Of a DNA stretch of 64,000 nucleotides, positions 1 through 64,000 are shown in pieces. The stretch is from Bacteriovorax sp. BAL6_X (lineage in GTDB: Bacteria; Bdellovibrionota; Bacteriovoracia; Bacteriovoracales; Bacteriovoracaceae). The notes beneath the pieces are model-generated. The model was given only the letters and a program-made list of their open reading frames with translations, was not told the DNA's origin and made no database searches. Position 1 is the first letter of the stretch, and each line of letters opens with the position of its first letter. The position numbers were made by a program, and so were the translations under genes. Location of the stretch: positions 186,001-250,000 of the forward strand of contig NZ_AUMC01000009.1 in NCBI RefSeq assembly GCF_000443995.1, read 5' to 3'.

Positions 1-1005
1 TGCAGCAAGACCTAGCATTACGAATCCCATGTGTGAAACTGAAGAGTATGCAACAAGTTTCTTAACATCTGTTTGTGCCATGGCACAGAATGCTCCGTAA
101 ATAACGTTAATTAAACCTAGCCATGCAATTGCATCTGCAAAGTAAACAGAAGCTGATGGGAAGATTGGGAATGCAATTCTTAAGAAACCATAAGTACCCA
201 TCTTAAGTAGTACACCGGCAAGGATAACTGAGATCGCTGTTGGTGCCTGAACGTGTGCGTGTGGTAGCCACGTATGGAATGGGAAAACTGGAACTTTGAT
301 CGCGAAACCAATGAAAAGTGCTACAAAGAATACTTTTGCAAATGGAAGGGCCATACCAAAGATATTTACAGTTTCGTTTACAAATTTACCGCCTGAAAGC
401 GCTAGAATATTGAATGAATCAACACCTTGACCTGTTACGAAGTATAGAGCAACCATACCAACAAGCATTAGGATTGAACCAAAGAATGTATATAAGAAGA
501 ATTTAACAGCTGCGTACTCTCTATTCTCACCACCCCAAATTCCAATTAGGAAGAACATTGGGATCAGCATTACTTCCCAGTAAACATAAAATAGGAAGAA
601 ATCCATTGATAAGAATACACCGTAAACAGTTGATTGAAGCATTAGTAGTAATGCAAAGTAACCCTTAACTTGCTTTTTAACTGTCCATGAAGAAAGGATA
701 CAGATCGCAAAAAGAAGCGAAGTTAAAAGAACCATTGGTAATGAAATACCATCAATTCCTAGGTGATAAAAAATGTTAAACTGCGAAATCCAAGAATGTT
801 TAATTGTAAACATCTCTTGCATACCTGGCACAGTATTGTCGAATTTCATGTATAGACAACCTGATAAAACAAGTGTGATCACAGTATTAATCAAAGACCA
901 TACTCTAATTGCCGTCTCTTTCGTCTTAGGTAATAAAAGTACCCCAAGAACACCGATCATAGGCATCCACAGAATCCAACTTAATAGATTAGAATGTGCG
1001 TTCAC
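1..1005 (-). CDS. nuoM: NADH-quinone oxidoreductase subunit M (3' part missing)
   Basis: Antiporter-like proton-pumping subunit of the complex I membrane arm. Translating the minus strand from a GTG at 1005 gives an open frame of 335 codons running off the left edge, so the C-terminal third of a roughly 500-residue protein is missing. The start is set by an AAGGAG Shine-Dalgarno at 1011-1016, five bases upstream of the GTG. The product has many hydrophobic helices and the NuoM stretch FFLFYVYWEVMLIPMFFLIG around residue 135-155. It lies 18 bp downstream of nuoL in the same operon. nuoN would be expected just beyond the edge (inference). Confidence 0.93.
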   Translation of the reverse strand, partial: MNAHSNLLSWILWMPMIGVLGVLLLPKTKETAIRVWSLINTVITLVLSGCLYMKFDNTVPGMQEMFTIKHSWISQFNIFYHLGIDGISLPMVLLTSLLFAICILSSWTVKKQVKGYFALLLMLQSTVYGVFLSMDFFLFYVYWEVMLIPMFFLIGIWGGENREYAAVKFFLYTFFGSILMLVGMVALYFVTGQGVDSFNILALSGGKFVNETVNIFGMALPFAKVFFVALFIGFAIKVPVFPFHTWLPHAHVQAPTAISVILAGVLLKMGTYGFLRIAFPIFPSASVYFADAIAWLGLINVIYGAFCAMAQTDVKKLVAYSSVSHMGFVMLGLAA

Positions 1006-1023
1006 TGTAACTCCTTAATTCTC

Positions 1024-3207
1024 TTATAAAGCTAAAATATAACCAAATAGTACTAAAATAATCATTGCGATGTAGAACTGGATCTTTCCGTTTTGGATCG
1101 TTCTTAAGATAACGTTAAATAAACGTACACTTGCTCCAGTACCATCTACCATCATTGTGTCGACAAATAAGTTATCGAACCACGCTGAAACTCTCATTAC
1201 AAAACGTGTAACTGTTGCCCAACCATCAACTGCGTATCTGTCATAGAATCCCATGTCAAACTTAGCTAATAAGTTGTTAAATGGAAGAAGTCCCTTCTTG
1301 ATGAAACCACCAATATAAAGATCATCCATAAAGTATTTGTTTTGTAGTGTTCTATAGTAACGGTTAAATGTATTAACCCAGAACCCAGGATTCCATTTAC
1401 CCCATAGGTACATCATCATCGCGATAAATACACCAGAGAAAGCAATCACAATCGACATACCAGCACCAATATAGTGAACCTGGTGAATGTGGTGTGCTTC
1501 TTCTTCAGAAAGTCCGTAAGTCGAATCGTACTTAGAAGTTGTAAATGTACCTTTTTCACGTACATCAATTGATCCAAGTTGTTCACGCTTATAGTTTTCG
1601 AACTGACCCTTCTTAGGCTTTTGAATTAAAGTCTGGAACCACTCATACTTACCATTTGCCTTGTCTGCAACTTTAACAAAACCTTGTCCTGTTAGAGAAC
1701 CAGAGAACCAAACACCTAGAGTAAATACAGCTAGAATGAGTAGAGGTACGTTTCTGTTCCAAGTAAGCTTTTCTTCATGACAGTGATCGTAAACTTCCTT
1801 ATCTCTAGGCTTCCCGTGGAAAGCAAGGAACATCATACGACACATGTAGAAAGCTGTTAGTAGAGCACCCATGAAACCAAGAACTGCCGGAGCAACCATT
1901 ACTGGTGAGTGAAGTGCTTCAATTAATGCATCTCCTAGGATTCTATCTTTCGAAACGAAACCAGAGAAGAACGGGATTCCTGCGATTGCAAGAGTACAAC
2001 ACCACATTGCAAACCAAGTAAATTTCATCTTATGTCTTAGACCACCCATTCTTGGCATCTCTTGTACGTGAGCATGCGTGTGGTGATCGTGAAGAGAGTG
2101 AATTACTGAACCAGCCGCTAGGAATAGACATGCCTTGAAAACAGCGTGTGTAATCAGGTGCATGAAAGCAGCATTGTATGACCCAACACCAATACCTAGA
2201 ACCATGTATCCTAGTTGAGAGATTGTTGAGAAAGCTAGTACCGCTTTGAAGTCTGTTTGAACAAGTGCAATTGTTGCAGCACCGAAGGCAGTAATCCCAC
2301 CGATATAAGCAACAAAAGTTAAAAGTCCACCAGCATCAAGTAGCGGGTAAATTCTTAGTGATAGATAAACACCAGCAGCAACCATTGTCGCAGCGTGAAT
2401 TAGTGCTGAACATGGAGTTGGACCGTTCATCGCATCTGGTAGCCAAACGTTTAAAGGGAATTGAGCTGACTTACCAATTGTTCCCATAAAGATACAGAAA
2501 CCAGCAAATGTTGCTAGAGGGATACCAAGTACCGCCTGACCAGCTAATCCACCAGCGTCGATTGCTTTATATAGGTCGACAAAACTTACTGAACCAACAA
2601 CAGTCCACAGAGCAACAATACCTAGTAGGAAGAAAACATCCCCTACTCTTGTTGTCATGAAGGCCTTAACGTTAGCAGCACCAGCAACTTCTTTTTCGTA
2701 GTAGTGACCGATTAGAGAGTATGAACAGAATCCCATAAGCTCCCAAAAGATAAATACTGAAAATAAGTTATCAGATAGTGCAAGACCAAGCATTGCAGAA
2801 GTAAAGAGTGACATATAAGTAAAGAAACGTCCGTTTCTACCGTAGTTCATGTCATCTTTCATATACCAAGTTGAGAAAACGTGGATAAGAGTAGCAACGG
2901 CCGTAACCATCATTAGTAGAACAGCAGTCATGTTATCAATATAGATACCCATATTTACTACGAACTCTTGTCCACCACCAGTTAGGTCAAACCAAGTAAA
3001 TACTTTGTGGATATGATAATCAGCAGAATACGTTCCGAAAACGAAGTCGCTAAAAATTCTCCACGCATAAATTGTCGAACCTGCGATTGCTGCACAACTG
3101 ATCGCTACAGCAGTTCTTGTAAAACGTGATGCAATAAACGCATTAATCACGAAAGCGAAGAACGGTAGTAAAACAATTGGAGCAATACTTGAAATCGTAT
3201 AATCCAT
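1024..3207 (-). CDS. nuoL: NADH-quinone oxidoreductase subunit L
   Basis: Largest antiporter-like subunit of the complex I membrane arm. At 727 aa it is longer than the usual ~610-650. The proton-antiporter core is clear around residues 240-290 (KSAQFPLNVWLPDAM, then GPTPCSALIHAATMVAAGVY). The C-terminal half carries the long amphipathic lateral-helix region and ends in a transmembrane helix. A hydrophilic stretch of about 90 residues (roughly 520-610, rich in Lys and Glu) between the late helices explains the extra length. Position between nuoK and nuoM is canonical. Confidence 0.97.
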   Translation of the reverse strand: MDYTISSIAPIVLLPFFAFVINAFIASRFTRTAVAISCAAIAGSTIYAWRIFSDFVFGTYSADYHIHKVFTWFDLTGGGQEFVVNMGIYIDNMTAVLLMMVTAVATLIHVFSTWYMKDDMNYGRNGRFFTYMSLFTSAMLGLALSDNLFSVFIFWELMGFCSYSLIGHYYEKEVAGAANVKAFMTTRVGDVFFLLGIVALWTVVGSVSFVDLYKAIDAGGLAGQAVLGIPLATFAGFCIFMGTIGKSAQFPLNVWLPDAMNGPTPCSALIHAATMVAAGVYLSLRIYPLLDAGGLLTFVAYIGGITAFGAATIALVQTDFKAVLAFSTISQLGYMVLGIGVGSYNAAFMHLITHAVFKACLFLAAGSVIHSLHDHHTHAHVQEMPRMGGLRHKMKFTWFAMWCCTLAIAGIPFFSGFVSKDRILGDALIEALHSPVMVAPAVLGFMGALLTAFYMCRMMFLAFHGKPRDKEVYDHCHEEKLTWNRNVPLLILAVFTLGVWFSGSLTGQGFVKVADKANGKYEWFQTLIQKPKKGQFENYKREQLGSIDVREKGTFTTSKYDSTYGLSEEEAHHIHQVHYIGAGMSIVIAFSGVFIAMMMYLWGKWNPGFWVNTFNRYYRTLQNKYFMDDLYIGGFIKKGLLPFNNLLAKFDMGFYDRYAVDGWATVTRFVMRVSAWFDNLFVDTMMVDGTGASVRLFNVILRTIQNGKIQFYIAMIILVLFGYILAL

Positions 3208-3228
3208 TTTTTTCCCTTATATCTCTAA

Positions 3229-3534
3229 TTAACTTTTTAGTTCAGTTGCATCATCAATATGAATCGAATCTTTAACCTGGAAGAAACGAATCACGATTGC
3301 TAAACCAACGGCCGCTTCAGCAGCAGCAACAATAATAATGAATAGTGACATGATATTTCCGTCAATATTCTGGTTTGCATATCTTGTGTAAGCAGCGAAG
3401 TTCAGTGCAGCTGCGTTTAAAATCAATTCAACACCAAGTAAGATAGCGATAATATTCTTTCTTGCTACCATTACTGCAACACCTGCAAGGAATAAGAAGA
3501 AAGAAATTAGTAAGTAAGAAGATAAAGTCATCAT
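3229..3534 (-). CDS. nuoK: NADH-quinone oxidoreductase subunit K
   Basis: Small three-helix proton-channel subunit of complex I, 101 aa, the usual length. Two conserved membrane glutamates are visible, in GVELILNAAALNF (about residue 35) and AAAEAAVGLAIVI (about residue 72), which are the family's proton-path carboxylates. It overlaps the end of nuoJ by 4 nt, which implies translational coupling. The frame begins with two consecutive Met codons, so the start is uncertain by one residue. Confidence 0.97.
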   Translation of the reverse strand: MMTLSSYLLISFFLFLAGVAVMVARKNIIAILLGVELILNAAALNFAAYTRYANQNIDGNIMSLFIIIVAAAEAAVGLAIVIRFFQVKDSIHIDDATELKS

Positions 3535-4064
3535 TTTTTTAATCTCCTTGGTCTAGAAATTACTGCTGCACCAACAAGAGCTCCAAGTAGCAAGATTGAA
3601 GAAATTTCAAAAGCTAGAACATGGTCTGTAATAAGCTTAGTTCCGATCTCTTCAACTGTTGATTGCATATCTTCCATTTGCACATGTTTTTGAATCTTCA
3701 GAACAGGTGCTAGGATTTTCATTAATACAAAACTAATTACAAGCATCATGACTGCTGCAATAGAGTACGTCTTAGCTGTTCCCATTGCTGCTACTTTTTT
3801 TATCCCTAGCTTATTATAAGCTTGTTCAATTCCACCAGTTAACATGATGGCAAATAGCATGAGAATTACAACACCACCCGCATATACAACTAACTGAGTG
3901 GCCGCCAAGAAGTCAGCACCTAAAGTTGCATAAAGACCAGCTACTCCAAAAAGAGTAAGAAGAAGGTAGATACATGCATGCATTAAATTTTTTGAAACGG
4001 CGACAAGGAATGCTCCTATAACTGTAGCCGCTGCTGAAATTAAAAACATTGTGTTAATAAACAT
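3531..4064 (-). CDS. nuoJ: NADH-quinone oxidoreductase subunit J
   Basis: Membrane-arm subunit of complex I, 177 aa with five predicted hydrophobic segments. The family's third-helix region is visible as GADFLAATQLVVYAGGVVIL (about residues 49-68), containing the pi-bulge helix involved in coupling. It sits between nuoH and nuoK as in standard nuo operons and overlaps nuoK by 4 nt. A soluble linker (about residues 115-140) precedes the last helix. Confidence 0.95.
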   Translation of the reverse strand: MFINTMFLISAAATVIGAFLVAVSKNLMHACIYLLLTLFGVAGLYATLGADFLAATQLVVYAGGVVILMLFAIMLTGGIEQAYNKLGIKKVAAMGTAKTYSIAAVMMLVISFVLMKILAPVLKIQKHVQMEDMQSTVEEIGTKLITDHVLAFEISSILLLGALVGAAVISRPRRLKK

Positions 4065-4082
4065 TTCAAATATCCTTAAATA

Positions 4083-5291
4083 TTAGTGTCCGCCCGCACC
4101 AGCAGATGCAGATGCGATTACTTTTCCAAGAATTGCCCACATAGATTTACCATTAAATAGGTAAAGCCATACAGCACAACCAATCATATTAAATAGTGCA
4201 ATTGGAGTTAGATATTTCCAACAAAGTACCATAAGAGAATCAACTCTCATTCTTGGTAGTGTCCATCTAATCCAAATAACAACGTAATAAAGAGCAAGTG
4301 TCTTAGTTACGAAAGCACCTAGTTGTAAAAAGTTTCCAACTTGCTTACCAATCATCGGGTGAGCTGAAGGAATTAATTTATTTACGAATTCACCTGTACC
4401 AAGACCAAAAGGAACTTGATATCCACCTAAGAATAAAGCAGCACAAACACCACAAACAACGAAAACTTCGATGTATTCTGCAAGTGCAAAAAATGCAAAC
4501 TTCATACCTGTAAATTCAGTATGGTAACCAGAAACTAGTTCCGACTCTGCTTCAGGAAGATCAAAAGGAGCTCTGTTTGTTTCTGCAAGTGCACCAATAA
4601 AAAGTACGAAGAACCCAATGAAAGTAAATGGGTTATGAAGAACAAACCACTGGTGAGGTAAACCACCCTGAGCTTCTGTAATTGTTTTAAATGATAATGA
4701 ACCAGTCATGATTACAATTGCAAGAATTGAAAGTGTTACTGGAACTTCGTAAGAGATAATTTGAGAAGCACCCCTCATACCACCAAGCATTGACCACTTT
4801 GAGTTAGATGCATAACCACCAAGAAAGATACCAACACCAACTAGTGAAGAAACACCTAATAAGTAGAAAACACCAACATTAAGGTGAGTTAGAGTAAATC
4901 CGCTTGAGAATGGCACAACAGCAAGTGACATGAATACACCAACTAAAGCCAGTAGTGGTGCAATGTTAAATAGGAACTTGTCCGCATCACGTGGAACAAC
5001 ATCCTCTTTTAGAATCATCTTCACACCATCAGCTAAAAACTGAAGAATACCAAAAGGACCAACACGGTTAGGACCTTGCCTCATTTGAAGGTCGGCAGAA
5101 ATCTTTCTTTCTGCATAAGTACCAAGACCACCAATAGTTGCAAGAGCACCCACGATGATTAATGAGAAAACTAAGAAAAGTAAAAAAGTTACGATTCCAG
5201 TTGCATCAGTTCCTAAAAGTTTTGATAGTGCATCCACGGCCATAGAAAAGCCTGGTGCTTGTGATAAATACGATACAATCGTTGAATTCAT
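4083..5291 (-). CDS. nuoH: NADH-quinone oxidoreductase subunit H
   Basis: Complex I membrane subunit that forms the quinone chamber with NuoB/D. 402 aa against ~325-350 for most homologues, with an extended N-terminus and C-terminus. Family signatures are present: YAERKISADLQMRQGPNRVG (about residues 59-78) and the acidic loop AETNRAPFDLPEAESELVSG (about 236-255). Its stop overlaps nothing, but its start shares one base with the nuoA stop, so nuoA and nuoH are directly coupled. In most bacteria nuoB-G lie between these two genes; here they do not. Confidence 0.97.
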   Translation of the reverse strand: MNSTIVSYLSQAPGFSMAVDALSKLLGTDATGIVTFLLFLVFSLIIVGALATIGGLGTYAERKISADLQMRQGPNRVGPFGILQFLADGVKMILKEDVVPRDADKFLFNIAPLLALVGVFMSLAVVPFSSGFTLTHLNVGVFYLLGVSSLVGVGIFLGGYASNSKWSMLGGMRGASQIISYEVPVTLSILAIVIMTGSLSFKTITEAQGGLPHQWFVLHNPFTFIGFFVLFIGALAETNRAPFDLPEAESELVSGYHTEFTGMKFAFFALAEYIEVFVVCGVCAALFLGGYQVPFGLGTGEFVNKLIPSAHPMIGKQVGNFLQLGAFVTKTLALYYVVIWIRWTLPRMRVDSLMVLCWKYLTPIALFNMIGCAVWLYLFNGKSMWAILGKVIASASAGAGGH

Positions 5292-5707
5292 TATTTATCC
5301 TTTCCATTAATATTTGCTTGGAAAGATTTAACCCAATCAAGGTCACCTTTTTTCCAGCAATAAACTAAACCTAAACTTAAAATAACAATGAATAGAAGAA
5401 GTGATCCAAGAACTGCACCACCCTGTCCGATGTCGACAAAGTTTTTATAAACTGTTGCAACAGGGAACATTAAAGCACCTTCAACATCAAAGATTAAAAA
5501 TACTAGAGCAATAACATAGAAACGAACGTTAAAGTTAGACCAAGCACTACCAGTTGGTTCCTCACCACATTCATATGGCGTAAGTTTCAATTCTGTTGGA
5601 TTATTTGGCCTTACAAGACGACCGACAAGTAATGTTCCAAAGAAAGCGACAACTGCTACAGCGGCTAAAATTAACACCGGCATATAGACGTCAAAGTTTT
5701 GCGACAT
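5291..5707 (-). CDS. nuoA: NADH-quinone oxidoreductase subunit A
   Basis: First gene of the membrane-arm operon; 138 aa with three transmembrane helices. The characteristic loop between helix 1 and 2 is seen as LTPYECGEEPTGSAW (about residues 42-56), followed by NVRFYVIALVFLIFDVEGAL, the strongly conserved NuoA second helix. The Cys in YECG is the residue whose loop moves in the active/deactive transition in other complexes (family knowledge). It is divergently oriented to mfd across a 113-bp gap, which should hold the operon promoter. Confidence 0.97.
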   Translation of the reverse strand: MSQNFDVYMPVLILAAVAVVAFFGTLLVGRLVRPNNPTELKLTPYECGEEPTGSAWSNFNVRFYVIALVFLIFDVEGALMFPVATVYKNFVDIGQGGAVLGSLLLFIVILSLGLVYCWKKGDLDWVKSFQANINGKDK

Positions 5708-5820
5708 CGATTTATCTCCATGTATAAGTAAAGTAAGTTCCCAAATATTACACGATTACTAGCACTTTGGAAATAAATTGGCCCCTCTTTTTTTGAGTAA
5801 TATCTTCTATTTAGTAACGC

Positions 5821-8800
5821 ATGGGCCAATGCATAAATTCTTTGTTCTCACAATATTTTATGTTAAAAAACGACATGGATTTATTTTCACCACTACGCAC
5901 AAAACTAGATACTTGGTTAGACACTAGGCAACACGACCTTACCATCGACGGTATTAATAGGGAGCACTGGGCATTTGCTAAGTACTTATTACAAGAAAAA
6001 AATGGTAAATTTAATCCATCGAATTTATTTATTTTTGAAAATTATGATGACGCAGAACAGTTCTATGAGCTTGTAAAAACCAGCTTTTCTAAAACAAAAC
6101 TTGTTTTCTACCCAGGACTAGATGCGTCACCTTATTCGGGAATGTTTGCCTCAGAAAGTGCACAACTTGCCCGACACTCAGCATTGGAAAAAATTATACG
6201 TGCTGAAAATAAAGAATTAATAGTTATCACTTCAATAGAATCTCTTGGCTTAAAAGTTCCACCGGCCAATTTTTTTAATGAAACTAAAATTGAAATTACT
6301 GAATCAGATATCATTTCTCCTGATGAGCTAGCTGGAAAATTAGTTAAACTTGGATACAGCTCTTCTTTTACAGTGGAAGAACAAGGAACATTTTCTAAGA
6401 AGGGTGAAATTTTTGACATCTATCCTGTTGGTCATCATCCAATACGTATTCATTATTTTGATGAAATGATTGAAGAGATTTATGAAATTGATAAAGAAAC
6501 CCTAAAGACTATTAAGGATAAGAAACTTGAGTCAATTATCATTGCACCTGGGCCTACTATTTTTTGCGAGTCACAATACTCTAATAATTTACGAAATAAT
6601 ATCCCACGCCCTAGGGCCAATCAAAGAGACTTATTAGAAAAACGTAATGATATTTTTAGCAAGCTTTCAAGTGGAATGCTTTTTGAAAATCATCCAATCT
6701 ATACGCCTTTATTTTTTAATGAAAATGAAACTGCAACACTTCTCGACTACATTAACGAAAATTGGATTGTCTCAATCTTTGATCGTGACAATGTTGAAGA
6801 CTATTTTTCAAATTACATCGATGATCTCGCTAGAGATTTTGAAGACTGTGAAGAATTACTTCCAGACCCTAAATATTTTTATGACTTATCAACAATTGAT
6901 CGTTTAAAAGATATTGCTTGTTTAAACCTCAATCATTTAAATATTACTGTTAACCTCGATAATGACAGCAATATCGTCGACCTTGGGTTTCGGCCATTCA
7001 AGTCTTATATATCTTATCACGAAATTAACTACTTAGTTAAAAAGGATTTTTTAACAGGACTCTTTAAGCATATTAAAAGTGAGTTCAAATACTCCGGGAA
7101 AATTATTTTTACAATTCAAAATGAGAATTCTCGAAAAGAAATTGAACATTTAATTGAAACATTTGAAGTAGAACCTGAAATCAAGAAACGTATCGAGTTT
7201 GTTCCTTTCAAATTGAGTGAAGGCTTCTTCTACCCTAGTGATAAATTACTCACGATTTCAGATAGTGATTTATTTTCTATAAGAAGAGACAAGGCCAAGG
7301 TTTCAAAGATTCACGACTACGATTTATTTGCAGAGCAACTGGCTTCACTTAAAGAAGGTGACTACGTTATTCACTCTAAACACGGTATTGGAAAATATCT
7401 AGGACTAGAGGCAATGGATATTGGTGGGTCTAAAACAGACTACCTAGTTCTTCTTTATAAAGGTAATGATAAAGTATTCGTACCAATTTATAAGATGAAT
7501 CTTATTCAAAAGCATGCCGGCGGAGAATTGAATGTTAATGTCGATAGCTTAAGAACAAATAAATTCTCAGCACTAACTTCAAGAGCTCGCGAATCGATTA
7601 AGAAGCTAGCATTTGACCTCCTAAAGCTTCAGGCCGAAAGAGCGTCTGCTAAAGCTTTTCAATTCTCTCCTCCAGATCATGACTTTAAAGAGTTTGAACT
7701 TTCATTCCCGTTTAATGAAACTCCAGACCAAAAGAACGCTATTGATTCAGTTATTGATAAAATGCAAGCAAGTACAGCTATGGATTTTCTTGTTTGTGGA
7801 GATGTTGGTTTTGGAAAAACAGAAGTTGCCATGCGTGCAGCATTTAAAGCTGTTCTAGATGGAAAGCAAGTTGCCGTTTTAGTTCCGACAACAGTTCTTG
7901 CCCTTCAACATTATAATTCTTTTATTAAGCGCTTTGAAAAATTCCCAGTTCGTATCGACTATCTTTCACGTTTTAAAACTGGAAAAGATGAAAAAGAAAC
8001 AAAAGAAAAATTAGAAAAAGGTGAAATTGATATTATCGTTGGTACACATAAATTACTTGGTAAAACTATTCGCTATAAGGACCTAGGTCTTGTTATTGTT
8101 GATGAGGAACAACGCTTTGGTGTTGGCCATAAAAACCAACTTAAACTTCTAAAATCTTCAGTTGATTTCTTGACTTTAACGGCAACACCAATTCCTAGAA
8201 CACTACAACTATCTTTCTTAGGACTTAAGGATCTTGCTCTTATTAAGACGGCTCCTCCTAGAAGACAGTCGATTAAGACTTATGTGATTAAAGAAGATGA
8301 TCACACAATTCAAGCGGCTATCAACCGTGAACTTAAACGTGGTGGCCAAGTTTTTATTGTCCATAATCGAGTTCAAGATATAGAAAATTACACTGCCTAT
8401 ATTAGAGAGCTTGTTCCAGAAGCAAAGATAGTTTTTGCTCACGGACAAATGGCAGAAAAAGAACTTGAGTCTCGTATCTCCGCTTTCTACAACGGTGCTT
8501 ACCAGATTCTAATTTCGACTACTATTATTGAATCAGGAATTGATATTCCAAATGCCAACACGATGATTGTTGATCGTGCTGACCGTTATGGGCTAGCACA
8601 ACTTCACCAGCTTCGTGGCCGAATTGGACGTTCAGATAAGAAAGCTTATTGTTACTTTGTCGTTCCAAATAATCGCAATATTACAGAAATTGCGGCCAAA
8701 CGTCTCAAGGCCCTCCAAACTTACGCGGATATGGGAAGCGGTTTTCAAATTGCCAATTGTGACCTGGAAATTCGTGGAGCCGGCGATATTCTTGGGGCCC

Positions 8801-9354
8801 ATCAATCTGGGCATATCGAGGCCATTGGTCTAGAGCTTTATATGGAACTTCTAACTGAGGCCATTCAGGAGCTTCGTGGTGAGAAGAAAGTCATCACAAA
8901 AGATATTGAAATCAACACACCATTTGCGGCCTTCATTCCTGCCCACTTTATTAGTGAATCAAGTGAGCGTTTAAAATATTACAAGCAATTATCAAATTCA
9001 AAATCAATTGATGAAATCACTGCTTTAAAAGAGACAATCTTTGATATCTACGGCCCAGGCCCTGAAGAATTTAATCAACTGATTGCCATTCTTGAAGCTC
9101 GTTCCTACCTGATGCCTTGTGGTGTAAAGTCGGCGCAGTTAATTGATAACACGCTTATTTTTCAATTTGATCAAAATGTCGTTGAGGCAAATGAACAGCT
9201 ACGTAATAATATTTTGAATAATTTCTTAGGAATGCCACGAAAATATCGTTTCACTCCAGATTTCAAACTGATATTCACTAATAAAACCACAATATCTCCG
9301 AGTGGTTTAGTCGAGTTTTGTCAGGAAATTGCGGAAAAAATAGTTCCATCTTAG
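5821..9354 (+). CDS. mfd: Transcription-repair coupling factor Mfd
   Basis: Superfamily 2 DNA translocase that removes RNA polymerase stalled at lesions and recruits UvrA. 1177 aa, the usual size. Order seen: UvrB-like N-terminal modules (residues 1-~450); RNA-polymerase-interacting domain with EGDYVIHSKHGIGKYLGL near 515; helicase motif I GDVGFGKTE near 660; motif II as DEEQRFGVGHK near 760; motif III as LTATPIPRT; motif VI HQLRGRIGRSDKKAYCYF near 935; and a C-terminal autoinhibitory domain. No clear Shine-Dalgarno precedes the first ATG; an alternative ATG at 5875 (MDLFSPL) is equally plausible. uvrA lies 2.7 kb downstream on the same strand. Confidence 0.96.
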   Translation: MGQCINSLFSQYFMLKNDMDLFSPLRTKLDTWLDTRQHDLTIDGINREHWAFAKYLLQEKNGKFNPSNLFIFENYDDAEQFYELVKTSFSKTKLVFYPGLDASPYSGMFASESAQLARHSALEKIIRAENKELIVITSIESLGLKVPPANFFNETKIEITESDIISPDELAGKLVKLGYSSSFTVEEQGTFSKKGEIFDIYPVGHHPIRIHYFDEMIEEIYEIDKETLKTIKDKKLESIIIAPGPTIFCESQYSNNLRNNIPRPRANQRDLLEKRNDIFSKLSSGMLFENHPIYTPLFFNENETATLLDYINENWIVSIFDRDNVEDYFSNYIDDLARDFEDCEELLPDPKYFYDLSTIDRLKDIACLNLNHLNITVNLDNDSNIVDLGFRPFKSYISYHEINYLVKKDFLTGLFKHIKSEFKYSGKIIFTIQNENSRKEIEHLIETFEVEPEIKKRIEFVPFKLSEGFFYPSDKLLTISDSDLFSIRRDKAKVSKIHDYDLFAEQLASLKEGDYVIHSKHGIGKYLGLEAMDIGGSKTDYLVLLYKGNDKVFVPIYKMNLIQKHAGGELNVNVDSLRTNKFSALTSRARESIKKLAFDLLKLQAERASAKAFQFSPPDHDFKEFELSFPFNETPDQKNAIDSVIDKMQASTAMDFLVCGDVGFGKTEVAMRAAFKAVLDGKQVAVLVPTTVLALQHYNSFIKRFEKFPVRIDYLSRFKTGKDEKETKEKLEKGEIDIIVGTHKLLGKTIRYKDLGLVIVDEEQRFGVGHKNQLKLLKSSVDFLTLTATPIPRTLQLSFLGLKDLALIKTAPPRRQSIKTYVIKEDDHTIQAAINRELKRGGQVFIVHNRVQDIENYTAYIRELVPEAKIVFAHGQMAEKELESRISAFYNGAYQILISTTIIESGIDIPNANTMIVDRADRYGLAQLHQLRGRIGRSDKKAYCYFVVPNNRNITEIAAKRLKALQTYADMGSGFQIANCDLEIRGAGDILGAHQSGHIEAIGLELYMELLTEAIQELRGEKKVITKDIEINTPFAAFIPAHFISESSERLKYYKQLSNSKSIDEITALKETIFDIYGPGPEEFNQLIAILEARSYLMPCGVKSAQLIDNTLIFQFDQNVVEANEQLRNNILNNFLGMPRKYRFTPDFKLIFTNKTTISPSGLVEFCQEIAEKIVPS

Positions 9355-9439
9355 TGAAATTTATAAGTTTTTAAGAATTTTTGGTACAATTAGATATAGT
9401 TTAAGAATTTGAATTCGATAATTTGAAAAGGATATCTAT

Positions 9440-10246
9440 ATGTACGGTAAAATCATTTTAGTTTTACTACTTGCACTAGGGCTTGAGGCTGCACCAAAGA
9501 AAATCGTAGCTGAAGTAAATGGTCAAAAAATCACGAAAGAAGAGTTAGATCAAGCATACCTACTAAATAAGTATGTTGTTACTAATGATCCTGTAACGAT
9601 GAAAAGAGTTCTTACAGACCTAATCAACAAAAAGCTAGGTGTTGAAAAAGCTAAGAAGGCAAAGCTTGATAAGGACCCTATCGTTGTTAGAAAATTAGAG
9701 GAAGTAATCTTTAACGCACAAGTTTCAAAAGACCTAGAGGGTGAATTCCAAAAAATTAAAGTTACAGATGCTGATGTAAAGAAATTCTATAGTGAATTTC
9801 CAGAGTATCGTACAGCACATATCTTACTAAGAGTAAGAGTTGCTCCATCTGAAAATGAAATTAATGCTGCTCAAAAGAAGATTTTCGAAATCCATGAAAA
9901 AGTATCACAAGAGCCTGCAAAATTCGCTGAATTTGCTAATAAGTATTCACAATCACCTAATGCTCATACTGGGGGTGACGTAGGATATCAACCAGCTTTC
10001 TTTATGGCACCAGAGTATTTTGCGGCCATTAAGGGAAAGAAAGATGGCTTTATTACACGTCCAGTTCGCACTCAACTTGGTTATCACGTAATTAAAGTTC
10101 TTGGAGTCAAAAAGTACGAAGAAATCAATATGGGCGCTTATAAAAAGTTTGTTTATGACAGGAAGCGCGATAGAATTATTGAAGATTATTTCGCTGGCTT
10201 ACGTAAAAAAGCCAATATTAAAATTTTAGACAAAAATCTAAAATAA
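9440..10246 (+). CDS. Exported parvulin-type peptidyl-prolyl isomerase
   Basis: Periplasmic folding factor, 268 aa. A short hydrophobic N-terminal signal (about residues 4-18) precedes a SurA_N-like helical part and a parvulin (rotamase) domain around residues 125-225, with the hallmark TAHILLRVRV, then GGDVGYQPAFFMAPEYFAA, then TQLGYHVIKVLG. The start is supported by AAAGGA seven bases upstream. A second SurA-like protein follows immediately, so this pair probably serves outer-membrane protein biogenesis (inference). PpiC/PrsA/SurA family; the exact orthologue is not resolved. Confidence 0.88.
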   Translation: MYGKIILVLLLALGLEAAPKKIVAEVNGQKITKEELDQAYLLNKYVVTNDPVTMKRVLTDLINKKLGVEKAKKAKLDKDPIVVRKLEEVIFNAQVSKDLEGEFQKIKVTDADVKKFYSEFPEYRTAHILLRVRVAPSENEINAAQKKIFEIHEKVSQEPAKFAEFANKYSQSPNAHTGGDVGYQPAFFMAPEYFAAIKGKKDGFITRPVRTQLGYHVIKVLGVKKYEEINMGAYKKFVYDRKRDRIIEDYFAGLRKKANIKILDKNLK

Positions 10247-10267
10247 ATAAGATTAAATAATTTGCAC

Positions 10268-10345
10268 AAGCCTCATGGGCACGATAAATTATTGTTCTAT
10301 ACTTCATCGATGAAAGAACAGTAATAAGAGGTGTTCATGAGGCTT
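10268..10345 (+). promoter_or_regulatory. Leader hairpin covering the start codon of the SurA-like gene
   Basis: AAGCCTCATGGGCAC at 10268-10282 can pair with GTGTTCATGAGGCTT at 10331-10345: 13 Watson-Crick pairs plus two G-U pairs. The paired strand contains the ATG at 10337 and the last base of the AAGAGG ribosome binding site (10326-10331). The 48-nt loop contains a nested structure: TGTTCT (10293-10298) with AGAACA (10315-10320), enclosing the perfect palindrome TTCATCGATGAA (10303-10314). The pairing is read directly; a regulatory role (translation control) is inference. Confidence 0.55.
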
Positions 10346-11257
10346 TTTCTTTTTTTGGCCCTACTTTTTTCAACATTAAACCTACAAGCAAAAAATACAA
10401 AACTTTTAGATAAGATTACAGCAGTAGTTGATGAACACGTCATCACAAAATCAATGATCGAACGTGTGAAAAAATCACTACCTATTCGCCAAAATATATC
10501 TCCATTTATCTACAAGAAAGAAATGAAGTATACTGATAAGGCAATCTCTAATCTTATCATTAGAAAATATATTATTCGTTCAACTCTTGCGGAACAGGGA
10601 TATGTAATCTCAGATTCAACGGTTGAAAAAGAAATTAAAAGAAAAGAACAAAGGCTAGGCCTGAGTCGTAAAGACCTAATCGCATTTCTTAAAAAATCCA
10701 ATACTAATTTTGAAGAGTTTTTTGAACTTAACAAGGAAGCTATTGAGTTTAATCACTTTAACTCGGTTGTTATCATTCCACTTATCTCTGTAAGTGAACA
10801 AGAAATTAAAAACGAATTCTTTAAAGAGAATGTAAACAATAAGACTGTATCTTACCGCTATACTCTTGTGGACTTTTCAATTGATCAGTCAATTGTAACA
10901 AAGAAAGACTATGCTAAGTTTAAGAAGACGATGGAATCTTTTCAAAAAGGTGGACCTCTACCAAGTAAGTATGGATCTATTGAAACTTCAACACTTGGTG
11001 ATATCACGGCCGATGGTCTAACTGCAGAGTTGCAAAAACTTCTTAATAAGACACAAGAAGGACAATTCACTCAACCAATTAATATGATGGGTGAAACACA
11101 TATATTCTATGTAAAAACACGTGATGTTGTTGAGTCCTCTCTATTTCAAAGTGCTAAGAATAGAATTAGAGCTCAATTATATGAAGCTAAAGCAAAAGAA
11201 GTTACAAGAATGTGGTTTGAGAGAGAAAAAGCAAATCACTATGTAAAAACATTATAG
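10337..11257 (+). CDS. SurA-like periplasmic chaperone (N-domain type)
   Basis: Signal peptide (MRLFLFLALLFSTLNLQA) followed by a SurA N-terminal domain: LDKITAVVDEHVITKSMIER is the classic start of SurA. 306 aa from the ATG at 10337, chosen because AAGAGG lies five bases upstream; a GTG at 10331 in frame is less likely. The C-terminal half resembles a parvulin fold but lacks the clear GGDLG-type rotamase motif, so it may act as a chaperone only. The neighbour pdxA matches the surA-pdxA order known from enterobacteria. Its start codon is inside a predicted leader hairpin. Confidence 0.8.
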   Translation: MRLFLFLALLFSTLNLQAKNTKLLDKITAVVDEHVITKSMIERVKKSLPIRQNISPFIYKKEMKYTDKAISNLIIRKYIIRSTLAEQGYVISDSTVEKEIKRKEQRLGLSRKDLIAFLKKSNTNFEEFFELNKEAIEFNHFNSVVIIPLISVSEQEIKNEFFKENVNNKTVSYRYTLVDFSIDQSIVTKKDYAKFKKTMESFQKGGPLPSKYGSIETSTLGDITADGLTAELQKLLNKTQEGQFTQPINMMGETHIFYVKTRDVVESSLFQSAKNRIRAQLYEAKAKEVTRMWFEREKANHYVKTL

Positions 11258-11262
11258 AAGAA

Positions 11263-12120
11263 ATGATCTATGTTACTGCTGGCCATGAAAAAGGGATAGG
11301 ACTTGAAGTTTTTTTAAAAGCTTGGAGTCTTCTATCATCAAGTCAGCAGTCTAAATTCCACCTCTTTGTCGGTGAAGAATTTAAAGACCAACTACCTACC
11401 GAATTAAATCGTACATTAGTCCAGATCCCCTATTCACATAATGCTCTTGAACAAGCTTGTGATCTTTGTGGACCTAGCGACATCCTCGTAACGATGCCCA
11501 CAACAAAAGATGAATTATTTTTTGAAGGCAGGCCAGTGTCGGGACATACAGAGTATTTTCGCAAGAGATATAAAAATGAAAATCTTGTGATGTTCTTTAA
11601 GTCCTATGATGCCAATGTACTTTTAATTACTGATCACATTCCTCTTAAGGATGTCGCCGCGAAAATAAATCATGACCTTATTCACAACAAGGTTAAGATT
11701 TGTGTGGATAATTACAAAAAATATTTTGGACATTTAAATGATGTCATTATTTCTGGAATTAATCCACATGCCGGAGAAGGTGGTATCCTAGGTAGTGAAG
11801 AAAAAGAAATTATTAGAGCAATTAAAGCACTTAATATCGATGAAACAATTATTGGCCCTCTGCCAGCAGATGGTCTCTTTCTAAATGATAATTTTGCAAG
11901 TGATAAGCTCTTCGTCTATATGTATCACGACCAAGGTCTTGCACCATTTAAGACGATGTTTAAATCCAAGGGTGCAAATATCACCTTAGGTATGCCCTTT
12001 CTTCGCCTAAGTGTTGATCACGGTACGGCCTTTGATCTTTACGGAAAAGATTGTGCCAATTATATGGGCTGTTACTATGTTTTAAAGCTAGCTTTAAAGG
12101 TTATAAAAAATGAACAATGA
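11263..12120 (+). CDS. pdxA: 4-hydroxythreonine-4-phosphate dehydrogenase family protein PdxA
   Basis: Enzyme of pyridoxal 5'-phosphate synthesis (DXP-dependent route), oxidising 4-phosphohydroxy-L-threonine. 285 aa, short against the usual ~320-340. Metal-binding and substrate motifs are present: TDHIPLKDV (about residue 125), GINPHAGEGG (about 165), YHDQGLAPFK (about 225) and DHGTAFDLYG (about 250). The N-terminal glycine motif is altered (AGHEKGIGLE where most have PGDPAGIGPE). It follows the SurA-like gene by 5 bp and overlaps uvrA by 11 nt, so it is part of this operon. Confidence 0.9.
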   Translation: MIYVTAGHEKGIGLEVFLKAWSLLSSSQQSKFHLFVGEEFKDQLPTELNRTLVQIPYSHNALEQACDLCGPSDILVTMPTTKDELFFEGRPVSGHTEYFRKRYKNENLVMFFKSYDANVLLITDHIPLKDVAAKINHDLIHNKVKICVDNYKKYFGHLNDVIISGINPHAGEGGILGSEEKEIIRAIKALNIDETIIGPLPADGLFLNDNFASDKLFVYMYHDQGLAPFKTMFKSKGANITLGMPFLRLSVDHGTAFDLYGKDCANYMGCYYVLKLALKVIKNEQ

Positions 12121-14917
12121 AATTAAAGTCGTAAAAGCACGTGTTCACAATTTAAAAGACGTCACGATTGATATTCCAAAAAATCAATTGACCGTTATTA
12201 CAGGTCCTTCCGGATCGGGAAAAAGTTCTCTTGCTTTTGATACAATATATGCTGAAGGCCAAAGGCGCTATATCGAATCTCTTTCTTCTTATGCGAGGCA
12301 ATTTCTTGGACAACAGCAAGCACCAGATGTTGAGTCGATCACAGGTCTTTCACCGGCCATTGCAATTGACCAAAAGACAACAAGTAAGAACCCTAGGTCA
12401 ACAGTAGGAACAATTACTGAAGTCTATGATTATATGAGAGTTCTCTTTGCAAGAGTAGGAGATCTCTACGATCCAAACAATGGTGAAAAAGTTATTAGCT
12501 ACACACCAGGCCAGATTACACGTGACCTTATGGATCTACCTGAAAAAACAAAACTTCATATTACAGTTGAAATCACTGATGAAACTAAAAAAGCTCTTGA
12601 GCAACAAATGGCCAAGTACCTTTCAATGGGATTTTCCCGCTTTATCGTAAATGATGAAATTATGCTACTTGATAGTAGTGAAATAAAATCACTAAAAGCA
12701 TCTGATGAAATCCTCGTCGTTATCGATCGAATTTTAGTAAAAGCAGATATCGAAAAGCGCTTAACAGACTCTGTTGAGCTTGGCCTAAAGCTTGGTAATG
12801 GAATTATTCACGTCATGATTGATGATGAATACCATACATATTCAGAGATCAATATGTCTCATGTAACAGGCGAAGCCTTTCCTGATCTTGAACCTAGGCT
12901 CTTCTCTTTCAACTCACCTGTTGGTGCATGTGGAAAATGTAATGGACTTGGCGAATCAAAAGAATTTGTTCTTAGCGAAATTATTTTCGATGACTCACTT
13001 CCAGTTCTTAAGGGCGCAATTCCACTTTTAACAAAGAAGAATAATTTCCTTCACAAGATGGTTGAGTGCATGCTTAAAGAAGAAGGTTTTGACTTAAAAC
13101 TTCCTCTTTCTAAAATGCCAAAGAAGATATTTAAAATTCTAACTGAAGGAACAGAAAAGGTTTATACCTATAAATTCAAATCTGAAAACTCTGTCTTTGA
13201 ATTTTCTAAGCCATTCCCAGGGTTAATTAACTGGCTGGACAAGAAGTATCAAGAATCATCTTCAGAGAGAGTACGTTCTGAACTTGAAAAGAGTATGCGA
13301 GTACAAAAGTGTTCAGAATGTAAGGGACGCCGTCTTAATACTATCGCCTTAAGCACTAAAGTAGGTGAAAAGAATATTATTGAACTTTGTGAAGTACCAC
13401 TAAGTGAAACATACGAATATTTTAAAGACATAAAGCTAGAAGGTATTAAAGAAAAGATCGGTGCAAAACTATTAATTGAAATTACTTCACGTCTTAAATT
13501 CTTAAATGATGTAGGCCTTGATTATTTAACACTTAACCGTTCTGCCGGAACTTTAAGTGGTGGTGAATCGCAACGTATTCGTCTAGCAACGCAAATTGGT
13601 TCTGCTCTTTCAGGTGTTCTCTATGTTTTAGATGAGCCTAGTATCGGCCTTCACCAAAGAGACAATGTAAGACTAATTCATACATTAAAAGAATTACGTG
13701 ATCTAGGTAACACAGTTCTTGTTGTTGAGCACGACGAAGATACGATGAAAGCAAGTGATTACATTATTGATATGGGACCAGGTGCAGGAGTTCACGGTGG
13801 AGAGATCGTTGCTCATGCAACAACTAAAGACTTCCTTAAGAAGAAATCTCTTACTGCTGATTACCTCAACCATAAAGTAAAAATCGAAGTACCTAATGAG
13901 CGACGCAAGCTTAATGAGTTTATCAAACTTAGAGGTGCTGAGCATAATAACTTAAAGAAAGTCGATGTAGACTTTCCTCTTGGAGGACTCGTTTGTATCA
14001 GTGGTGTTTCTGGTTCTGGTAAATCAACGCTTGTTCACGAAGTCTTAATCCCAGCGGTAAAAAGTAAACTAACACGAATTAATCGATCAATTTACGAAAA
14101 GGCCAATTATAAATCAATCACAGGGCTTGATAAGATCAAAACTGTTATTGAACTAGACCAATCACCAATTGGCCGAACTCCTCATTCAAACCCAGCAACT
14201 TATTCTGGCTTATTTGATGATGTAAGAAAGTTATTTGCTGCTACTAGTGAATCTCAGATTCGTGGCTATAAACCAGGTCGCTTCAGCTTCAACGTTAAGG
14301 GTGGACGCTGTGAGGAATGCGAAGGAAATGGAACTCAAAAAATTGAGATGCACTTTCTTCCAGATGTCTATGTAACGTGTAATGAGTGCAATGGCCGTCG
14401 TTATAATAATGAAACTCTATCTGTTCTCTATAAAGGAAAGTCAGTCGCAGATATTCTTGAGATGACAATTGAAGAGGGATATGAATTCTTCAAAAATCAT
14501 CGAAGACTCGGAAAGATCCTAAAGACAATGAATGACGTTGGTCTTGGCTATATGACTCTAGGACAGCCGGCCACAACACTGTCTGGAGGAGAGGCCCAAA
14601 GACTTAAGCTTGCAAGAGAACTTGCTAAGTCAACAAAAGGACACACTCTCTACGTTCTTGATGAGCCTACAACAGGACTACATTTTGAAGATATTAAAGT
14701 TCTAATGAAAGCAATTAATGAACTTGTCGAAAGTGATAATTCGGTGCTTATCATTGAACATAATTTAGATGTACTTAAAGTTGCTGATCAAATAATTGAT
14801 TTAGGACCTGAAGGTGGACACCGAGGTGGAACAATTGTTGGTACAGGAACACCAGAAGAGATAGCAAAAATCAAAACGTCTCATACAGGTAAATTTTTAA
14901 AGGAAATTTTAAAGTGA
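12110..14917 (+). CDS. uvrA: UvrABC system protein A
   Basis: Damage-recognition ATPase of nucleotide excision repair, 935 aa, typical length. Two ABC ATPase halves: Walker A GPSGSGKSS (residues 32-40) and GVSGSGKST (about 635), signatures LSGGESQRIRLA and LSGGEAQRLKLA, and Walker B in VLDEPSIGLH and VLDEPTTGLH. The C-terminal zinc module is intact (CEECEGNG ... CNECNGRR). In the N-terminal half the Cys pair normally found just before the ELEPRxFSF motif is replaced by Ser250 and Thr253, while C274/C277 remain. It starts inside the end of pdxA and overlaps the next gene by 4 nt. Confidence 0.97.
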   Translation: MNNEIKVVKARVHNLKDVTIDIPKNQLTVITGPSGSGKSSLAFDTIYAEGQRRYIESLSSYARQFLGQQQAPDVESITGLSPAIAIDQKTTSKNPRSTVGTITEVYDYMRVLFARVGDLYDPNNGEKVISYTPGQITRDLMDLPEKTKLHITVEITDETKKALEQQMAKYLSMGFSRFIVNDEIMLLDSSEIKSLKASDEILVVIDRILVKADIEKRLTDSVELGLKLGNGIIHVMIDDEYHTYSEINMSHVTGEAFPDLEPRLFSFNSPVGACGKCNGLGESKEFVLSEIIFDDSLPVLKGAIPLLTKKNNFLHKMVECMLKEEGFDLKLPLSKMPKKIFKILTEGTEKVYTYKFKSENSVFEFSKPFPGLINWLDKKYQESSSERVRSELEKSMRVQKCSECKGRRLNTIALSTKVGEKNIIELCEVPLSETYEYFKDIKLEGIKEKIGAKLLIEITSRLKFLNDVGLDYLTLNRSAGTLSGGESQRIRLATQIGSALSGVLYVLDEPSIGLHQRDNVRLIHTLKELRDLGNTVLVVEHDEDTMKASDYIIDMGPGAGVHGGEIVAHATTKDFLKKKSLTADYLNHKVKIEVPNERRKLNEFIKLRGAEHNNLKKVDVDFPLGGLVCISGVSGSGKSTLVHEVLIPAVKSKLTRINRSIYEKANYKSITGLDKIKTVIELDQSPIGRTPHSNPATYSGLFDDVRKLFAATSESQIRGYKPGRFSFNVKGGRCEECEGNGTQKIEMHFLPDVYVTCNECNGRRYNNETLSVLYKGKSVADILEMTIEEGYEFFKNHRRLGKILKTMNDVGLGYMTLGQPATTLSGGEAQRLKLARELAKSTKGHTLYVLDEPTTGLHFEDIKVLMKAINELVESDNSVLIIEHNLDVLKVADQIIDLGPEGGHRGGTIVGTGTPEEIAKIKTSHTGKFLKEILK

Positions 14918-15657
14918 TAAATGGTTTTGAAGAATTCTATAACTTAAAAGATAAGAATCTTATTAAAGAAGATTACTGTATCGCTGAAACTGAAAAAGTC
15001 GTTTGCAAAGCACTTGTTTCAAAACATGAAGTAGAAAAGATCATTGCAACTCAAGAGTTCTACGAAGCCAATAAAGTATTAATTGATAATAATTGCAATC
15101 ATGTACTAATTAAAGAAAAGAAAGAGTTAGAAGAGATCACTGGCTTTAAGCTTCATCATGGAATACTGGCCAAGGTTAAAACTAATGCCCTAAAAAAAAT
15201 TGATGAACTTGGAGATAAAATTCTTATCTTTAATGGCGTTACTTCACCAGAAAATGTTGGGACGATGACAAGAGCAGCAATGGCATTTGGTTTCGATAAT
15301 ATTATCTATGATGCAAAGAGTGCTTCTCCTTACCTAAGACGCTGTATTAGAGTTTCTATGGGGAATGCATTTGAAGCAAATATATGTAAGTCACTTAACC
15401 TTCTAGAAGATATTTCTTTACTTCAGAAACTTGGTTATGCAGTTTGTGCTACGGCCAATGAAGAAGGTGCCATATCAATTACGGACTTCAAGTATCCACA
15501 GAAAGTGGCCTTAATTATTGGAAATGAGGGCAATGGTATGGATCGTGAAGTTATTGACACTTGTGATAAAAAGCTTTTTATACCTATTACAAATTATGTT
15601 GCACACTTAAATGCTGCAAGTGCAGCTTCAATTTTTCTTTATCACTCGATCTTTTAA
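14914..15657 (+). CDS. TrmH/SpoU-family RNA 2'-O-methyltransferase
   Basis: Knotted (SPOUT) SAM-dependent methyltransferase acting on rRNA or tRNA, 247 aa. A substrate-binding N-terminal domain is followed by the SPOUT domain with its three motifs: GVTSPENVGTMTRAA (about residue 110), ALIIGNEGNGMDREVI (about 205) and IPITNYVAHLNAASAASIFL at the C-terminus. The start is a GTG overlapping the uvrA stop (GTGA), with AGGA nine bases upstream. Substrate cannot be told from the sequence. Last gene of the plus-strand run. Confidence 0.9.
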   Translation: MINGFEEFYNLKDKNLIKEDYCIAETEKVVCKALVSKHEVEKIIATQEFYEANKVLIDNNCNHVLIKEKKELEEITGFKLHHGILAKVKTNALKKIDELGDKILIFNGVTSPENVGTMTRAAMAFGFDNIIYDAKSASPYLRRCIRVSMGNAFEANICKSLNLLEDISLLQKLGYAVCATANEEGAISITDFKYPQKVALIIGNEGNGMDREVIDTCDKKLFIPITNYVAHLNAASAASIFLYHSIF

Positions 15658-15774
15658 TTAGACTTTTTTTATTTTTATTAACCTGACATTAATCATGTTA
15701 GTCTATAACTTAGGCCTATAAGCTCATCACCACACACCGATAGAGTTTGTATCTTTTTCGTTTTTTCCAATAAA

Positions 15775-15799
15775 AAAGGCCACTATGTCAGTGGCCTTT
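15775..15799. terminator. Bidirectional Rho-independent terminator
   Basis: Perfect 10-bp stem AAAGGCCACT/AGTGGCCTTT with a 5-nt loop, flanked by A-run and T-run, between the convergent methyltransferase and ribH genes. It can terminate both operons. Confidence 0.9.
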
Positions 15800-15824
15800 C
15801 TTTTAAGAATATTTTTAAATGATT

Positions 15825-16292
15825 TTAATCAATAGATTTTAAAAGTGTTGCCATCTCAATTGCAGACATAGCAGCTTCCCAACCTTTGTTTCCAGCTTTT
15901 GTACCAGCTCTTTCAATAGCTTGCTCAATAGTATCAACTGTAAGAACACCAAATGTTACAGGAACACCTGTTTCAAGTGATACTTTTGAAATTCCTTTAG
16001 CAACTTCATTTGAAACAAAGTCAAAGTGTGGAGTCGATCCACGAATAACTGCACCTAAAGTAATAACAGCATCATACTTTTTTGAAGCTGCAAGTCTTTG
16101 AGCAATTAATGGAATTTCGAAAGCACCTGGTACCCACGCAATATCCATTTCATCAACGTTTCCATCGTGTCTTTTAATGCAATCAACTGCACCACCTAAT
16201 AGTTTGCTTGTAATTAGTTCGTTAAAACGTCCTGCTACAACAGCAAATTTCTTTCCAGATGCATTTAAGTTACCTTCTAGATTTCTAGGCAT
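15825..16292 (-). CDS. ribH: 6,7-dimethyl-8-ribityllumazine synthase
   Basis: Penultimate step of riboflavin synthesis: condenses the ribityl-pyrimidinedione with dihydroxybutanone phosphate. 155 aa, normal. Motifs: [13 protein letters not shown] near the N-terminus, [10 protein letters not shown] (about residue 53), [14 protein letters not shown] (about 81) with the catalytic His, and [14 protein letters not shown] at the end. Last gene of the four-gene rib operon; its start overlaps ribB by 8 nt. Confidence 0.97.
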
Positions 16293-16932
16293 GTGTTTCT
16301 CCTAAATTATCAGCACTTTCACCAAGTGCTTCTTTTCTATATTTAATTAAGTCTTTAATCGTAACAAATTTCAAACCGTGCTCTTGAGCAACTTTAGAAA
16401 GTTCAGGAGCTTTTGCCATTGTTCCATCTGCACTCATAATTTCACAGATAACACCTGCCGGATAACAGCCAGCAATGCGGGCCATATCAACAGCAGCTTC
16501 AGTGTGACCGTCTCTTTCTAACACTCCACCACTTTTAGCAATTAATGGAAAGATATGACCTGGTCTCATAAAACTGTCGGCCGTTGAATTCTTATCAGCT
16601 AGTAACGAAATTGTTAGCGCACGATCTTGGCATGAAATACCAGTACCACCATTTGCAGCATCAATAGAAACAGTGAATGCTGTGTGATGAACTGAATCGT
16701 TTTCTTTCACCATAAGTGGAAGATCTAATTCAACAGCACGCTCTTTCGTAATTGGTGCACAAATTAAGCCGCGACCAATTGTTGCCATAAAGTTGATTGC
16801 TTCAGGTGTAATACGGTCCGCTGCCATAACGAAGTCACCTTCATTTTCGCGGTCTTCATCATCTATTACAATGACCATCTTCCCAAGACGAATATCTTCA
16901 ATGGCCTCTTCAATTTTATCAAATTTAATCAT
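16285..16932 (-). CDS. ribB: 3,4-dihydroxy-2-butanone 4-phosphate synthase
   Basis: Makes the four-carbon precursor of riboflavin from ribulose 5-phosphate. 215 aa: a stand-alone RibB without the GTP cyclohydrolase II domain often fused in RibBA. Signatures: [19 protein letters not shown] (residues ~24-42), metal and substrate site [13 protein letters not shown] (about 142) and GVICEIM (about 159). It overlaps ribE by 8 nt and ribH by 8 nt. No ribA (GTP cyclohydrolase II) is in this window. Confidence 0.96.
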
Positions 16933-17575
16933 TTAGAAATGACTCCAAATTTTGTGTGCTTGCTCCATTACTACGTCTAGCACCGTTAAAAAGCAAGTTT
17001 TCTATATATTTTCCCAAGATATCCACTTCAATATTCACAAAACTCTGAACACTGCGATTTCTTAAAACCGTGTTTTCCCAAGTATGTGGAATGATTGATA
17101 GTTGAAATGATGAATCGGCCTTAAAGACATCGGCCACAGTTAGTGAAATCCCATCAATTGTTATTGATCCTTCTTTCACAATATATTTCATTTGCTTTGA
17201 ATTTACTTTAATCGTTACAAGATAGTTATTACCTCGACTTTGAATTTGAATAATTTGGCCAACATCATTGACGTGACCTTGAACGATATGACCACCTAGT
17301 CGATCACTTGCACGAAGTGCCAACTCTAAGTTTACCTCTTCACCAGACCTAAGACTTCCAAGAGTCGTCTTATCCAAACTCGTATGTACTGTTTGTACAA
17401 CAAAAGTAGAGTCCGTAACCTTCACGGCCGTCTGACAAGCGCCATTAATTGCAACTGAATCATCAATTGCAATTTCAGGGAGTAGCTCTTTAGAGCTTAC
17501 TTCAATAAGTTTCCCCTCAGCATTTGAGCGAACACTTACAACTTTTCCAATTTCTTTTACTAGTCCAGTAAACAC
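16925..17575 (-). CDS. ribE: Riboflavin synthase, alpha subunit
   Basis: Dismutates two lumazine molecules to riboflavin. 216 aa with the internal duplication of the family: N-terminal barrel beginning [12 protein letters not shown] and second barrel beginning near residue 97 with [13 protein letters not shown]. Active-site elements such as NGACQT (about residue 44) are present. It shares one base with ribD upstream and overlaps ribB downstream. Confidence 0.96.
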
Positions 17576-18708
17576 TATGACCTCGTATCAATCTCAAACA
17601 TTGCTTGAGATCCTATATTTTTAACTTCTACATTTTTGAAATTTAAAGCATCGGCCATTGAGTCCAGTTGCTCATCATAATAACCAATACCATTTCCTAA
17701 AATCTTAGGTGCAACGAAGATTGTCATTTTATCCGCTAACTTCTTCTTTAAAATAGTCGAAGCAAGCATTCCTCCACCTTCTACTAGAATTGATTGAACG
17801 CCGATGGCCTTTAGTTGTGCCATGGCATCTTCGATAACAATTTCATTACTATCACACTTAGCAAATACAATTCGTATTTGTTTTTCAGTAAAGAACTTCA
17901 CAACATCATCAGGTGCAGATTGATAGTCTGCTCCCGTAGTAACAATTATCGTTTTCTTCGTGTGCTGATCATTGAATACTTTTGAAAGTGGGTCCATCTT
18001 AGAAATAGAGCCCATTACAATTCGATATGGAATTTTCCCATTATCATCAAGGCCAAAACGAATATTTAAGCTTGGATCATCGTTGTTAAGAGTCTTACGA
18101 CCAACCATGACACCGTCATATCTTTTTCTAAAAGCGTGAACCATCTTGCGGGCACTTTCATCTGTGATCCATTTCGAATCACCTGTCATTGTAGATAGCT
18201 TTCCATCAAGAGTTTGAGCAAGTTTTAAATGAACAAATGGTAACTTACTTTGCATAGATTTAAAGAAAACACGATTAAGCTCTTTTGATTCTTCTTCAAG
18301 CACGCCAACCTTGCACTCAATTCCTGCAGCTTCTAAAATCTTAATTCCATTTCCAGCAACCTGTGGATTTGGATCAAGGCAGGCGACAACAACACGTGCA
18401 AAACCATGTTTTAATAATTCATGTGCACATGGAGGTGTTCTTTTATTTGTGTGACAACATGGCTCAAGCGTTACATAAATAGTTGCGCCTTTAAGTTCGG
18501 CCTTTTGATCTACGGCCACGTCAGAGATTGCCTCAGGTTCTGCATGTGGAAGCCCGGCCTTTTTATGCCAACCTTTTCCAAGTACAATCCCATCTTTTAC
18601 AATCACAGCACCAACCATCGGATTGGGAGAAGTTGTTCCCTCACCCAATTTCGCTAAATTAAGCGCCATTTGCATATAAGCAATATCTCTAGAAGCCTGA
18701 TTTTCCAT
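17575..18708 (-). CDS. ribD: Bifunctional riboflavin deaminase-reductase
   Basis: Deaminates and reduces the pyrimidine intermediate of riboflavin synthesis. 377 aa. N-terminal CMP/dCMP-type deaminase domain with zinc motifs HAEPEA (about residue 55) and the CCHTNKRTPPCAH cluster (about 83-95); C-terminal reductase domain from about 150 with SKWITDESAR and VEGGG near 315. First gene of the rib operon. The 200 bp upstream contain a REP copy but no recognisable FMN riboswitch, so regulation of this operon is not evident. Confidence 0.96.
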   Translation of the reverse strand: MENQASRDIAYMQMALNLAKLGEGTTSPNPMVGAVIVKDGIVLGKGWHKKAGLPHAEPEAISDVAVDQKAELKGATIYVTLEPCCHTNKRTPPCAHELLKHGFARVVVACLDPNPQVAGNGIKILEAAGIECKVGVLEEESKELNRVFFKSMQSKLPFVHLKLAQTLDGKLSTMTGDSKWITDESARKMVHAFRKRYDGVMVGRKTLNNDDPSLNIRFGLDDNGKIPYRIVMGSISKMDPLSKVFNDQHTKKTIIVTTGADYQSAPDDVVKFFTEKQIRIVFAKCDSNEIVIEDAMAQLKAIGVQSILVEGGGMLASTILKKKLADKMTIFVAPKILGNGIGYYDEQLDSMADALNFKNVEVKNIGSQAMFEIDTRS

Positions 18709-18751
18709 GCCTTTTCATAACATATCTGGCCATAACTCGCACTCATTTATT

Positions 18752-18775
18752 AGGTACGTCGATACTTTTGACAAT
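18752..18775 (+). repeat. REP-like element, single copy (forward)
   Basis: Copy of the repeat GGTACGTCGATACTTTT followed by GACAAT. The 23-nt sequence beginning at 18753 is identical to the one at 54110-54132 upstream of the RAYT gene. It lies about 130 bp upstream of the cassette-1 lipoprotein, and an inverted partner lies at the other end of the cassette (21683-21706). Confidence 0.85.
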
Positions 18776-18908
18776 ACTGGGCCCATAGAACCGAACCAAT
18801 TAGATTATATATAATATTAATAACTTAGAAACCGTTCTACTTCTTTACACCCTATAAATAAATTTCACTAAGAAGCAATAATTCTCAATTATTAGCTAAA
18901 TTAGTTTC

Positions 18909-20108
18909 ATGAACAAGTTAATCGCACCACTTATTTTAATCTTAGCTTTCTCGATGGCCTCGTGCTCAAAGGATAGCCAGAAGATCCTAAACTCCAATAT
19001 ACCAAATACGACTCAGTTGGAACCAACAGATAGTAATTCGGACAAAGTCATTCTTAATGCCAAGGTTGGAAATTTCTGCGAAGGCCATGAGTGCCCAGAC
19101 GGGATTATTGCAGTTAAAACAAACGACAAATCAGTAACTTGTGCCGGTATAGTCGAGTCAGCAACAGAAGTTCTGATCTCACAAAACTGCGCCGAAGCAA
19201 GCAACACATTTCATATCCAAACAACGGCCGGAGAAATAATCAAGGTCACATCAGTTGAAGAAGTGCTATCGAACGAATTTAACGACAAAGTTCTTAAACT
19301 TACTACTTCCAAAGAATTGGAAACTCTAGCAACAATCTCAATTCCAGACCCTGATAATAATTCGGTTGAGCTATTAAGCTTTGATAAATTTGGAGTCCTT
19401 ACAAAACAATCATGTGAACTTACATACGCCTCACTTGCTTACGCTAACTCATTCGATAACGAATCCCAACTTCTTAACATCAAAAATTGTGATGGTGTTA
19501 AAGATGGCGCACTCATTTCTCAAGACGGAAATGTGATTGGTTTTCTAACTAAGAAGCATGAAGAGATTGCGTTGTATGAGGGGGTTTCGCTGAATGGAAC
19601 CATTACGACTGAATCAATAACTTCAAAAATAGATTCATTAAGTTTAAATTATGATAATAATGATGCACTTGTATTAGGCTTATATGCATCTGTAATTCCA
19701 CTTATGGAAGGTGAATATAGTAATCAGGAGATTATCTTTAATGAGAAGAACTTCACATTTGAAGTGAATACTTTATGTCTAAATAAAGAATTAGAAGAAG
19801 CTTATGAAGATGAAAAGATAAAAATAGTTTTTAATAATGATATATATGAATTTAATGAAAGATCGAAAATTAAAGTTCTAAAAAACATAGCCTATATACC
19901 AATGAAGTATAGCCTAGTAGCGGACTTCAACCAATCACTAGGTGAGTTTAATAAGAGCCATAAGCATATTATATACAGCGGTAGTATAAACGAATTAGCA
20001 CAAGCAAATAACTATTCTAACATTAACAAAACTGAAAATATTTTTTATATTATTACACCTGTAAATGACGATCGTTATAAGACTAAAAACATCGATTTTT
20101 GCAAATAA
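18909..20108 (+). CDS. Cassette 1 exported lipoprotein, conserved head and variable tail
   Basis: Unrecognised family. 399 aa with a type II signal peptide: hydrophobic stretch and lipobox ASC, lipidation at Cys19. Residues ~36-225 are almost identical to the protein at 23027 (two base differences in 570 nt), whereas residues ~226-399 share only scattered motifs with it. The conserved part looks like a degenerate trypsin-like fold: Cys78 and Cys94 bracket a strand, the usual AAHC is SQNC, and the usual GDSGGP is VKDGALI, so it would be catalytically dead (inference). The tail ends in FCK as in copy 2. It is convergent with the small exported protein and shares a terminator with it. Function unknown; a surface or periplasmic sensor or recognition protein is a guess. 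Confidence 0.8.
   Translation: MNKLIAPLILILAFSMASCSKDSQKILNSNIPNTTQLEPTDSNSDKVILNAKVGNFCEGHECPDGIIAVKTNDKSVTCAGIVESATEVLISQNCAEASNTFHIQTTAGEIIKVTSVEEVLSNEFNDKVLKLTTSKELETLATISIPDPDNNSVELLSFDKFGVLTKQSCELTYASLAYANSFDNESQLLNIKNCDGVKDGALISQDGNVIGFLTKKHEEIALYEGVSLNGTITTESITSKIDSLSLNYDNNDALVLGLYASVIPLMEGEYSNQEIIFNEKNFTFEVNTLCLNKELEEAYEDEKIKIVFNNDIYEFNERSKIKVLKNIAYIPMKYSLVADFNQSLGEFNKSHKHIIYSGSINELAQANNYSNINKTENIFYIITPVNDDRYKTKNIDFCK
19013..19582 (+). repeat. Left conserved block of cassette 1 (direct repeat with 23131-23700)
   Basis: 570 nt matching 23131-23700 with two mismatches that I can see (near 19308 and 19368). It covers the conserved head of the lipoprotein. Identity ends abruptly after TGTATGAGGG. 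Confidence 0.92.
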
Positions 20109-20111
20109 AAA

Positions 20112-20128
20112 AGGGGCTCAAGGCCCCT
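20112..20128. terminator. Hairpin between convergent cassette-1 genes
   Basis: AGGGGC/GCCCCT with a 5-nt loop, preceded by an A-run. It sits between the lipoprotein stop and the stop of the small exported protein and probably serves both directions. Confidence 0.7.
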
Positions 20129-20131
20129 AGA

Positions 20132-20539
20132 TTAATAATTAAAATCTTCTATTTTATAATTTTTAAATTTTACCTTAGTTAATATTCTTCTTTTCAATAT
20201 ATTCGCAGACATGTTCTTTCTAGCTCTTTTAACATTAAAAGAAACATCTTCAACTTCAATTTGCTTATTTTTATAACTATCGATTAGTTCAATATTTTCA
20301 ACACTAAGTACTCTAGATTTAGTTTTAAGTAACCATCTGTCAGAAAGTGAATCGAACTTAAAGTCACCCGAATTAAGAGATTTTAAATCATCACCTGATC
20401 TTTCTTCAACTTCAATAATAGGTAAAGTTCTCCAATCATCAGTTAAATCTCCTGTTCCTCTCCATACACCACCAAGGTCTCCTGTACCAGCAAATATAAT
20501 ATTTGAAAGTAACATTATTAAATATAATTTTTTACACAT
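20132..20539 (-). CDS. Cassette 1 small exported protein
   Basis: Unrecognised, 135 aa. An N-terminal hydrophobic signal (residues ~3-17) suggests export; no clear lipobox. It is homologous to the 132-aa product at 24264. Shared motif: DRWLLKTKSRVLSVENIEL here against NRWILKTKTRVLSVDSIEM there, a Lys/Arg-rich middle, and the ending KVKFKNYKIEDFNY against KVKFKDYKFDDFKY. Its start lies 9 nt after the regulator stop, with AAGGA upstream, so the two are co-transcribed. It belongs to the variable core of the cassette. Confidence 0.75.
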   Translation of the reverse strand: MCKKLYLIMLLSNIIFAGTGDLGGVWRGTGDLTDDWRTLPIIEVEERSGDDLKSLNSGDFKFDSLSDRWLLKTKSRVLSVENIELIDSYKNKQIEVEDVSFNVKRARKNMSANILKRRILTKVKFKNYKIEDFNY

Positions 20540-20548
20540 AATATATCC

Positions 20549-21307
20549 TTATAGTTTTTTTAGTAATGATGAATAAGCAACTAGGTCTGTTCCAAAATTA
20601 TCTGGATTCATCATTATTTTTTTCATTTTATAATCATATTCTTCAGTCAATTCTCTTAACTCAGGCAGAACTTTTTCTAAGTTTAAAGATTCAACCCATA
20701 AAGACCTAGAGCACTTTTTATTTCTTTGTGTCAAACTAAACTCTTCAGCCAACTCTTTATAAATTAACTCATTAACCTTATTTGCAGAATAACCACTCAT
20801 TCTTAAGTCACTATCAGAGAGAAAGAATCTTCCATTCTTATTTATAAAAACTCCATCTGCCGCAAGCTTCATAAAAGTTTTATGACCTTCACGACCATAA
20901 TCTTGAAGTACTTCATTCTCTACTAAACCTGCTGCTGAACTCGCTTTTAACATCATCTTATAAGTAAGTTGCTCTTGAAAATACTTTTCAATATCTTTAT
21001 CGTGAGCTTCAAGTTTAGTTACATCCTGAAAATACCCATACAAACTCTCATGCACCTCAGGGAAGTATTCCCTCACAAATTCCGCAGTCTCTTTTTTTGA
21101 GCACAGGCCATTTAGGACTGTGACACAAATGTCGAGACCAGGGTTTTTAACATCACCCATTTCAAGGCGATGAAATGTTGAAGGCGGAAGCCCAAGCCTT
21201 CTAGCAATTTGATTGCTACTTAAGCGGGAATGCTCTTTTTTGTACTTTCTGATCTTGTCCCGCAAAACTTCGTTTACCGAAGGTCTTTCTAGAAAAACCT
21301 TATCCAT
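20549..21307 (-). CDS. Cassette 1 HTH regulator, TIGR02147/DUF4423-like
   Basis: Predicted DNA-binding regulator, 252 aa. Residues ~20-60 form an XRE-type helix-turn-helix (SSNQIARRLGLPPSTFHRLE). The ~160-residue C-terminal part resembles the TIGR02147 (DUF4423) family by layout (GLVENEVLQDYGREG, then LRELTEEYDYKMKKIMMNPD). Residues 1-91 are identical to the regulator at 24672; the rest is diverged. It is followed 9 nt later by the small exported gene. An array of ATTTCA/TGAAAT inverted repeats lies 135-186 bp upstream of its start and is a likely binding site (inference). Family assignment is from memory of the family's shape and is moderately sure. Confidence 0.75.
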   Translation of the reverse strand: MDKVFLERPSVNEVLRDKIRKYKKEHSRLSSNQIARRLGLPPSTFHRLEMGDVKNPGLDICVTVLNGLCSKKETAEFVREYFPEVHESLYGYFQDVTKLEAHDKDIEKYFQEQLTYKMMLKASSAAGLVENEVLQDYGREGHKTFMKLAADGVFINKNGRFFLSDSDLRMSGYSANKVNELIYKELAEEFSLTQRNKKCSRSLWVESLNLEKVLPELRELTEEYDYKMKKIMMNPDNFGTDLVAYSSLLKKL

Positions 21308-21494
21308 TTTGCTCTCCTCTCTCTAAATTATCCCAAAGTTGTTTAGTAGTTCTTCATACACCATAATCCAATAGAATTTATGAACACTGTAAAAACTATT
21401 AATAAAAATTATTGTTAAGCATTTGATGAGACATAAATAAAATTTCATAAGTGAAATTTCTCGAATTTTTCATAAATGAAATGAATTATTTCAA
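21035..21494 (-). repeat. Right conserved block of cassette 1 (direct repeat with 25161-25620)
   Basis: 460 nt matching 25161-25620 with two mismatches. It contains codons 1-91 of the regulator and the whole upstream region with the inverted repeats. Homology stops at 21494, eleven bases before a REP element. Confidence 0.92.
21442..21493. promoter_or_regulatory. Operator-like array of ATTTCA/TGAAAT repeats, cassette 1
   Basis: Three overlapping inverted repeats: ATTTCA-4-TGAAAT at 21442-21457, TTTCA-4-TGAAA at 21468-21481, and TGAAAT-5-ATTTCA at 21477-21493. The same array is present upstream of the second regulator. Spacing of palindromes suits a dimeric HTH protein; binding is inferred. 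Confidence 0.6.
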
Positions 21495-21504
21495 AATGGA
21501 ATGT

Positions 21505-21706
21505 GGTACATCGATACTTTTCGATAAATCAGTAAGTTAGCTTGAAATCCAGCATGTAAACTTTATCACCAATTCAAATTTCAATAACTTAACTATATTC
21601 CAAACATCAAACTGAACCGAATGATTCATAATTTATCTGAAAACACGGATTTTAGGTCCTTAATGCCATCTAACACTCGAGAATATCGAAAAGTATCGAC
21701 GTACCT
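21505..21706. repeat. Inverted REP pair at the right end of cassette 1
   Basis: Forward arm GGTACATCGATACTTTTCG at 21505-21523 and reverse arm CGAAAAGTATCGACGTACC at 21687-21705; total span about 200 bp. The same arrangement and spacing occurs upstream of the RAYT gene (54110-54309), although the sequence between the arms is different. Confidence 0.85.
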
Positions 21707-21717
21707 CTTACCCTTAA

Positions 21718-22845
21718 TTATATTTTCGATAATTTAGAGATGACCTCTAGATAATTGTCTTTATTAACAACATAGGTTTTTGATTCAGGATATAGCCTGG
21801 AGAAAGCCTCAAGACCTTTCAAGCTACGAGATTTTTTGTATTTTGCTTCAATTGCATGAATCGTCTTTCCTTCTTGATAAATAAAGTCTACTTCTGCATT
21901 TCTTTCTCGCCAATAATAGACCTCACCAGGCAGCTTTAAAAGTTCTTGTAAAACAGATATTTCAAATGCATGGCCATAATATTCATCATCACAATCTAGA
22001 TCCAATGCAGAGGAAAATAGTGAGGGGGCCAATGGAAATAGCTTAGGTGAAGATGACTTTTTTTTAAGTGCCTTATTCGAAAACTTTTGTAGTGATTTAA
22101 TAAGAAAAGCTTTCTCAAAAAGTTGAATATAATTTTTAACAAGATCAGTATTACCTTTATCTTGGAGCTGACCTAGTAGCTTTGTATAACTAATCTCTTG
22201 AGCGGCATAGCTGCAAATTAAATCAAATGACTGTCTAAAAAGTGCAGGTGATTTTACATGTGTAAATGAAAGAATATCTTTACTTACAACTGCATCGACA
22301 ATTGAATTTTTTATATAATGGAGCCAATCTCTTTTCGAGCCCAGTAAAACATAAGATCCAGGATAACCTCCGTATTTAAGGTAATCAGAAAAACTAATAT
22401 CAATGAGCTTTAAAGTTTCAGGATAGCTCCAGTGATTAAAATGATGAAGATAAAATCTGCCTGCCAAGCTCTCAGACAATCCACGGTGAAGATCTAAAGA
22501 GCTAGAACCAAGAACAACAACCCTCATCGTCCCTTTTTCCCGATACTCCCATAATTCCTTCAAAGCTTCTGCCCAATTTTCAACTTTTTGAATTTCATCA
22601 ATAATTAAAAGCTCAACGCCAGCATTAATAGCATTATTATAATTAACTTTTAACCATTCTGGAGAGCGAGAGATCTCACCATCAGCTGTAGTATAGAATG
22701 AATTATATGAAACATTTTCTGCAATTTGTTTCACAGACGTCGTTTTACCAACTTGCCTAGGCCCAATAATGACGTGGATTAGATCATTAAGCACTTCAAG
22801 CTTATCGATCACTTCTTGATTTATATCACGAACTATTATCTTCAT
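21718..22845 (-). CDS. AAA ATPase with DUF4143 (ExeA/AAA_14-type)
   Basis: 375 aa. N-terminal ATPase domain with Walker A GPRQVGKTT (residues 29-37) and Walker B LLIIDEIQKVENW (about 79-91), sensor VLGSSSLDLHRGLSESLAGR (about 114), then the C-terminal DUF4143 region containing EVDFIYQEGKTIHAIEAKYK (about 330), which has a PD-(D/E)xK-like nuclease layout common to the family. These proteins are frequent in accessory DNA; cellular role is not known. It lies alone between the two cassettes, with divergent orientation to lipoprotein 2. A REP arm lies 12 bp past its stop. Confidence 0.88.
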   Translation of the reverse strand: MKIIVRDINQEVIDKLEVLNDLIHVIIGPRQVGKTTSVKQIAENVSYNSFYTTADGEISRSPEWLKVNYNNAINAGVELLIIDEIQKVENWAEALKELWEYREKGTMRVVVLGSSSLDLHRGLSESLAGRFYLHHFNHWSYPETLKLIDISFSDYLKYGGYPGSYVLLGSKRDWLHYIKNSIVDAVVSKDILSFTHVKSPALFRQSFDLICSYAAQEISYTKLLGQLQDKGNTDLVKNYIQLFEKAFLIKSLQKFSNKALKKKSSSPKLFPLAPSLFSSALDLDCDDEYYGHAFEISVLQELLKLPGEVYYWRERNAEVDFIYQEGKTIHAIEAKYKKSRSLKGLEAFSRLYPESKTYVVNKDNYLEVISKLSKI

Positions 22846-22877
22846 AACGAAAGATTAACACAAAATACTAGACCATA

Positions 22878-22928
22878 CTAGTAAAAACAATAGAGCCTTC
22901 TAGCATAATGTAAAACCTAGTAAAAACA
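22878..22928. repeat. Short direct repeat upstream of the ATPase
   Basis: CTAGTAAAAACA occurs at 22878-22889 and again at 22917-22928, 39 bp apart, within the divergent region between the ATPase and lipoprotein 2. Role unknown. Confidence 0.5.
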
Positions 22929-23026
22929 GTAAGATAGAAAGATAAAAAAGCGTCAAATTATATAACACCCTCTAAATAAAATTCACTAAGCAACAACTTG
23001 ATCAAATATTTCGCTAAATTAGCTTC

Positions 23027-24235
23027 ATGAACAAGTTAATCGCACCACTTATTTTAATCTTAGCTTTCTCGATGGCCTCGTGCTCAAAGGATGCACAAAA
23101 GGTCTTAAGCTCCAACACACCAAACACAAATCAGTTGGAACCAACAGATAGTAATTCGGACAAAGTCATTCTTAATGCCAAGGTTGGAAATTTCTGCGAA
23201 GGCCATGAGTGCCCAGACGGGATTATTGCAGTTAAAACAAACGACAAATCAGTAACTTGTGCCGGTATAGTCGAGTCAGCAACAGAAGTTCTGATCTCAC
23301 AAAACTGCGCCGAAGCAAGCAACACATTTCATATCCAAACAACGGCCGGAGAAATAATCAAGGTCACATCAGTTGAAGAAGTGCTATCGAACGAATTTAA
23401 CGACAAAGTTCTTAAACTTACTACTGCCAAAGAATTGGAAACTCTAGCAACAATCTCAATTCCAGACCCTGATAATAATTCAGTTGAGCTATTAAGCTTT
23501 GATAAATTTGGAGTCCTTACAAAACAATCATGTGAACTTACATACGCCTCACTTGCTTACGCTAACTCATTCGATAACGAATCCCAACTTCTTAACATCA
23601 AAAATTGTGATGGTGTTAAAGATGGCGCACTCATTTCTCAAGACGGAAATGTGATTGGTTTTCTAACTAAGAAGCATGAAGAGATTGCGTTGTATGAGGG
23701 TGTTAGTCTTGAGGGTGAAAAAGTTGAAATTGATATAATATCTAAGATTGATAATATAACTATAAATCTTGATTCTTCAGACGCTTTCGCTATTGGAATG
23801 TTTGCTATGGAATATCCGCTAATGGAACTTGAAGACTCATTACTTGAAATTAACTTTATTAAACCAAATAGATTCGTAACTAAAACGAAATGTTTTACAA
23901 AAGCACCTCAAAGTACAAGTATTGATTCTAACTATTACATCAATTTTGATAATAATATTTTTGAAATAAATGAAAAGACAACTTTATCTTCTATTAGTCA
24001 TAGAGCCTATATCGTACGCTCAGATATTTTCATTTTTAATAATGCTGGTTTTAAAGATTATGATTACTACCTCTACGATGGTGATATTGAAGATATTAAG
24101 TTGGACTTTTCAAAAACTGAAATCGATGGTCCTATTCTTAGAAGCTTTAATGACAACAAAACGAGACAAGAAAGAATCAAATATCTATATAACCCTAAAA
24201 CTTTTAACAAATATGACTTAGAATTCTGTAAATAA
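23027..24235 (+). CDS. Cassette 2 exported lipoprotein, conserved head and variable tail
   Basis: 402 aa paralogue of the protein at 18909. Same type II signal peptide with Cys19. Residues 1-22 and ~35-226 are the same as copy 1; residues ~23-34 (the tether just after the lipidated Cys) and the last ~175 residues differ. The diverged tails still align: both have SKID near the junction, an aliphatic DA..G segment ending in PLME, NNIFEINE against NDIYEFNE, and the ending EFCK against DFCK. This suggests one fold with fast-changing surface. Upstream, the copies also share ACACCCT and TTCACTAAG, so the promoter region is part of the duplication. Unrecognised family. Confidence 0.8.
   Translation: MNKLIAPLILILAFSMASCSKDAQKVLSSNTPNTNQLEPTDSNSDKVILNAKVGNFCEGHECPDGIIAVKTNDKSVTCAGIVESATEVLISQNCAEASNTFHIQTTAGEIIKVTSVEEVLSNEFNDKVLKLTTAKELETLATISIPDPDNNSVELLSFDKFGVLTKQSCELTYASLAYANSFDNESQLLNIKNCDGVKDGALISQDGNVIGFLTKKHEEIALYEGVSLEGEKVEIDIISKIDNITINLDSSDAFAIGMFAMEYPLMELEDSLLEINFIKPNRFVTKTKCFTKAPQSTSIDSNYYINFDNNIFEINEKTTLSSISHRAYIVRSDIFIFNNAGFKDYDYYLYDGDIEDIKLDFSKTEIDGPILRSFNDNKTRQERIKYLYNPKTFNKYDLEFCK
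23131..23700 (+). repeat. Left conserved block of cassette 2 (direct repeat with 19013-19582)
   Basis: Partner of the block at 19013, offset 4118 bp, same orientation. Beyond it the sequence diverges sharply. Confidence 0.92.
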
Positions 24236-24238
24236 AAA

Positions 24239-24259
24239 AGGAGAGGTAAAACCTCTCCT
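24239..24259. terminator. Bidirectional terminator between convergent cassette-2 genes
   Basis: Perfect 9-bp stem AGGAGAGGT/ACCTCTCCT with AAA loop, preceded by an A-run. It holds the same place as the cassette-1 hairpin but has unrelated sequence. Confidence 0.85.
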
Positions 24260-24263
24260 ACTT

Positions 24264-24662
24264 TCAATATTTAAAATCATCAAACTTATAATCCTTAAAC
24301 TTAACTTTCATTTTCAATCTTTTTTCTAAAAGCTTTGCTGGAACTTTGTTTTTATACTTATTTTTAAAATCATTAGAAACGTTTAGCACTTCTGTTTGCT
24401 TATCTGTGTACATATCAACCATTTCAATACTGTCTACACTAAGTACTCTTGTCTTAGTCTTCAATATCCATCTATTTAAATAAGAATCATAACTATAATC
24501 TCCAATATTCCATTTATCTTTATCAAAGTCATAGATTTCTTTTATTCTTTCAATTGGTAAGGTATTTGAATTTCCACCTGTTTCTCCTACTAAGCTTAAA
24601 TTCAATGCATTAACATTAATAAATTGAAATACAGCTATAAAACTTAAAATTATCTTTTTCAT
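24264..24662 (-). CDS. Cassette 2 small exported protein
   Basis: 132 aa, homologous to the 135-aa product at 20132 mainly in its C-terminal two thirds. N-terminal signal peptide (hydrophobic residues ~3-19). The central motif NRWILKTKTRVLSVDSIEMV and basic C-terminal part are shared. The N-terminal mature region is unlike that of copy 1 (LVGETGGNSNTLPIERIKE here; a Trp- and Gly-rich stretch there). Its start lies 9 nt after the regulator stop, as in copy 1. Function unknown. Confidence 0.75.
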   Translation of the reverse strand: MKKIILSFIAVFQFINVNALNLSLVGETGGNSNTLPIERIKEIYDFDKDKWNIGDYSYDSYLNRWILKTKTRVLSVDSIEMVDMYTDKQTEVLNVSNDFKNKYKNKVPAKLLEKRLKMKVKFKDYKFDDFKY

Positions 24663-24671
24663 ATTATTTTC

Positions 24672-25433
24672 CTATTTAACATGTCTTATTAAATTATTTA
24701 TTAAAACGACGTCATTACCTTTATACTCTTCTTTGTTCATTATTCTTCGAATCTGATATATATACTCATCCGTTAACTGTGTGAATTCTGAACTAACCTT
24801 CTTCAAGTCAACAGAAGCATACCAAGTATTTCTAAGAGTACTAACAGGGGAACCTAGTTCATTTATTTCATTACACATATCTGTGTGAACAAAAGTTAAT
24901 AACTTATTCAACGTAAAATCTGATAATAGTCCGCTATCCTTTGAAGCATAAAAATTGCCATTTTTATTTGTAAGAATCCCTTTTGCAGCAAGCTTCATAA
25001 ACTTTGCATGCCCTTTACGTCCATATTCTTGCAAAACATAATTCTCAGATAAGCCTGCCTTTGTTGTCGCAAGAATCATCATTCTATATGTTGAATTATC
25101 ATGAAAATATCTTTCTTCAGACTCATCAAAAGCTTCAAGTGTTTGTGACTCCTGAAAATGCCCATACAAACTCTCATGCACCTCAGGGAAGTATTCCCTC
25201 ACAAATTCCGCAGTCTCTTTTTTTGAGCACAGGCCATTTAGGACTGTGACACAAATGTCGAGACCAGGGTTTTTAACATCACCCATTTCAAGGCGATGAA
25301 ATGTTGAAGGCGGAAGCCCAAGCCTTCTAGCAATTTGATTGCTACTTAAGCGGGAATGCTCTTTTTTGTACTTTCTGATCTTGTCCCGCAAAACTTCGTT
25401 TACCGAAGGTCTTTCTAGAAAAACCTTATCCAT
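24672..25433 (-). CDS. Cassette 2 HTH regulator, TIGR02147/DUF4423-like
   Basis: 253 aa paralogue of the regulator at 20549. The DNA-binding N-terminal 91 residues are identical, so both should recognise the same operator; the C-terminal ~160 residues are diverged but alignable (GLSENYVLQEYGRKGHAKFM against GLVENEVLQDYGREGHKTFM). This pattern, same DNA-binding head and different sensing part, mirrors the lipoprotein. It is preceded by the same array of ATTTCA/TGAAAT repeats. Confidence 0.75.
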   Translation of the reverse strand: MDKVFLERPSVNEVLRDKIRKYKKEHSRLSSNQIARRLGLPPSTFHRLEMGDVKNPGLDICVTVLNGLCSKKETAEFVREYFPEVHESLYGHFQESQTLEAFDESEERYFHDNSTYRMMILATTKAGLSENYVLQEYGRKGHAKFMKLAAKGILTNKNGNFYASKDSGLLSDFTLNKLLTFVHTDMCNEINELGSPVSTLRNTWYASVDLKKVSSEFTQLTDEYIYQIRRIMNKEEYKGNDVVLINNLIRHVK

Positions 25434-25620
25434 TTTGCTCTCCTCTCTCTAAATTATCCCAAAGTTGTTTAGTAGTTCTTCATACACCATAATCCAATAG
25501 AATTTATGAACACTGTAAAAACTATTAATAAAACTTATTGTTAAGTATTTGATGAGACATAAATAAAATTTCATAAGTGAAATTTCTCGAATTTTTCATA
25601 AATGAAATGAATTATTTCAA
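25161..25620 (-). repeat. Right conserved block of cassette 2 (direct repeat with 21035-21494)
   Basis: Partner of the block at 21035, offset 4126 bp. Homology ends at 25620; no REP element follows here, unlike in copy 1. Confidence 0.92.
25568..25619. promoter_or_regulatory. Operator-like array of ATTTCA/TGAAAT repeats, cassette 2
   Basis: Same three overlapping inverted repeats as at 21442-21493, starting ATTTCATAAGTGAAAT at 25568. It is placed 135 bp upstream of regulator 2. Confidence 0.6.
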
Positions 25621-25728
25621 TGTGGAATAAGTAAGCTCTAAATCTTTGTAAATACGATTAACTCACTATAAAATAAATACAAAGAGTTTAATAAACTACT
25701 GAAATCACGAAAAGGACCCGCGTACCTT

Positions 25729-27150
25729 ATGCTTGTATTGGCCTCAATTTTCTTCATTAACTATTATATTTTGGCCATGAAAAAGGGCCAGAGGTTCGAG
25801 ATTTCTCTACCAATTATTTTAATCAACACATTCTTTATCGCTGGCTACTATGTCGCAAACAGTTTAACTGGTGCAGGAGTAAATGAAGTTGTTAAGTTTC
25901 AACTACTAACAAGTTGGGAAGGAACAGGCTACGGCGAGTTTATTCCGCAATTAATATTGGCCCTCCTCTATATCCTTATAACAATAGCACTCTTACTTAT
26001 TGCAAGTAAGAAGGCGACAGCTAAGAATAATTATTTTGTAACAATAGTTGGTCTTATCGCTATTTTAATCAATCCAGCAACAAGTGATTTCTATGAGTGG
26101 TTTAGGCCCTATACTCATTTCGATGAAATAGATTCAATTAATATTTCTAAATTAAAAAATAATTCAAAAGTCGTGATAACTGAGAAACCAAGGAGTTTCA
26201 TCTATATTTATGCGGAAAGTTTTGAGAGAACATTTTTTAATGAAGATATCTTTCCTGGCTTAATAACAGAGCTTAAAAAGAATGATTCAACTTATATCGA
26301 TTTTAAAAATGTAGAACAAGTCTACGGTACAGGTTCAACAATGATGGGAATGGTTGCCTCACAATGTGGTGTCTTTTCCGTTCCTTCAATTACTGGCAAA
26401 TTCATGGGAGGAATTAGCTGTCTTGGAAATAAATTACAAGAGGCTGGCTATGATCTTCAGTATATACAAGGTGGTGCACTAGATTTTGCTGGAACAAGAC
26501 AATTCTACAAGAATCATGGATTTAAAAGTCTTACTGGTATTAACTTTTTTAGACATAAATACAAAGAAGATAGATACTTTAGCCAGTGGGGTGTTTATGA
26601 CGAGTATCTACTAGAGGAAAGCTATCAAAGATATCTAAAACTTAAAAGTCAAAATAAACCATTTGGTCTATTCTTAGTTACGCTTGATACCCATTATCCA
26701 AAAGGACACAAGTCACCTCTTTGTGATTTAAAATATAAAGATGGTAAGAACCCATACTTAAACTCAATCAAATGTTCAGATAGAAATATTGCCAATTTCA
26801 TCAGACAAATACTCGAAGAAGATAATGGTGAAACACTAATCATATTAGCTTCTGACCACTTGGCCCTTAAAACAACTGCGAGTCATCTACTTAAAAGTAT
26901 TCCACGAAGAAATTTATTACGTTTCTATAATATAGAAAAACAAGATATGAATAATCTCAAGCCTGCTTCTACACTTGATATAGGAACAACCCTTTTACAT
27001 GCACTTGGAATCGATGATCGTTTAGGTATGGGAGTGAATCTTTTTTCAAATGAAAAAACACTTCTTGAGCGCTACGAAAGAAAGACAAATAATTTTCTAA
27101 GAAGCCTTACTCCTAAAATTGAGGAAGCATCACTCACTAGCAGAAAGTAA
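25729..27150 (+). CDS. OpgB/MdoB-like phosphoglycerol transferase (sulfatase fold)
   Basis: Alkaline-phosphatase-fold membrane enzyme that moves phosphoglycerol from lipid to a glycan. 473 aa: about four transmembrane segments in the first 120 residues, then the extracytoplasmic domain. Close match to OpgB: YIYAESFERTFFNEDIFPGL (about 162), GTGSTMMGMVASQCG (about 203) with the nucleophile Thr region, and LASDHLALK (about 370). The Met at 25729 has only a distant AAAGGA (12 bp). The frame stays open upstream to 25672 without an ATG, so the N-terminus may be shortened or start at a non-ATG codon. It overlaps the next gene tail-to-tail by 21 nt. Confidence 0.85.
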   Translation: MLVLASIFFINYYILAMKKGQRFEISLPIILINTFFIAGYYVANSLTGAGVNEVVKFQLLTSWEGTGYGEFIPQLILALLYILITIALLLIASKKATAKNNYFVTIVGLIAILINPATSDFYEWFRPYTHFDEIDSINISKLKNNSKVVITEKPRSFIYIYAESFERTFFNEDIFPGLITELKKNDSTYIDFKNVEQVYGTGSTMMGMVASQCGVFSVPSITGKFMGGISCLGNKLQEAGYDLQYIQGGALDFAGTRQFYKNHGFKSLTGINFFRHKYKEDRYFSQWGVYDEYLLEESYQRYLKLKSQNKPFGLFLVTLDTHYPKGHKSPLCDLKYKDGKNPYLNSIKCSDRNIANFIRQILEEDNGETLIILASDHLALKTTASHLLKSIPRRNLLRFYNIEKQDMNNLKPASTLDIGTTLLHALGIDDRLGMGVNLFSNEKTLLERYERKTNNFLRSLTPKIEEASLTSRK

Positions 27151-28920
27151 TTTTCTCTTTGTAGAGTTTAAATTCAAAAAGCGATTTTCACTGAAAATAA
27201 TATAATCCATTTTATCCCAAAGCCTTGCGGTAATTTCAGGTTTATCAGAAATAGGGTTCTCTTCTTTTGGATCTATCATCAAGTTAAAAAGTAACTTTCT
27301 ATCAGATTTCTTCTGCCATACTAATTTATAAGGCCATTCAACAGCAGCAAGTGTAACACCATTATATGGTTGAACGAGTAAGGCAGTCGATCCCTGCTCA
27401 CTAAGCATTGATACTCCGGCCGTTTCAATTTTTTCAGAAATTCCCATCAAGTCTAAAACTGTAGGAAGGATATCAACTTGTGAAAATGTTTTTTCTTTAA
27501 TTACTTGAGGAGCAATTTCGCCTTTCCAAATAGCTAAAAATGGAATTTTAAAGAACTCTTGAAAGTAAGATGTTTGTGCATCATAGAATCCATGTTCACC
27601 ATTAGGATAACTATGATCGGCCGTAATTATGATTAGCGAGTTATCATATAATCCATTTGCTTTTAATTCTTCAATCAATGTCCCTAGATACTTATCTGAA
27701 ACATTTAAAGAATTAAGGAATGCCTCTTCTTTCGATCTTTGCTCAGGGAAAAGTTCACGTTGTTCTTTTGGAACATTACCAAATTTCATATGATGAGATA
27801 CCGTATGAATTGTAGCAAAAATCGGTTTGTCATTTTTTGAAGTAATATTCTTAATATTTTTTACAAATTGCTTATAAGAAATATCATCCTGAACTCCCCA
27901 ACCCCAAACATTATGCGTTCTTTCATATTCAGTCATTTGTGACATATCCGTTTTAAGGATATGATCAAAACCAATATCCACCATGAAGTTATGAGTATTA
28001 TCAAAACTTAAGTCTTGAAAACATTTGTGAAAGTACGATTGATAGCCAATTTCAGAGAATACTTTCGGTAAGCATTTTATCAAAGTATTATCAAGTTGAT
28101 ATGAAGCTTTTCCTCTAATTAGAGGTACTTGAGAACAATATGTTGCAAATTGTCCTTTAACTGTTTGAACTGAGTTTCCATAGAAGTCTTCAATTGAAAG
28201 ACCTTCTTTTAACAATGAATTAAAAACAGGGGTAATCTCTTTTCCGCTCTTTGTTTTCTTATTAACATAAAGGCCATTAAAGGATTCCATCGAAACTAAA
28301 ATAATATTAGGTTTTCTAACTTGTTCAAAGTGAGATGAAATCTCTCTTTCTACCTTATAAGTATGTTTTGCTTCTAGTGGCCTAAATGATTCCACGACAG
28401 ACTTCACTGAATATGAAATTTCTCCAAATGGATATGGTAGAGCAAAAATCAACACAAGATATGAAGTAAGTAGCCCTAGTCCTTTTACAGGGTTTATTTG
28501 ATTTTTAAGATTAAAAATCTTGAATTTAAATTGTGCAAAAAGAAGTAATGGAACTAGTGCTAAAGTTTCGTAAAAGTCTTTAAGCTTCATTGTGTTTAGA
28601 ATTACATCTCCGCTGGCAGCGTTAAATGTTTCTCTAAAATTAGAAATGAAAACCACTAAATCAAAGCTAGTCTTTACTCGAAAATGATACTTACCAGCAA
28701 TATAGTATAAACAAATGAGAAAAATACTTAGAACTACACGAAGAAATATAGGCTTCACAAGCTTATTTATTGCTTCACTGTAGAGGTAAATCAAAACAAA
28801 ACCAACAGCTATAACTAAATAATCTGCTGTATGCAGCGAGTTATATAGACGCCACTTTAAAATTAGCCATGTATTGAAATAAAAATATAGAAACCAAAGT
28901 GCTTTTGTAGTGAAGAACAT
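27130..28920 (-). CDS. LtaS-like membrane sulfatase-fold transferase
   Basis: 596 aa. About five N-terminal transmembrane helices (to residue ~170) and a large exported domain of the lipoteichoic acid synthase/sulfatase family: ILVSMESFNGLY (about 205) with metal-binding Glu, YGNSVQTVKGQFATYCS (about 238) with the candidate nucleophile Thr, and IITADHSYPNGEHGFYDAQ (about 440). In Gram-negatives such enzymes usually decorate glucans or LPS with phosphoglycerol or phosphoethanolamine. The pairing with the OpgB-like gene supports this; the substrate is not known. Confidence 0.85.
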   Translation of the reverse strand: MFFTTKALWFLYFYFNTWLILKWRLYNSLHTADYLVIAVGFVLIYLYSEAINKLVKPIFLRVVLSIFLICLYYIAGKYHFRVKTSFDLVVFISNFRETFNAASGDVILNTMKLKDFYETLALVPLLLFAQFKFKIFNLKNQINPVKGLGLLTSYLVLIFALPYPFGEISYSVKSVVESFRPLEAKHTYKVEREISSHFEQVRKPNIILVSMESFNGLYVNKKTKSGKEITPVFNSLLKEGLSIEDFYGNSVQTVKGQFATYCSQVPLIRGKASYQLDNTLIKCLPKVFSEIGYQSYFHKCFQDLSFDNTHNFMVDIGFDHILKTDMSQMTEYERTHNVWGWGVQDDISYKQFVKNIKNITSKNDKPIFATIHTVSHHMKFGNVPKEQRELFPEQRSKEEAFLNSLNVSDKYLGTLIEELKANGLYDNSLIIITADHSYPNGEHGFYDAQTSYFQEFFKIPFLAIWKGEIAPQVIKEKTFSQVDILPTVLDLMGISEKIETAGVSMLSEQGSTALLVQPYNGVTLAAVEWPYKLVWQKKSDRKLLFNLMIDPKEENPISDKPEITARLWDKMDYIIFSENRFLNLNSTKRKLLSASE

Positions 28921-28988
28921 AGTTAACTATCTTAACACTTTCTTAACATAGAAAAAAGAGTGCAATTAAATCAAAAGCTTAACGTTTC

Positions 28989-29933
28989 TCATTGTAAATA
29001 GTTGAAATACTTCTCTACAACAAGAAGAGAAATTAATAACTCTCTGCGTTCATCTTTAAACTGCTCTACCCAATCATGTGCATTCTTGATTATGGCCTTA
29101 GCCTCATCAGGATTCTCAATATAATACTGGAGTTTTTCAGGTAGATCTGAATAATCATCCTTAACTTCAACATAGTGTTTGCCCGCAACAAGCCTTCCTT
29201 CCATGAACCAAGTCTCATATTTTGGTTTAGAAAGAATACAAAGAGAGTTTGATGACATTGCCCACTTAAGATTTGTGGCAACATCATTACCTTCTAAGCA
29301 AATAATGAATTTGTATTTAAGTTGATCCTCAATCGAAAGAAACTCTCTCTCCCAAGGGTTCCCTTCAATAGGAGAAACTTGTCCAATATTACAAAGAGGA
29401 TGGTTATAGAATTTTTCCACGACCTGCTTTCTTTGAGGAACTAGAGCAGCACCTCTCCATACGGCCATGTCTTTCTTTTCCTCAAATGAAAAAGAGTCAT
29501 CTATAAAATTAAAATGTCTGACCTTATTAAGTTTTAAAACAACTGAGTTCTCATTATTTGATACAGGTCTACTTTTAATGAAAGTTGGAAGTTCTGGAAC
29601 ATAAGTCACATCTCCAGCTTCATAACGAAACCTAAACTCTTGGGGGAAATGTCTTATAATATCTAGAATATCGAAGAAGTAAGTGGTTCCTTCATACTTT
29701 TTGAAGTTTTTAATCTTTAATGTACGAGGAATATTTTTTTCTTTTTTTAATTCGTTTTCAGATTCAGGAAGCGTAAATGAGCTCGTTAATTTATTATAAT
29801 AATTTACGCGATCTTCAATATAAGTGTCTTTTGAACTTTCGTATGCCTTAAGTATATTACTGGCCTTGTTTCTGTACCAACATTTAGGCACTAAAAACTT
29901 TAAAGCATTCTTTAGATAATATACTTGCTTCAT
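28989..29933 (-). CDS. Glycosyltransferase family 90 (CAP10-like) protein
   Basis: 314 aa. The C-terminal half matches the CAP10/LPS-modifying family: KKDMAVWRGAALVPQRKQVV (about 155), FLSIEDQLKYKFIICLEGND (about 205) and NLKWAMSSNSLCILSKPKYE (about 228). Relatives transfer xylose or glucose to surface glycans and LpsA adds glucose to LPS in some pathogens; donor here unknown. It is followed 7 nt downstream of the polyprenol-sugar synthase, so the two are probably one operon. Confidence 0.8.
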   Translation of the reverse strand: MKQVYYLKNALKFLVPKCWYRNKASNILKAYESSKDTYIEDRVNYYNKLTSSFTLPESENELKKEKNIPRTLKIKNFKKYEGTTYFFDILDIIRHFPQEFRFRYEAGDVTYVPELPTFIKSRPVSNNENSVVLKLNKVRHFNFIDDSFSFEEKKDMAVWRGAALVPQRKQVVEKFYNHPLCNIGQVSPIEGNPWEREFLSIEDQLKYKFIICLEGNDVATNLKWAMSSNSLCILSKPKYETWFMEGRLVAGKHYVEVKDDYSDLPEKLQYYIENPDEAKAIIKNAHDWVEQFKDERRELLISLLVVEKYFNYLQ

Positions 29934-29940
29934 ATGATCT

Positions 29941-30684
29941 CTATAACATTCCGAAGATTTTTCTAAGCCTTAAATTAATGACGTTAAAGAAGGCTTCAAA
30001 AATAATTCCACCACCCATTTTTGATTGTCCGTCACGACGCTCATAAAAGATTATTGGAACTTCTTTAACCGATAGGCCCTTGGCCCACACTTTATAATTA
30101 AGCTCTAGTTGAAAGATATAACCATTAGAAATAATTCCATCTAGGTTTAAAGCTTGAAGTGCTTTTCTAGAAAAACATTTGAATCCACCAGTTGTATCCT
30201 GAACAGGAATTCCTGTCATAAAACGCGTATAAATTGAAGCGCAGTAAGATAGAAGTAATCTTCTAAATGGCCAATTGATAATTCTGATCCCATCAATGTA
30301 GCGAGAGCCGATAACAAGGTCATTTTCTTGAGCTACCGCTAATAAATCTTTTACAGAATCTGGATCGTGAGAAAAGTCACAGTCCATTTCAAAGACAAAA
30401 TCAAATTCTCTTTCTAAGGCCCATTTAAATCCAGTGATATAGGCCGTCCCTAAACCAAGCTTTCCTTTTCTTTCGATGATGTGAAGATTTGAATTTGTTT
30501 CCATTTTCTTTTTCACAACATCTGCCGTTCCATCAGGAGATCCATCCTCAATAATTAAGAGAGATACTTCTGGGTATTTCTCAAAAATTGTATCGATCAT
30601 GCGTTCGATATTCATGATCTCATTGTATGTTGGAATGATAATTAACGACTTGTTCCAAGGAAGTTGATTCACTGATTTCTCCAT
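29941..30684 (-). CDS. Polyprenol-phosphate sugar synthase (DPM1-like, GT2)
   Basis: Makes a polyprenyl-phosphate-linked hexose, probably mannose, as donor for periplasmic glycosylation. 247 aa GT-A fold: SLIIIPTYNEIMNIERMI at the start, IEDGSPDGTADVV (about 45), EMDCDFSHDPDSV (about 98) with the DxD-type metal site, and VPIIFYERRDGQSKMGGGI (about 205), the DPM signature. It lacks the C-terminal membrane domain seen in some homologues. Confidence 0.88.
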   Translation of the reverse strand: MEKSVNQLPWNKSLIIIPTYNEIMNIERMIDTIFEKYPEVSLLIIEDGSPDGTADVVKKKMETNSNLHIIERKGKLGLGTAYITGFKWALEREFDFVFEMDCDFSHDPDSVKDLLAVAQENDLVIGSRYIDGIRIINWPFRRLLLSYCASIYTRFMTGIPVQDTTGGFKCFSRKALQALNLDGIISNGYIFQLELNYKVWAKGLSVKEVPIIFYERRDGQSKMGGGIIFEAFFNVINLRLRKIFGML

Positions 30685-30710
30685 AATTTCTTAGGGATTC
30701 AAGATATCGT

Positions 30711-30980
30711 CTATTGCACCAATTTTCCAGAGTTTTTAGGGTGAAACACAATCTCCATCTTAAGCCCACAAGCCTTCGCGTACTTATTCAAAGTAGATAG
30801 TTTCAGATCAAGGCGATTCTCAATTTTAGATACATCTGGCTGGTCAATTCCAATAAGATCCGTTTGCTTCAAGCCAAGTGATTTTCTTAAGGCCTTTAGG
30901 TCAATGTCATAGTAGTCGTTTTGCTTGATTGCCGTCTTGGCATATTCAAAAAACTCGAGGTCTAAGTTGTCATAACTCAT
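30711..30980 (-). CDS. Small XRE-family HTH protein
   Basis: 89 aa; helix-turn-helix in residues ~27-72 (LRKSLGLKQTDLIGIDQPDVSKIE, split here as two helices around GID). It resembles HigA-type antitoxin or solitary regulators; no toxin gene is seen beside it (30981-31275 holds no convincing reading frame). It follows the DPM-like gene in the opposite order of transcription, 26 bp upstream of that gene's start, so it could be first in that operon. Confidence 0.75.
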   Translation of the reverse strand: MSYDNLDLEFFEYAKTAIKQNDYYDIDLKALRKSLGLKQTDLIGIDQPDVSKIENRLDLKLSTLNKYAKACGLKMEIVFHPKNSGKLVQ

Positions 30981-31275
30981 TAAGTTTCTCCCTGTTTCAT
31001 CCGTAAAACAGATATTGATTTATTTAAATTATAACATGAATCGATTTTTGTGCGACTATTACTTCAAGTGCATATAACTTCAAATTATTCACAAAATATT
31101 CACTTGTGTGCATAAGTCTGAATTTCACACTTAAGATATGCAGTTAAAGGCATAAAAGACATGCGCTTTATTGAATATTTTTTCAATTTTGAATATTCGT
31201 ATTTCATTTTCGAAAATTTTATCCCTTTTTACAAAATCTCTTTATAAAGCCACAAAGCTTAACAAGGAGACCACT

Positions 31276-31701
31276 ATGAAAAAGCTAATCATCATTCTTC
31301 CACTACTACTCTCATTCGTATCTTGCGCAACGCAACCAAAATCAAACTCACAAAAAAACAATGCAAAAGTAACATCTTATGATTCTATGACTGTAAAAAA
31401 GCACTTAGTAAAAGGTGTGACTACTCAGGCAGAAGTATTAAAAACATTTGGTGGGCCGACTAACTCCACTATGAGTGCTGACAATACAGAAGTCTGGGCC
31501 TATTCATCATCAAAACTTTCTATCCAAAATGAAAGCAGTGGAGGTGGAGCTCTCCTTGGACTAATTCCAGGACCTCTAGGAATTATCGGTGGAGCATTTT
31601 CTGAATCGGAAAGTACTGACTTTTCAGGAACATCAAAGTCTCTCATTATCAGTTTTAAAGATAATATTGTTACAGATTACGAATTAACTCAGAATATGTA
31701 A
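31276..31701 (+). CDS. Lipoprotein with BamE/SmpA-like fold
   Basis: 141 aa. Start at the ATG at 31276, chosen because AAGGAG lies six bases upstream and it opens a lipoprotein signal (MKKLIIILPLLLSFVSCATQ would be its first 20 residues; Cys17 lipidated). The mature part has the SmpA/OmlA-like pattern: VKGVTTQAEVLKTFGGPTNS (about 55-74), then EVWAYSSSK, then a glycine-rich loop GGGALLGLIPGPLGIIGG and SLIISFKDNIVTDYEL. Role unknown; outer-membrane related by fold. Confidence 0.8.
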   Translation: MKKLIIILPLLLSFVSCATQPKSNSQKNNAKVTSYDSMTVKKHLVKGVTTQAEVLKTFGGPTNSTMSADNTEVWAYSSSKLSIQNESSGGGALLGLIPGPLGIIGGAFSESESTDFSGTSKSLIISFKDNIVTDYELTQNM

Positions 31702-31708
31702 TTGATTG

Positions 31709-31740
31709 AAATAATGCTCTCAGAAAAGAGGGCATTATTT
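31709..31740. terminator. Bidirectional terminator
   Basis: AAATAATGCTCTC (31709-31721) pairs with GAGGGCATTATTT (31728-31740) through 13 positions with one G-U pair; AT-rich flanks. It lies between the convergent lipoprotein and glycosyltransferase genes. Confidence 0.85.
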
Positions 31741-32505
31741 TTATAGATTATGTTTAAGCCAAAGCTCACGAAGCTTGGCATATTTTAGAAAAGCATAAAG
31801 CCCGTTGATATAACAAACCATAAAGCCACGAGCACCATCTAAAAATCCGGCCCTAAGAATATAATCTCTTATAAAAACAAGGACAGGGCGCGTTATCACT
31901 TGAAACATTGTCGACTTCTTACCCATGTCAAAATAGGCTTTCGCAGCAATAGTTGAAAATTTATCCTGCTGAGCAATATGCTCTTCAATTGAAAAGTAAG
32001 TATAGTGCAGAAGATCTCCATCAAGAAATTTAGTCCTGGAATTTGGAGACACCTCAATAATATCATGTGGGTTTACCCCTCCCCACTTGGCCTTATCTTT
32101 ATGAAAAATTCTAAGCTTACGATCTGGGTACCAACCGCAGTGATAGATCCAGCGATCGATATACCAGTTACGACGATTAAAATTATAGCCATCATAGTCA
32201 CCAAGATTGTCTTTGATCGCCAAGATAGAATCACGTAGCTTGTTTGATATGGCCTCATCAGCATCAAGAGACAGGATATAATCGTGACTAGCATGAGAGA
32301 TGGCGAAGTTTTTTTGCTGAATATGACCTTCAAAAGCATTCTTGATAAACCGAACACCTTCAAATGATTCACAAATCTCTTGTGTGCGGTCAGTCGAAAA
32401 TGAATCGACTACGACAATTTCATCAACGAGGCCATCAAGCGACTGTAAGCATCGCTCGATATTTCTTTCTTCGTTTAGTGTGATCACTATTACTGAAATC
32501 ATCAT
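31741..32505 (-). CDS. WaaE/KdtX-like GT2 glycosyltransferase
   Basis: 254 aa cytoplasmic glycosyltransferase of the LPS inner-core beta-glucosyltransferase type. Signature: VIVITLNEERNIERCLQSL, then DEIVVVDSFSTDRTQEIC (about 29), KNFAISHASHDYILSLDADE (about 65), and a Trp/Tyr-rich acceptor region (NRRNWYIDRWIYHCGWYPDR, about 106). C-terminal amphipathic part probably associates with the membrane. Confidence 0.85.
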   Translation of the reverse strand: MMISVIVITLNEERNIERCLQSLDGLVDEIVVVDSFSTDRTQEICESFEGVRFIKNAFEGHIQQKNFAISHASHDYILSLDADEAISNKLRDSILAIKDNLGDYDGYNFNRRNWYIDRWIYHCGWYPDRKLRIFHKDKAKWGGVNPHDIIEVSPNSRTKFLDGDLLHYTYFSIEEHIAQQDKFSTIAAKAYFDMGKKSTMFQVITRPVLVFIRDYILRAGFLDGARGFMVCYINGLYAFLKYAKLRELWLKHNL

Positions 32506-32553
32506 TATATAAATTTAACACGTAGTTTTTAATATTAAAATTTCTTTAATTCT

Positions 32554-33792
32554 ATGCCATACTCTAGCCCTATGAATTTAAAAGATTTTATTACTAATCC
32601 GATCGAGTTCGAATATTTTGAGGGTTTGCTTTCTCAGTTAAATGAAAAAGCTGAACACTTAACAATTGCGACCCCTGAAAATGACACAGGAGTCTATCCT
32701 ACAGCAATTGCTCCAAGAAAACTCCTTCGTGATGAACTTCCTTTTCATTCATACGAAGACATCAAACAACGCTACTCTACAAAAGAAGTCGTTGACTGTA
32801 CCCTTTGGCTAAGAAAAATGCATGGCGGCCTTGGCTCAAGCCTTGATCGTAGCAACTACTTAAAAAAGTATGGCCGCTCAACACCTGGTTCAAAATCAAC
32901 AGACCTCTATATAGAAACTGAAGAATTCGGTGCTATCTCACTAGCTGAAGCGCAAATTATTCAAGCCTCAAAAAAAACAAGCTCATTTAAAAAAGTGGTC
33001 CTACAGGACCTAGTTAATAATGATGTGAAGCCAAACCTTGATGAGATGTGGAAAAAGCGTGAACATCTTTTAAACGAAAATTTTTCTCGCTTAGCTTCAG
33101 TTGTTCAACAAAAACTTCCAACAATTAAGAATGGCAAGCTTACAACTGAACGCCTTGCTCCGGCTGGACATGGTATCTTTGGTTACGAAGTCTTTAAAGG
33201 TCCAAGGCCTGAAGGTGATAACTTAGTAGCCTGTATCGGAAACGGGGAAGATCTTAGCTCAACGCCAGATCGTGCTATTGTTAACTGGATGCTCACAGAG
33301 AATATTCCGGTTGTCATGGTTACGACGACGAAAACAGAAAGAGATATGAAAGGTGGTCAGATTGCTCTTAAAGTTGAAGGCGATAAGACATATCTAACAA
33401 TTGTGGAAAAAGCTCAAGCTGAACAAGCTAGGCAGTTAGAGTATTTTGAAAAGCTTGGACTACGCGAAGAAGACGATGATGCTTTTTTTAATACGAATTT
33501 AGTACTCGTTAATTTTAATGCAGTTAAAGATTATAAAATAGCACTTCCTGATTTAATCAAAAATCAAAAAGGTGAATATGTACAGCTAGAGGGGGCAATG
33601 GGGTCGGTATTACTTAATTCTGATCGTATTGCAAGAGATCAAGAAAAGAATCTAGTTCATATTCTTAATGTGAATAAAGAAAATAGAGCGAAGTTTTTTA
33701 ATCCGATTAAGAAAATGGATGATTTTGATTACATCTTAGAAAATCAGAGCTTTAATGAAACAATCTTTCATTTCAAATCTTTAAGTTTATGA
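32554..33792 (+). CDS. UDPGP-type UTP-sugar-1-phosphate uridylyltransferase
   Basis: 412 aa. Resembles the eukaryote-like UDP-glucose/UDP-GlcNAc pyrophosphorylase family rather than bacterial GalU: nucleotide loop LRKMHGGLGSSLDRSNYLKK (about residues 88-107), uridine site APAGHGIFGY (about 203), VACIGNGEDLSSTPDRAIVNW (about 225-245, split motif with the catalytic Asp) and ERDMKGGQIALK (about 265). It would supply a UDP-sugar for the surrounding glycan genes. An alternative start at 32572 exists; neither has a good Shine-Dalgarno. Its stop overlaps the next start (ATGA). Confidence 0.82.
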   Translation: MPYSSPMNLKDFITNPIEFEYFEGLLSQLNEKAEHLTIATPENDTGVYPTAIAPRKLLRDELPFHSYEDIKQRYSTKEVVDCTLWLRKMHGGLGSSLDRSNYLKKYGRSTPGSKSTDLYIETEEFGAISLAEAQIIQASKKTSSFKKVVLQDLVNNDVKPNLDEMWKKREHLLNENFSRLASVVQQKLPTIKNGKLTTERLAPAGHGIFGYEVFKGPRPEGDNLVACIGNGEDLSSTPDRAIVNWMLTENIPVVMVTTTKTERDMKGGQIALKVEGDKTYLTIVEKAQAEQARQLEYFEKLGLREEDDDAFFNTNLVLVNFNAVKDYKIALPDLIKNQKGEYVQLEGAMGSVLLNSDRIARDQEKNLVHILNVNKENRAKFFNPIKKMDDFDYILENQSFNETIFHFKSLSL

Positions 33793-34940
33793 GAAGCCTA
33801 CAAAAATATTTTACATCAGAAAATATTACACTTTTTCTATTTTCTCTTTTATTTTACTACTTAGGCTATATCTATTTCTTCGACTTTAATCAAGGCACTT
33901 CCTTAGCACCAAAACATATAAAAGCTATTAAAGATTTAATTTTAATTTCTATTTTAATACTTAATATAAAATTAATTTTAAAATCATTTACAAATTTATT
34001 TTCAATTTCAATTATAGTGCCAACACTGACTAACTTAGCTATCACACTAAATTTAAATATTCTACTACAACAAAGAAACCTTATATATTCAATCATTCTA
34101 GGAAATATTTTAAATTCTTTTGATAGTAAAAAAGTATATAACTTCATATTTATCAATTTCAGGCTATCTATCCTTCTAGGGTTAGCTTTATTCCCTTTCT
34201 CACCTTGGGAATCACAAGATATGATCGGAGCACTTGGCTCACCTGCAAACTTCTATTTTATTCTTATTTTCTATATAACACTCAAGTTGAATAATAGTTT
34301 AGAAATCAAATCTAAGAGTTTAAATTATCTCGATTTAATCATTTTAAATGTTGCAATAATAAGCTGTGGGTCATTAGCAGCCATAGTAATTTATCTGGTC
34401 GTTATCCATCTATTCATAATTAAACTACAACTAACAAATAACAACTTTACCAAGAATCTAAATACCTACCTCAAATTAATAGTAATAATTACATCTATTA
34501 TTTATTTAATTCATATTTCATTTGAAAATTTATTTAATATGTACTTAATAAAAATACTGCTAAGTAAAATCCCTTACTTAAGTGAGTTTATAGATCTTAA
34601 ATACACTTCTTCACTTAGCCTTATAAACAGATCTGCACAACTTAGCTCAGTAAATACAATTAACTTTAAACTGATTAATATTTCTGACAAATATATTTAT
34701 TCAGACTTTCAGTATTTAGAGATATTAGTAAACCAAGGAATTATACCATTCATTATATTTTACGGAGTTCTCTTAAGAGAATTAATTATCAGTATTAAAA
34801 ATCTTGTTTTCAAAGATACAGCATTATTAGCAGTTATTTTACTAACAATGATATTCACGCCTATTATGAGATACATTCCTAGTGGAGCAATAATATGTTA
34901 TTACATACTTGGTCTCACTAAAAAATCACAAAAACTATAA
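33789..34940 (+). CDS. Multi-pass membrane protein, probable Wzy-type polymerase
   Basis: 383 aa with about ten hydrophobic segments and no soluble domain. Features that suggest an O-antigen polymerase or ligase: a periplasmic loop after the mid helices (SLSLINRSAQLSS, about 275), then YSDFQYLEILVNQGIIPFII (about 300) typical of Wzy C-termini. Very AT-rich compared with housekeeping genes in this window, as usual for Wzy. Coupled by ATGA overlap to the uridylyltransferase, and its stop overlaps the convergent gene. Assignment is by topology, so moderate. Confidence 0.65.
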   Translation: MRSLQKYFTSENITLFLFSLLFYYLGYIYFFDFNQGTSLAPKHIKAIKDLILISILILNIKLILKSFTNLFSISIIVPTLTNLAITLNLNILLQQRNLIYSIILGNILNSFDSKKVYNFIFINFRLSILLGLALFPFSPWESQDMIGALGSPANFYFILIFYITLKLNNSLEIKSKSLNYLDLIILNVAIISCGSLAAIVIYLVVIHLFIIKLQLTNNNFTKNLNTYLKLIVIITSIIYLIHISFENLFNMYLIKILLSKIPYLSEFIDLKYTSSLSLINRSAQLSSVNTINFKLINISDKYIYSDFQYLEILVNQGIIPFIIFYGVLLRELIISIKNLVFKDTALLAVILLTMIFTPIMRYIPSGAIICYYILGLTKKSQKL

Positions 34941-36494
34941 ATCACCTCTTTTCATAAGCGACCTAATCCAATCAATAGGTTTATAAAAGAACCTACGATT
35001 TACTTTAACAAAATCATCACTAATGGCATTAGATTTTCGATTATAACTAAAGTCACCTTTAAGAATAGCATTAACAAACTCTTCTTCATCTTTTGTAGAA
35101 TCACTATAATTTTCATCATTAGAAGCAATGTCATTATTCTCTAAGAAATACTTCAACTTTGACATAATACTTTCATCAAATTTATAGATATATTCAGTTG
35201 TAGTGATAGCCTTAACACTTTCATTAAACTGTGCATATCTAAAACCATGAGTATAGATAAAACGTGCAGCCTTAACTAGTGTTTCACCATGATTATATTT
35301 AGTTATACAACTCAAATCTAGTCTTTGGATTTCTTCTTCTGTAAAAACATTTTTACTTATGCCAGCACTATAATAAAAGCAAGGCGAAACTAGTATCGCA
35401 GGAGTCCCAAGAAATGCAGCTTCAAACACAGAAGAACTACCGTTGAGAAGAACTACATCTGCTTGTTTAATCAATCCTAGGGTATCAGCTGAATCATGAG
35501 ATTCTATATAATTAATTCCAACCTCTTTTGACCATTTTTTAAAATCATCATTAATATGCATACCTTCCGCAGAACCAATTCTTTCTGACCAATTAGGATG
35601 ACCACGTAAAATAACATTATGTCTTTCAATACCTAATTTATCGATACACTTTAAAAATACATCTTTATAGCTATCATTATGAGGATTCTTCCAATCAGGA
35701 TGTCCTAAAACTTCATTTTTACTTGAAGGTAAAATTAAACACTTTAAACCAGATACGGATGTATTCCAATCATATTCAGATCTATTTCTATTATAGTTTC
35801 TCCATTCATTATTATCTTCATTACTAAATCGTGGTAGGAATGCACTTTTTACTTTTTCAAGTTGAAATTTTGTTAATGGCTTATCTTTGTATTGCTCATG
35901 AATAAATGTAATATCTTTCAAGTTTAAACAATTTCCTCTAAAGTTTAGCTGTATACCATCACCAAACCAAGTACGTTCAACTGTATTCACAGGTATATTC
36001 AAATCATTACAAGCCTCAAGAGAAGCACGTAAGATATCCATTCTACCATTAAAAACCATTACATATTCAATACTATTTTTCTTAATCCATTCTTTTGTTT
36101 GTTCATAAACAGTTGCTACTGAAAGAAGTAACTCATCATATATTTTATTAGACTTCTCCATAAAGATTTCTTCAAATCCTTCTTCAACTCTAAATGCCGT
36201 ATAACTAGAAGATCTTGGCCAATCAAACATCTTATCTTCAATCGATGCTCTTTTATCAATATCAACATATGATATATTTGAATCATCATATGATTTAAAG
36301 CCACCTAATTTACATTGAAAACATGCTAGACGATCTGACTTTTGAGAAATTATCTTATAATAGCACTTCGATTCTCCACCAGCACAAGATAAATAATGAA
36401 TATCATGCCCAAGTTTAGTTAAACATTTTGAAATGAAATACATATGTTCCACATGTGGACGCATTGGAAAAAAATTGATTAATCCTACTTTCAT
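34935..36494 (-). CDS. Capsule/surface polysaccharide glycosyltransferase-like protein
   Basis: 519 aa, soluble. It begins with a Rossmann-like start (MKVGLINFFPMRPHVEHMYF) and a Cys cluster (CAGGESKCYYK ... CFQCKLGG, residues ~37-65), and in the C-terminal half has the GT-B-like pattern VLLNGSSSVFEAAFLGTPAI (about 350-369), as in KpsS/Kdo or surface-carbohydrate synthases. The Cys cluster is reminiscent of proteins annotated as surface carbohydrate biosynthesis. Exact reaction unknown. It is first upstream of none: the operon order is formyltransferase, deacetylase, this gene. Confidence 0.6.
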   Translation of the reverse strand: MKVGLINFFPMRPHVEHMYFISKCLTKLGHDIHYLSCAGGESKCYYKIISQKSDRLACFQCKLGGFKSYDDSNISYVDIDKRASIEDKMFDWPRSSSYTAFRVEEGFEEIFMEKSNKIYDELLLSVATVYEQTKEWIKKNSIEYVMVFNGRMDILRASLEACNDLNIPVNTVERTWFGDGIQLNFRGNCLNLKDITFIHEQYKDKPLTKFQLEKVKSAFLPRFSNEDNNEWRNYNRNRSEYDWNTSVSGLKCLILPSSKNEVLGHPDWKNPHNDSYKDVFLKCIDKLGIERHNVILRGHPNWSERIGSAEGMHINDDFKKWSKEVGINYIESHDSADTLGLIKQADVVLLNGSSSVFEAAFLGTPAILVSPCFYYSAGISKNVFTEEEIQRLDLSCITKYNHGETLVKAARFIYTHGFRYAQFNESVKAITTTEYIYKFDESIMSKLKYFLENNDIASNDENYSDSTKDEEEFVNAILKGDFSYNRKSNAISDDFVKVNRRFFYKPIDWIRSLMKRGDL

Positions 36495-36496
36495 TA

Positions 36497-37150
36497 TTAT
36501 TTTAAATCCCTATAAACTTCAAAAGCTTCTACATAGTTATGACCAACGCATGAACCTCTATACTTACGTTGTCTAATAATATTCGTTACTGATCTAGAAT
36601 GAGGTTCAATTCTCATCTCTTCCTTATAAATAGCTAAAGACTTCTCCAGTTTATACATATGTTCTTTATCTAGTACATTGTACATAACAGGGTTAAACTG
36701 TTCAGTATTCCATTCAGTCGAAGATAATACTTCAAAGCCATAAATAGCTTTAACAGTACTATTTGGTTGTGGTCTAAATGCTGTCATTACAGCCCTCATC
36801 GTAATTTGATGATCAATATTTAAATCTTTGTTAGAATGTGTGTATATGATTTGAGGGTTCCTATTTTTTACAAAATCTTCTATTCCTTTAACAATAGATA
36901 GTAAGCTAACACTATCCATTTCATTGTCAGGATAAGACAATTGTTTATACTCCATTACTCCAAGATTTCTACAAGATAAAGAAAGAGCCGTCTCACGAAT
37001 TTCTGCATCTTCAGAACTTCCACGAGCACTTACTCCATCAGTCATCACTAACAATGAAACAGAATCACCGCTGGCAACATGCTTGGCAATTGTTCCACCA
37101 CATCCTATTACTTCATCATCAGAATGAGCAACGATAACTAATACTTCCAT
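36497..37150 (-). CDS. PIG-L/LmbE-type deacetylase
   Basis: Zinc-dependent N-deacetylase family, 217 aa. Zinc motif AHSDDEVIGCGGTI (residues 8-21; family AHPDDE) and the later YTHSNKDLNIDHQITMRAV (about 99-117) with the second metal His. It lies 1-2 nt from its neighbours on both sides. With the formyltransferase gene next to it, removal of an N-acetyl group followed by N-formylation of an amino sugar is a reasonable inference. Confidence 0.87.
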   Translation of the reverse strand: MEVLVIVAHSDDEVIGCGGTIAKHVASGDSVSLLVMTDGVSARGSSEDAEIRETALSLSCRNLGVMEYKQLSYPDNEMDSVSLLSIVKGIEDFVKNRNPQIIYTHSNKDLNIDHQITMRAVMTAFRPQPNSTVKAIYGFEVLSSTEWNTEQFNPVMYNVLDKEHMYKLEKSLAIYKEEMRIEPHSRSVTNIIRQRKYRGSCVGHNYVEAFEVYRDLK

Positions 37151-37151
37151 A

Positions 37152-37832
37152 TTAATCCTCTTTTATCTTAAAGATAACTTCAGCTCGAACTTCACCACTT
37201 TCCATTTGAGCTTTTTTGAATGTTAAAACATAATCATTAAATTCTAAGAATGCATTAGGGTAACCTTCAGCATCTAACATTCGAATATAATCATAAATTT
37301 GAGAAATATCCTTACAATTCTCTAAATTGCCATCTTCTGGCTTTCTTCTTTTAAAGCTTGTTACTTCTCCAACTTGATCAACAGGGGTTGGATTTTTTTC
37401 TACAATCATAGGTATTAATTTTCGGAATATTATTTCAGAAGCTCTTGTAAATATCTCCTGGGCCGTTCCAGCAAGACTCAAGTCATATTTAGTATATACA
37501 GGACCAGCATCTAGCTCCTTAACAACCTTAATTGCTGAAATTTTAGTTTCAGATTTACCATTTACAATTAAGTTTTGTAATGGGCTCCCTCCCCTACCGT
37601 AAGGTAAGTCTGTCATATGAAAAACAATACAATTATAATTATCATAAATTGACTTAGGAATGATATGCGACCAATGAGGAAAGAAAACGTACTTAGGATT
37701 TATAGATTCTAAGAGTTCTTGAGTTAATTCATGTTTTTCTTTAATTAAGATATATCTATCGTCATTTGAGAAGTATTTTTCAAAGTTTTCAACATTCCAC
37801 TCCCCCCAAGTTGCTATAATAAATTTATCCAA
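37152..37832 (-). CDS. Formyltransferase (methionyl-tRNA-formyltransferase-like)
   Basis: 226 aa; N-terminal formyl_trans_N fold using N10-formyltetrahydrofolate. Visible: PKYVFFPHWSHIIPKSIYDN (about 46-65), NCIVFHMTDLPYGRGGSPLQ (about 67-86) which matches the catalytic HxSxLPxxRG-type region, and ISAIKVVKELDAGPVYTKYD (about 97-116). Such sugar N-formyltransferases act on amino sugars of O-antigens. It opens a three-gene minus-strand operon divergent from pseI. Confidence 0.82.
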   Translation of the reverse strand: MDKFIIATWGEWNVENFEKYFSNDDRYILIKEKHELTQELLESINPKYVFFPHWSHIIPKSIYDNYNCIVFHMTDLPYGRGGSPLQNLIVNGKSETKISAIKVVKELDAGPVYTKYDLSLAGTAQEIFTRASEIIFRKLIPMIVEKNPTPVDQVGEVTSFKRRKPEDGNLENCKDISQIYDYIRMLDAEGYPNAFLEFNDYVLTFKKAQMESGEVRAEVIFKIKED

Positions 37833-37913
37833 TTTTTCTCCCTATGAAACAGCTCGTCATCTATATTTTTCAAAATATTTAATATATAATCATCATACAC
37901 AGAGGTTAATAGT

Positions 37914-38948
37914 ATGAAAATCAACAATAGAGAAATCGGTCCAAATAATAATCCATATATTATCGCAGAAGTGTCTGCAAATCATAATGGAGACATTGAT
38001 AAAGCAAAAGAACTCATCAAACTTGCAAAAGAGTCTGGTGCAGATGCGGTAAAAATTCAAACATATACCGCTGATACAATGACATTAGATATAGATACAG
38101 ATGAGTTCAAAATAACTGGCGGCTTATGGGACGGCTATACTCTCTACAATCTTTACAAAGAAGCATATACTCCATGGGAATGGCACAAAGAGTTATTTAA
38201 CTATGCTCAAAAGCTTGATATTACAATTTTCAGTACTCCATTCGATGAAAGTGCTGTTGACTTTCTAGAAGAGCTTAATGTGCCCGCTTATAAAGTTGCT
38301 TCATTTGAAATGACTGATTTAGTTCTTATTGATTATATTGCTCAAAAAATGAAACCTATAATTATTTCTACTGGAATGTCCACGCTTGAAGAAATCAAGG
38401 AGGCTCATGCTACAATAACAAAGTATCACAATAATGTTGTTTTTTTACATTGTGTAAGTAGCTATCCCACAAAAGCTGAAAACTTTAATCTCAGAATGAT
38501 GAATACTATTAAAGAAATGTTAAATGTAGATATCGGTTTATCTGATCACTCCTTAAGTAATACAGCAGCTATCGCAAGCGTTACACTAGGAGCAACAGTT
38601 ATTGAGAAACACTTTATAAAAGATAGAAGTGACAAGGGTCCTGATTCAGATTTCTCTTTAGAACCAAGTGAACTAAGATCTCTATGCAAAGAAACAAAAG
38701 TAGCATGGGAGTCTCTTGGGAAAGATGATTTTTCAAACAGAGAAAAAGAATCAGCAAGCAAAAAGCACAGAAGATCAATTTATTTTGTAAACGATCTAAA
38801 AGCAGGAGACTTGATAAAAGAAGAAGATATTAGACGAGTTAGACCAGGAAATGGTCTTCCTCCAAAATATTTCCATGAGTTAATTGGAAAAAGAGTTAGC
38901 AAAGATGTTTCATTCGGAGAAGCTGTAAAATGGGAGTCGATTTCTTAA
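37914..38948 (+). CDS. pseI: Pseudaminic acid synthase
   Basis: Condenses 2,4-diacetamido-2,4,6-trideoxy-L-altrose with phosphoenolpyruvate to pseudaminic acid. 344 aa. NeuB barrel: IIAEVSANHNGDIDKAKELI (about 17-36), IQTYTADTMT, the PseI-type GGLWDGYTLYNLYKEAYTPW (about 69-88), and HCVSSYPT (about 182); C-terminal SAF (antifreeze-like) domain from about 285 with RRSIYFVNDLKAGDLI. Convergent with pseH with a 4-nt overlap. Confidence 0.95.
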   Translation: MKINNREIGPNNNPYIIAEVSANHNGDIDKAKELIKLAKESGADAVKIQTYTADTMTLDIDTDEFKITGGLWDGYTLYNLYKEAYTPWEWHKELFNYAQKLDITIFSTPFDESAVDFLEELNVPAYKVASFEMTDLVLIDYIAQKMKPIIISTGMSTLEEIKEAHATITKYHNNVVFLHCVSSYPTKAENFNLRMMNTIKEMLNVDIGLSDHSLSNTAAIASVTLGATVIEKHFIKDRSDKGPDSDFSLEPSELRSLCKETKVAWESLGKDDFSNREKESASKKHRRSIYFVNDLKAGDLIKEEDIRRVRPGNGLPPKYFHELIGKRVSKDVSFGEAVKWESIS

Positions 38949-39475
38949 GGAAAATCGGCTCTAAATCTTTTATACTTTTTCTCTAGAGCCAACCAACTCG
39001 ACTTAAACAACCTATATTTACACAAAACAATTTCTTTATCACTTTTAATAACCTTATATTCATTATTAAGTTTTTCATAACCATGTTTGTTATGTATTTT
39101 AATTACCGCTTTATTGTTTTTGAAAACTTCTGCATCTATATACTCTAAATCTTTGTATCTATCTAAAAATATATAATTATAAAAATATGGAAGCACCATT
39201 GGGCCTAATAAGGTATATTTTTTTTCTCCTATATAAAAACCCCAAGACATGTCCTTTTCATCAAGATATATACTCCCTATTCTTTTATTGTCATAATTAA
39301 TAATCCAAAACTTATATTCATCATTTTTTAAATAGGCTTTAAACCACTTCTTTTGATTTTCAATTGAATTTTGAATATCTGTATTCATAAACTTAGTTAC
39401 ATGTTCAGATGTTCTCCATTTAAGAACTAATTCAAGATCGTTTTCAGAAATTTCTTTAAAATTAAACATTTTCAT
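38945..39475 (-). CDS. pseH: Pseudaminic acid pathway N-acetyltransferase
   Basis: GNAT-family enzyme that acetylates the 4-amino group of the UDP-sugar intermediate. 176 aa. Family features: LVLKWRTSEHVTKFMNTD (about 17-34), IGSIYLDEKDMSWGFYIGEK (about 66-85) and the ending ending region with KAVIKIHNKHGYEKL (about 124). Given the extra acyl-handling genes nearby, it might accept an acyl group other than acetyl (inference). Confidence 0.88.
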   Translation of the reverse strand: MKMFNFKEISENDLELVLKWRTSEHVTKFMNTDIQNSIENQKKWFKAYLKNDEYKFWIINYDNKRIGSIYLDEKDMSWGFYIGEKKYTLLGPMVLPYFYNYIFLDRYKDLEYIDAEVFKNNKAVIKIHNKHGYEKLNNEYKVIKSDKEIVLCKYRLFKSSWLALEKKYKRFRADFP

Positions 39476-39506
39476 TATCCCTATTTGCTCATGTATACTA
39501 AACCTA

Positions 39507-40472
39507 ATGAAAAAAATAATAATTGTAACAGTAAGTGATAAAAATAGAGGCTTAGGCCATATATCTAGATGCGTCAGCTTATATCATATGATGAAGGATC
39601 ATTTTAATATCTCCTTTATAGTAAATGACATTGATTTTTCTATCAATAGTTTTAATGAACTTAAATATTGCAATATAGACTCATTCACTTCATTCCAAAG
39701 TCCTGACTTTATAATAGATCCTCAATCTATTTATGTTCTTGATGGTTATGACTTCACTTTAGAATTTCAAAAAAAATTAAAAGAAAACTGCGAAAAACTA
39801 ATAATGATAGATGATTTAAATGATCGAGACATTAATTGTGACGCTATTATAAACTATAACTTAAATGGTCCTAATGAAATTTATAAAATTAAAGAACAGT
39901 ACAAGGGGATTAAGTACGCCCTTCTTAGACCTATATTTTTAAATAATATTAAAAAAAAATCAAATAATTATAGTTTAAATTTTAAAAATGCATTAATCAC
40001 TCTTGGCGGAGGGATTAAATATAATGGAATAGTAAAAATAGTGAAAGTACTCCATGAGTTAAATATAAAGATTTCCGTTATTATAAATCCATTACATCCC
40101 GAGTATAGACAACTTAAAGAAATGAATGTTGAACTTTACTGGAACTTGAATGAAGTTGAGATATATAATATTTTTAAAAATAAAGACTTCGTTATCAGCG
40201 CGCCCAGTGTTACATCTTTTGAACTGTTATCCATGTTAAAACCATTCTTTGTAATCCAGACTGCGGACAACCAAGAAAAAAATTTTAAAGAACTAATAAA
40301 TCAAAAACTCGCATTTAATCTTGGACATATAAATGATTTATGCACTAGCAAACTAAAAAAAACAATATCAACTGCTTTAAGAGATAAACTAAGTATACAT
40401 AAAACAAGAGAAAGGCAAAAATCGATAATAAAAGAAATCAATCCAGATAATTATATGGAAGTATTCAACTAA
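39507..40472 (+). CDS. pseG: UDP-2,4-diacetamido-trideoxy-altropyranose hydrolase
   Basis: Removes UDP from the 2,4-diacetamido sugar before PseI. 321 aa GT-B-like fold. N-terminal VTVSDKNRGLGHISRCVSLY (about 8-27) carries the family GxGHxxRC motif; MIDDLNDRDINCDAIINYNL (about 95) is the PseG centre; FKNALITLGGG (about 155) and SAPSVTSFELLSMLKPF (about 232) follow. Strongly AT-rich. Convergent with the acyl-activating gene, 4-nt overlap. Confidence 0.9.
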   Translation: MKKIIIVTVSDKNRGLGHISRCVSLYHMMKDHFNISFIVNDIDFSINSFNELKYCNIDSFTSFQSPDFIIDPQSIYVLDGYDFTLEFQKKLKENCEKLIMIDDLNDRDINCDAIINYNLNGPNEIYKIKEQYKGIKYALLRPIFLNNIKKKSNNYSLNFKNALITLGGGIKYNGIVKIVKVLHELNIKISVIINPLHPEYRQLKEMNVELYWNLNEVEIYNIFKNKDFVISAPSVTSFELLSMLKPFFVIQTADNQEKNFKELINQKLAFNLGHINDLCTSKLKKTISTALRDKLSIHKTRERQKSIIKEINPDNYMEVFN

Positions 40473-41794
40473 CGTTTACGCTTAAACCTATCACCTGAAA
40501 AACCAGAATCAGTAAACTCAATATAAACTGGTCTTTTAAACTTTTCCAACTTTTCTTTACATAGAATTTTAATCTTTGATTTTATTTCTTTCTGACTGTT
40601 AATATCATCAATTTGAACCTTGCATGCAACAACATTTCCGACAAGACTATTCTCTTTAGAAAATACAATAGCATCTCTCACTTCATCTAGTGAAAGGATC
40701 ACACTTTCGACTTCTGATGGATATACTTTCTCTCCACCAACGTTAATAATTTCTGAAATACGACCCAGGATTTTATAAAAGTTACCATCCTTAAGTACTT
40801 TATCTTGAGTATTAAACCAACCATTTTCATCAAATGGAGAAGGGGCATTCAAATAACCAAGCATGGCCATTGAAGACTTAATAAAGATAATATCATCAAC
40901 AACTTTAAAACTATGATGACTATCTTCTAAAATTTCAATCCATAGAGAATTATTAGACTTTGATCTTGTTCTTAATATACCAACTTCAGATAAGCCATAA
41001 GTTTGTTTCATCTTAACATTTGGAAAAACATTAACAAATGAGTTCAATGTTGACTGTGGCATTGGTTCAGTACCATAAGTAACAACTTTTAATGATGAAA
41101 GGTCGTACTGTGAAAATGCTTTTGAAACAAGAAGCATATTGATAAAAGTTGGTGAGGTAGGAAGTACTTCAATTTTATAATCTTGAATTAACTTAGAAAT
41201 ATAACTTGGGTTTCTATTCTGAGGTAATACTAAGGTTCCACCATTAGCTAATGTATAAAGTAAAGTATTTACTCCACCAATATGATCAAATAATAAAAAG
41301 GCTATCGAATTGATTGCCTTACCACCATCTAAATACTTATTAAGCATAGGTGAAAAGTTGTGAACAGATGCCTTTGGCTCACCTGTAGTCCCAGAAGAAA
41401 AAAGTATCAATCCTGGATTCATACTTCTCTTTAAACCAACTAAAATTTCATGACTCGTTTGTGTATTTAAGTCTTCAAATTTATTAGTTTCAAAATCGTA
41501 AAAAAATTCAACTTCAGCAATCCTTAGCTTATCTCTTACGTCTTTTACAGTGTTAGCTAAAGGTACATATATACAATTTATTTTAATCAAAGCAAGCATA
41601 AGACCAATAGAGTCGATTGAATAATCTCCTCTTACAGAAAAAACGCTTCCATTAGGAATTTTCTTTTCTTCTAAAATATTTTTCCACTTTTTATAAGAAT
41701 CAAGTACTTCTCGATAAGTGATCTCTGTATCTTTTACAAGAGCAACTTTATTTTTATTAAGCTCAAATATTTTCTCAATATGACTAGAAAACAC
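40469..41794 (-). CDS. AMP-forming acyl-activating enzyme (acyl-CoA/ACP synthetase)
   Basis: ANL-superfamily ligase, 441 aa. Adenylation motif ILFSSGTTGEPKASVHNFS (about 131-149), QTYGLSEVGILRTRS (about 260), and C-terminal GRISEIINVGGEKVYPSEVE (about 342-361) with the hinge region. The gene is directly upstream-coupled to an SDR and an acyl carrier protein gene, so it likely loads a short acyl or hydroxyacyl chain onto that carrier. The normal catalytic C-terminal Lys is probably in the KRKR ending region (SGDRFKRKR). Confidence 0.85.
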   Translation of the reverse strand: MFSSHIEKIFELNKNKVALVKDTEITYREVLDSYKKWKNILEEKKIPNGSVFSVRGDYSIDSIGLMLALIKINCIYVPLANTVKDVRDKLRIAEVEFFYDFETNKFEDLNTQTSHEILVGLKRSMNPGLILFSSGTTGEPKASVHNFSPMLNKYLDGGKAINSIAFLLFDHIGGVNTLLYTLANGGTLVLPQNRNPSYISKLIQDYKIEVLPTSPTFINMLLVSKAFSQYDLSSLKVVTYGTEPMPQSTLNSFVNVFPNVKMKQTYGLSEVGILRTRSKSNNSLWIEILEDSHHSFKVVDDIIFIKSSMAMLGYLNAPSPFDENGWFNTQDKVLKDGNFYKILGRISEIINVGGEKVYPSEVESVILSLDEVRDAIVFSKENSLVGNVVACKVQIDDINSQKEIKSKIKILCKEKLEKFKRPVYIEFTDSGFSGDRFKRKR

Positions 41795-42489
41795 TAATTA
41801 ACTCCACCTAAGTATAAAATTTGTCCGTTTATAAATGTACTTCTCTCACTAACAAAGAAATCTAGAACATTTAAAACATCATCAAATTTGCCTTTTCTTT
41901 TAATCGTTTGAGATTTTAATAAAAGTTCAATCTTTTCTTCTGGAACACCTGCAATCAATGATGTATCAACTGGAGTAGGTCCAATTGCATTAACTCTAAT
42001 TTTCATCGATGACAGTTCTTTAGATATAACTCTTGTTAAAGACTCTACTGCTGATTTTGAAGCAACATAAAGAGCCTCACCTTCTAAATTAAGGGGTACA
42101 GCTACAGTTGTAAAATTCACTATAGAAGGATTTTGCGATTTTCTCATAATTTTTGAGCACTCTCTGCACATCAAAAATGTTCCTAAAGTGTTTACGGAAA
42201 ATAGTTTATCGTATGTCGATTTTGGTGTTAACAAGAAATGGTTCATAGATGCCATTCCCGCATTATTAATCAAAACATCTAAATAAGAGTATTCTTTTTT
42301 TATACTCCTGATCATTGTTTTAATATTATCTTCATTTGTAACGTCACAAATGTAATGTCTATAGTTTTTATCTTCGATTATATTATCAAAAGATCTGCTA
42401 CAACCAATAACTATGAAACCTTTAGAGAGATAATACTCTGCAGTAGCACGACCTATCCCCCTACTTGTACCAGTTACTAAAATAATCAT
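41794..42489 (-). CDS. SDR-family 3-oxoacyl reductase-like protein
   Basis: 231 aa short-chain dehydrogenase. Cofactor motif TGTSRGIGRATAEYYLSKG (residues 6-24), NNAGMASM (about 78), catalytic YVASK (about 152-156). FabG-like size. Sandwiched with 1-nt overlaps between the ACP and acyl-activating genes, suggesting it reduces a ketoacyl group to a hydroxyacyl group carried by the ACP. A sugar substrate is also possible. Confidence 0.85.
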   Translation of the reverse strand: MIILVTGTSRGIGRATAEYYLSKGFIVIGCSRSFDNIIEDKNYRHYICDVTNEDNIKTMIRSIKKEYSYLDVLINNAGMASMNHFLLTPKSTYDKLFSVNTLGTFLMCRECSKIMRKSQNPSIVNFTTVAVPLNLEGEALYVASKSAVESLTRVISKELSSMKIRVNAIGPTPVDTSLIAGVPEEKIELLLKSQTIKRKGKFDDVLNVLDFFVSERSTFINGQILYLGGVN

Positions 42490-42767
42490 TATACAAGCTC
42501 ACTAACAAATTCAGTCAAACGATTCACATTAGAAAAAGGGCTATTCTTCATTGAAAAAGCCTTCTCATTTACAATCGATATATCTTTATCAAATTCATCT
42601 GCAATTCTTGATTCAATCTCAACTAAGGCATTAACAAGGTCCATAGAATCCAGAATACCTTTGTCTCCAAAAAGTATATCTTCACTATTAAGTTTATGAT
42701 CAATACCATTATCTTCTAAAACTTCATTTAATGCTTCTAGAATGATTGTTTCTATTTTATCTTTCAT
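42489..42767 (-). CDS. Acyl carrier protein
   Basis: 92 aa, acidic, four-helix ACP layout. Phosphopantetheine attachment motif GILDSMDLV with Ser41. It is a dedicated carrier: fab genes are absent here and it is fused by overlaps to the SDR and pseF genes. Confidence 0.88.
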   Translation of the reverse strand: MKDKIETIILEALNEVLEDNGIDHKLNSEDILFGDKGILDSMDLVNALVEIESRIADEFDKDISIVNEKAFSMKNSPFSNVNRLTEFVSELV

Positions 42768-43462
42768 ACTAATTCCTTTTCTCTTAAATATTTAAATTTA
42801 ATTTCTGCAAGATCCCAGTCTGATAGTTCGTCAATATCTTGAACAAATAAATTGTCCCTTAATACATAAGTGGTATTTTTACTTACGAGACCCATATTGT
42901 CTAAAATTACATTCTCTTTAAAGAAATAGTATTGACCACAGTCATGATATAAAGGAGTTAGATCTTGAGATCTCTTTTGAAAACTTTCATTATCATCAAT
43001 TAATATTTTTTTTTCTTTTAAAAAAAATGCTCTTTGCGGAGGGAATGAAAACTTTGTAACAGGGATCAGACTATCAAATTTATCTTTAGTAAACTCTTTG
43101 AAAGCTTTTAAAAGATGATCACCTGTAACAAATGGCGCAGTAGGATAGAAACAACAGTAATGATCGTAACTCTCACCTAATTCTTTTAAGTTTAATATTA
43201 CTTCTTTAAGAACATCTGCAGTTGTAGCGAAGTCATCTGAGTTCTTATCGCTTCTCATAAATGGAACCTCTGCTCCATATTCTTCACTCACTCTTTTAAT
43301 TTCTTCATCATCAGTTGATACAATCACACGAGAAAAAATACCAGAATTTAGCGCTGCCTCGATTGAGTAAGCAATAATAGGCTTCCCACAAAAGTCTTTT
43401 ATATTCTTTCCAGGAATCCTTTTACTCCCTCCTCTTGCAGTAATAATAGCGATTGCAGACAT
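42764..43462 (-). CDS. pseF: Pseudaminic acid cytidylyltransferase
   Basis: Activates pseudaminic acid as CMP-Pse. 232 aa; CMP-sugar synthetase motifs IAIITARGGSKRIPGKNIKD (residues 4-23), SIEAALNSGIFSRVIVSTDD (about 33-52), and FYPTAPFV (about 106). Overlaps the ACP gene by 4 nt; 2 nt from pseC. Confidence 0.93.
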   Translation of the reverse strand: MSAIAIITARGGSKRIPGKNIKDFCGKPIIAYSIEAALNSGIFSRVIVSTDDEEIKRVSEEYGAEVPFMRSDKNSDDFATTADVLKEVILNLKELGESYDHYCCFYPTAPFVTGDHLLKAFKEFTKDKFDSLIPVTKFSFPPQRAFFLKEKKILIDDNESFQKRSQDLTPLYHDCGQYYFFKENVILDNMGLVSKNTTYVLRDNLFVQDIDELSDWDLAEIKFKYLREKELV

Positions 43463-43464
43463 AA

Positions 43465-44604
43465 CTACTCCTTAATTACATTTTTTAGAGTATCGCATAT
43501 ATAATCAATTTCTTCTTGCTTAAGTAGTGAATACATAGGAATAGAAATAATTTGTTTATATGTCGACTCAGATATTCCTAAGTTAGAATACTCAGCTATT
43601 TCCTGATAATAAGGTTGTTTATGAACTGGGTAGTAATGTATTTGGGCACCAATATTTAACGAATGTAGTTTTTCAAATATCTCTTTTCGTTTATTTGCTT
43701 CAACTTTAATTACGAATAAGTGATAAGAGCTCTTACGGTCATTTTTTACTTTTATAAAATCAATTTTTTCTTTGCTTAAAAAAGAAATATAAATATCAGC
43801 TATTTCGTTTCTTCTTTCAATAAAAGTATCTAAACGAGACAGTTGTGATATTCCAAGCGCGGCTTGAAGTTCTGTCATTCGATAATTATAACCAAGTTCA
43901 TGTTGTTCGTAATACCAAGATCCTTCATTCGACCTTTGGAGGTTATCTTTAGTAACACCATGAGTTCTTAGAAGCTTTACCTTTTTATCTATTTCAGAAT
44001 TATTAGTAAGAAGTGCCCCTCCTTCAGCTGTCGTAATAATTTTTACAGGATGAAAGCTAAAGATACTAATATCACTATACTTACATGAACCTACTTTCGT
44101 ATCTAGGTACTCACCACCAACTGCGTGTGAAGCATCTTCAATTATTTTAAAACCAAACTTTTTAGAGAGCTCAAATATTTCTCTCATATCACAACTCTGT
44201 CCACACATATGAACAGGTGTAACAACTTTAGGGAGCTTATCAGCTAATTGCGCCTTATTTAATTTTTCCTCAAGGGCCTTAACACTTATATTCAATGTAT
44301 CTGTTTCAATATCGACAAAATCAACTTTTGCACCACACATTAATGCAGCATTTGATGTAGCAACAAATGTAACAGGAGTAGTCCAAACGATATCATCTTG
44401 TCCAACACCTAATGCCAAATATGCCAAGTGTAGTGCACTAGTTGCAGAGTTCATGACTGAACAATATTTAGCACCAGTATATTTAATGAGGCCTTCTTCA
44501 AATTCTGGTACACACTTTCCTTGTGTAAGGAATGGTGATTTTAATACTTCTACTACCGCTTCAATATCAGCAGAACTAATATCTTGTTTACCATATGGTA
44601 TCAT
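43465..44604 (-). CDS. pseC: UDP-4-keto-sugar aminotransferase of pseudaminic acid synthesis
   Basis: PLP-dependent DegT/DnrJ/EryC1 family, 379 aa. Start IPYGKQDISSADIEAVVEVL matches PseC; SATSALHLAYLALGVG (about 58), EDASHAVGGEYLDTKVGS (about 154) and the Schiff-base Lys in SIFSFHPVKIITTAEGGALL (about 178-197). Overlaps pseB by 4 nt; works directly after PseB in the pathway. Confidence 0.94.
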   Translation of the reverse strand: MIPYGKQDISSADIEAVVEVLKSPFLTQGKCVPEFEEGLIKYTGAKYCSVMNSATSALHLAYLALGVGQDDIVWTTPVTFVATSNAALMCGAKVDFVDIETDTLNISVKALEEKLNKAQLADKLPKVVTPVHMCGQSCDMREIFELSKKFGFKIIEDASHAVGGEYLDTKVGSCKYSDISIFSFHPVKIITTAEGGALLTNNSEIDKKVKLLRTHGVTKDNLQRSNEGSWYYEQHELGYNYRMTELQAALGISQLSRLDTFIERRNEIADIYISFLSKEKIDFIKVKNDRKSSYHLFVIKVEANKRKEIFEKLHSLNIGAQIHYYPVHKQPYYQEIAEYSNLGISESTYKQIISIPMYSLLKQEEIDYICDTLKNVIKE

Positions 44605-45617
44605 TCAACTACCTTAAAGTTTGGATCAACATGTTCCTTAATAAGTTCTCTTAATTCTTCAACAGTAACCCATTCAGTATTTGTACCTGAGTTATACTTG
44701 AATCCTTTTTCCACATATTTAGCATTAAAGTGTTTCATATACTCATTAACATCCCATGGAAGAACAGATGGTAAAATTACATAATATTTTCCGCAGTCGA
44801 TTGTTGAGAATGAATCAGTTTCTGTAATCATTTCTTCGTGAAGTTTCTCTCCAGGTCTAATTCCAATAACTGGCTTTTCTGCATTTGGTCCAATTGAATT
44901 CGCAACATCAAGAATTTTATAAGAAGGGATTTTAGGAACAAAAATTTCTCCACCCCATGCGTGCTCCATAGCATAAAGAACCATGTCAACACCTTGATCT
45001 AATGTAATATTAAACCTCGTCATATCAGAATCAGTAATTGGTAGAACACCTTCCGAAGCCTTTTTCATAAAAAATGGGATAACAGAACCACGTGACCCCA
45101 TTACGTTTCCGTAACGAACTACTGAGAAGTCTACCTCTCTATTACCTCGCATATTATTAGCTGCTACAATTAGTTTATCTGAACATAACTTAGTTGCACC
45201 ATATAAGTTAATTGGTGCGGCTGCCTTATCTGTCGATAAAGCTACAACTTTTTTAACACCACAATCTAATGCCGCATTAACAACATTTTCAGCACCTAGA
45301 ATATTAGTCTTAATACATTCCATAGGATTATATTCTGCAGCTGGTACTTGTTTTAGTGCAGCAGCATGAACGATAACATCAATTCCTTCACAAGCTCTTC
45401 TTAGTCTTTCTCCATCTCTTACGTTTCCAATGAAGAATCTTAGTTTCTTTGTATGCTTTTTAAACTCTGGAATGTTGGCCATTTCAAATTGCTTTAATTC
45501 ATCACGAGAAAATATAACAATTCTTTCTACTCCTGGATAATCCTCAAGAATTCTAGAAATGAATCTCTTACCAAAAGATCCTGTACCACCTGTTACTAAT
45601 ATTGACTTATAATTCAT
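44601..45617 (-). CDS. pseB: UDP-GlcNAc 4,6-dehydratase (5-inverting)
   Basis: First enzyme of pseudaminic acid synthesis. 338 aa extended SDR: ILVTGGTGSFGKRFISRIL (about 6-24), IVHAAALKQVPAAEYNPMEC (about 84-103), ALSTDKAAAPINLYGATKLC (about 126-145) with the YxxxK pair, and YGNVMGSRGSVIPFF (about 168). Heads the six-gene minus-strand operon pseB-pseC-pseF-ACP-SDR-ligase. Confidence 0.95.
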   Translation of the reverse strand: MNYKSILVTGGTGSFGKRFISRILEDYPGVERIVIFSRDELKQFEMANIPEFKKHTKKLRFFIGNVRDGERLRRACEGIDVIVHAAALKQVPAAEYNPMECIKTNILGAENVVNAALDCGVKKVVALSTDKAAAPINLYGATKLCSDKLIVAANNMRGNREVDFSVVRYGNVMGSRGSVIPFFMKKASEGVLPITDSDMTRFNITLDQGVDMVLYAMEHAWGGEIFVPKIPSYKILDVANSIGPNAEKPVIGIRPGEKLHEEMITETDSFSTIDCGKYYVILPSVLPWDVNEYMKHFNAKYVEKGFKYNSGTNTEWVTVEELRELIKEHVDPNFKVVE

Positions 45618-45650
45618 AGATAACTCACTTTTATTCTAAATAAACTTCTC

Positions 45651-45676
45651 GTAATGCGTAGAAAGTACCGCATTAT
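45651..45676. promoter_or_regulatory. Inverted repeat upstream of pseB
   Basis: TAATGCG at 45652-45658 and CGCATTA at 45669-45675 with a 10-nt spacer, 34 bp upstream of the pseB start. Could be an operator or leader hairpin; no known motif (no JUMPstart/ops element seen). Confidence 0.4.
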
Positions 45677-45846
45677 CACTCAATTAACAAGATATGTTAT
45701 TGATTTCAGGATAAGTACCCCAACCATCTTTTGAATAATATAGATATCTATCATAATTAATAACTTTTGAATAAACAGATATTCTATAAAAAATATTATA
45801 TAACTATATCCTAATTTTTAAACAAAAATAAAAAGTAATGGTCTAG

Positions 45847-47118
45847 CTATTTAAAAAATATTTTATACTTATCTAGTCTTAAGAAAGACAATTGTATTAA
45901 TAAGTATTTTCGACTCTTTTTTGTTAATAAATTAGAAAAAACACTAAAGAAGGAATAGGAGATTAAAGTTGCATACACTGCACCTTCGGTACCATATTTA
46001 GGAATAAGAAATATATTTAACAAGATGTTTGAGAATAAACCAATACATAACCTCAATACAGAGAAATATAAATATTCATTCTTCTGCTCCCAGATTTGCT
46101 GCACCAAATTAAGAAACAAAAAAGGAGTTGAGAGAATATAAAGGTTTAAAAGCTTAATACTTTCGTTATACTTCTGATCAAAAACAAATTCTAATACTGG
46201 TGCTGAAAGTAATAATGTTACAGTTGCAATTAATGCGCCCATAATCATCAAGACCTTGTTAACAAAGTTATATGAAATGTTAACAAGTTGCATATCGTTC
46301 TTATTGATACTAATAAGCTTTGGAAAAACAGAGACTACTACAGATGAAGCTAAGAACATCCAAGGTTCAGCAAATTTAACAGCAACACTATAGTCAGCAA
46401 CATCTTCAAACGATAAATAGCTCTTTAATATAAACACGTCCACTCGCTGCGTCAATTGCACTAATAAAACAGAAATGAAAAGGGGAAAGGATTTAACAAA
46501 AATATTTTTTACAATACTAAAACTAGGAAGTTTTATATGTTTGAAATTATTAATCTTTGCTTTAAATGTAAATATATTAATGATTGAAACAATAACAAAT
46601 TGTAGAGAGAAAACCGCACATTGAAATGTTAAACTTATAGGATTTAATAATCTTATTAAATTAAACGACAAACTCCCTATTAATTGAGATGTTGAACCAT
46701 ATTTAGATAGTAAGAGACTGTCAAAATAATAAGAAATTGGACTAAACGATCTAAAAAATAATGCTATCATAAAAAAAGACCACAAATACCATTCTTGGCT
46801 CTCTCGAAACCAGAACATACTTATCATCAAAGCCAAAAAACAAAATATCATACTAATAAATATTGAAGAGAAGAGCCTACTTGTATCATCGGTACCACTT
46901 TCTAAGAAATACTCCTTAAGAATATTGCTATGTGTAAGGTGTTCAAACATAAGAAATATGTAAAAATATGATGTTAAATATTGAAATGTACCAAAGTCTG
47001 TCTTAGTCATTTGATTAGCAACATACATAGTACCTACAAAAGAAATACCTATTCTCAAGACACTTGGAAAGAATTGCCATATAATGTTAGAGTAAATTTT
47101 TGTATTGAGAGAATTCAT
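45847..47118 (-). CDS. Wzx-type flippase (polysaccharide transport protein)
   Basis: 423 aa with about twelve transmembrane helices, MATE/MVF-like polysaccharide exporter fold: NIIWQFFPSVLRIGISFVGT at the start, FLASSVVVSVFPKLISINKN (about 255), and PKYGTEGAVYATLISYSFFS (about 383), typical of Wzx. It would flip undecaprenyl-linked units made by this locus. Its start codon is only two bases from the divergent acetyltransferase start. Confidence 0.85.
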   Translation of the reverse strand: MNSLNTKIYSNIIWQFFPSVLRIGISFVGTMYVANQMTKTDFGTFQYLTSYFYIFLMFEHLTHSNILKEYFLESGTDDTSRLFSSIFISMIFCFLALMISMFWFRESQEWYLWSFFMIALFFRSFSPISYYFDSLLLSKYGSTSQLIGSLSFNLIRLLNPISLTFQCAVFSLQFVIVSIINIFTFKAKINNFKHIKLPSFSIVKNIFVKSFPLFISVLLVQLTQRVDVFILKSYLSFEDVADYSVAVKFAEPWMFLASSVVVSVFPKLISINKNDMQLVNISYNFVNKVLMIMGALIATVTLLLSAPVLEFVFDQKYNESIKLLNLYILSTPFLFLNLVQQIWEQKNEYLYFSVLRLCIGLFSNILLNIFLIPKYGTEGAVYATLISYSFFSVFSNLLTKKSRKYLLIQLSFLRLDKYKIFFK

Positions 47119-47120
47119 TT

Positions 47121-47744
47121 ATGAATAAAATATCACAAAAAATTTTTAATGTAATAACATACAATTTAAACCAAATACTTTTTTGGGTAAGAAGTCCACA
47201 TAGACTAAAAATGAAGTGTAACGGATACAAAAATGTTAGAATCCCATTCTGGATGGGAATAGGTAAAGATACAGAAATCAGAATTTTTAATAAGCAAAAG
47301 AATCATATAAGTGTTTCTTTCGGAAAAGGGTGCTGGGTAGGAAAAAGGGTAAGTCTTACGACTACTGGAAGTCAAAAAATAAGCCTTGGTGATAATTCTA
47401 GTATTCAAGATGGTACACATTTAATTGGCGACATAGAGATAGGATCAAATGTGTTATTTGCACCAAATGTTTTTGCTTCCTCTGGAACACATATTTTCAA
47501 AGAAGAACCGATGATGCCAATTAAGCATCAAGATGCAAAGTATAGTCATATAAAAGACAAGTATAATAAAAAAATAAAAATAGGTGATGATGTTTGGATA
47601 GGTACTGGTACTTACATTTCTCAAGGCGTTACTATAGAAACAGGTGTAATAATTGGTGCCAACTCTGTAATCACAAAAGATATCCCAAGCTACAGCATTG
47701 TAGTTGGTAATAATAAGATTATTGGAAATAGAAAGGATATGTAG
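47121..47744 (+). CDS. Left-handed beta-helix (hexapeptide) acyltransferase
   Basis: 207 aa; repeated hexapeptides from about residue 65 (ISLGDNSSIQDGTHLIGDIE, then IGSNVLFAPNVFASSGTHIF) and the C-terminal IGDDVWIGTGTYISQGVTIE (about 155-174) typical of WbbJ/NodL O-acetyltransferases. Catalytic His candidate in SGTHIF. Acetylates a glycan or precursor; acceptor unknown. Directly followed by the dioxygenase gene. Confidence 0.87.
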   Translation: MNKISQKIFNVITYNLNQILFWVRSPHRLKMKCNGYKNVRIPFWMGIGKDTEIRIFNKQKNHISVSFGKGCWVGKRVSLTTTGSQKISLGDNSSIQDGTHLIGDIEIGSNVLFAPNVFASSGTHIFKEEPMMPIKHQDAKYSHIKDKYNKKIKIGDDVWIGTGTYISQGVTIETGVIIGANSVITKDIPSYSIVVGNNKIIGNRKDM

Positions 47745-48668
47745 ATGTCTCGATTTTTATATTTGCTACATAGAGCTTTATTTATATTAACAGGTGGGCT
47801 TTGGAATGATCTTTTAAGTCTTCTTATTAAGATATTTAGAAAGAAAAAAAAGTTAAACATTTTACAAGATGATCCTTTTTTTAAAATACAAGATGAAAAA
47901 TCAAGCTTTTTAAAATCGATGAATAAAAATGGCTACTATATCTTTAATTATAAAATTCCAGAAAAGTTAATTACAGAAATTAACCAAGAAATTGCTAAAC
48001 AAGAATATAATATTAGAAATGTTAACAATAATACAAAACTAGCATATTATAAAGATTTTCATAATTCTCCAGAATCAAATCGCTATGACTTGGCCACTAA
48101 TCGAATCCTTAGCATTAAAAAGTTAGCTAATCTTTCATCATCACAAACACTCGTAAAATTAGCACAGAGTTACTTACAAACAAAACCAATACTAGATTTA
48201 ATTACGCTTTGGTGGTCATATCCTACAGATAATAATAATCTTAAAAATATTAATGCTCAAATGTACCACTTTGATATGGATAAGATAAAATTCATTAAAT
48301 TCTTTCTTTATCTAACTAATGTAGAAAAAGAAAATGGACCACATTGTCTATACAAGGGCTCACATAACAAGCTTCCAATTAAACTTAGAAAAAAGGGGCG
48401 CTTCACTGATCAAGAAGTTGCTCAAGCATATGGCGCAGACAAAGAAATAAAAATAACTGGTTCACCGGGATCAATCATTGCAGTTGATACAAGATGTATT
48501 CACAAAGGTGATCCAATATTAAAAGATTCAAGATGTATCTTTCAGCTTCAGTTTAGCAATTCAACATTCGGCAAAAAGTACGATGATGTTATTGCACCAC
48601 GATTTGTAAATGCTCTAAAAGAAAAGAAAATTTATGATGAATTTATCTATCAATTATTTCGCGAGTGA
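47745..48668 (+). CDS. Phytanoyl-CoA dioxygenase (PhyH)-like protein
   Basis: 307 aa Fe(II)/2-oxoglutarate dioxygenase fold. Metal triad candidates: HFD in QMYHFDMDKIKFIKFF (about 173) and the distal His in VDTRCIHKGDP (about 247), with a cofactor Arg downstream near SRCIFQLQFS. Such proteins occur in glycan and lipid tailoring loci. Starts immediately after the acyltransferase stop (0 bp gap), so one operon. Substrate unknown. Its tail overlaps the convergent glycosyltransferase by 15 nt. Confidence 0.75.
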   Translation: MSRFLYLLHRALFILTGGLWNDLLSLLIKIFRKKKKLNILQDDPFFKIQDEKSSFLKSMNKNGYYIFNYKIPEKLITEINQEIAKQEYNIRNVNNNTKLAYYKDFHNSPESNRYDLATNRILSIKKLANLSSSQTLVKLAQSYLQTKPILDLITLWWSYPTDNNNLKNINAQMYHFDMDKIKFIKFFLYLTNVEKENGPHCLYKGSHNKLPIKLRKKGRFTDQEVAQAYGADKEIKITGSPGSIIAVDTRCIHKGDPILKDSRCIFQLQFSNSTFGKKYDDVIAPRFVNALKEKKIYDEFIYQLFRE

Positions 48669-49433
48669 TTTTTTTAAAATTCTAAAATAGCTAATTAGAA
48701 AGTAAGTCATAAAATAAAATGGAAATGTAAAAGCCTTATAAGATCTTAAAACTCGTAAAACTTTAAGTGAGTGTTTTATCTTATTGCGCGAAAGACTACT
48801 TAGAAGGATTCGATAAGCAATTAGATTTTCTTTAATTAATATAGCTTTTGATCCATCTTTTAGTAAAGATAGCCATAGATAGTAGTCTTCTACTCCACTA
48901 TATTCTTTAGCTTCATTAAATTTATAGATCAACTTATCTTTATTAATTAATACAGACGAAAGATAAATCGTATTTTTAATTAAAGTACTATTATAGGAAA
49001 CATCCCTTGTTTTAATTTCATTTAAATTATCCTTAAAGTTATAACTTTCACCATCAAGAAAGTCATATTTCAAAGAAGAAACTAAAACAGCATTAGAGCT
49101 TTCAAGGATTTGAAGTTGAATTTCTATTTTTTTAGGATGCCATATATCATCTGCATCTAGGAAAGCAATATAATCACCAGAACTACAATTCACACCTATA
49201 TTTCTAGGACCTGCAGGTCCACCATAATTTTGTTCACACTTTTTTAATATGAACTTTACATTGCAATTAGAAAGATAATTTTGAACAACTTCATAAGTAT
49301 TATCCTTAGAACAATCATCAACTACGATAATTTCCAAATTTTTATGTGTTTGGTTTACAACGGATTCTAAAGTTTCAACAATGTACTGCGAAGCATTGTA
49401 TACAGGAATTATAACTGAGACTAAGTCGTTCAT
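48654..49433 (-). CDS. GT2 family glycosyltransferase
   Basis: 259 aa. GT-A motifs: VSVIIPVYNASQYIVETLES (residues 5-24), EIIVVDDCSKDNTYEVV (about 34), RNIGVNCSSGDYIAFLDADD (about 77-96) with the DxD. C-terminal hydrophobic segment (about 230-250) suggests membrane anchoring. Donor and acceptor are not deducible. Confidence 0.87.
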   Translation of the reverse strand: MNDLVSVIIPVYNASQYIVETLESVVNQTHKNLEIIVVDDCSKDNTYEVVQNYLSNCNVKFILKKCEQNYGGPAGPRNIGVNCSSGDYIAFLDADDIWHPKKIEIQLQILESSNAVLVSSLKYDFLDGESYNFKDNLNEIKTRDVSYNSTLIKNTIYLSSVLINKDKLIYKFNEAKEYSGVEDYYLWLSLLKDGSKAILIKENLIAYRILLSSLSRNKIKHSLKVLRVLRSYKAFTFPFYFMTYFLISYFRILKKSLAK

Positions 49434-49566
49434 ATTAATGTGCCATAATTTTAATAAGTAAGAATATTAGATATATCATGTAGATTATAGCAGAAAAATG
49501 TTTAATAATAATAACTAAATTAAGAGATTTAAATATTCTATTAAGAATGTAAAAGTAAATAATATT

Positions 49567-50628
49567 ATGATTTTTAAAGTACTCCTCTATCTATTTTCTG
49601 CATTTATCATTACATATGCAACAATTCCAATTCTTATTAAATTTGCAGAATTTACGAGACTGTATGCAGAAAAAAATCATAGAACATGTCATGAAACACC
49701 AATACCATCACTAGGCGGAATTGCTCTTTTTATGGGAATATGTTTTTCATCTCTATTACTAACACCAAATGCTGAATTTGGAACAATTCAATATTTACTG
49801 GCCACTCAATTTATTATTTTCTTTCTTGGACTTAAAGATGACATCTTTGTACTTTCGGCTAAAAAGAAGCTACTAGTACAAATTATATGCGCACAAATTA
49901 TCTTTTTTTATTCAGGTGTAAAAATAGATAATTTCTACAATGTTCTTGGTATGGGTGAACTAAATGAAGTTAACTCTAATATAATTACGACTTTAACATT
50001 TGTTGGCCTTATAAATGCTTTTAATCTAATTGATGGAATTAATTGGTTAGCAGGCCTTATTTCCATATCAGCATGTTTATTCTTAGCAACATGGTTTGGT
50101 ATTAATGGTTTTCAAGTTGAACTTGGCGTCACTCTCTCACTTATAGGATCGTTACTGGCTTTCCTTAAATTTAACAAAACTCCTGCAAAAATATTTATGG
50201 GAGACACAGGCTCACTCCTAATAGGCCTGACTATTTCATATCTTCTTATAAGGTTTATAAATTTAAATCACAAATCTGCAGATTTAGTTTTTCAATTCAG
50301 ATCAGCACCTTCAATAGCTGTGGCAGTTGTCTTTGTTCCTCTACTCGATACCCTAAGAGTAATGTTTCTAAGGATACTAAGTGGACACAGTCCTTTTACA
50401 CCTGATCAAAATCACTTACATCACATACTTTTGAAACGTGGACTTACACATATACAATCTTCGCTAGTATTATTCACTATAAACTGTGTCTGTATCATCG
50501 TTGCCATAACACTTCACAGGGTTACAGGAAAAATTGTAATACCAACCATGTTCATCGTACTTTTTACTTTTTTTAATCTCATCGCTTTTAACCGAATGGG
50601 AAGAAAGTATCTTAATGTAACTATTTAA
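49567..50628 (+). CDS. Undecaprenyl-phosphate sugar-1-phosphate transferase (WecA/TagO-like)
   Basis: Initiates lipid-linked glycan assembly by moving a (N-acetyl)hexosamine-1-phosphate to undecaprenyl phosphate. 353 aa, about eleven transmembrane helices. Family motifs: FLGLKDDIFVLSAKKKLLVQ (about 93-112), FNLIDGINWLAGL (about 154), KIFMGDTGSLLIGL (about 212) and PDQNHLHHILLKRG (about 280), the His-rich WecA loop. GlcNAc is the likely sugar, given the UDP-GlcNAc-based Pse pathway, but not certain. Confidence 0.88.
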   Translation: MIFKVLLYLFSAFIITYATIPILIKFAEFTRLYAEKNHRTCHETPIPSLGGIALFMGICFSSLLLTPNAEFGTIQYLLATQFIIFFLGLKDDIFVLSAKKKLLVQIICAQIIFFYSGVKIDNFYNVLGMGELNEVNSNIITTLTFVGLINAFNLIDGINWLAGLISISACLFLATWFGINGFQVELGVTLSLIGSLLAFLKFNKTPAKIFMGDTGSLLIGLTISYLLIRFINLNHKSADLVFQFRSAPSIAVAVVFVPLLDTLRVMFLRILSGHSPFTPDQNHLHHILLKRGLTHIQSSLVLFTINCVCIIVAITLHRVTGKIVIPTMFIVLFTFFNLIAFNRMGRKYLNVTI

Positions 50629-50657
50629 ATAATTAGACTGAAATTTAGACAAAAAAA

Positions 50658-50679
50658 AAGGCAGTCTTACGACTGCCTT
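50658..50679. terminator. Bidirectional terminator between WecA-like gene and atpE
   Basis: Perfect 9-bp stem AAGGCAGTC/GACTGCCTT, loop TTAC, with an A-run before and T-rich tail after. Confidence 0.92.
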
Positions 50680-50708
50680 CCTTTAAAAATCAATTTTAGA
50701 TTTTCGAA

Positions 50709-50933
50709 TTAACCAGCAAGGAATACTGAGATAAGTACGAAAATTACAAGTGATTCCATAAGTGCTAGACCAAGGATCATTGGAGTTTGAATCTTGTCAG
50801 CAGCAGATGGGTTTCTTGCGATACCTTCTAGAGCAACAGATGCAGCTCTTGATTGTGCAGCAGTACCACCGTATGCAGCGATAGCCATTGCTAAGAAATA
50901 CGCGATGTACTTAATTGCTTGAGTGTTTTCCAT
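50709..50933 (-). CDS. atpE: ATP synthase Fo subunit c
   Basis: 74 aa hairpin of two transmembrane helices. Ion-carrying carboxylate is Glu60 in [10 protein letters not shown]; polar loop is [16 protein letters not shown]. Helix 1 contains G23-TAA-Q27 (GxxxQ), and Ser61 follows Glu60; both occur in Na+-binding c subunits, but the usual Tyr five positions after the Glu is Phe65, so ion specificity is unclear. Last gene of the atpI-atpB-atpE set. Confidence 0.95.
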
Positions 50934-50999
50934 AATAGTCTCCTAAAACGTTAGTTACTTTGATCAAGTAACAGTTAAATTATTAAGTTTAAGTTTTAA

Positions 51000-51803
51000 T
51001 TAGTGTGCGTGGTGCTCATCATGATCGTGGTGAGCAGTTGCAAGACTAATATAAACCATTGATAACATTGTAAATACGTAAGCTTGGATAAAACAAACTA
51101 GAAGTCCAAGTAAGTAGAATGGAATTGCAGCACCAAACATACCAACATTTACACCAAGAATTTCAAGGTTAAGGAATGTTGTAAGTACGTGGTGGTCACC
51201 CATCATGTTACCTCTAAGACGTAATGCTAGAGATAGTGGACGAATAAAGTTTGAAAGAATCTCAATTGGGAAAATTAAGATTGCCATGTACCAAAGTGGC
51301 CCTGCAAAGTGTGCAAGGTAATTCATTGTACCAAGTTCTTTACAACCTTTAATGTTGTAATAAACAAATGAAAGTACACCAAGAGCAAGAGTTGTATTGA
51401 TGTATTCAGTTGGTGGTAAGAAACCTGGAACAAGACCGATAACGTTCGCTAAGAAAATTGTAATAAATAGGAACGAAATGAACTTGAAGTATTTTGGTGC
51501 ATCATCTTCACCAAGAACTGCACGACATTGAGTGTAGATAAATGATCCATACATCTCAACGATGTTTCTTAAAGAAATTCCTCTATCTGGAACTACTGTC
51601 TCATCTAGAGTCATTTTAGAAACACGCATTCTATAAAGAAGCGCTACAAGTAAAATGATGATTGCAACGAATGACTTAGTGAAGATGTGATCTACATAAC
51701 CTAAGTGAAGAGCATGTGAAAGTTCACCTAACCAAAGGAAACCACCTGCTGCATGTGCATTTGTTGCAAATATTGTAGTTAAAAGAAGGGCTATTTTTTT
51801 CAT
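51000..51803 (-). CDS. atpB: ATP synthase Fo subunit a
   Basis: 267 aa, about six transmembrane helices. The essential Arg is in FIRPLSLALRLRGNMMGDHH (about 178-197), where RLxGN is the family hallmark. Ends in a His-rich tail (HHDHDEHHAH). N-terminal residues look like a signal sequence (MKKIALLLTTIFATNAHA). Between atpI and atpE; no atpF, H, A, G, D or C genes follow. Confidence 0.95.
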   Translation of the reverse strand: MKKIALLLTTIFATNAHAAGGFLWLGELSHALHLGYVDHIFTKSFVAIIILLVALLYRMRVSKMTLDETVVPDRGISLRNIVEMYGSFIYTQCRAVLGEDDAPKYFKFISFLFITIFLANVIGLVPGFLPPTEYINTTLALGVLSFVYYNIKGCKELGTMNYLAHFAGPLWYMAILIFPIEILSNFIRPLSLALRLRGNMMGDHHVLTTFLNLEILGVNVGMFGAAIPFYLLGLLVCFIQAYVFTMLSMVYISLATAHHDHDEHHAH

Positions 51804-51805
51804 TA

Positions 51806-52174
51806 TTAGTCCTTTTTGATGCTGACACCCAGCACAAATATATTTAAGAAATAATTTATTACCGGTATAATTATCTTACTTTGAAGTATTTGTACACCAA
51901 ATAATAGGGCACCGATTAAAATAACAAGCTTCCCTATAAACAAAAACGATAGATACTTACCATTGGCTTTGTAGCCATCAACGCGATGTGGCCTTATCAG
52001 CTCATCCACGGCCATCCAAAACATCAATAAATATATTACAGTGGCAAAATAGCAAACTGCGAACGCTAACCACTCCTTGCCTGGAGTCAATAAATATAAG
52101 CACGCAAGGGCCATCGGTAGTGACAACATAAAGAAGCGGATAAAATCGATTTTGTTAAGAAGTTCTTTAAACAT
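51806..52174 (-). CDS. atpI: ATP synthase subunit I (AtpI-like)
   Basis: 122 aa with four hydrophobic segments. Its position 2 bp before atpB is that of AtpI, the small assembly factor of the c-ring. Sequence similarity is weak, as normal in this family, so the call rests mostly on topology and neighbours. Confidence 0.7.
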   Translation of the reverse strand: MFKELLNKIDFIRFFMLSLPMALACLYLLTPGKEWLAFAVCYFATVIYLLMFWMAVDELIRPHRVDGYKANGKYLSFLFIGKLVILIGALLFGVQILQSKIIIPVINYFLNIFVLGVSIKKD

Positions 52175-52230
52175 GGCTGCATTGTTACTATAATTTGCAT
52201 TGATTTCAAATACTTTTGACAGGAATATCT

Positions 52231-53400
52231 ATGACAGAATCAAGAAAGCTCAATTTGTTTGCTTGGGCCATTTTCTTTTACTTAGTAATGACAGTTTTTC
52301 ACAAAGCTTTTGTTTCTATCGGAATGCTTTTGATTCTTGTATTAGCATTTTACACTTCAAAAGAATCATTCATTGCTGTTTTTAAAGAGAAGAAGCATAT
52401 CTTTCTTATTAGTTTAGTCCTTACTTTTGTTTTATCAATAGTAGTAACTGGTGAAGGTGAACTTAATAAAATTAAATATTACATCCCTCCTATATTATTC
52501 ACAGCTGCATTTTATCAATATGGCCCAAAAATATCTGATCAGTGGATTAGAAGAATTGTATTTTGGGTATTAACTCTTAGTGCAATCAGTTCTGTTGTCG
52601 GATTTATAGCGGTTAACTTTGATTATCATATTTTAAAATTTAAATTAGTTAGTACTCCAAGAAATAGGGGGGCATTTCTTGGGATCATGTATTACTCGTA
52701 TACGAATGCAATCATATGCGTAATGTCAGCAGCTCTTTTAGTTCATTACAAAAAATTTAAAAAATATGTGGATATTAAATTAGTAATTATCACTTTAATC
52801 TTAAATCTTATCGGTCTTTACTTTACATACACTCGTGGTGCTATTCTTGCTTTTATTGCAGGACTTCCATTCATATTTTATTACACAAACAGAAAAACTT
52901 TCATTTCATTTTTTCTTACAGGCTTATTACTAGCTTCTGCAGTTCTATATATAATCTTTGGTAATTCTGGTCTTTCTTTCTATCGCTTTAAACCAAACTC
53001 AACAAGTGATAATGCACGAATTGTTATGTTTAAAACTGCTGCCATTATGTATACAAGAAAACCTGTACTAGGCTACGGTTTTCAAAATTATCAAGAACCT
53101 TGTAAAATTGTTCAAGATGAACTTGATTTAAAACCTAGATGGTGTCATTTCCACTCACACAATCAATACCTAGATGCATTTGCACTAGCTGGAACATTCG
53201 GTGGAGTTGCATTCTTATTATTTTTTGGTTCGTGGCTTTTCACATACCTAGTTGGTTATAGAGACATTTATTTATTTTCTTTACCAGGATTAGTAACGTT
53301 CCTAGCAATCTGTATGACAGATACGCCGTTCTATATGAGCTCAGTCGTTTCAATTATTTTTGTACTCTACGGAATGCTTTACGTAAAAAGAGAAGCTTAA
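52231..53400 (+). CDS. O-antigen ligase-like membrane protein (Wzy_C family)
   Basis: 389 aa from the ATG at 52231, chosen for AGGA six bases upstream; a TTG at 52216 is in frame but lacks a site. About eleven transmembrane segments. Wzy_C-type motif region: FTYTRGAILAFIAGLPFIFY (about 206-225) and, in the large periplasmic loop, KPVLGYGFQNYQ (about 280) and HFHSHNQYLDAFALAGTFGG (about 308-327), with the His of the HN motif. Likely joins O-antigen to lipid A-core. It lies away from the main glycan locus, divergent to atpI. Confidence 0.85.
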   Translation: MTESRKLNLFAWAIFFYLVMTVFHKAFVSIGMLLILVLAFYTSKESFIAVFKEKKHIFLISLVLTFVLSIVVTGEGELNKIKYYIPPILFTAAFYQYGPKISDQWIRRIVFWVLTLSAISSVVGFIAVNFDYHILKFKLVSTPRNRGAFLGIMYYSYTNAIICVMSAALLVHYKKFKKYVDIKLVIITLILNLIGLYFTYTRGAILAFIAGLPFIFYYTNRKTFISFFLTGLLLASAVLYIIFGNSGLSFYRFKPNSTSDNARIVMFKTAAIMYTRKPVLGYGFQNYQEPCKIVQDELDLKPRWCHFHSHNQYLDAFALAGTFGGVAFLLFFGSWLFTYLVGYRDIYLFSLPGLVTFLAICMTDTPFYMSSVVSIIFVLYGMLYVKREA

Positions 53401-53408
53401 AAGGCAAA

Positions 53409-53442
53409 AGGTACGTCGATATTTTTATAGGTATCGATGTAC
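53409..53442. repeat. REP hairpin at the 3' end of the RAYT gene
   Basis: Inverted arms GTACGTCGATA (53411-53421) and TATCGATGTAC (53432-53442) with a 10-nt loop. The RAYT stop codon (53425-53427) is in the loop and the right arm encodes its last residues. It also lies just past the stop of the ligase-like gene and could terminate its transcript. Confidence 0.85.
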
Positions 53443-54033
53443 TAACCTCTTATTTTTTTCAGATAATTTAAACTCGCCTCTCCTAAGACCACTCTTTATA
53501 ATGTTTTCCATTTCAGCACAGTAGCGTTTTTCTCCAAAAGCTTTTTCTTTTGCAAAGTGAAAATGTGGTTCAAAGTTAAACTGCTTAGCTTCATATGAAC
53601 TAAAGTGCAAAGAGCTATAAGGATAACTATGAATATCTTCTGTAAGCCCTGCACGTATAGGGTTTTGATAAATATAGCGATAGACTGTCTCTAAATATCT
53701 TTGGTCATTAACGATCGTAGCTTTGTACTCATTGGCAAAGCAATGATTCTCACGCTTGGCCCGTCTATTAAGTTCACGAGAAAATCTTCGATTGAAATAC
53801 ATCATAAAATGATGAAGATTACATTTGGGAGTAGAAACTAACAAATGATAGTGATTAGACATTAAAACAAAGGCGTGTATTTTTGTAGGTGCATTATCTT
53901 GTGCATACTTTAGTGACTCTTTTACTAAGTCCCAAACTTCATTAATCGGTATTGAAAACCAATCGCGATTATTCGTTCTTCTTGTCACATGATATGGAAA
54001 GTTATTTTGGAAAATTCTTTTTTGTCTAGGCAT
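53425..54033 (-). CDS. REP-associated tyrosine transposase (RAYT, Y1_Tnp domain)
   Basis: Single-strand HUH nuclease family related to IS200/IS605 TnpA, believed to move or maintain REP sequences. 202 aa from the Met in MPRQKRIFQNNFPYHVTRRT, which matches the usual N-terminus; an upstream ATG at 54051 adds six residues. The HUH motif is SNHYHLLV (His67 and His69 counting from the upstream Met). The catalytic Tyr is probably in VYRYIYQNPIRAG (Tyr126 by the same count), equivalent to the nucleophile of E. coli TnpA-REP. It is bracketed by REP copies on both sides, so it appears intact and linked to its own repeats. Confidence 0.9.
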   Translation of the reverse strand: MPRQKRIFQNNFPYHVTRRTNNRDWFSIPINEVWDLVKESLKYAQDNAPTKIHAFVLMSNHYHLLVSTPKCNLHHFMMYFNRRFSRELNRRAKRENHCFANEYKATIVNDQRYLETVYRYIYQNPIRAGLTEDIHSYPYSSLHFSSYEAKQFNFEPHFHFAKEKAFGEKRYCAEMENIIKSGLRRGEFKLSEKNKRLVHRYL

Positions 54034-54109
54034 GAGAGCTTTATGCAACATTACCAGAAATCTTTAAATTAATAGCTTAATGTAATTTAAAATATTTCGT
54101 TTTAAGAAC

Positions 54110-54309
54110 GGTACGTCGATACTTTTGACAATTTCCATTAGTTATAAATATTTGTGCTCAAATTTAGATTATATTTCACTTAAAACACATGCTTTTTACC
54201 TTAAATGATTAATGGTTCATGGATAAAATGAGAATTTGAGTCATATTAGAGGGATTGTTTCTTATTTTGAAAGCTAAGTTATTGGTTTTTCCAAAAGTAT
54301 CGACGTACC
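54110..54309. repeat. Inverted REP pair upstream of the RAYT gene
   Basis: Forward arm GGTACGTCGATACTTTT from 54110 (continuing GACAAT) and reverse arm AAAAGTATCGACGTACC at 54293-54309, total 200 bp, with an AT-rich unrelated interior. Same layout as 21505-21706. Confidence 0.88.
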
Positions 54310-54312
54310 TAC

Positions 54313-54513
54313 CTACTTCTTACGAAGCGCATAGATAACCATCGAAATTAAAATATTTCCAATTACCGCAAGAAAAATCCCTACGGCCCAGCCTTGAGTG
54401 ATGATACCCTTCTCAACAAGTTCCCATAATCCCCAAGCAACGATTAAAGCCGTTGAGGGTAGAGACATGGCAAGCGCCATGGGCTTAATCCATTTCGGGT
54501 CGTATAAAGCCAT
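54313..54513 (-). CDS. Small two-helix membrane protein
   Basis: 66 aa. Two hydrophobic segments (about residues 11-30 and 43-62) and a basic C-terminus (RKK). The layout resembles AtpZ-type small ATPase-associated proteins, but similarity is too weak to name it. Overlaps the start of its stop with the preceding TPR lipoprotein by 1 nt, so translation is coupled. Ends right at a REP arm. Confidence 0.6.
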   Translation of the reverse strand: MALYDPKWIKPMALAMSLPSTALIVAWGLWELVEKGIITQGWAVGIFLAVIGNILISMVIYALRKK

Positions 54514-55319
54514 TATCTCTTCCTCGCTACACGGCGTTCGTAGACAGAGTTAAGGCGATCTTGGATAACTTTGTTATTTGGGTATTCCCCTAGGATTGAA
54601 TAGTAGAGGTCGTAAGCAGTTTGAAGACGTTCAAGTGTTTCATAGCAGTTGGCCATGAGAAAAATTGCGCGCACTTTGAGGTCGCGGCGATCTTCACGCT
54701 TGATGTACTCGCGAAAGTACTGAACGGCGCGATTCCAGTCTTGCGACTCAAAATACATAATTCCCGATTGAAAGAAACTATCAACGAAGTACTTGTGGTT
54801 TCCGTTATTGTGCATGGAAACTAAGTGTTCATTGGCCTTATCATATTGCTTTAACTTGATATATGAACGGGCCAGACGAAATTCGTATAAGTCGTGATTA
54901 GAAAGCTTAGGCCTAAAGGCAGAAAGCTGATTATAAACCTCTGCGGCCTTGGCGTAGTCATTGATATAAAGAAAAGCAATCTCACCAATACGTTCTTGAG
55001 TTTTTACCAGCCAAACTGGATCTGTTGTAAGCTTTGGAATTTTCTCATAGAAATGAATTCCACGCTTATAATGGCCAAGAGAGACAGCATAGAGTTCCGC
55101 AATTTGGTAATTAATCTTAATTTTGATTTCATCATTTGGCGCCATCTCTAAGATCTTATGGTACTGCTTCACTGCTTGGGCATACTCTTGATTTGAGATG
55201 TGATTTTGCGCAATGAGGATATCTTTGTGAATTCTTGGAGTGAAATCACAAGATGTAAGTAAAACGAGGGCCAGTAGAAAACTGGCCCTTATGAATTTAC
55301 TCTTCAGAAGTTGATCCAT
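54513..55319 (-). CDS. TPR-repeat lipoprotein
   Basis: 268 aa from the Met at 55319, preferred because it directly opens a lipoprotein signal ([20 protein letters not shown], then LTSC with the lipidated Cys near residue 24); upstream ATGs in the same frame lie inside gyrA. The mature protein is helical with five to six TPR-like repeats (for example [20 protein letters not shown] and [20 protein letters not shown]). Resembles YfiO/BamD-type or cell-envelope TPR lipoproteins, function uncertain. It overlaps the gyrA 3' end by 23 nt. Confidence 0.78.
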
Positions 55320-57810
55320 CTTCATCATCTGCTTCAATAATTTTTGCAATTGAAACAACCTTCTCACCTTCTTTAGGCTTGATTAGACGAACACCTTGAG
55401 TCGCGCGTCCCATAAGAGATACGCCACTTACTTTCGTACGAACTACTTGTCCGCGGTCAGTAATGATCATGAGATCATCTTTATCTGTTACTGGTTTAAT
55501 TTGAACAATCTCACCGTTCTTCTCAGTTAATCTCATTGCGAGGATACCTTTCCCACCACGAGTCTGCTTACGGTATTGAGAAGATTCAGTTCTCTTACCG
55601 TAACCTTGAGAAGTTACAGATAGGATTTCCATATTATCGTCAATTAATTCCATACCGATGATTTTTTCTTCTTCTGGATTAATATTGATACCTTTAACAC
55701 CTTGAGATACACGGCCCATAGGTCTTGCATCGTTAGTATCGAAACGGATGATCTTACCAGCTGATGAACAAAGTAGGATATCTTTTGATCCATCGTTAAT
55801 TCTAACGTTTACAATATGGTCACCGTCTTGAAGTTTAATTGCAATTAGACCCGACTGTTTAACATTTGAGTACTCTTCAAGAGCTGTCTTCTTAACTAGA
55901 CCTTTGTTAGTTGCAAAGATTAGATACTTCTCATTCATATCCATATCGTGAGGTACACAGATAATTTCTGTTACGCGATCTCCACTTGGAATTTGAATAA
56001 GGTTTGCAATATTTCGACCCTTAGAAGTTCTCGTTCCTTCAGGAATTTCGTAAACCTTCTTCGAGAATACTTGCCCACGACTTGTAAAGAATAGAAGCTT
56101 ATCATGAGTATTTGCCGTAAAGATATTTGTGAAGAAATCGTCTTCGTTAGCAGCACCCTTAACACCTTTACCACCACGCTTTTGCGCTTTGTAAGTATCA
56201 AGTGGCATACGCTTTACGTAACCTTTGTGAGTGATTGTTACAATCATCTCTTCACTTGCAACTAGGTCTTCAATTTGAATTTCATCAGCTTTAGCAACGA
56301 TTTCAGTTCTTCTCTCGTCACCGTATTTCTCAATTACTTCAGTAAATTCTTCTTTGATGATTGCTTTAATCTTATCTTCAGAACCAAGGATTCCTTCTAA
56401 ACGTGAGATCTCTTTCATTATAGCTTCGTAATCAGCAATAATCTTATCTCTTTCTAGACCAGTTAGACGTTGAAGTCTCATATCTAGAATAGCTTGTGCT
56501 TGGATTTCACTTAGTTTAAATGTAGACATTAATTTCTCACGAGCATCTTGTGGCCCGTCAGACTTCTTAATCATCTCTACAACTTCATCGATATTTTCTA
56601 CAGCAACTTTTAAGCCTTCTAAGATATGCGCACGTTCACGTGCCTTCTTAAGTTCGTATACTGTACGACGAATAATGATTTCTCTTCTGTGATCAATGAA
56701 ACACTCAAGTTGTTCTTTAATATTAAGAACTTTTGGAGAAGAATTAACAATTGATAAGAAGATAATACCAAATGATGATTGTAGTGCTGTTTGCTTATAA
56801 AGCTTATTCATTACTACTGTTGCGATCTCACCTTTTTTAAGGTCAATAACAACACGAATCCCCTCACGAGAAGACTCATCACGTAGATCAGAAATTCCTA
56901 CAAGTGATTTAGAGTTTACAAGATCAGCAATTTTTTCAATTAGCTTAGCTTTGTTAACTTGGTATGGAAGTTCAGTAATAACAATTCTTTCACGATCTTG
57001 TTTCTTACCATGGATTTCAACATCCATTTTTGCACGCATCTGAACAACACCCTTACCTGTTTTGTAAGCAGAGCGAATACCTTCAGTACCGTGAATTGTC
57101 CCAGCAGTTGGAAAATCTGGACCTGGAATAATCTTCATAATATCTTCGATCGACATTTCACGATTATCAACAAGTTCAGTTAAGGCCGTCATAACTTCAG
57201 TTAAGTTATGTGGAGGAATATTTGTTGCCATACCTACGGCAATACCAGCAGAACCGTTAACTAAAAGATTAGGAATCTTAGTTGGAAGAACTGTTGGCTC
57301 TTTAAGAGAGTCATCGTAGTTTGGTTGCCAATCAACTGTTTCTTTATCTAAGTCTTTTAGCATCTCTTCAGAAAGCTTCTGCATTCTGATCTCTGTATAC
57401 CTCATGGCCGCAGCGTTATCTCCGTCAATAGAACCGAAGTTCCCCTGACCTTGAACCATTGGATATCTCATTGAGAAATCTTGGGCCATACGTACGATTG
57501 TATTATAAACCGCAGAGTCACCGTGTGGGTGATACTTACCAATAACGTCACCAACTACACGGGCAGACTTAAGAAATGGTTTATTGTGGTAGTTACCTAG
57601 CGAGTGCATCGCATACAGACAACGACGGTGAACTGGCTTCATTCCGTCACGTACATCTGGAAGTGCACGACCAACGATTACAGACATTGCGTAATCAAGG
57701 TAACAATTTTTCATCTCATCGCGAATACCGATTTGTTGAATATTTCCGTGGTTATGGTTTCCACCATCTCCGTTATCATTTTCATTTGTGATATTTGTTT
57801 CATCAGTCAT
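55297..57810 (-). CDS. gyrA: DNA gyrase subunit A
   Basis: 837 aa; breaks and rejoins DNA in negative supercoiling. Catalytic Tyr138 in [11 protein letters not shown]; quinolone-determining region [19 protein letters not shown] (about 95-113) has Ser99 but Asn103 where E. coli has Asp87. GyrA box [12 protein letters not shown] (about 538-549) and a C-terminal pinwheel of repeated beta blades. N-terminus carries an Asn/Gly/His-rich extension (residues 7-24). It follows gyrB by 9 bp. Ends in an acidic tail. Confidence 0.98.
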
Positions 57811-57819
57811 AACTTAGTC

Positions 57820-60309
<2,490 letters not shown>

Positions 60310-60346
60310 TCAGTGTGTTGTTGTAAAAATATTATTTTTTGGAAGA

Positions 60347-61429
60347 CTAGTTAACGGAACCGTTCGAAATATAGATCTTATTTGCGCCATTAATTCTTTC
60401 TAATTCTTCCTTAAATTTTTCATTAGCTGTCGTAATTAAAACTTGGAACTCTCGTTGTTCCAAAAATTTAACCAGCCTACCCCATCTCGCCTTGTCTAGT
60501 TCCCCTGAGACGTCGTCGATAAGTACAATTGGATAGGTGTTAAAGTTATACCTAAATAGCTCTATATAGGCAAATAAGAGGCTCAAATAAGACATTTTTT
60601 GTTGGCCTAAAGAACAAAATTCGTATGCATTCATCCCATCAAATAGAAGCACGTAGTCATCTTTATGAACTTGATAGGTCGTATGCCCTACAACTAGGTC
60701 CTTTTCTAGTCTTTGTTGCATATAATCAAAGATCATCTCTGGTGAATAACCATGAAAACGAGAATCAACTTCGATTTTAAGTGAATGATCTTCCGAAAAG
60801 ATATCGCGATATGTATTTTCACAAAATGGAATAAGTTCAGTGACGAATTGATTTCTCATGGCCACTAGCTCATAAGCATAGTCGGCCATTTGGCGATCAA
60901 TAACATTTAACTGTTCACGAAATTGTGAAGGCTTCTTTGAGAGAAGAATATTTCTAAACCTAAGGGCAGAATTGTACTGATTTAATACTTTCTTATAATC
61001 GCGACTTAGCATAGATAAATGGTCATCAAACCACTTTCTTCTAAAGCTTGGGATATTTGAAAAAGAATATGAATCAAATGGATTGATAAAAACTAGTTTT
61101 GCATCGAGCTTCTTTTTCGTATTCTTACCGTTTAGGGCCCAAGTAGATCCTTGAGGATTCATCTTTCCACTGAAAGTAATATTGTCTCCGTCGTGATCAA
61201 ACAATGAAGAAAATAATATCTCAGGGTTATCCCCATCAATACTTAATAACTGTGGAAAAGTTGTGTTTTTACGAAATGATTTTCTCGTTACTAAGACATG
61301 TAAAGCTTCTAAGATATTTGTTTTTCCATTTCCGTTCTCACCTAGAATACAATTTATATTTCCGTTAAAAGAAATTATATCTGGCTCTAGGTTTCGAAAA
61401 TTTGTTACCTGAAGTTTTACAAGTTTCAA
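60347..61429 (-). CDS. recF: DNA replication and repair protein RecF
   Basis: SMC-like ATPase that helps load RecA at gaps. Walker A GENGNGKTNILEAL, Walker B LIDDVSGELDKARW near the C-terminus, and GLNAYEFCSLGQQKMSYLSL-type signature loop. About 360 aa from the TTG at 61429, four bases past the dnaN stop, which gives the standard RecF N-terminus (KLVKLQVTNFRNLE); the ATG at 61480 would add 17 residues inside dnaN. The TTG lacks a strong ribosome binding site, so translational coupling is likely. Confidence 0.93.
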   Translation of the reverse strand: MKLVKLQVTNFRNLEPDIISFNGNINCILGENGNGKTNILEALHVLVTRKSFRKNTTFPQLLSIDGDNPEILFSSLFDHDGDNITFSGKMNPQGSTWALNGKNTKKKLDAKLVFINPFDSYSFSNIPSFRRKWFDDHLSMLSRDYKKVLNQYNSALRFRNILLSKKPSQFREQLNVIDRQMADYAYELVAMRNQFVTELIPFCENTYRDIFSEDHSLKIEVDSRFHGYSPEMIFDYMQQRLEKDLVVGHTTYQVHKDDYVLLFDGMNAYEFCSLGQQKMSYLSLLFAYIELFRYNFNTYPIVLIDDVSGELDKARWGRLVKFLEQREFQVLITTANEKFKEELERINGANKIYISNGSVN

Positions 61430-61433
61430 TTTA

Positions 61434-62546
61434 CTAGATTCTAAGTGGCATAATGATTCCAAGATAATTTTGGATATCATTTGATCTTACAATTACCGCT
61501 GAAAATTCATTATTAAATTCAAAAGTAACATTCTCTGTATTTAGAATAGCAATTGAATCCAATAGAAAACGAGCATTAAAACCTATTTCAATTTCTTTAC
61601 CTTCGTAATCAACTGGAATTGTCTCTTTAGCATCACCAAGTGACGGATGGTTTGCAGAGATCGTCATATGGTTTTCAGTAAGCTTAATCTTTACTGCATT
61701 AGACTTCTCATTAGACATAATCTTAATACGTCTAATAGCGTTTTGAATAATCTCTTTATCAGCTGTTAGAGAATAAGTTGTTTTAGCAGGAATTACTGCT
61801 TGATACTTTGGATACTCTCTAGCAATTAAACGAATACCAAGTTGATATTGTTCATTAGCTGTCACATATAAATATGAGTCATCAACAGAAATAAACAGAT
61901 TAGCACCTGGATAAGTTTCTGCGATTTTTCTTAGTTCTGCTACACCCTTCTTAGGAATAATAATTCCATTGATAAGAGCTTCGTTATTTTGTTCTGAGAT
62001 ATCATTTTCAATTAAAGACAGACGATGTCCATCAGTTGAGACAGCTCTTAACTTCCCTTCTACTTCTTGAAAATAAATTCCGTTAAAGTGAAGTCTCGTT
62101 TCATCGTTTGAAATAGCATATGAAGTTTTAGTAATTAAGTTTAATAGATCGTCTGAATTTAGCGTGAAAGTATTTTCGCTTCCAAAATGTAATTTAGGAA
62201 ATTCATCTGCTTCGTAAATTAAAAGTGAATAATGAATTTCTTCACAATTTATTTTTAGAAGATTTTCACCATCTTCCAACTCAATGTTGATATCTGTGTT
62301 AGGAAGTTCTTTTAATATATCAAATAGGTTCTTAGCGTTTATACAAAATGAAGCTGTTCCTTCAGTTGATGCATTAATTGAATACTTTGCTGATACTTCA
62401 AGATCTGTAGCTGAAAGATATATTTTATCATTGCTAACAGTTAGTAACGTATATGTTAATATCGGTCTTGAATTCTTCTTATCAATAACAGTTAAAATTT
62501 TATTTAATGCATCTCTTAAGTTATCTGTATCAACCCTAAGCTTCAT
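61434..62546 (-). CDS. dnaN: DNA polymerase III sliding clamp (beta subunit)
   Basis: 370 aa, three-domain clamp ring. N-terminal LRVDTDNLRDALNKILTVID, central AVSTDGHRLSLIEND (about 186), and C-terminal IQNYLGIIMPLRI, where the ending MPLR(I/L) is the family hallmark. Separated from dnaA by the origin region; followed by recF. Confidence 0.97.
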   Translation of the reverse strand: MKLRVDTDNLRDALNKILTVIDKKNSRPILTYTLLTVSNDKIYLSATDLEVSAKYSINASTEGTASFCINAKNLFDILKELPNTDINIELEDGENLLKINCEEIHYSLLIYEADEFPKLHFGSENTFTLNSDDLLNLITKTSYAISNDETRLHFNGIYFQEVEGKLRAVSTDGHRLSLIENDISEQNNEALINGIIIPKKGVAELRKIAETYPGANLFISVDDSYLYVTANEQYQLGIRLIAREYPKYQAVIPAKTTYSLTADKEIIQNAIRRIKIMSNEKSNAVKIKLTENHMTISANHPSLGDAKETIPVDYEGKEIEIGFNARFLLDSIAILNTENVTFEFNNEFSAVIVRSNDIQNYLGIIMPLRI

Positions 62547-62633
62547 TTTTAATCCTATCAGAAAATTATTTGTAATGTTGTATAATGGAAAACACTAGTT
62601 AGCAAGCGTGTCTAGAGCATTTAACTCTTCTTC

Positions 62634-62668
62634 TTTTTATATATATTTATATATATATTATATATAAT
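62634..62668. other. Candidate DNA unwinding element
   Basis: 35 consecutive A/T bases, mostly alternating TATA, two bases from the perfect DnaA box at 62671. Typical layout of a DUE at the dnaN side of the origin. Confidence 0.7.
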
Positions 62669-62927
62669 CCTGTGGATAAGTTCATAAGTGGCAACTCCCC
62701 TTTTATTAGCTTGTCTTCTCAATTTGGCCATTGTTGGCAAACGTTGACTACTTTTTTTTATGCTTTGCATTCATTCGTATATTATCTAAATTATAACAAA
62801 ACTATGATGTTATTAGATTTTTGCTCACGGCCAATTGTGAATAATTTTTTGGCCAAGAAAATTTCTTTAAAAATACCTATTTTGGCCAGTCATTTACTCA
62901 CAATTTACAAACATGTTGATAACTTTT

Positions 62928-63273
62928 TTATCCACGGCCTTAGTTTGTGTCGATAATATTATTAACGGCCGTGAATAAGTTTAGAAATCTTTAATAAAGT
63001 ATTGAAATTATAGTGTTTATTAATTCACAATTAATTTTCTTGGCCGTGGATTGGCCGTCGAGGGCCGTGAATAACTTACATTTCGTAGGACCAAAACTGA
63101 CTAGTCAAATACTGGTGTGAATTTGTCGGCCTAATGACTAGTCACAATATCAACATTCCACAAATTTTTCGTGGATAGAGTCGGGGATTGGCCACTCAAT
63201 AATCCACGGCCGACTGGCCAAATGGCCGGCCAATATTGAGGATGTGAAAATATAAAAGAAAGGCCGTGAATAA
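62928..63273. repeat. Composite DnaA-box/GGCC elements
   Basis: The 12-mer GGCCGTGAATAA occurs exactly at 62967-62978, 63063-63074 and 63262-63273. Its reverse partner with C in place of T occurs as TTATCCACGGCC at 62928-62939, and a degenerate TAATCCACGGCC at 63200-63211. Each fuses a DnaA box ending in G with a GGCC tetramer. Confidence 0.8.
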
Positions 63274-63309
63274 CACGGCCTTTATCTTGGTTAGTCAGCT
63301 GACTAGTCA
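63098..63309. repeat. Three TGACTAGTCA palindromes in oriC
   Basis: Exact 10-bp palindromes at 63098-63107, 63135-63144 and 63300-63309. The last overlaps a longer palindrome AGTCAGCTGACT (63293-63304). No known family of initiator accessory site recognised. Confidence 0.85.
63259..63283 (-). terminator. dnaA terminator with a DnaA-like box in the stem-loop
   Basis: AAAGGCCGTG and CACGGCCTTT form a perfect 10-bp stem with loop AATAA; followed on the minus strand by CTTTTATA. It lies 43 bp downstream of the dnaA stop. Confidence 0.85.
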
Positions 63310-63325
63310 GAAATTTAATAGGGGA

Positions 63326-64000
63326 TTATAACGAATTTTCAATCGTCATAATTGTCTTAGAAAGCATTGGATCTTGAGACAGTTGTTTTGAAATCTTTTG
63401 TTCAGCGTGAACAACAGAGCTGTGATCACGTCCACCAAAGAATTGACCAATCTCTTCATGTGTTGCACTTGCAAGCTTACGACATAAGTACATGGCCACA
63501 AAGCGTGCATTAGCAATATCTTTTACACGTGACTTAGACTTAAGATCAGCAACAGGAATTTTAAAATACTGTGAAGTTTGCTTAGTAATTCCTTCAATTG
63601 TAATTTTCTTTTCGTCTTCGTAGTCTCTAAGTCCTAGAACTTCTTTAACCATCTCTAATTCGATATCGACCTTCATGATGTCAGAGTAGGCTGAAAGCTT
63701 AATTAGAGCACCCTCAAGCTCTCTAATCGAGTTTTTAACATTACATGCAATTAGGTTAACAATATCTTCAGATAGGAATAGGTCAAGATCATCTGCCTTA
63801 GCATTAATAATTGCTACGCGTGTTTCAATATCTGGTTTTTGAATATCAACAACTAGGCCCCATTGTAGGCGAGTTTTAATTCTTTCTTCTAGTCCGTTAA
63901 TCTCTTGTGGAGTTTTATCAGATGTGAAAATTAGTTGTTTTCCTTTTTGATATAGCTCATTAAAGATATGGAAGAACTCACGTTGTGTTCCTTCTTTGCC
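63326..64000 (-). CDS. dnaA: Chromosomal replication initiator DnaA (5' part missing)
   Basis: The minus-strand frame is open from the right edge to the stop at 63326, so the N-terminal half lies outside the window. Visible: the end of the AAA+ domain (Walker-B-distal LIFTSDKTPQEINGLEERIK, then TRLQWGLVVDIQKPDIETRV, the box VII/sensor II region), the helical lid, and domain IV with DNA-binding MYLCRKLASATHEEIGQFFG and GRDHSSVVHA, the DnaA signature contacting the DnaA box. Ends with MTIENSL. Confidence 0.98.
   Translation of the reverse strand, partial: GKEGTQREFFHIFNELYQKGKQLIFTSDKTPQEINGLEERIKTRLQWGLVVDIQKPDIETRVAIINAKADDLDLFLSEDIVNLIACNVKNSIRELEGALIKLSAYSDIMKVDIELEMVKEVLGLRDYEDEKKITIEGITKQTSQYFKIPVADLKSKSRVKDIANARFVAMYLCRKLASATHEEIGQFFGGRDHSSVVHAEQKISKQLSQDPMLSKTIMTIENSL

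Follow-up and report, generated by a model that had tools for sequence, protein, structure and literature searches.

Near-identical ends and diverged cores in a duplicated three-gene cassette of Bacteriovorax sp. BAL6_X, a candidate envelope-signalling module

Introduction

How can two neighbouring copies of one gene set be almost identical at both ends and yet as different in between as genes of separate species? The question is raised by a 64,000-nucleotide stretch of the Bacteriovorax sp. BAL6_X genome (NZ_AUMC01000009.1, positions 186,001 to 250,000; hereafter the window), in which an initial annotation had described two direct three-gene copies about 4.1 kb apart. The open-reading-frame coordinates bear this description out. 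The two direct cassettes occupy 18909-21494 and 23027-25620, 4.12 kb apart, with a start-to-start spacing of 4118/4126 bp. In each of them, a lipoprotein gene on the plus strand converges with a regulator gene and a gene for a small exported protein, both on the minus strand. The lipoprotein, the small protein and the regulator are encoded at 18909-20108 (399 residues), 20132-20539 (135 residues) and 20549-21307 (252 residues) in copy 1, and at 23027-24235 (402 residues), 24264-24662 (132 residues) and 24672-25433 (253 residues) in copy 2. Signal peptides and lipoboxes were assigned by simple rules. The gene between the copies, encoding an AAA_14/DUF4143 ATPase (21718-22845, minus strand), lies outside the module. 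An Rfam search of the locus and a search of viral contigs returned no match. An ordinary MITE between the copies was ruled out, as the repeated elements have nothing in common in their interiors.

Results

Constant ends flank an old, diverged core

The left constant blocks (19013-19582 and 23131-23700) span 570 bp and differ only at positions 19308 and 19364. The right constant blocks (21035-21494 and 25161-25620), which comprise the coding part for the helix-turn-helix (HTH) domain and 187 bp upstream, span 460 bp and differ only at 21408 and 21420, both non-coding and upstream of the regulator. The variable core of about 1.45 kb between them (19583-21034, with its counterpart at 23701-25160) encodes the lipoprotein C-domain, the small protein and the regulator C-half. 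This arrangement, already recognised in the initial annotation, was confirmed by alignment and by a shuffle test: the alignment of 2584 sites contains 552 differences, and its longest run with at most two mismatches was 568 bp, compared with at most 86 bp in 5000 shuffles (p = 2e-4, the smallest value that the test can return).

Synonymous divergence (dS) in the ends is 0 for the HTH and 0.016 for lipoprotein residues 35-225, and in the cores it is at least 1 or saturated, with dN < dS where dS is measurable. Since the ends are nearly identical and the synonymous sites of the cores are saturated, the mosaic is recombinational, with old cores and young ends. The saturated sites also rule out rapid diversifying selection after a recent duplication; the core is strongly diverged, as its earlier description as hypervariable implied, but not rapidly diversifying. 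Two further claims held in part. The ends had been taken as uniform, and the signal-peptide stretch 18909-18974 is indeed identical between the copies, but the left end also has a mosaic structure: the 38-bp patch 18975-19012 differs from 23093-23130 at 12 positions and has identical stretches on both sides. Likewise, the promoter of the regulator is fixed as claimed, but the region upstream of the lipoprotein gene (about 18840-18908) is only about 75-80% identical.

The split between constant and variable parts coincides with domain edges in the structural models: the break at lipoprotein residue 225 matches the fold boundary 55-227, and the break at regulator residue 91 matches the fold boundaries 5-85 and 100 onwards. 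The HTH is 99-100% identical between the copies and 50% identical to that of a congener (G050); the regulator C-half is 39% identical between the copies and 40% identical between copy 1 and the same congener. In quartet trees, the two copies are sisters for the lipoprotein C-domain and the small protein, and the regulator tail was left unresolved.

A lipoprotein with an inactive trypsin fold

The copy 1 lipoprotein has its lipobox Cys at position 19, a trypsin fold at residues 55-227 and a variable C-domain at 228-399; signal and trypsin-fold domain are kept across the copies, and the C-domain differs. The top Foldseek match of residues 55-227, with the catalytic residues lost, was 3h7t, a scabies mite inactivated protease paralogue that also combines a trypsin fold with the absence of catalytic residues. 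The likeness is one of fold only, because the protein described here is a bacterial lipoprotein with an extra variable C-domain. In all four sequences of the genus, N, T or D stands at the position of the catalytic His, and the Ser motif is missing. An active S1 serine protease was ruled out because the His-Asp-Ser set is incomplete despite the trypsin-like fold. The likely role of the inactive domain is that of a binding platform. The C-domain model, built from four sequences, reached a pLDDT of about 25. We found no further copy of the lipoprotein in this genome.

The regulator and its candidate operators

The copy 1 regulator consists of an XRE-type HTH (5-85), a winged-helix-like domain (about 100-175) and a helical tail; the HTH is kept between the copies, and the winged-helix-like C-half differs. 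The AF2 model of the C-half contains the winged-helix-like domain and two long helices (pLDDT 83.5). A Foldseek search with the regulator model gave no match below E 0.001. The winged-helix reading rests on the structure matches listed over the C-half, which are winged-helix proteins with VIA Z scores of 6-8, and on the profile match to TIGR02147: hhalign aligned the regulator family with TIGR02147 over 217 columns across HTH and C-half (probability 97.15%, E 4.7e-11). The TIGR02147 family model, whose cut-off is 50 bits, gave no hit at all for the window regulators, and it matched only one of 31 relatives, below the cut-off (E 0.0058). Judged by the profile alignment, the regulators appear to be a divergent branch of the TIGR02147 superfamily. 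TIGR02147/DUF4423-type regulators are uncharacterised HTH plus winged-helix proteins, which the cassette regulators resemble in size, N-terminal HTH and C-terminal winged-helix region. The TIGR02147 genes have partners of 320-490 residues, whereas those of the cassettes are small proteins; the TIGR02147 genes of this genome likewise adjoin exported proteins with Gly-rich motifs. Besides the cassettes, the genome contains only two distant relatives of the regulator (22-27% identity).

Tandem palindromes lie on the plus strand at 21443-21481 in copy 1 (TTTCATAAGTGAAA at 21443-21456 and TTTCATAAATGAAA at 21468-21481) and at 25569-25607 in copy 2 (TTTCATAAGTGAAA at 25569-25582 and TTTCATAAATGAAA at 25594-25607). 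Exact TTTCATAARTGAAA occurs four times in the 3.23 Mb genome, two occurrences being upstream of each cassette regulator, and we infer that the palindromes are operators. No copy of the palindrome was found before the lipoprotein gene, which leaves its control by the regulator conjectural, and in other genera the convergent lipoprotein genes are likewise not preceded by a TCCCANNNTGGGA operator.

The regulator is paired with the small exported protein

The small protein carries a GTGDLGG motif after the signal peptide in copy 1 and differs throughout its length between the copies. Both cores are intact open frames, and the small protein keeps a C-terminal [ED]DF. A small exported protein is encoded directly downstream of the regulator for 68 of 83 related regulators, 50 of them with a 4-base overlap, and the two genes are probably co-transcribed. 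Similar regulator/exported-protein pairs are widespread in relatives and functionally uncharacterised. A Gly-rich motif is present in 43 of the 68 regulator partners, but among other exported proteins in only 43 of 233; a GG at the C-terminus occurs in 16/68 compared with 2/542. The co-variation check that the initial annotation had proposed came out in favour of coupling: across 65 modules the small protein follows the regulator C-half (partial r 0.59) more than the HTH (0.22). The motif class DGT reverses this order (0.21 for the C-half and 0.53 for the HTH), and the co-variation could be plain linkage because the regulator C-half abuts the small-protein gene. In one group of modules (L049/L051/L055), the regulator C-halves are diverged (about 25-41%) and the small proteins are 52-54% identical, which also speaks against the coupling.

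The mosaic recurs in another genus

With one genome per species in the comparison set, a search of relatives for the module recovered a single instance of the three-gene layout in each of two congeners: in G050, where it adjoins ribD as it does in the window, and in G049. Between genera, the neighbouring lipoprotein family differs. The lipoprotein is replaceable, and the conserved unit is the regulator with the small protein. Other genera also combine a constant HTH with a variable C-half, and two of them bear clear signatures of gene conversion. The genome G057 has dispersed paralogues in which the operator region and the first about 48 codons are near-identical, and the C-half and the small protein are diverged. 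It is an independent replicate, in a second genus, of the mosaic of constant operator/HTH and variable core. One of its small proteins contains repeated motifs with basic residues between them. Kinship with the Bdellovibrio hit locus (Bd0108/Bd0109) was dropped, as the portion of the literature consulted describes no regulator pairing for it.

Discussion

We favour, with a probability of roughly 0.55, an autoregulated envelope-signalling module that was duplicated in tandem, its address parts being homogenised and its input parts diverging. The cytosolic regulator, probably co-transcribed with the small exported protein opposite the convergent lipoprotein, would control its own promoter. After a tandem duplication long ago, gene conversion would have homogenised the address (operator, regulator promoter and HTH) together with the export and trypsin-fold part of the lipoprotein, while the presumed inputs (regulator C-half, small protein and lipoprotein C-domain) diverged to species-level distance. 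The regulators of both copies would then recognise a common set of operators, so that two different inputs act through a single DNA address. This reading supposes that the regulator C-half senses either the small protein itself or whether it has been exported, that the lipoprotein contributes to signalling, and that both regulators cross-bind each other's operators. It is weakened by the fact that the small protein is exported and the regulator cytosolic, which places them in separate compartments.

The same mosaic might arise from old paralogues without any coupling, if conversion persisted only in stretches of remaining similarity and little constraint acted on the C-halves, small proteins and lipoprotein tails. 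As conversion needs similarity, homogenisation of the ends only can be self-sustaining; mosaics also occur between unlinked copies, and the core divergence is ordinary and saturated, with dN < dS where measurable. We consider this explanation somewhat unlikely, given that the small protein tracks the regulator C-half beyond the HTH, that the pairing is kept in 68/83 regulators and that both cores are still intact frames and retain conserved features, among them the [ED]DF at the C-terminus of the small protein. A little less probable is a pherotype-like exchange, in which, after a recent tandem duplication, a divergent allele from another lineage took the place of one core by way of the homologous ends. 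The sharp breaks at domain edges, the between-species divergence of the cores and the constant-end/variable-core patterns of other genera would all fit. However, the patch at 18975-19012 and the 75-80% identical region upstream of the lipoprotein gene indicate that the copies had already diverged outside the core, which favours an old duplication plus conversion; the two cores are closest to each other for the lipoprotein C-domain and small protein, and no donor was found. Core swapping between strains, switching or antigenic variation, and kin or prey recognition gained no support from this set of one genome per species.

Quorum sensing of a Gram-negative receptor/propeptide type, in which a Gly-rich peptide is released from the small protein, re-imported and bound by the regulator C-half, appears improbable. 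The gene order, a receptor gene followed by an overlapping gene for an exported small protein, is that of Rap-Phr or AimR-AimP (PMC9765709), the Gly-rich motif and C-terminal GG are enriched among the partners, and basic residues split the motif repeats in the one G057 protein. Nevertheless, the model of the C-half shows a winged helix and further helices instead of TPR, the partners are proteins of 80-180 residues with conserved internal sequence, and the small proteins of the window cassettes themselves have only a weak Gly motif and an EDF-like C-terminus. Near-identical repeats are also a classic assembly hazard, by which one set of ends could have been copied onto the second cassette. We give this very little credence in view of the private differences inside the ends of both copies, including the 38-bp patch, the same pattern between dispersed copies in the independent genome G057, and an assembly of 10 contigs that is 99.98% complete.

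If the coupling in the favoured signalling module holds, the exported protein of the same operon would become a testable ligand for a large regulator superfamily that is so far uncharacterised. Gene conversion would keep the DNA address fixed and apart from an input that diversifies, and the logic of pherotype loci would extend to one-component regulators of Gram-negative bacteria. Should the proposed function fail, two independent genomes still offer a clean natural case of concerted evolution that affects only the DNA-binding end of the gene set. More speculatively, and with rather low confidence, there may be a widespread, undescribed Gram-negative class in which TIGR02147-superfamily regulators read their own exported Gly-motif partners, conversion fixes operator and HTH while the core diversifies, and several cassettes within a cell share one regulon and answer different envelope or neighbour cues.

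Comparison with known systems

The staphylococcal agr system uses a membrane receptor kinase and a cyclic peptide; to our knowledge, it includes no lipoprotein and its receptor has no HTH. The initial annotation knew of no described system of this form, a statement contradicted by Bacillus comQXPA (PMC5385187) and agr (PMC6834553). At the comQXPA locus, ComQ, ComX and the sensor half of ComP are polymorphic and the ComP C-terminus and ComA are conserved (PMC5385187); in agr, the agrB-agrC region is hypervariable and falls into allelic groups (PMC6834553). The cassettes likewise have conserved ends and a diverged core that holds a small exported product and the presumed sensing half of its receptor; as in comQXPA, the constant parts flank a variable neighbouring gene and the whole small product. 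In contrast to comQXPA, with its two-component membrane kinase, modified peptide and alleles between strains, the cassettes have a cytosolic one-component regulator, two copies in one genome and no known processing enzyme, and they differ from agr in the one-component regulator as well. Pfam searches found no histidine kinase or response regulator domain in the six cassette proteins. In RRNPPA pairs (Rap-Phr, PlcR-PapR, AimR-AimP), which came from Firmicutes in the study concerned, a cytosolic regulator gene is followed by that of an exported small product (PMC9765709). An exported small product is also encoded beside the receptor gene for 68/83 of the regulators described here, but RRNPPA receptors have a TPR fold, whereas the C-half of the cassette regulator is predicted to be winged-helix-like.

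Mosaic structure of the two cassettes

The three-gene cassette occurs as a direct repeat (18909-21494 and 23027-25620), with a gene for an AAA_14/DUF4143 ATPase between the copies. Over the 2584 aligned sites, the copies differ at 552, but only 2 differences fall in the left block (19013-19582) and 2 in the right block (21035-21494), on either side of a diverged stretch of ~1.45 kb. The longest stretch with at most 2 mismatches covers 568 bp, against at most 86 bp in shuffles (n=5000), which bears out the near-identical ends and diverged core of the initial annotation. Its claim that the ends are fixed holds for the blocks but not everywhere beyond them: a 38-bp patch at the left end (18975-19012), with identical stretches on both sides, carries 12 differences, and upstream of the lipoprotein gene the copies are only 75-80% identical. 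This patch and upstream divergence suggest that more than one conversion tract was laid over an older duplication.

Identity breaks off at residue 225 of the lipoprotein and residue 91 of the regulator, positions that the modelled fold boundaries place at domain edges. The regulator model, built on a 31-sequence alignment (pLDDT 83.5), shows an XRE-type HTH over residues 5-85 together with a winged-helix-like domain spanning about 100-175 and some long helices, and Foldseek returned no strong whole-chain match for it. Profile comparison showed the family to be homologous to TIGR02147 proteins, with scores below the TIGR02147 cut-off; the literature searched contained no mention of TIGR02147. 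Lipoprotein residues 55-227 are predicted to adopt a trypsin-like fold (Foldseek E 4e-6; VIA Z about 12), the best Foldseek match being an inactivated protease paralogue. None of the four lipoprotein sequences of the genus retains the Ser motif, and all have N, T or D where the catalytic His would be.

Between the copies, dS is 0 for the HTH and 0.016 for lipoprotein residues 35-225, against 1.05 for the regulator C-half, 1.36 for the small protein and a saturated, hence not computable, value for the lipoprotein tail. The two C-halves are also only 39% identical, a distance as between species. The cores are therefore old, and it is the ends that are young. According to the initial annotation, the recombination view would fail if the ends had diverged in relatives as far as the cores. 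Identity to the congener G050 is 50% in the HTH and 40% in the regulator C-half; the ends are therefore not intrinsically immutable, and recombination within the genome is favoured rather than opposed.

Operator-like palindromes and paired sites

Tandem palindromes TTTCATAAGTGAAA and TTTCATAAATGAAA lie upstream of both regulators. Their four exact matches in the 3.23-Mb genome are all at these two cassettes, whereas one-mismatch matches are at background level; no operator was found upstream of the lipoprotein gene. In other genera, TCCCANNNTGGGA palindromes are frequent upstream of regulators, and at six loci (L039, L041, L042, L051, L055 and L056) they recur every 41-42 bp or at a spacing of about 82-87 bp, in both cases close to a multiple of four helical turns.

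Separately, 17-bp sites GGTACGTCGATACTTTT (19 matches vs 2 with the reversed control) form inverted pairs that measure 200/201 or 220/221 bp from outer edge to outer edge, at 21505-21705 and 54110-54309 in the window and, in genome G000, at C3:603773-603972 and C10:188103-188322, 397800-397999 and 744872-745092; solo copies lie at 18753-18769 and 53410 of the window. The interiors of four pairs (window 21505 and 54110; C10:188103 and C10:397800) are unrelated, which rules out an ordinary MITE.

The regulator and its small partner in relatives

The congeners G049 and G050 each carry the same three-gene layout singly, in G050 adjoining ribD as in the window. A phylum search (E up to 1e-15) found the regulator in 105 of 369 genomes, mostly from this taxonomic family. 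From retrieved loci of the family we extracted 86 regulators. Among the 83 with enough downstream sequence, a small exported protein follows within 25 bp in 68, with a 4-base overlap in 50. The gene following the pair encodes a lipoprotein in 15/69 cases vs 23/408 background genes (p 6e-5), and these lipoproteins are not alike between genera. Of the proposed three-gene module, the pairing thus persists while the third member varies, so that the core unit is regulator plus small protein, with an envelope partner exchangeable over evolution.

A Gly-rich motif marks 43/68 small partners vs 43/233 other exported proteins, and a C-terminal GG 16/68 vs 2/542. Exported proteins with Gly-rich motifs such as VGNGGD, TGNGGDG or SSGGGD also adjoin true TIGR02147 regulators of the genome that contains the window (L127-L133), so the Gly motif may mark a broader theme of regulators paired with exported proteins. 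Many regulators whose partner has GEVTGAG-like repeats are preceded on the same strand by an exported protein that bears a GTGCPxGT-like motif and has putative DUF4360 resemblance (L091, L093, L095, L097, L099, L101, L103, L113-L118). A large lipoprotein (about 570-620 aa, DxDGD motifs) is encoded close to many of the regulators or in divergent orientation to them (L039, L041, L056, L090, L108, L119, L177:2700-4562), at L177 first in an operon of putative type IV secretion component-like proteins. At L172 (750-1040, 1086-1418), small exported proteins repeat GDRDGS/DDSGGG Gly/Asp motifs between basic residues, reminiscent of a multi-copy peptide precursor.

Regulator pairs with constant HTH and variable C-half recur in several genera. 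At L049/L051/L055, synonymous sites are saturated throughout, and selection thus explains the HTH constancy. Near-identical DNA is restricted to the head in two cases: dispersed paralogues in G057, of a second genus, where it spans about 200 bp upstream, including TTTCAYAAGTGAAA, and about 48 codons, and a tandem regulator pair in genome G106. The operator-like TTTCAYAAGTGAAA occurs four times in G057, twice at cassettes. Beside the partly truncated G106 pair lies a putative REP-associated-transposase-like reading frame (L079:219-862).

Proposed mechanism and alternatives

Beyond the observed anatomy, mosaic, gene pairing and palindrome uniqueness, we propose that each regulator would repress or activate its own operon from the palindromes as putative operators, and that both regulators would bind and work on these shared sites with different inputs. 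The C-half would sense either the small protein itself or that protein's state of export, and the inactive trypsin-fold lipoprotein would bind an envelope partner.

Joint variation of the cores, as initially proposed, is borne out in part. Over 65 modules, small-protein distance follows the C-half (partial r 0.59, HTH controlled) more than the HTH (0.22, C-half controlled), as in the closer group (0.65 vs 0.47), but the DGT motif class reverses the order (C-half 0.21, HTH 0.53), and plain linkage can give the same signal. The copies may be an old paralogue pair without coupling, or their cores, as distant as between species, may have been exchanged from other lineages; a further alternative is a re-imported peptide.

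The window locus resembles comQXPA (PMC5385187) and agr (PMC6834553) in form, and RRNPPA pairs (PMC9765709) in gene order, but is unlike all of them in parts; it is known logic, here carried by an uncharacterised regulator superfamily.
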